The notes under the pieces: model-generated | Database searches by the model: none | What the model was told of the DNA's origin: nothing | The model's input: only the letters and a program-made list of their open reading frames with translations | Program-made: the position numbers and the translations under genes | Shown: piece by piece, positions 1-11,918 of the stretch | Layout of the letters: the number at the start of each line of letters is the position of its first letter | How positions within the stretch are numbered: the first letter of the stretch is position 1 | Assembly (NCBI GenBank): GCA_030040115.1 | Contig: JASHUH010000539.1 | Coordinates: forward strand, 1 to 11,918 | Direction of reading: 5' to 3' | Length of the DNA: 11,918 nt | Source: Acidobacteriaceae bacterium | GTDB taxonomy: Bacteria; Acidobacteriota; Terriglobia; Terriglobales; Acidobacteriaceae

Positions 1-1895
1 AGCACGTCCTCGCTATCTTGCGTCGTGATCTCCCGCTTGGGATCGACTTCGGCCCAATCGAAGACGCCGGTGTGGTTGTAGAGGTTGCTTCCGGCGGTGA
101 GCAGCGCGGATTCGGTGAGGGGGTGCTCGGGTTTGATTTCGGCCACGTCGCGATCGATCAGGCGCGGGCGGGTGTGGCTGCGGCCCAGCGTGATCCGTTC
201 CGCCGTTATTACGCGAGGGCCTTCGTAAATTTGGTAGACCACGTTAATGCGGTGGGGCTCTTGCTTTGATACGCGCGCGGCCGTCTCGCGAAAACTGGCG
301 TTGAGATAGCCGGCCTTGAGGTAATTCGCCACGACGGTGGCGCGGTCGGCCTCCACATGCGCCTGCGAGTACGGCTGACCGGCGCGGACTTGGAGCCCAT
401 GCGGCGCGAACTGGGATTCGGGAAACGTCTCCGCGCCCTCAATGGCCACCGCGTTGACGATGTCGCGAGGACCCTCGTCTATACGAAAATACACTTCAAT
501 GTCGTTCTTGCCGGTCTTCACTGAAGAGGTGACCTTGACGCTGCTGAAACCCTCGGAATGATAGATGCCGGAAAGATTATTGATGCTGTCGGTCACGAGT
601 TTCTGGCTGAAATCGCCGTGGGACCAAAAGCCGAAACTCTTTTTTTTGACCGCGATGCCTGGCGTTAGTTGGGAGGATGGCAAGTGCGTGTTCCCGGCCA
701 GATGCACCGAAGTCACTTTATGCTTCTTCTGTTTCTCGATTCGGTAAACCACCGTGTCGCCGTCTTTGCCCTGCTGCAGTTGAGAATCCACTTTGACGCC
801 GAAGTAGCCCTTGTCTTGAAAGAAGGAAACGAGCGCCTGCTGGCCTTCCAGCACCGCCTCCTGATCCACGCCGATTCCCTGGTACATGGGCAGCAGAGAC
901 TTGCGGTTCCAACTCCATAGGTGCGCGCCATAGACCTTGACATGCGTGGGAACGCCGGGCTTGACGCCGAACTGGACGTCGGCGCGGTTGGCGCTGGACC
1001 GATACTGGGCGCCATTGAATTTGACTTGCGCGCCGAGATAACTCTGCTTGGCGAGCTCGTTGCGAGTAAACCGTGTTGCTTTGGTTACGGTGCTGTGATG
1101 ATAGCTCTTTCCCGGACGGATGGCGGCTCCGTGCAGGCGAGCCCACAGACCCGTAAGTTCGTGTTGCAGATGCGCGTCATCGCCCGCCGGAGCTCCCTCG
1201 AATTGGAGCGATCCAAATTTGGCTTTGCGTCCCAATGTGCAGTGAAAAACAATATTGGCGATTTCCTGCGTGGAGTCGACCCGAACCTGGGTTTGCACCT
1301 GGGCCTCGAAAAAGCCCTCTTGCCGAAAGAATGCGAGCAAGCTGCGGCGGTCCCGTTCGACGTCGTCGGCGTTGAACGGCGTCTGAATGGGATAGTTCGT
1401 CGCCTGGATCAATTGCGGGTAAGGAAATCGCGTTGCTCCGGGAAACTCGAAGATACCGAAGTAGACCGCGGGCTCGAGAATAAAGAGCACCTCGACGCCG
1501 TTGGCCGCGGGTTCGACTTGAATCCGCACGTACCTGAATTTTCCCGCGGCCTGGATTGCAGCGGCAGTGCGACGCACGGCGTCGATCGAAAACGGCTGGC
1601 CCGCCTTTTGGGCCAACAGAGAAGCGAACCGCGAAGTTTGCAAATCGGGGCGGCCGGCAATTTCGACCGACGAAACGGTCTGACCTTGGTATGAGGCGAG
1701 CATCTGTTCGGTCGCCGGTGTGTCTTTGACCACCTGGGCGGTCTCAAATCGGCGCTGCCCGACAACCGGGGAACAGAAAAAAGCAAAGCACAGGCAGGAG
1801 ATAACCCCGGGGAGCAAGCCAAACCAGACGCGCTTTGCGCCAAGTCCGAATCGCTTTCCGGCTCCGGAAATGAAGAGAAAAAGGCGCCATTTCAC
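1..1895 (-). CDS. BamA/TamA-type Omp85 outer-membrane protein, N-terminal part (C-terminus beyond left edge)
   Basis: Minus-strand reading frame open for 631 codons from a GTG at 1893-1895 to the window edge, with an in-frame TAG just upstream at 1902-1904 and no stop inside. Residues 22-46 look like a signal peptide: basic KR, hydrophobic stretch, likely cleavage after VVG. The rest reads as successive POTRA domains, each opening with a beta strand of the type V-x-x-V-x-hydrophobic-x-G and ending in a strand that leads into the next. Approximate starts are residues 74, 146, 226, 317, 393, 477 and 561, so six complete domains and the start of a seventh. Examples are VSSVEIAG (74-81), VTSVHLAGN (394-402) and IVNAVAIEG (479-487). 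POTRA arrays of Omp85 proteins sit in the periplasm and feed a C-terminal 16-strand barrel, which would lie to the left of the window. E. coli BamA has five POTRAs and TamA three, so this array is long. Whether it is the essential BamA or a TamA/Omp85 paralogue cannot be settled without the barrel and the next gene. Confidence 0.85.
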   Translation of the reverse strand, partial: MKWRLFLFISGAGKRFGLGAKRVWFGLLPGVISCLCFAFFCSPVVGQRRFETAQVVKDTPATEQMLASYQGQTVSSVEIAGRPDLQTSRFASLLAQKAGQPFSIDAVRRTAAAIQAAGKFRYVRIQVEPAANGVEVLFILEPAVYFGIFEFPGATRFPYPQLIQATNYPIQTPFNADDVERDRRSLLAFFRQEGFFEAQVQTQVRVDSTQEIANIVFHCTLGRKAKFGSLQFEGAPAGDDAHLQHELTGLWARLHGAAIRPGKSYHHSTVTKATRFTRNELAKQSYLGAQVKFNGAQYRSSANRADVQFGVKPGVPTHVKVYGAHLWSWNRKSLLPMYQGIGVDQEAVLEGQQALVSFFQDKGYFGVKVDSQLQQGKDGDTVVYRIEKQKKHKVTSVHLAGNTHLPSSQLTPGIAVKKKSFGFWSHGDFSQKLVTDSINNLSGIYHSEGFSSVKVTSSVKTGKNDIEVYFRIDEGPRDIVNAVAIEGAETFPESQFAPHGLQVRAGQPYSQAHVEADRATVVANYLKAGYLNASFRETAARVSKQEPHRINVVYQIYEGPRVITAERITLGRSHTRPRLIDRDVAEIKPEHPLTESALLTAGSNLYNHTGVFDWAEVDPKREITTQDSEDV

Positions 1896-2032
1896 TCGAT
1901 GCTAAGATGCGCTGGAAGATCGCCGGGTTGATTCCGCCTGGCGTCCGAACAGTGGCTCGCCACGCGGGCGGCGCGCCACGGCGCGTCGCGCATCCCATAC
2001 CAAAAGAACGGCAGCCAGTCACCCACGAGGTC

Positions 2033-2037
2033 AGGTG
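2033..2037 (+). promoter_or_regulatory. Ribosome binding site supporting the TTG start of the YihY/BrkB gene
   Basis: AGGTG lies 4 nt before the TTG at 2042. A second GAGG at 2027-2030 is 11 nt away. No in-frame ATG exists near the expected N-terminus, so this site decides the start. Confidence 0.4.
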
Positions 2038-2041
2038 AATT

Positions 2042-3037
2042 TTGGGCGCCAACTCCAACGCGGATCAGCCCGCCAATCGGCTCGAACATCGCATTTGGCA
2101 GGTTGTGTCTCATTCGCCCCTGGAGTCTCTTTGGGACTTGCAGGGTGTGCCAGTGTACGAGGTGGCGAGGCGCACATGGAAGTCGCTGCTTGATGATCGC
2201 GTCTTCGGCCACGCGGCGGAGCTGGGCTTTTATTTCCTGTTTTCGCTGTTCCCCACGCTGTTTTGCGCCGGCGCGGTCATCGGACTGGCCGCCCGCTCAG
2301 CTCACGAGGTGTATCTCCACATTCTCCGTAACTTGTCGTTAGTAATTCCAACTTCTGCTCTGGGCACGGTGCTCACCACATTCAATCAGACCACCGCCGC
2401 AGCCAGCTCGAGCAAGGTGACCCTCAGTTCGATTGCCGCCGTCTGGTCCGCTTCAGTGGGTGTCTCGGCGATTCAGGACACCCTCAACCAGGTGTACAAG
2501 ATCCCGGAATCGCGTTCTTATGTGGTGGCGCGAATTTACGCCATCGGCCTCACCATCCTGCTCACGGTGATTGTGAGTTTGGGTTTGGCGTCTATGTTCG
2601 GCGGGGATCTGGCCGCGTCGCTGGCCTATCACAACATTTCCAGGCATTCGTTGGCCGCGGCGGCCGCGATGGGCGCAAGGGTGGTCGCATGGGCCATCGC
2701 CACGGCCCTGCTCGCACTCGCTTTCGCAGTGGTCTATTATTGGGCGCCTGACTGGAAAAAGCGGCGGTGGCGCTGGTTCACGCCCGGCGGAGCAGTCGGC
2801 ATTGTCCTTTGGCTCGTAGCCTCGCTGGGTTTTCGCGTCTATCTTCATTTTTTCAATAACTACGCCGTCACTTATGGATCGTTGGGCGCAGTGATCATTC
2901 TGCTTATGTGGTTCTATATCACGGGATTGATGCTGCTTCTAGGGGGCGAGATCAACAGCGAAATCGAGGCCGCGGCCGTGAAAAATCGCCTGGTGAACCA
3001 TGAATTTGAGGCGGAACAACCCCGACCGGCGGCGTGA
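2042..3037 (+). CDS. YihY/BrkB family inner-membrane protein (UPF0761)
   Basis: 331-residue polytopic membrane protein. Hydrophobic segments lie near residues 62-83, 126-145 (weaker), 160-186, 211-234, 248-270 and 279-302. The C-terminal stretch YGSLGAVIILLMWFYITGL (278-296), followed by LLLGGEINSE, is the family signature, and the FPTLF turn after the first helix also fits. The molecular function of YihY/BrkB proteins is poorly defined. Some were wrongly called ribonuclease BN, and BrkB was linked to serum resistance in Bordetella. The start is a TTG at 2042, chosen because AGGTG (2033-2037) lies 4 nt upstream and no ATG is available before the first helix; a GTG at 2105 is a possible shorter start. 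It is divergent from the Omp85 gene, with 146 bp between them. The tail after residue 305 is charged and probably cytoplasmic. Confidence 0.9.
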   Translation: MGANSNADQPANRLEHRIWQVVSHSPLESLWDLQGVPVYEVARRTWKSLLDDRVFGHAAELGFYFLFSLFPTLFCAGAVIGLAARSAHEVYLHILRNLSLVIPTSALGTVLTTFNQTTAAASSSKVTLSSIAAVWSASVGVSAIQDTLNQVYKIPESRSYVVARIYAIGLTILLTVIVSLGLASMFGGDLAASLAYHNISRHSLAAAAAMGARVVAWAIATALLALAFAVVYYWAPDWKKRRWRWFTPGGAVGIVLWLVASLGFRVYLHFFNNYAVTYGSLGAVIILLMWFYITGLMLLLGGEINSEIEAAAVKNRLVNHEFEAEQPRPAA

Positions 3038-3086
3038 GCGCGGTGCCCGGATGCTCGGTCCTGGCATCCAAGAATAGGGGGGTCGC

Positions 3087-3110
3087 GGAGCGCGCACGGT
3101 TGAGCGCTCC
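3087..3110 (+). terminator. Possible terminator-like hairpin after the YihY/BrkB gene
   Basis: Perfect 7-bp inverted repeat GGAGCGC / GCGCTCC around a 10-nt loop. It is followed by ACCTTTCTG, which lacks a real U-tract. A second, weaker 6-bp hairpin (GGATGC at 3049-3054, GCATCC at 3064-3069) lies between it and the stop codon. Both sit in the 133-nt gap before the rsbT-like gene, where a transcript end would be expected. Without a T-run this is a weak call. Confidence 0.3.
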
Positions 3111-3129
3111 ACCTTTCTGAATAGAGAGG

Positions 3130-3170
3130 CGCGAGGGCCGTGCAGCAGCCGGTCTCGCGGATTATCGCGA
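3130..3170 (+). promoter_or_regulatory. Mutually exclusive hairpins directly upstream of the rsbT-like start codon
   Basis: CGCGAG (3130-3135) can pair with CTCGCG (3154-3159), extended inward by CCG (3138-3140) with CGG (3150-3152) across a small internal loop. The same right arm, TCGCG (3155-3159), can instead pair with CGCGA (3166-3170), which abuts the ATG at 3171. The two structures exclude each other. No Shine-Dalgarno sequence is visible between 3160 and 3170. This could be a translational switch or chance pairing in GC-rich DNA. Confidence 0.25.
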
Positions 3171-3740
3171 ATGACTGAAGTATTGATGGCCGAGGACGGC
3201 GCAGCGGCGCACGGCCGAGCGCTCATCGCTCAAAACCACGATGGCGCCGGAATGCGCATCTTCATTCGCTCTCACGCCGACATTCTGGAGGCGCGCAGGA
3301 GCGGCCGGGAGTTGGCGCGGGAAATGGGATTCTCAACTCTCGATTGTATTTTGATTGTCGCGGCTATTTCCGAGCTAGCGCGGAATATCGTGCTTTATGC
3401 TCAGCATGGCGAAATCCGGCTTCGCCCCGAGGCGCTGGCGGGCGACGCCAGCATCGAAATCACAGCCGCGGATTGCGGCCCCGGAATCCGCGACGCTCGC
3501 CGCGCGATCGATGACGGGACCTCCATGATAGATAGCCTGGGGCTTGGCTTGCCTGGCGTCAAGCGGATCATGGACGATTTTGAAATTGTCTCCAAGCCTG
3601 GTCGAGGCGCCACTGTAAGGGTGAGGAAATGGAAGACAAAGCGCACGCATCTGCGCGGCCACACCCAAAAATCGCGCCCCTCCGACTGCGAAGCGCTGCC
3701 CGGGGAGTCTCGAGGTGAAACGGCGGTCAGAAATGCATGA
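3171..3740 (+). CDS. RsbT-like serine/threonine kinase (HATPase_c, anti-sigma regulatory factor family)
   Basis: 189 residues. The GHKL ATPase fold is clear: helix leading to ISELARNI (66-73, N-box Glu68 and Asn72), DCGPGI (101-106, G1 box), SLGLGLPGVKRIMDDF (122-137, G2 box) and a closing strand with RKW (152-154). The order and wording match Bacillus RsbT, the switch kinase that phosphorylates RsbS/RsbR in the stressosome and, when free, binds the N-terminus of RsbU to activate it. B. subtilis RsbT is 133 aa. This protein has about 27 extra residues before the core at Met28 and about 35 after the KW motif. The start at 3171 has no visible Shine-Dalgarno; ATG at 3186 or 3252 is possible. The stop overlaps the next start as ATGA (3737-3740), which implies translational coupling with the histidine kinase. 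No rsbR or rsbS is in the window, so the upstream partner is unknown. Confidence 0.87.
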   Translation: MTEVLMAEDGAAAHGRALIAQNHDGAGMRIFIRSHADILEARRSGRELAREMGFSTLDCILIVAAISELARNIVLYAQHGEIRLRPEALAGDASIEITAADCGPGIRDARRAIDDGTSMIDSLGLGLPGVKRIMDDFEIVSKPGRGATVRVRKWKTKRTHLRGHTQKSRPSDCEALPGESRGETAVRNA

Positions 3741-4741
3741 GCGAAATGCACCGCTTTGAGAATGACCTTGAACTCAGCTATACGCGCTCAGTAGCGAGAT
3801 ATTTGCTGACCGGAGGAGAAGCTCCGCTCGAAGAAGCGTACGAGCTGGGGAGGAAGAAGCTCACCGCCGGAGGCGGGGTGTTGGACATGGTGAATCTGCA
3901 CCACGCCGCCATCACTTCGATTCTGAAGGATGACTCCATCGGCCTTCCGCCGGCGGAAACGATCCGCCGAGCCTGCGAGTTTCTTGCCGAAAGCATGTCC
4001 CCATTCGAGATGACTCATCGCGCCATCGGCGAGGCTAATTCGGCGTTACGGAAACTGAACGAAACCCTCGAAGAGGAAGTGCAACGCATCGCATTGGCGC
4101 TGCACGACGATGCGGGTCAACTGATGGTGGCCGTACACCTGAGCCTCGACGAAGCGGTGCGGGATATGCCTGCGGAGATTCAAGGGCGAATGAGCGGAGT
4201 CAGGACACTGCTCGGCCTGGTGGAGGACCGCATACGCGATCTCTCGCACGAGCTTCATCCGGCCCTGCTCGATCATCTGGGCCTGATTCCCGCCATCGAG
4301 TTTCTCGCCGCCAATGTGAGCCAACGCACGGGGTTGCGCATCACTGTGGACTCCACACTCGATGTCCGCCTGCCTCCAGCGATGGCCATCGCCTTCTACC
4401 GCATCGTTCAGGAAGCTCTCACCAACGTCCGCCGTCACGCCCAGGCCACCCGCGTGCGCATCCGCATCGGCAGATCGGGACCGCAACTTCGCTGCACGGT
4501 GAGCGATGATGGCGTGGGATTCGATCCGGCAAAGACCGTCGCTTCCAACTTCACCGGACTGGGCCTACGTGGCATCCGGGAACGCCTGCATGCCCTGGGC
4601 GGCAAACTCCGCATCCAATCAGCCGGGGGCCGGGGCGCCAAAGTCGAAGCCACAGCTCCGTTGCAGGTGGTTCATGCCGATTCAACTTCTGCTCGCCGAC
4701 GATCATCCCGTGGTTCGAGACGGGTTGCGCGTCATCCTTGA
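3737..4741 (+). CDS. Cytosolic sensor histidine kinase (HisKA_3/HATPase_c) with RsbU-N-like input domain
   Basis: 334 residues, no membrane segment and no PAS or GAF domain. Residues about 115-310 are a NarX/DegS-type kinase: H-box with phosphoacceptor His123 in ALHDDAGQ (121-128), second helix SHELHPALLDHLGL (170-183), N-box EALTNVRRHA (226-235), G1 SDDGVGFD (256-263) and G2 GLGLRGIRERL (274-284). Residues 7-108 are helical and align by eye with the N-terminal domain of B. subtilis RsbU: YxxxxxRYL (15-23), AYxxGRKxL (34-42), HHxAI (55-59), then EFLAES (81-86). In RsbU that domain binds RsbT. Placement directly after an RsbT-like gene, with a 4-nt ATGA overlap, makes RsbT-type binding the likely input. 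Expected partner is the following response regulator. The last 25 residues, including an Arg/Ser-rich stretch, lie beyond the ATPase fold and come from overlap with the regulator gene. ATG at 3746 is an alternative start. Confidence 0.88.
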   Translation: MSEMHRFENDLELSYTRSVARYLLTGGEAPLEEAYELGRKKLTAGGGVLDMVNLHHAAITSILKDDSIGLPPAETIRRACEFLAESMSPFEMTHRAIGEANSALRKLNETLEEEVQRIALALHDDAGQLMVAVHLSLDEAVRDMPAEIQGRMSGVRTLLGLVEDRIRDLSHELHPALLDHLGLIPAIEFLAANVSQRTGLRITVDSTLDVRLPPAMAIAFYRIVQEALTNVRRHAQATRVRIRIGRSGPQLRCTVSDDGVGFDPAKTVASNFTGLGLRGIRERLHALGGKLRIQSAGGRGAKVEATAPLQVVHADSTSARRRSSRGSRRVARHP

Positions 4742-5306
4742 ACGGGAGGGCTTTAAGGTCATCGCGGAAGCCGCGAATGGCCGCGAAGCGGTGGAGTGGT
4801 GCGAAAAGCTCCATCCCGATATAGCGGTTTTAGATCTTTCCATGCCGCTGCTCAACGGCATCGACGCCGCCCGGGAAATTCGGCGCGTTTCGGCCGACAC
4901 CAAAACCATCATCCTTACCATGCACAATGAGCGTCACTTCATTCTCGCGGGATTACGCGCCGGCACGCGCGGCTTTGTGATGAAGACACGCAGCGCCGTG
5001 GAACTGGTCCACGCGGTCCGCGAGGCCGCGCGCGGGGGCGCCTTTTTCAGTCCGGAAGTTACGCAGGCTGCAGTGGAGGCCTACCAGAACAAATCGGAGT
5101 TGCCCGAGGATCCGCTGACGCCGCGCGAACGCCAGGTGTTGCAGTTGATCGCTGAAAGCAAGACCACCAAGGAAATCGCTCCGCTGCTCGGCATCAGCGT
5201 GAAGACCGTCGAAACCTACCGCAGCCGCATCATGGAGAAACTGGGAATTCACCAGACCGCCGGCGTGGTGCGCTACGCCATCCGCCACGGCGTCGTGGAA
5301 CCGTAA
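4674..5306 (+). CDS. NarL/FixJ-family response regulator (REC-LuxR HTH)
   Basis: 210 residues. The receiver domain (1-120) has the acidic pair Asp9-Asp10, phosphoacceptor Asp54 in VLDLSMP (52-58), Thr82 in ILTMH and Lys104 in VMKT. The LuxR-type helix-turn-helix spans about 148-206: LTPRERQVLQLIAES, then KEIAPLLGISVKTVETYRSR. It should bind DNA as a dimer after phosphorylation by the preceding histidine kinase and activate or repress transcription. The start at ATG 4674 is set by the receiver fold (IQLLLADDHP at once) and by AGG at 4665-4667, six nt upstream. This start lies inside the kinase gene, giving a 68-nt overlap in another frame. The stop is only 5 nt from the convergent thiolase stop. 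Its target genes cannot be read from the window. Confidence 0.94.
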   Translation: MPIQLLLADDHPVVRDGLRVILEREGFKVIAEAANGREAVEWCEKLHPDIAVLDLSMPLLNGIDAAREIRRVSADTKTIILTMHNERHFILAGLRAGTRGFVMKTRSAVELVHAVREAARGGAFFSPEVTQAAVEAYQNKSELPEDPLTPRERQVLQLIAESKTTKEIAPLLGISVKTVETYRSRIMEKLGIHQTAGVVRYAIRHGVVEP

Positions 5307-5311
5307 TCGCG

Positions 5312-6502
5312 CTACTCGGCCCGCTCTAAAGCCATGGCCGTTGCTTCTCCGCCGCCAATGCAAAGCGTGGCCATTCCCCGCTTCAGGCCGTATATGTCGA
5401 GCGCCGCCAGTAAAGTAACCAGAATGCGGGCGCCCGAAGCGCCAATGGGATGGCCCAAGGCGCAGGCGCCTCCGTGCACGTTTAGTTTGTCGTGCGGCAG
5501 GCCGAGATCGCGCATGGCGGCCATAGCCACCACGGCGAACGCCTCGTTGATTTCAAACAGATCCACGCTGTCGACTGTCCATCCGGTGCGCTCGACAAGC
5601 GCGCGAATGGCCCCGATAGGCGCGGTCGGAAAAAGATGCGCCGCTTGCGCGTAAGTGGCGTGTCCAGCGATGATAGCCAGCGGGCGGATGCCGCGGCGCT
5701 CCGCCTCCGAGCGCCGCATCAGCACCAGCGAAGCGGCGCCGTCGGCAATCGAGCTGGAATTGGCTGCGGTGACTGTGCCGCCCTCCCGAAAGGCTGGCTT
5801 GAGCAAGCGGATCTTTTCGAGAATCGTCTTCAGCGGCAATTCGTCTTGCGCCACTTCGCGCTGGCTCTTGCCCGATCGCACCGTGACTGGCGTAATCTCC
5901 GCCGCAAAGCTGCCGTCGGCAATGGCCTTTTGCGCGCGCGTGAGCGATGCCGCCGCATATTCGTCCTGCGCTTCCCGCGAAAACGAGAAGCAATGCGCAC
6001 AATCCTCCGCAAATGCGCCCATCAGCCGTCCTTTGTCATAGGCGTCTTCGAGACCGTCGAAAAACATATGATCGATCACGCGGCCGTGGCCCATGCGATA
6101 ACCGGCGCGCGCACGGTCCAGCAGATAAGGCGCGTTGCTCATGCTTTCCATGCCGCCGCCCACCGCAATTTTCGCGCTGCCGGCCACGATGGCGTCGTGA
6201 GCCAGCATCACTGCTTTCATGCCCGAACCGCACATCTTGTTGACCGTAGTTGCCGGCGTGGAAATCGCCACACCCGCTCCCAGCGCGGCCTGCCGCGCGG
6301 GCGCCTGACCCAATCCCGCAGGAAGCACGCAGCCGAACAGAACCTCGTCCACGGAATCGCCGGGAACGGCAGCGCGCTCAATGCTGGCGCGAATCGCGGC
6401 CGCGCCCAACTCGGGGGCTGCGGCGTCTTTCAAATCGCCTTGAAATCCGCCGATGGGGGTGCGCGCTGCGCCGGCAATCACAATGGGATCATGGGAAGTC
6501 AT
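5312..6502 (-). CDS. Acetyl-CoA C-acyltransferase (thiolase; acetoacetyl/2-methylacetoacetyl-CoA type)
   Basis: 396 residues, the normal length for a type II thiolase. Catalytic residues are all in place: nucleophile Cys91 in NKMCGSGMKA, His351 in ALGHPIGASG, and acid/base Cys381 in TLCIGGGEA; NEAFAV (319-324) also fits. It catalyses CoA-dependent cleavage, or the reverse condensation, of a 3-ketoacyl-CoA. The gene lies 15 nt downstream of the SDR dehydrogenase gene in one minus-strand operon and near an ACADSB-like dehydrogenase. Cleavage of 2-methylacetoacetyl-CoA to acetyl-CoA and propionyl-CoA (isoleucine) and of acetoacetyl-CoA (leucine, after CoA transfer) is therefore the most likely role, as for mitochondrial ACAT1. 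A role in polyhydroxybutyrate synthesis (PhaA) cannot be excluded from sequence alone, but no phaB or phaC is seen. Start ATG 6502; the Shine-Dalgarno is weak (AGG 9 nt away), consistent with coupling to the upstream gene. Confidence 0.94.
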   Translation of the reverse strand: MTSHDPIVIAGAARTPIGGFQGDLKDAAAPELGAAAIRASIERAAVPGDSVDEVLFGCVLPAGLGQAPARQAALGAGVAISTPATTVNKMCGSGMKAVMLAHDAIVAGSAKIAVGGGMESMSNAPYLLDRARAGYRMGHGRVIDHMFFDGLEDAYDKGRLMGAFAEDCAHCFSFSREAQDEYAAASLTRAQKAIADGSFAAEITPVTVRSGKSQREVAQDELPLKTILEKIRLLKPAFREGGTVTAANSSSIADGAASLVLMRRSEAERRGIRPLAIIAGHATYAQAAHLFPTAPIGAIRALVERTGWTVDSVDLFEINEAFAVVAMAAMRDLGLPHDKLNVHGGACALGHPIGASGARILVTLLAALDIYGLKRGMATLCIGGGEATAMALERAE

Positions 6503-6517
6503 GGCGGGTTGCCTAAG

Positions 6518-7285
6518 TCACCTTGGAGCCATGCGCAGCGCGCCATCGAGGCGGATGGTTTCCCCATTCAGCATCTGGTTCTCGCAGATCTGCTTCACCA
6601 GTGCCGCATACTCCTCCGGCCGTCCCAGGCGCGGGGGAAATGGAACGATCTTGCCGATCGCCTGTTGCACTTCGTCTGTGAATCCGGCCATCATGGGTGT
6701 CGCAAAAACTCCCGGTGCAATCGTAACGACCCGGATGCCATGCCGCGCCAACTCGCGCGCCGCCGGCAGGGTGAGCGCCGCTACGCCTCCCTTGGATGCG
6801 GCGTAAGCGGTCTGGCCGATTTGGCCCTCAAAGGCCGCCACCGAAGCGGTGTTGACAATCACGCCGCGCTCGCCGTCCACACCTGGATCTTCTTGGGCGA
6901 TGGCGTCAGCGGCGAGCCGCATCATGTTGAATGTCCCGACCAGATTGATGCTCACCACTTTGGCGAAGATGTCCAGGCGATGCGGACCCTCGCGGCCGAG
7001 GATTTTCTCTGCGGGCGCAATGCCGGCGCAGTTGACCAATGCGTGCAAATGGCCAAAACTTGTGACGGCAAGATCCACTGCCGCCTGCGCGTCCGCTTCG
7101 CTGGTCACGTCGGTCGCAGCGAAACGGGCCGAACCACCCAAATCTTCGGCAATGGCTTCGCCGGCCGCGCGGTTCACGTCGGCCGCCACCACCCGCCCGC
7201 CTTCGTTGACCACCATCCGCGCCGTGGCCGCGCCCAGCCCAGATGCCGCGCCGGTCACCAGAAACACGTGGTCCCGAATCTGCAT
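6518..7285 (-). CDS. SDR 3-hydroxyacyl-CoA dehydrogenase, HSD17B10-like (2-methyl-3-hydroxybutyryl-CoA dehydrogenase)
   Basis: 255 residues, classical short-chain dehydrogenase. TGAASGLG (11-18) is the nucleotide loop and Asp36 follows strand two, favouring NAD over NADP. NCAG (85-88), Asn114, Ser148 in [14 protein letters not shown], and Tyr161 with Lys165 in YAASK form the active site. The inserts PGVDGERG and [10 protein letters not shown] and the ending [17 protein letters not shown] match the type II 3-hydroxyacyl-CoA dehydrogenase (HSD17B10) subfamily. That enzyme oxidises 2-methyl-3-hydroxybutyryl-CoA in isoleucine degradation and straight short chains as well. Start ATG 7285 is chosen because AAAGGCGGA lies 5 nt upstream and the SDR fold begins at once. 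An upstream in-frame extension to 7390 would run back through the divergent promoter gap and has no SDR homology. First gene of a two-gene minus operon with the thiolase. Confidence 0.92.
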
Positions 7286-7404
7286 CGCAATCCGCCTTTC
7301 AAGCGCGCGTCTGTAGGGCTCATCGCGTAGGGGCGGGGAATCACTGAAAATCCATCTGTCATAATACTCCAGGGATCGAAGGGCCACCAAAAGGGGAGAA
7401 GCCG
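7286..7404. promoter_or_regulatory. Divergent promoter region between the SDR-thiolase and ACAD-scoAB operons
   Basis: A 119-bp gap between two divergent start codons, so it must hold both promoters or be bordered by them. An AT-rich patch at 7360-7366 offers CATAAT on the plus strand and TATTAT on the minus strand as possible -10 boxes. For the minus strand, TTGGTG (7385-7390) sits 18 nt upstream as a partial -35. No clear operator palindrome was seen. Box assignments are weak. Confidence 0.35.
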
Positions 7405-8565
7405 GTGGAAATGGTTTCGGCGCCGCGCACGGTCACCTGCTTGAGCGACGATGAGCTGCTCTTTCGCGATACGGTGCGCCGCTTTGCCGAAGAAGAAATT
7501 GCGCCCCTGGTCCGGCGCATGGATGAAGAACAGAAAATGGACGCGGGGCTGGTGCGGCGGCTCTTCGCTCTTGGCCTGATGGGCATCCCCATCCCGGAAC
7601 AACATGGCGGCGGCGGCGGCTCATTTTTCGATTCCGTGCTTGCCGTGGAAATGGTTTCCACTGTCGATCCCGCGGTGGGCGTTCTGGTGGATGTGCAGAA
7701 CACGCTGGTCGCGAACGCGTTGATCTGCTGGGCCACGCCGGAGCAGAGAGCCAACTATCTTCCCCGGCTGGCCGCGGATACGGTGGGCGCGTATGCGCTG
7801 AGCGAGGCCGCTTCGGGCTCCGACGCTTTCGCGCTCGAAACACGCGCTGAGCGCCGCGGCGACGCGTATGTGCTGAACGGGCGCAAGCTCTGGATCACGA
7901 ACGCCAGAGAAGCGGGACTGTTTATTGTCTTCGCCACCATTGACGCGCGCGCGGGTTACAAAGGGATCACAGCATTTGTCGTAGAAAAGGATGCGCCCGG
8001 ATTCACCGTGGGCAGAAAAGAAGATAAGTTGGGCATTCGCGCTTCGAGCACTTGCGAGCTGATCTTCGATGAGTGCCTGGTTCCGGCTGCGCAAGTGCTC
8101 GGTGAACCCGGCAAGGGTTACAAAATCGCCATTGAAACGTTGAACGAAGGCCGCATCGCCATTGGCGCGCAGATGCTCGGGCTGGCCGAGGGCGCATGGC
8201 GGCACGCGGCCCAATACGCCAAAGAGCGCAAGCAGTTCGGCAAGCCCATCGTCGAATTCCAAGCCATGCAATTCCAGCTTGCGGAGATGGCCACCGAGAT
8301 CGAGGCCGCGCGGCTCATGGTCTACAACGCCGCTCGACTGAAAGACGCGCAGCTACCGTTCCGCAAAGAAGCGGCTATGTGCAAGTATTTCGCCTCACGA
8401 ATGGCCGAGCGGGTGGCCAGCCTTGCGGTGGAGATTTTCGGCGGCGTCGGGTTTGTACGCGATTATCCGGTGGAGAAGCTCTATCGCGACGCGAAAATCG
8501 GCAAAATTTATGAAGGCACGTCGTTCATGCAACTGGCGACCATCGCAAAACTGACGCTGGACTAG
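7405..8565 (+). CDS. Acyl-CoA dehydrogenase, short/branched-chain type (ACADSB-like, 2-methylbutyryl-CoA dehydrogenase)
   Basis: 386 residues, a full-length FAD-dependent acyl-CoA dehydrogenase. FAD/substrate motifs: [11 protein letters not shown] (130-140), WITNA (163-167), RKQFGK (275-280). The catalytic base is Glu370 in KIYEGTS. Several stretches recalled from human ACADSB recur closely: LVDVQNTL (94-101), GYKGIT (184-189), [10 protein letters not shown] (208-217) and [14 protein letters not shown] (353-366). This points to oxidation of 2-methylbutyryl-CoA, and probably isobutyryl- and butyryl-CoA, passing electrons to ETF. The start is GTG 7405, favoured over ATG 7411 because GGGGAG (7393-7398) is then about 6 nt upstream. 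First gene of a plus-strand operon with the CoA-transferase subunits, divergent from the SDR-thiolase pair that would take its product after hydration. Substrate range is inferred. Confidence 0.92.
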
Positions 8566-8603
8566 AAAACCAGGGCGCGCGGCACTGGACGAGGAGCGAA
8601 ACA

Positions 8604-9332
8604 ATGGATGAATCGAGCGAGCGCACACAGGGCCTGAATAAGCTATGGCCCGATGCGCGCGCGGCGCTGGACGGCATTGTGCGCGATGGAATGCTGCTGG
8701 CGATCGGCGGCTTCGGGTTGTGCGGCATCCCCGAGGCCTTGATTCTGGCTCTGCGGGAAACTGGCGCGCGCAACCTCACGGTAGCCAGCAATAACGCGGG
8801 GGTCGACGGCTGGGGCTTGGGATTGCTGCTGGAAACGCATCAAATCAAAAAGATGATCTCGAGTTATGTGGGTGAAAACGCTGAATTCGAGCGCCAGTAT
8901 CTGGCCGGCGAGCTGGAACTTGAGTTCTGTCCGCAAGGCACGCTCGCCGAACGCATCCGCGCGAGCGGCGCGGGCATTCCCGCGTTCTACACCCGCACCG
9001 GGGTAGGCACGGTGGTCGCCGAAGGCAAAGAGCACAAACAGTTCGATGGAGTTACCTACATCCTCGAGCGCGGCATTCAGGCCGACCTGGCCCTGGTCAA
9101 AGCGTGGAAGGCTGACCTGCATGGCAATCTCATTTATCGCCGAACCGCGCGCAATTTTAATCCCAACGTCGCCACTTGCGGAAAGATGACCGTGGCCGAG
9201 GCGGAGATTGTCGTCGAGCCCGGCGAACTCGATCCCGACGAGATTCACACGCCGGGCATCTTTGTGCACCGGCTGGTGCATAATCCCCATCCTGAAAAGC
9301 GCATCGAAAAGAGAACGGTGCGGGAAAGCTAA
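8604..9332 (+). CDS. scoA: 3-oxoacid CoA-transferase subunit A
   Basis: 242 residues, family I CoA transferase alpha subunit. Signature [10 protein letters not shown] (35-44) and [12 protein letters not shown] (62-73), followed by [20 protein letters not shown] and [11 protein letters not shown], are the SCOT/ScoA pattern; [11 protein letters not shown] and RTARNFNP are further family blocks. With subunit B it moves CoA from succinyl-CoA to acetoacetate, giving acetoacetyl-CoA for the thiolase, the step after HMG-CoA lyase in leucine breakdown. Start ATG 8604 has a strong GAGGAG (8591-8596) 7 nt upstream. The gap after the acyl-CoA dehydrogenase is 38 nt, so the genes are probably co-transcribed. 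An acetate- or butyrate-type donor (AtoDA-like) is possible, but the motifs read closer to SCOT. Confidence 0.94.
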
Positions 9333-9334
9333 CC

Positions 9335-10036
9335 ATGGTTCGCTGGGAGTTGAAAGCGGACCGCCGAAAACTGGATTCCGCCATGGCTTGGACACGTCAA
9401 CTGATGGCCGCACGCGCCGCACGGGAATTGCGCGATGGCTTCTATGTCAATCTCGGCATCGGCATTCCCACCCTGGTCGCTAACTACATTCCCGCCGGCG
9501 TGACCGTGACACTGCAATCGGAAAACGGATTGCTCGGCATGGGGCCCTTCCCGCGCCCATGGGAAGTGGACGCGGACCTGATCAACGCGGGCAAGGAGAC
9601 TGTAACGCTGGCGCCCGGCGCCGCCACCTTTTCGAGCGCCGACTCTTTCGCCATGATTCGCGGCGGCCACATCGACCTGGCGATCCTCGGCGCCATGCAG
9701 GTCTCCGAGCGCGGCGACCTGGCGAACTGGATGATTCCGGGTAAGCGCGTGAAAGGAATGGGCGGGGCCATGGACCTGGTCTCCGGCGTCCGGCGCGTCG
9801 TTGTGATCATGGAGCACACCGCTTCCGATGGCGCGGCGAAGCTGCTACGGCAATGCACGCTGCCGCTCACCGGAGCCGGAGTCGTGAACCGCGTCATCAC
9901 CGATCTTTGCGTGCTCGACGTCACGCCCTCGGGGTTCGCAGTCATCGAGCTTGCGGAAGGCGTCACCCCCGGGCAGGTCGAGCAGCGCACCGGGGCGCCG
10001 GTGCGGTTCATCCATCCCTCAACGCACGCCCGCTGA
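9335..10036 (+). CDS. scoB: 3-oxoacid CoA-transferase subunit B
   Basis: 233 residues from ATG 9335, or 217 from ATG 9383. It carries the catalytic Glu63 in [12 protein letters not shown], the residue that forms the enzyme-CoA thioester. Family blocks are [18 protein letters not shown] (36-53), [29 protein letters not shown] and [10 protein letters not shown]. The ATG at 9335 lies 2 nt after the scoA stop, typical of coupled subunits, and is used here. However, known ScoB/AtoA proteins start at the equivalent of 9383 ([19 protein letters not shown]), and the first 16 residues match nothing in the family, so 9383 may be the real start. The 3' end overlaps the convergent hydratase gene by 18 nt. 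Works as a complex with the preceding gene product. Confidence 0.93.
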
Positions 10037-10819
10037 GTTCGTCCACACCGCCTTCCGTTTCTCGAGGAAGGCCGCAATGCCCTCGCGATAGTCCGCGGTC
10101 TCCCGCGCGCGCGCGTTGGTTTCGATCGCCAGTTCAATCGCGGCGTCGAGGTGCGGCTTATTCTGCGCCGCGAGTAGCTGCTTGGTCGCGGCGAGCGATT
10201 GCGGGCTGTTGGTGAGCAGCGTCGCTGCGAGTTCTTCGACCCGATGGGCGAGCGACTCCCCGGGAGGCACAACCGCGTTGATCAGGCCGATTTCCAAGGC
10301 CTCGTCGGCGTCGAAAATGCGTGCGGTCAGCAACAGGTCGCGGGCTCGCTTGGTGTCGCCTAACTGCAGCAAAAGAAATACCGAGACCAGAGCGGGCACA
10401 AAGCCGAGCCGCGCTTCGGTAAAGCCGAAACGCGCCGTGCGCGCAGCCACCACAAAATCGCAGATAATCGCGAGTCCCGCTCCGCCTGCGATCGCGGCGC
10501 CATGCACCGCTGCAATGGTCGGGATGGGCAGCTCATAGAGAGTGCGAAAAAGCTTGGCCGCACGTTCCGCATCGGCGCGATACGCCGCGGTGGTCTCATT
10601 CTTCACTCTATCCAACACCTTCAGATCGAGACCCGCACAAAACGCGAGGCCCGCTCCGCCGAGCACCAGCACCCGGCAATCGCACTTTGTCGCATCTTCC
10701 AGCGCGGCAATCAGTTCCGTCTGCATCTCCGCGGTCATGGCGTTGCGCCGCTCGGGTCGATTCATCCTTACGATGCGAATGGGCCCTTTGTCCTCGACCG
10801 TAATCGTCGTATAACTCAA
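10019..10819 (-). CDS. Enoyl-CoA hydratase/isomerase family, LiuC-like (methylglutaconyl-CoA hydratase candidate)
   Basis: 266 residues, crotonase fold. NRPERRNAM (20-28) and the oxyanion-hole segment AFCAGLDL (59-66) are typical, as is [16 protein letters not shown] (106-121). Glu135 in [16 protein letters not shown] corresponds to the second catalytic Glu of rat hydratase. The first catalytic Glu position is Gly115. GGxGL together with VPALVS is, from memory, the pattern of bacterial LiuC-type proteins, which hydrate 3-methylglutaconyl-CoA to HMG-CoA. The next gene upstream in the operon, 54 nt away, is HMG-CoA lyase, which fits that role. The start is TTG 10819, because GAGGAGG lies 5 nt before it and the first beta strand ([17 protein letters not shown]) is needed for the fold; ATG 10822-10824 runs into a stop after two codons. 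Hydration of tiglyl-CoA in the isoleucine route is an alternative. Confidence 0.9.
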
Positions 10820-10824
10820 TCCAT

Positions 10825-10831
10825 CCTCCTC
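10825..10831 (-). promoter_or_regulatory. Strong Shine-Dalgarno fixing the TTG start of the hydratase gene
   Basis: On the minus strand GAGGAGG is followed by ATGGA and then the TTG at 10819. The ATG in the spacer opens ATG-GAT-TGA, a two-codon frame, so it cannot be the gene start. This site decides for TTG. Confidence 0.6.
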
Positions 10832-10873
10832 GTTCCGGCAATCGCGCGGCGTCCTCTCTCCCGTGTCTGTCCG

Positions 10874-11746
10874 CTACCGCATAAGCGTACCAAAGCCGCG
10901 CGCAATTTCCGCGCCGGCTTGGATCAAATGGTCGAGCGTCCCCAGCGATGGCAGCGCGGCGCCGCACGTCGATAGCTCGGCAAGCAGCCTTTCCGTGGAA
11001 ATGTTCGCGACCAGTGCGTCCTGCGCAAATGGGCAACCGCCCAGGCCGCCAATCGCCGCGTCAAATCGCCTGCACCCCGCCTCGTAGGCCGCGCGAATGC
11101 GCGCCGATGCTTCGTCCGGCCGCGCGTGAAGGTGCACGCCTACCTCGACACTGGGATGCGCCGCAATCGCCGCAGCTATCGTCTCTGCGATCTTTTCCGG
11201 CGCTGCCAATCCTACCGTGTCGGCGAGCGATACTTGCTGCGCGCCGGCATCGATCATTTTTGCGCACCCATCCGCCACGGCGTCCGTGCTCCACGCCTCG
11301 CCGTACGGATTGCCGAAAGCCATCGAAAGATAGGCGATAATCGCTAGTCCGGCATCGTGCGCTCGGGCTGCGATGGCCTTCAGTACGATCAAAGCTTCTT
11401 CCGGCGATTGATGCTGATTGCGGCGCAGAAATTCTCGAGAAATGGAGTAAGGAAACCCGAGCGTCGCAACCGCGCCGGTCCCGATCGCGCGCTCGGCCCC
11501 TTTTTCATTCACCACGATGCCAATGATTTCGACGTGCTTCGGTGGCGCAAGCAGTTCCAGCACGCGTTCTGAGTCCGCCATTTGCGGAATCGCCGCCGGC
11601 GAAACGAAACTCACAGCGTCGATGTGCCTGAACCCGGCATGAATTAAGGCGCGCAGATATGCGGCCTTGGTTTCGGGCGGTATGTGCCCGGGCAGCCCTT
11701 GCCACGCATCGCGCGGACATTCGACGATCTTGACCGCCTGGCTCAT
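10874..11746 (-). CDS. Hydroxymethylglutaryl-CoA lyase (HMGL-like TIM barrel)
   Basis: 290 residues from ATG 11746. The N-terminal VKIVECPRDAWQG (5-17) carries the Arg12-Asp13 pair expected for catalysis and Mg binding. SFVSPAAIPQMADSERVL (46-63) is the HMGL signature region. VHLHARPD (204-211) gives metal ligands His205 and His207; GGLGGCPFAQ (233-242) holds the flexible-loop Cys238, and Asn248 follows. It would cleave HMG-CoA to acetyl-CoA and acetoacetate, the last leucine-specific step. The wording ECPRDAWQ, LGFPYSIS and AYLSMAFGNPYG differs from mitochondrial HMGCL (EVGPRDGLQNE) and recalls the divergent HMGLs of Bacteroidetes, known from memory only. An in-frame TTG at 11752 is less likely. 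No clear Shine-Dalgarno is present; the upstream sequence is a heptamer repeat that reaches to within 10 nt of the ATG. Sits between a partial acyl-CoA dehydrogenase gene and the hydratase in one minus-strand operon. Confidence 0.9.
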   Translation of the reverse strand: MSQAVKIVECPRDAWQGLPGHIPPETKAAYLRALIHAGFRHIDAVSFVSPAAIPQMADSERVLELLAPPKHVEIIGIVVNEKGAERAIGTGAVATLGFPYSISREFLRRNQHQSPEEALIVLKAIAARAHDAGLAIIAYLSMAFGNPYGEAWSTDAVADGCAKMIDAGAQQVSLADTVGLAAPEKIAETIAAAIAAHPSVEVGVHLHARPDEASARIRAAYEAGCRRFDAAIGGLGGCPFAQDALVANISTERLLAELSTCGAALPSLGTLDHLIQAGAEIARGFGTLMR

Positions 11747-11755
11747 AAACAAGCT

Positions 11756-11783
11756 TTCAGCCTTCAGCCATCAGCTATCAGCA
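11756..11783. repeat. Heptamer tandem repeat, run 1 (four units)
   Basis: Plus-strand units are TTCAGCC, TTCAGCC, ATCAGCT and ATCAGCA with no spacer; on the minus strand the core reads AGCTGA. The run starts 10 bp upstream of the HMG-CoA lyase ATG and occupies its leader. Confidence 0.7.
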
Positions 11784-11822
11784 CATCGTGCTTGGCCCGC
11801 AATGTCGCCTCGCCTATGCAGA

Positions 11823-11843
11823 AGCTGAGAGCTGGGAGCTATC
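11823..11843. repeat. Heptamer tandem repeat, run 2 (three units, opposite orientation)
   Basis: Plus-strand units AGCTGAG, AGCTGGG and AGCTATC share the AGCTG core with run 1 but in inverted orientation, with 39 bp between runs. The run overlaps the stop codon of the acyl-CoA dehydrogenase gene (11839-11841). The two runs could fold into a long imperfect hairpin (13 of 18 positions match across one register). Confidence 0.55.
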
Positions 11844-11918
11844 CTCTCGACGGATACACCTTCAATATCTCGCGGGCAATCACCATGCGTTGAATCTCGC
11901 TGGTGCCTTCGCCGATGG
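11839..11918 (-). CDS. Acyl-CoA dehydrogenase, C-terminal end only (rest beyond right edge)
   Basis: The last 25 residues plus TAG stop are in the window. IGEGTSEIQRMVIAREIL is the diagnostic C-terminal helix of acyl-CoA dehydrogenases, and its first Glu is the usual catalytic base position. In isovaleryl-CoA dehydrogenases the matching motif is EIGAGTSE, with Ala in place of that Glu, so this tail argues for another acyl-CoA dehydrogenase type in spite of the leucine-like neighbours. It lies upstream of the HMG-CoA lyase gene on the same strand, 92 bp away, so it is probably in the same operon. Confidence 0.85.
   Translation of the reverse strand, partial: IGEGTSEIQRMVIAREILKVYPSRG

Follow-up and report, generated by a model that had tools for sequence, protein, structure and literature searches.

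Histidine kinases that are encoded in RsbT operons and carry RsbU N-domains have already been published, together with a predicted dimer model (eLife 2025, PMC12143880), and RsbU_N-like domains have been reported on some of the proteins downstream of RSTX modules (Heinz et al. 2022, PMC9237108). In the available parts of these papers, the plugging of RsbT into histidine kinases by RsbU_N rests so far on genome neighbourhoods and predictions. Here we describe an acidobacterial locus of this type, contained in a stretch of 11,918 nucleotides that was analysed as a whole (hereafter the window). The first-pass annotation of the window knew of no studied case of such a link; the genomic pattern and the predicted dimer are in print, and we found no biochemical study of an RsbT-kinase pair linked by RsbU_N in the literature accessible without subscription. 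Within the same literature, RsbT and 'Acidobacteri' occurred together in none of 5.39 million papers, and no report was found of RsbT without RsbS or of an incomplete stressosome of this kind; mycobacteria devoid of the entire RsbRST set are, going by the accessible portion of the source, a different case (PMC8115616). The wiring is of a known kind, and what is new is its apparent stepwise reduction to an RsbT-kinase pair that remains.

Gene order and domain content of the locus

The window's genome (G000) comprises 4.1 Mb in 649 contigs and is 84.7% complete. In the window, an operon-like run encodes a BrkB/YihY-type membrane protein, an RsbT-type protein, a histidine kinase and a NarL-type regulator, with the following features:

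2042..3037, + strand: BrkB/YihY-type membrane protein, 5' neighbour of the RsbT gene (Pfam/NCBIfam)
3171..3740, + strand: RsbT-type GHKL protein, 189 aa (ORF list and Pfam)
3468..3542, + strand: RsbT codons 100-124, with the Asp motif ADCGPGI and the altered, presumed ATP-lid region DDGTSMIDSLG (alignment)
3737..4741, + strand: histidine kinase, 334 aa, with RsbU_N, DHp and HATPase_c (Pfam, alignment and model)
3776..4012, + strand: RsbU_N domain, kinase residues 14-92 (PF08673; profile against the PDB)
3950..4159, + strand: single predicted helix, kinase residues 72-141 (AlphaFold2 monomer model)
4674..5306, + strand: NarL/FixJ-type response regulator, 210 aa, with Response_reg and GerE (Pfam)

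The RsbT-like, kinase and regulator reading frames called in the first-pass annotation are real and lie where it placed them, and the ATGA through which the RsbT-like gene was said to overlap the kinase gene is present at 3737-3740. Kinase and regulator genes overlap by 68 nt; the ORF list gives the regulator frame an earlier start, at 4506. A BrkB/YihY-type gene also lies upstream in the same-genus loci L141-L144 and was not found in L145; its product is a neighbour that may at most be a putative member of the module.

An alignment by eye had related kinase residues 7-108 to the N-terminal domain of RsbU, and profile searches indicate that this likeness is not due to chance. Residues 14-92 match RsbU_N (PF08673) at E 1e-9, with 38.8 bits against a Pfam cut-off of 25.5, and this is the sole RsbU_N match over cut-off in the genome. 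A profile built from 14 N-domains (that of the window plus 13 chosen among the listed kinase homologues, all 14 of which match RsbU_N at E ≤ 0.1) retrieved four structures of Bacillus subtilis RsbU as its top PDB matches (2j70, 1w53, 2j6z and 2j6y; E 1.2e-4 to 1.9e-3), followed by a match at E 0.61; the same search with the single kinase N-domain sequence returned nothing relevant. The homologue search scored 8000 candidates and placed 5047 proteins over threshold, and among the 120 matches listed, the window's own included, we counted 106 that carry a precomputed RsbU_N. The AlphaFold2 model of residues 1-123 consists of four helices (pLDDT 92). Foldseek returned no match to this fold at E ≤ 0.001, with RsbU entries appearing, and VIA-align scored KaiA C-domains and others above RsbU; because structure comparison alone does not settle RsbU_N, the assignment rests on the sequence evidence. 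As had been proposed, the kinase has no other sensor that Pfam recognises, RsbU_N being its sole recognised N-terminal domain. The C-terminal PP2C (SpoIIE) domain of the RsbU phosphatase is absent, and HATPase_c stands in its place (Pfam).

The catalytic half is that of a histidine kinase. HATPase_c scores 55.8 bits in Pfam and HisKA_3 21.3 bits, under its cut-off of 24 (the kinase of the relative L145 reaches 26.5); His123 is invariant across 62 aligned rows, and Foldseek aligns this half with VraS (E 2.5e-11) and DesK (E 5.3e-10). In the full-length AlphaFold2 monomer model (pLDDT 80), the single predicted helix 72-141 links the last helix of RsbU_N, by way of the linker, to the first helix of DHp, which bears His123. 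The gene that follows encodes a NarL-type regulator, as first called (Response_reg 99.2 bits, GerE 69.1 bits; Pfam).

Stressosome genes in relatives and in the window's genome

Searching genomes of the family, order and class with the kinase (E ≤ 1e-60) gave 54 places outside the window's genome, 40 of which were taken with long flanks and mapped by tblastn. The order rsbR-rsbS-rsbT-rsbX-kinase was found at 33 of these 40 acidobacterial loci. The remaining seven have T only (L141, L142), S and T (L143, L144, and L152 at a contig edge), T and X (L148) or none of these genes (L180, on a 3.7-kb contig). In L145, Pfam identifies STAS domains in R and S, HATPase_c in T and a SpoIIE phosphatase in X, with RsbRD_N on R (23.3 against 24.3 bits) and RsbU_N on the kinase (24.7 against 25.5) just under cut-off. 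What holds RsbT back had been left open by the first-pass annotation. The complete stressosome of the relatives provides an answer there, with RsbR, RsbS and RsbX encoded in one operon with RsbT, and for the window's lineage the evidence points to this control having been lost.

Within the window's genus, the kinase (E ≤ 1e-60) occurs in 6 of 80 genomes, and the six loci differ in their stressosome genes: L145 has RSTX, L143 and L144 have S and T, and the window, L141 and L142 have T only, these being the three T-only loci with known context. In a kinase tree of 44 rows, rooted at its midpoint, the six cluster together (100/100); the window pairs with L141 (100/99), L142 falls with L143/L144 (95/76), and L145 branches outside the other five, though weakly supported (83/47). 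Given the grouping of L142 and the weak placement of L145, the tree is compatible with one loss of S or with two. Clustering of the 'no S' label (6 rows) on this tree was not significant, 93 of 500 shuffles being as low. At a further locus, L006, kinase and regulator genes lie together without an RsbT match in the flanks examined.

The absence of RsbR and RsbS from the window, already remarked on in the first-pass annotation, extends to its 84.7%-complete genome at E ≤ 1e-6. Using the L145 proteins as queries against whole genomes at this threshold, we found no RsbR in G000, G350, G342 or G339 and no RsbS in G000, G350 or G342; RsbR was matched in G308, G299 and G029, and RsbS in these three and in G339. 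The T-only genomes G000, G350 and G342 are 84.7%, 98% (with 4% contamination) and 88% complete, respectively. RsbX had no match in the window, where the RsbT and kinase genes overlap. STAS proteins are present in the T-only genomes, and those compared (3 of 3 in G000, 10 of 12 in G350 and 6 of 7 in G342) bear no likeness to RsbR or RsbS at E ≤ 0.01, except for two STAS proteins of roughly 250 aa in G350 that RsbS matches with 25-27% identity (E 4e-4 and 7e-4). In G000, two of the three are small and adjoin HATPase_c_2 genes (contigs C247 and C442) and one lies within a 569-aa frame (C140); tblastn with the R and S queries found nothing at these loci. The same queries recover the divergent second RsbR and RsbS of G308 at E 8e-34 and 8e-27.

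The DNA 5' of RsbT in the window and L141 shows no convincing remnant of rsbS or rsbR, the best S match there covering 11 residues at E 0.053. The gap in L143, a locus with a whole rsbS, holds a short S-like stretch of 11 residues (E 0.003). We also considered whether the C-terminal tail of the window's RsbT is a relic of rsbX, with which it shares ALPGESR (L084 RsbX), and rejected this: 20 of 200 shuffles scored as high, and the control gave 150, 184 and 23 of 200 for L141, L143 and L142. As RSTX is present class-wide, the direction of change appears to have been loss and not gain. The ancestral operon would have read rsbR-rsbS-rsbT-rsbX-kinase-regulator, with the window as its retained output half.

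The RsbT-type protein: altered lid and selection

The RsbT-type protein consists of an N-terminal extension (residues 1-27), a core (about 28-154) and a C-terminal tail (155-189). HATPase_c_2 and HATPase_c match over the Pfam cut-off, NCBIfam models of the SpoIIAB, RsbA and RsbW types and one other match under cut-off, and no RsbT-specific model is among the Pfam or NCBIfam matches. A PDB search with this protein alone gave nothing useful, and its PHROG match was weak. An RsbT match was found in 39 of the 40 mapped relative loci, and the window's protein aligns with the RsbT of RSTX operons, keeping ISELARNI, DxGPGI (as DCGPGI) and GLGLPG; several homologues are named 'serine/threonine-protein kinase RsbT' by their source.

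Residues are numbered here by the B. subtilis RsbT sequence, and we take the S-T-S segment to be the ATP lid from the known GHKL fold. In this segment, S95-T96-S97 is present in all 39 RsbT rows with rsbS adjoining (of which L003 and L085 repeat L159 and L149) and altered in all three T-only loci, to SMI in the window, SMT in L141 and NPE in L142. T41A and T124A also occur in the window and L141. Across the 55 columns that are at least 90% conserved in the 39 rows, the window, L141 and L142 depart at 8, 8 and 9 positions, and the same-genus L143, L144 and L145 at 2, 2 and 1. E45, N49, D78, the GLGLPG box and R19/R23 are kept in the T-only proteins; N49A is the kinase-inactive form of RsbT used in Listeria, according to the accessible text of that study (PMC7705745). 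The retained N-box and Asp motif count against a loss of RsbT kinase activity; the altered lid motif may mean that the serine-kinase side of the window's RsbT has been released from selection and its kinase activity impaired.

Locus L148 (T-X-HK-RR, with no R or S match adjoining) keeps its lid, as FSTA, and its genome, G361, has an RSTX operon (L147). A rule at locus level, by which RsbT without rsbS adjoining has an altered lid, is broken by this exception, and the rule is therefore stated per genome. Lid variants of unknown context (P0122, P0123, P0125-P0127, P0178, P0187, P0191 and others) were left out as support. P0124 has motifs identical to L141 and is probably the same protein.

These alignments and the genome searches bear on whether ordinary partner switching, with which the first-pass annotation had coupled RsbT to the kinase, persists through a distant STAS protein that is unrecognisable as RsbS or RsbR, sequesters RsbT and is phosphorylated by it. 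RsbT keeps the N49 and D78 equivalents, G000 has its other STAS proteins (C247, C442, C140), and G308 is an example of a genome with two stressosome types. However, the R and S queries miss the G000 STAS loci yet find the divergent pair of G308, whole-genome searches gave zero in all three T-only genomes, and none of the three T-only loci has the S-T-S lid; we regard this explanation as unlikely. Of the earlier proposal, the coupling of RsbT to a histidine kinase via RsbU_N, ending in a NarL-type regulator, stands; partner switching is open to doubt here, since neither the locus nor the genome at large (84.7% complete) yielded an RsbS or RsbR.

A different possibility is that the module is decaying, with RsbT a functionless relic and the kinase-regulator pair working alone or also disappearing. 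Between the window and L141, RsbT is 73% identical and its neighbours 87-91%, so that RsbT diverges more than they do, and the L006 pair without an RsbT match in its flanks would fit such an end state. Omega (NG86, window against L141) is 0.45 for the N-extension and 0.59 for the tail of RsbT. Against this, the RsbT core (127 codons) is under purifying selection, with an omega of 0.156; the values for kinase, regulator and BrkB are 0.176, 0.084 and 0.161. Shorter pieces of RsbT, variable and not to be over-read, give 0.087, 0.687 (an inner piece of 30 codons, which favours decay), 0.235 and 0.032 (the last 31 core codons, which speak against it). Within the kinase, omega is 0.264 for the RsbU_N/linker part and 0.098 for the catalytic part. 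The reading frames are intact in the window, L141 and L142, and the six genus genomes (of 80) that have the kinase (E ≤ 1e-60) are also those with window-type RsbT (E ≤ 1e-38). Decay is thus improbable; seven other genus genomes have distant RsbT types only, and G308 has one additionally (E 2e-23 to 4e-13).

It is just as improbable that RsbT acts on the histidine kinase by phosphorylating it as a Ser/Thr kinase instead of docking on RsbU_N: the N49 and D78 equivalents are kept, and RsbT-dependent phosphorylation of downstream proteins is, in the accessible parts of the sources, proposed for Vibrio (PMC9237108) and likewise cited for the Moorella diguanylate cyclase (PMC4976288), but V. vulnificus D1, the subject of the Vibrio proposal, lacks the RsbU_N docking domain that the kinase has, and the lid motif of RsbT is altered.

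A probably retained RsbT-kinase pair and its relation to known systems

The reading we favour, and consider somewhat better than an even prospect, is that rsbR, rsbS and rsbX disappeared from this lineage and that rsbT, kinase and regulator remained, RsbT having become a dedicated kinase subunit outside stressosome control. RsbT would most likely bind the kinase dimer at its two RsbU_N domains. The residues reported at the RsbT-RsbU interface, in the part of the source available, are R19, R23, D92 and N24 of RsbT and E24, Y28 and R91 of RsbU (PMC12143880). On the RsbT side, the window has R and R at the first two positions and, like L142, D at the third (E in L141); the N24 equivalent is E, which counts against docking. 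On the kinase side, the RsbU E24 equivalent is E28, invariant in 62 rows, but Tyr28 is not conserved, E32 taking its place, which again counts against it. Arg91 falls outside the aligned stretch, where an ungapped extension would place kinase N101.

Docked RsbT may order the long linker helix into the DHp domain, as proposed for RsbU, and so switch autophosphorylation of His123, from which phosphate would pass to the NarL-type regulator as output. Where relatives have RSTX, RsbT would be gated by the stressosome and reset by RsbX. With RsbS and RsbR apparently gone and no known antagonist, RsbT probably serves the kinase as a permanent, dedicated subunit, and activity could be set by RsbT level, bound nucleotide or some ligand. 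We infer RsbT-kinase binding, activation rather than inhibition and constitutive action.

A more far-reaching version, which we hold tentatively as not quite an even prospect, is that RsbT was domesticated: stepwise loss of RsbR, RsbX and RsbS would have left it, perhaps on two independent occasions, as a dedicated allosteric subunit of a histidine kinase, impaired in its own kinase activity. If true, evolution has separated the switch-kinase role of RsbT from its role as effector activator, and the lid change signals that the former has ended. Loss of the RsbS-phosphorylating side with the effector side kept would fit the title of a study by Kang, Vijay and Price, according to which the switch protein can activate its PP2C target without its kinase activity (cited in PMC4976288, available in part). 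Within the genus, RSTX, ST and T loci make up a natural series along which RsbT loses its upstream control yet remains beside its kinase, with both under selection. This series makes two things testable, namely control of a histidine kinase by RsbT via RsbU_N, and which RsbT residues serve RsbS phosphorylation and which effector control.

Compared with B. subtilis RsbT-RsbU, the locus shares an RsbT relative and an RsbU_N docking domain; however, the effector is a PP2C phosphatase there and a histidine kinase here, and the sigma-factor cascade is replaced by a response regulator, with no RsbR, RsbS or RsbX at the locus. The kinase core and regulator resemble NarX/DesK/VraS-type kinases and NarL-type regulators, from which the window's kinase differs in having RsbU_N as its sole recognised N-terminal domain. 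For the remaining systems, the comparison extends to the accessible parts of the sources. The diguanylate cyclase MtG of Moorella thermoacetica likewise combines RsbT with an RsbU N-domain on a non-phosphatase effector (Quin et al. 2012, as cited in PMC12143880 and PMC4976288), but its output is GGDEF and the stressosome is present. In V. vulnificus, RsbRSTX-D1-D2 also links a stressosome with two-component genes, although no RsbU_N was detected in its outputs and the authors failed to show an interaction between VvRsbT and VvD1 (PMC9237108). In the RsbRSTX operons of Proteobacteria with RsbU_N outputs, RsbT adjoins a signalling protein with an RsbU N-domain, as it does here, but the stressosome genes are present there, whereas rsbR, rsbS and rsbX are missing from the window's locus, which has RsbT and its kinase.

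Genes flanking the operon

Among the same-genus loci, a sigma-54 activator-like AAA+/Fis protein lies upstream of the operon in L145, where rsbR, rsbS, rsbT and rsbX are all present:

L145:8960-10168, sigma-54 activator-like AAA+/Fis protein, upstream of operon

The same type of protein was found in L142-L144 between the membrane-protein neighbour BrkB and rsbT or rsbS, an assignment Pfam-checked in L144 only. In both the window and L141, the interval from BrkB to rsbT contains no such gene. Downstream, window positions 5312-11752 hold what we take, by eye, to be a fatty-acid or leucine-type catabolic cluster, presumably encoding a thiolase, a short-chain dehydrogenase, an acyl-CoA dehydrogenase, a CoA transferase pair, an enoyl-CoA hydratase and an HMG-CoA lyase-like protein.

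Variants of the RsbT-kinase arrangement

Three further loci carry the kinase in other gene contexts:

L148:5860-8511 (G361), rsbT, rsbX, kinase and regulator, with no adjoining rsbR or rsbS match
L152:217-1745 (G401, another family), rsbT match and kinase match, approximately 200 bases apart
L006:5900-7532 (record title: Deltaproteobacteria), RsbU_N-type kinase and regulator

Genome G361 also has an rsbRSTX operon (L147), and L148 is possibly a second output of one stressosome. No rsbX match was found between the rsbT and kinase matches of L152, a possible separate loss of rsbX. For L006, no RsbT, RsbR or RsbS matches were detected in the fetched flanks, and its kinase sits on a long branch among acidobacterial kinases (support 96/62), a placement that perhaps reflects transfer or a binning error. 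The domains listed for a 432-aa kinase homologue (P0115) comprise PAS, RsbU_N and kinase domains; the co-occurrence of PAS and RsbU_N suggests that a single kinase may be a meeting point of RsbT and PAS input.

A second stressosome type in the genus

One same-genus genome encodes a second stressosome of a different kind:

L213:3681-8500 (G308:C80), rsbR, rsbS and rsbT with genes for two fusion proteins

One fusion (330 aa) joins an RsbT-like domain to a SpoIIE phosphatase, and the other (719 aa) joins an RsbT-like domain to HisKA-HATPase-REC-REC. Distant RsbT matches occur in seven further genomes of the genus, within frames of 717-846 aa in six of the seven, and these may be of the same type as L213.
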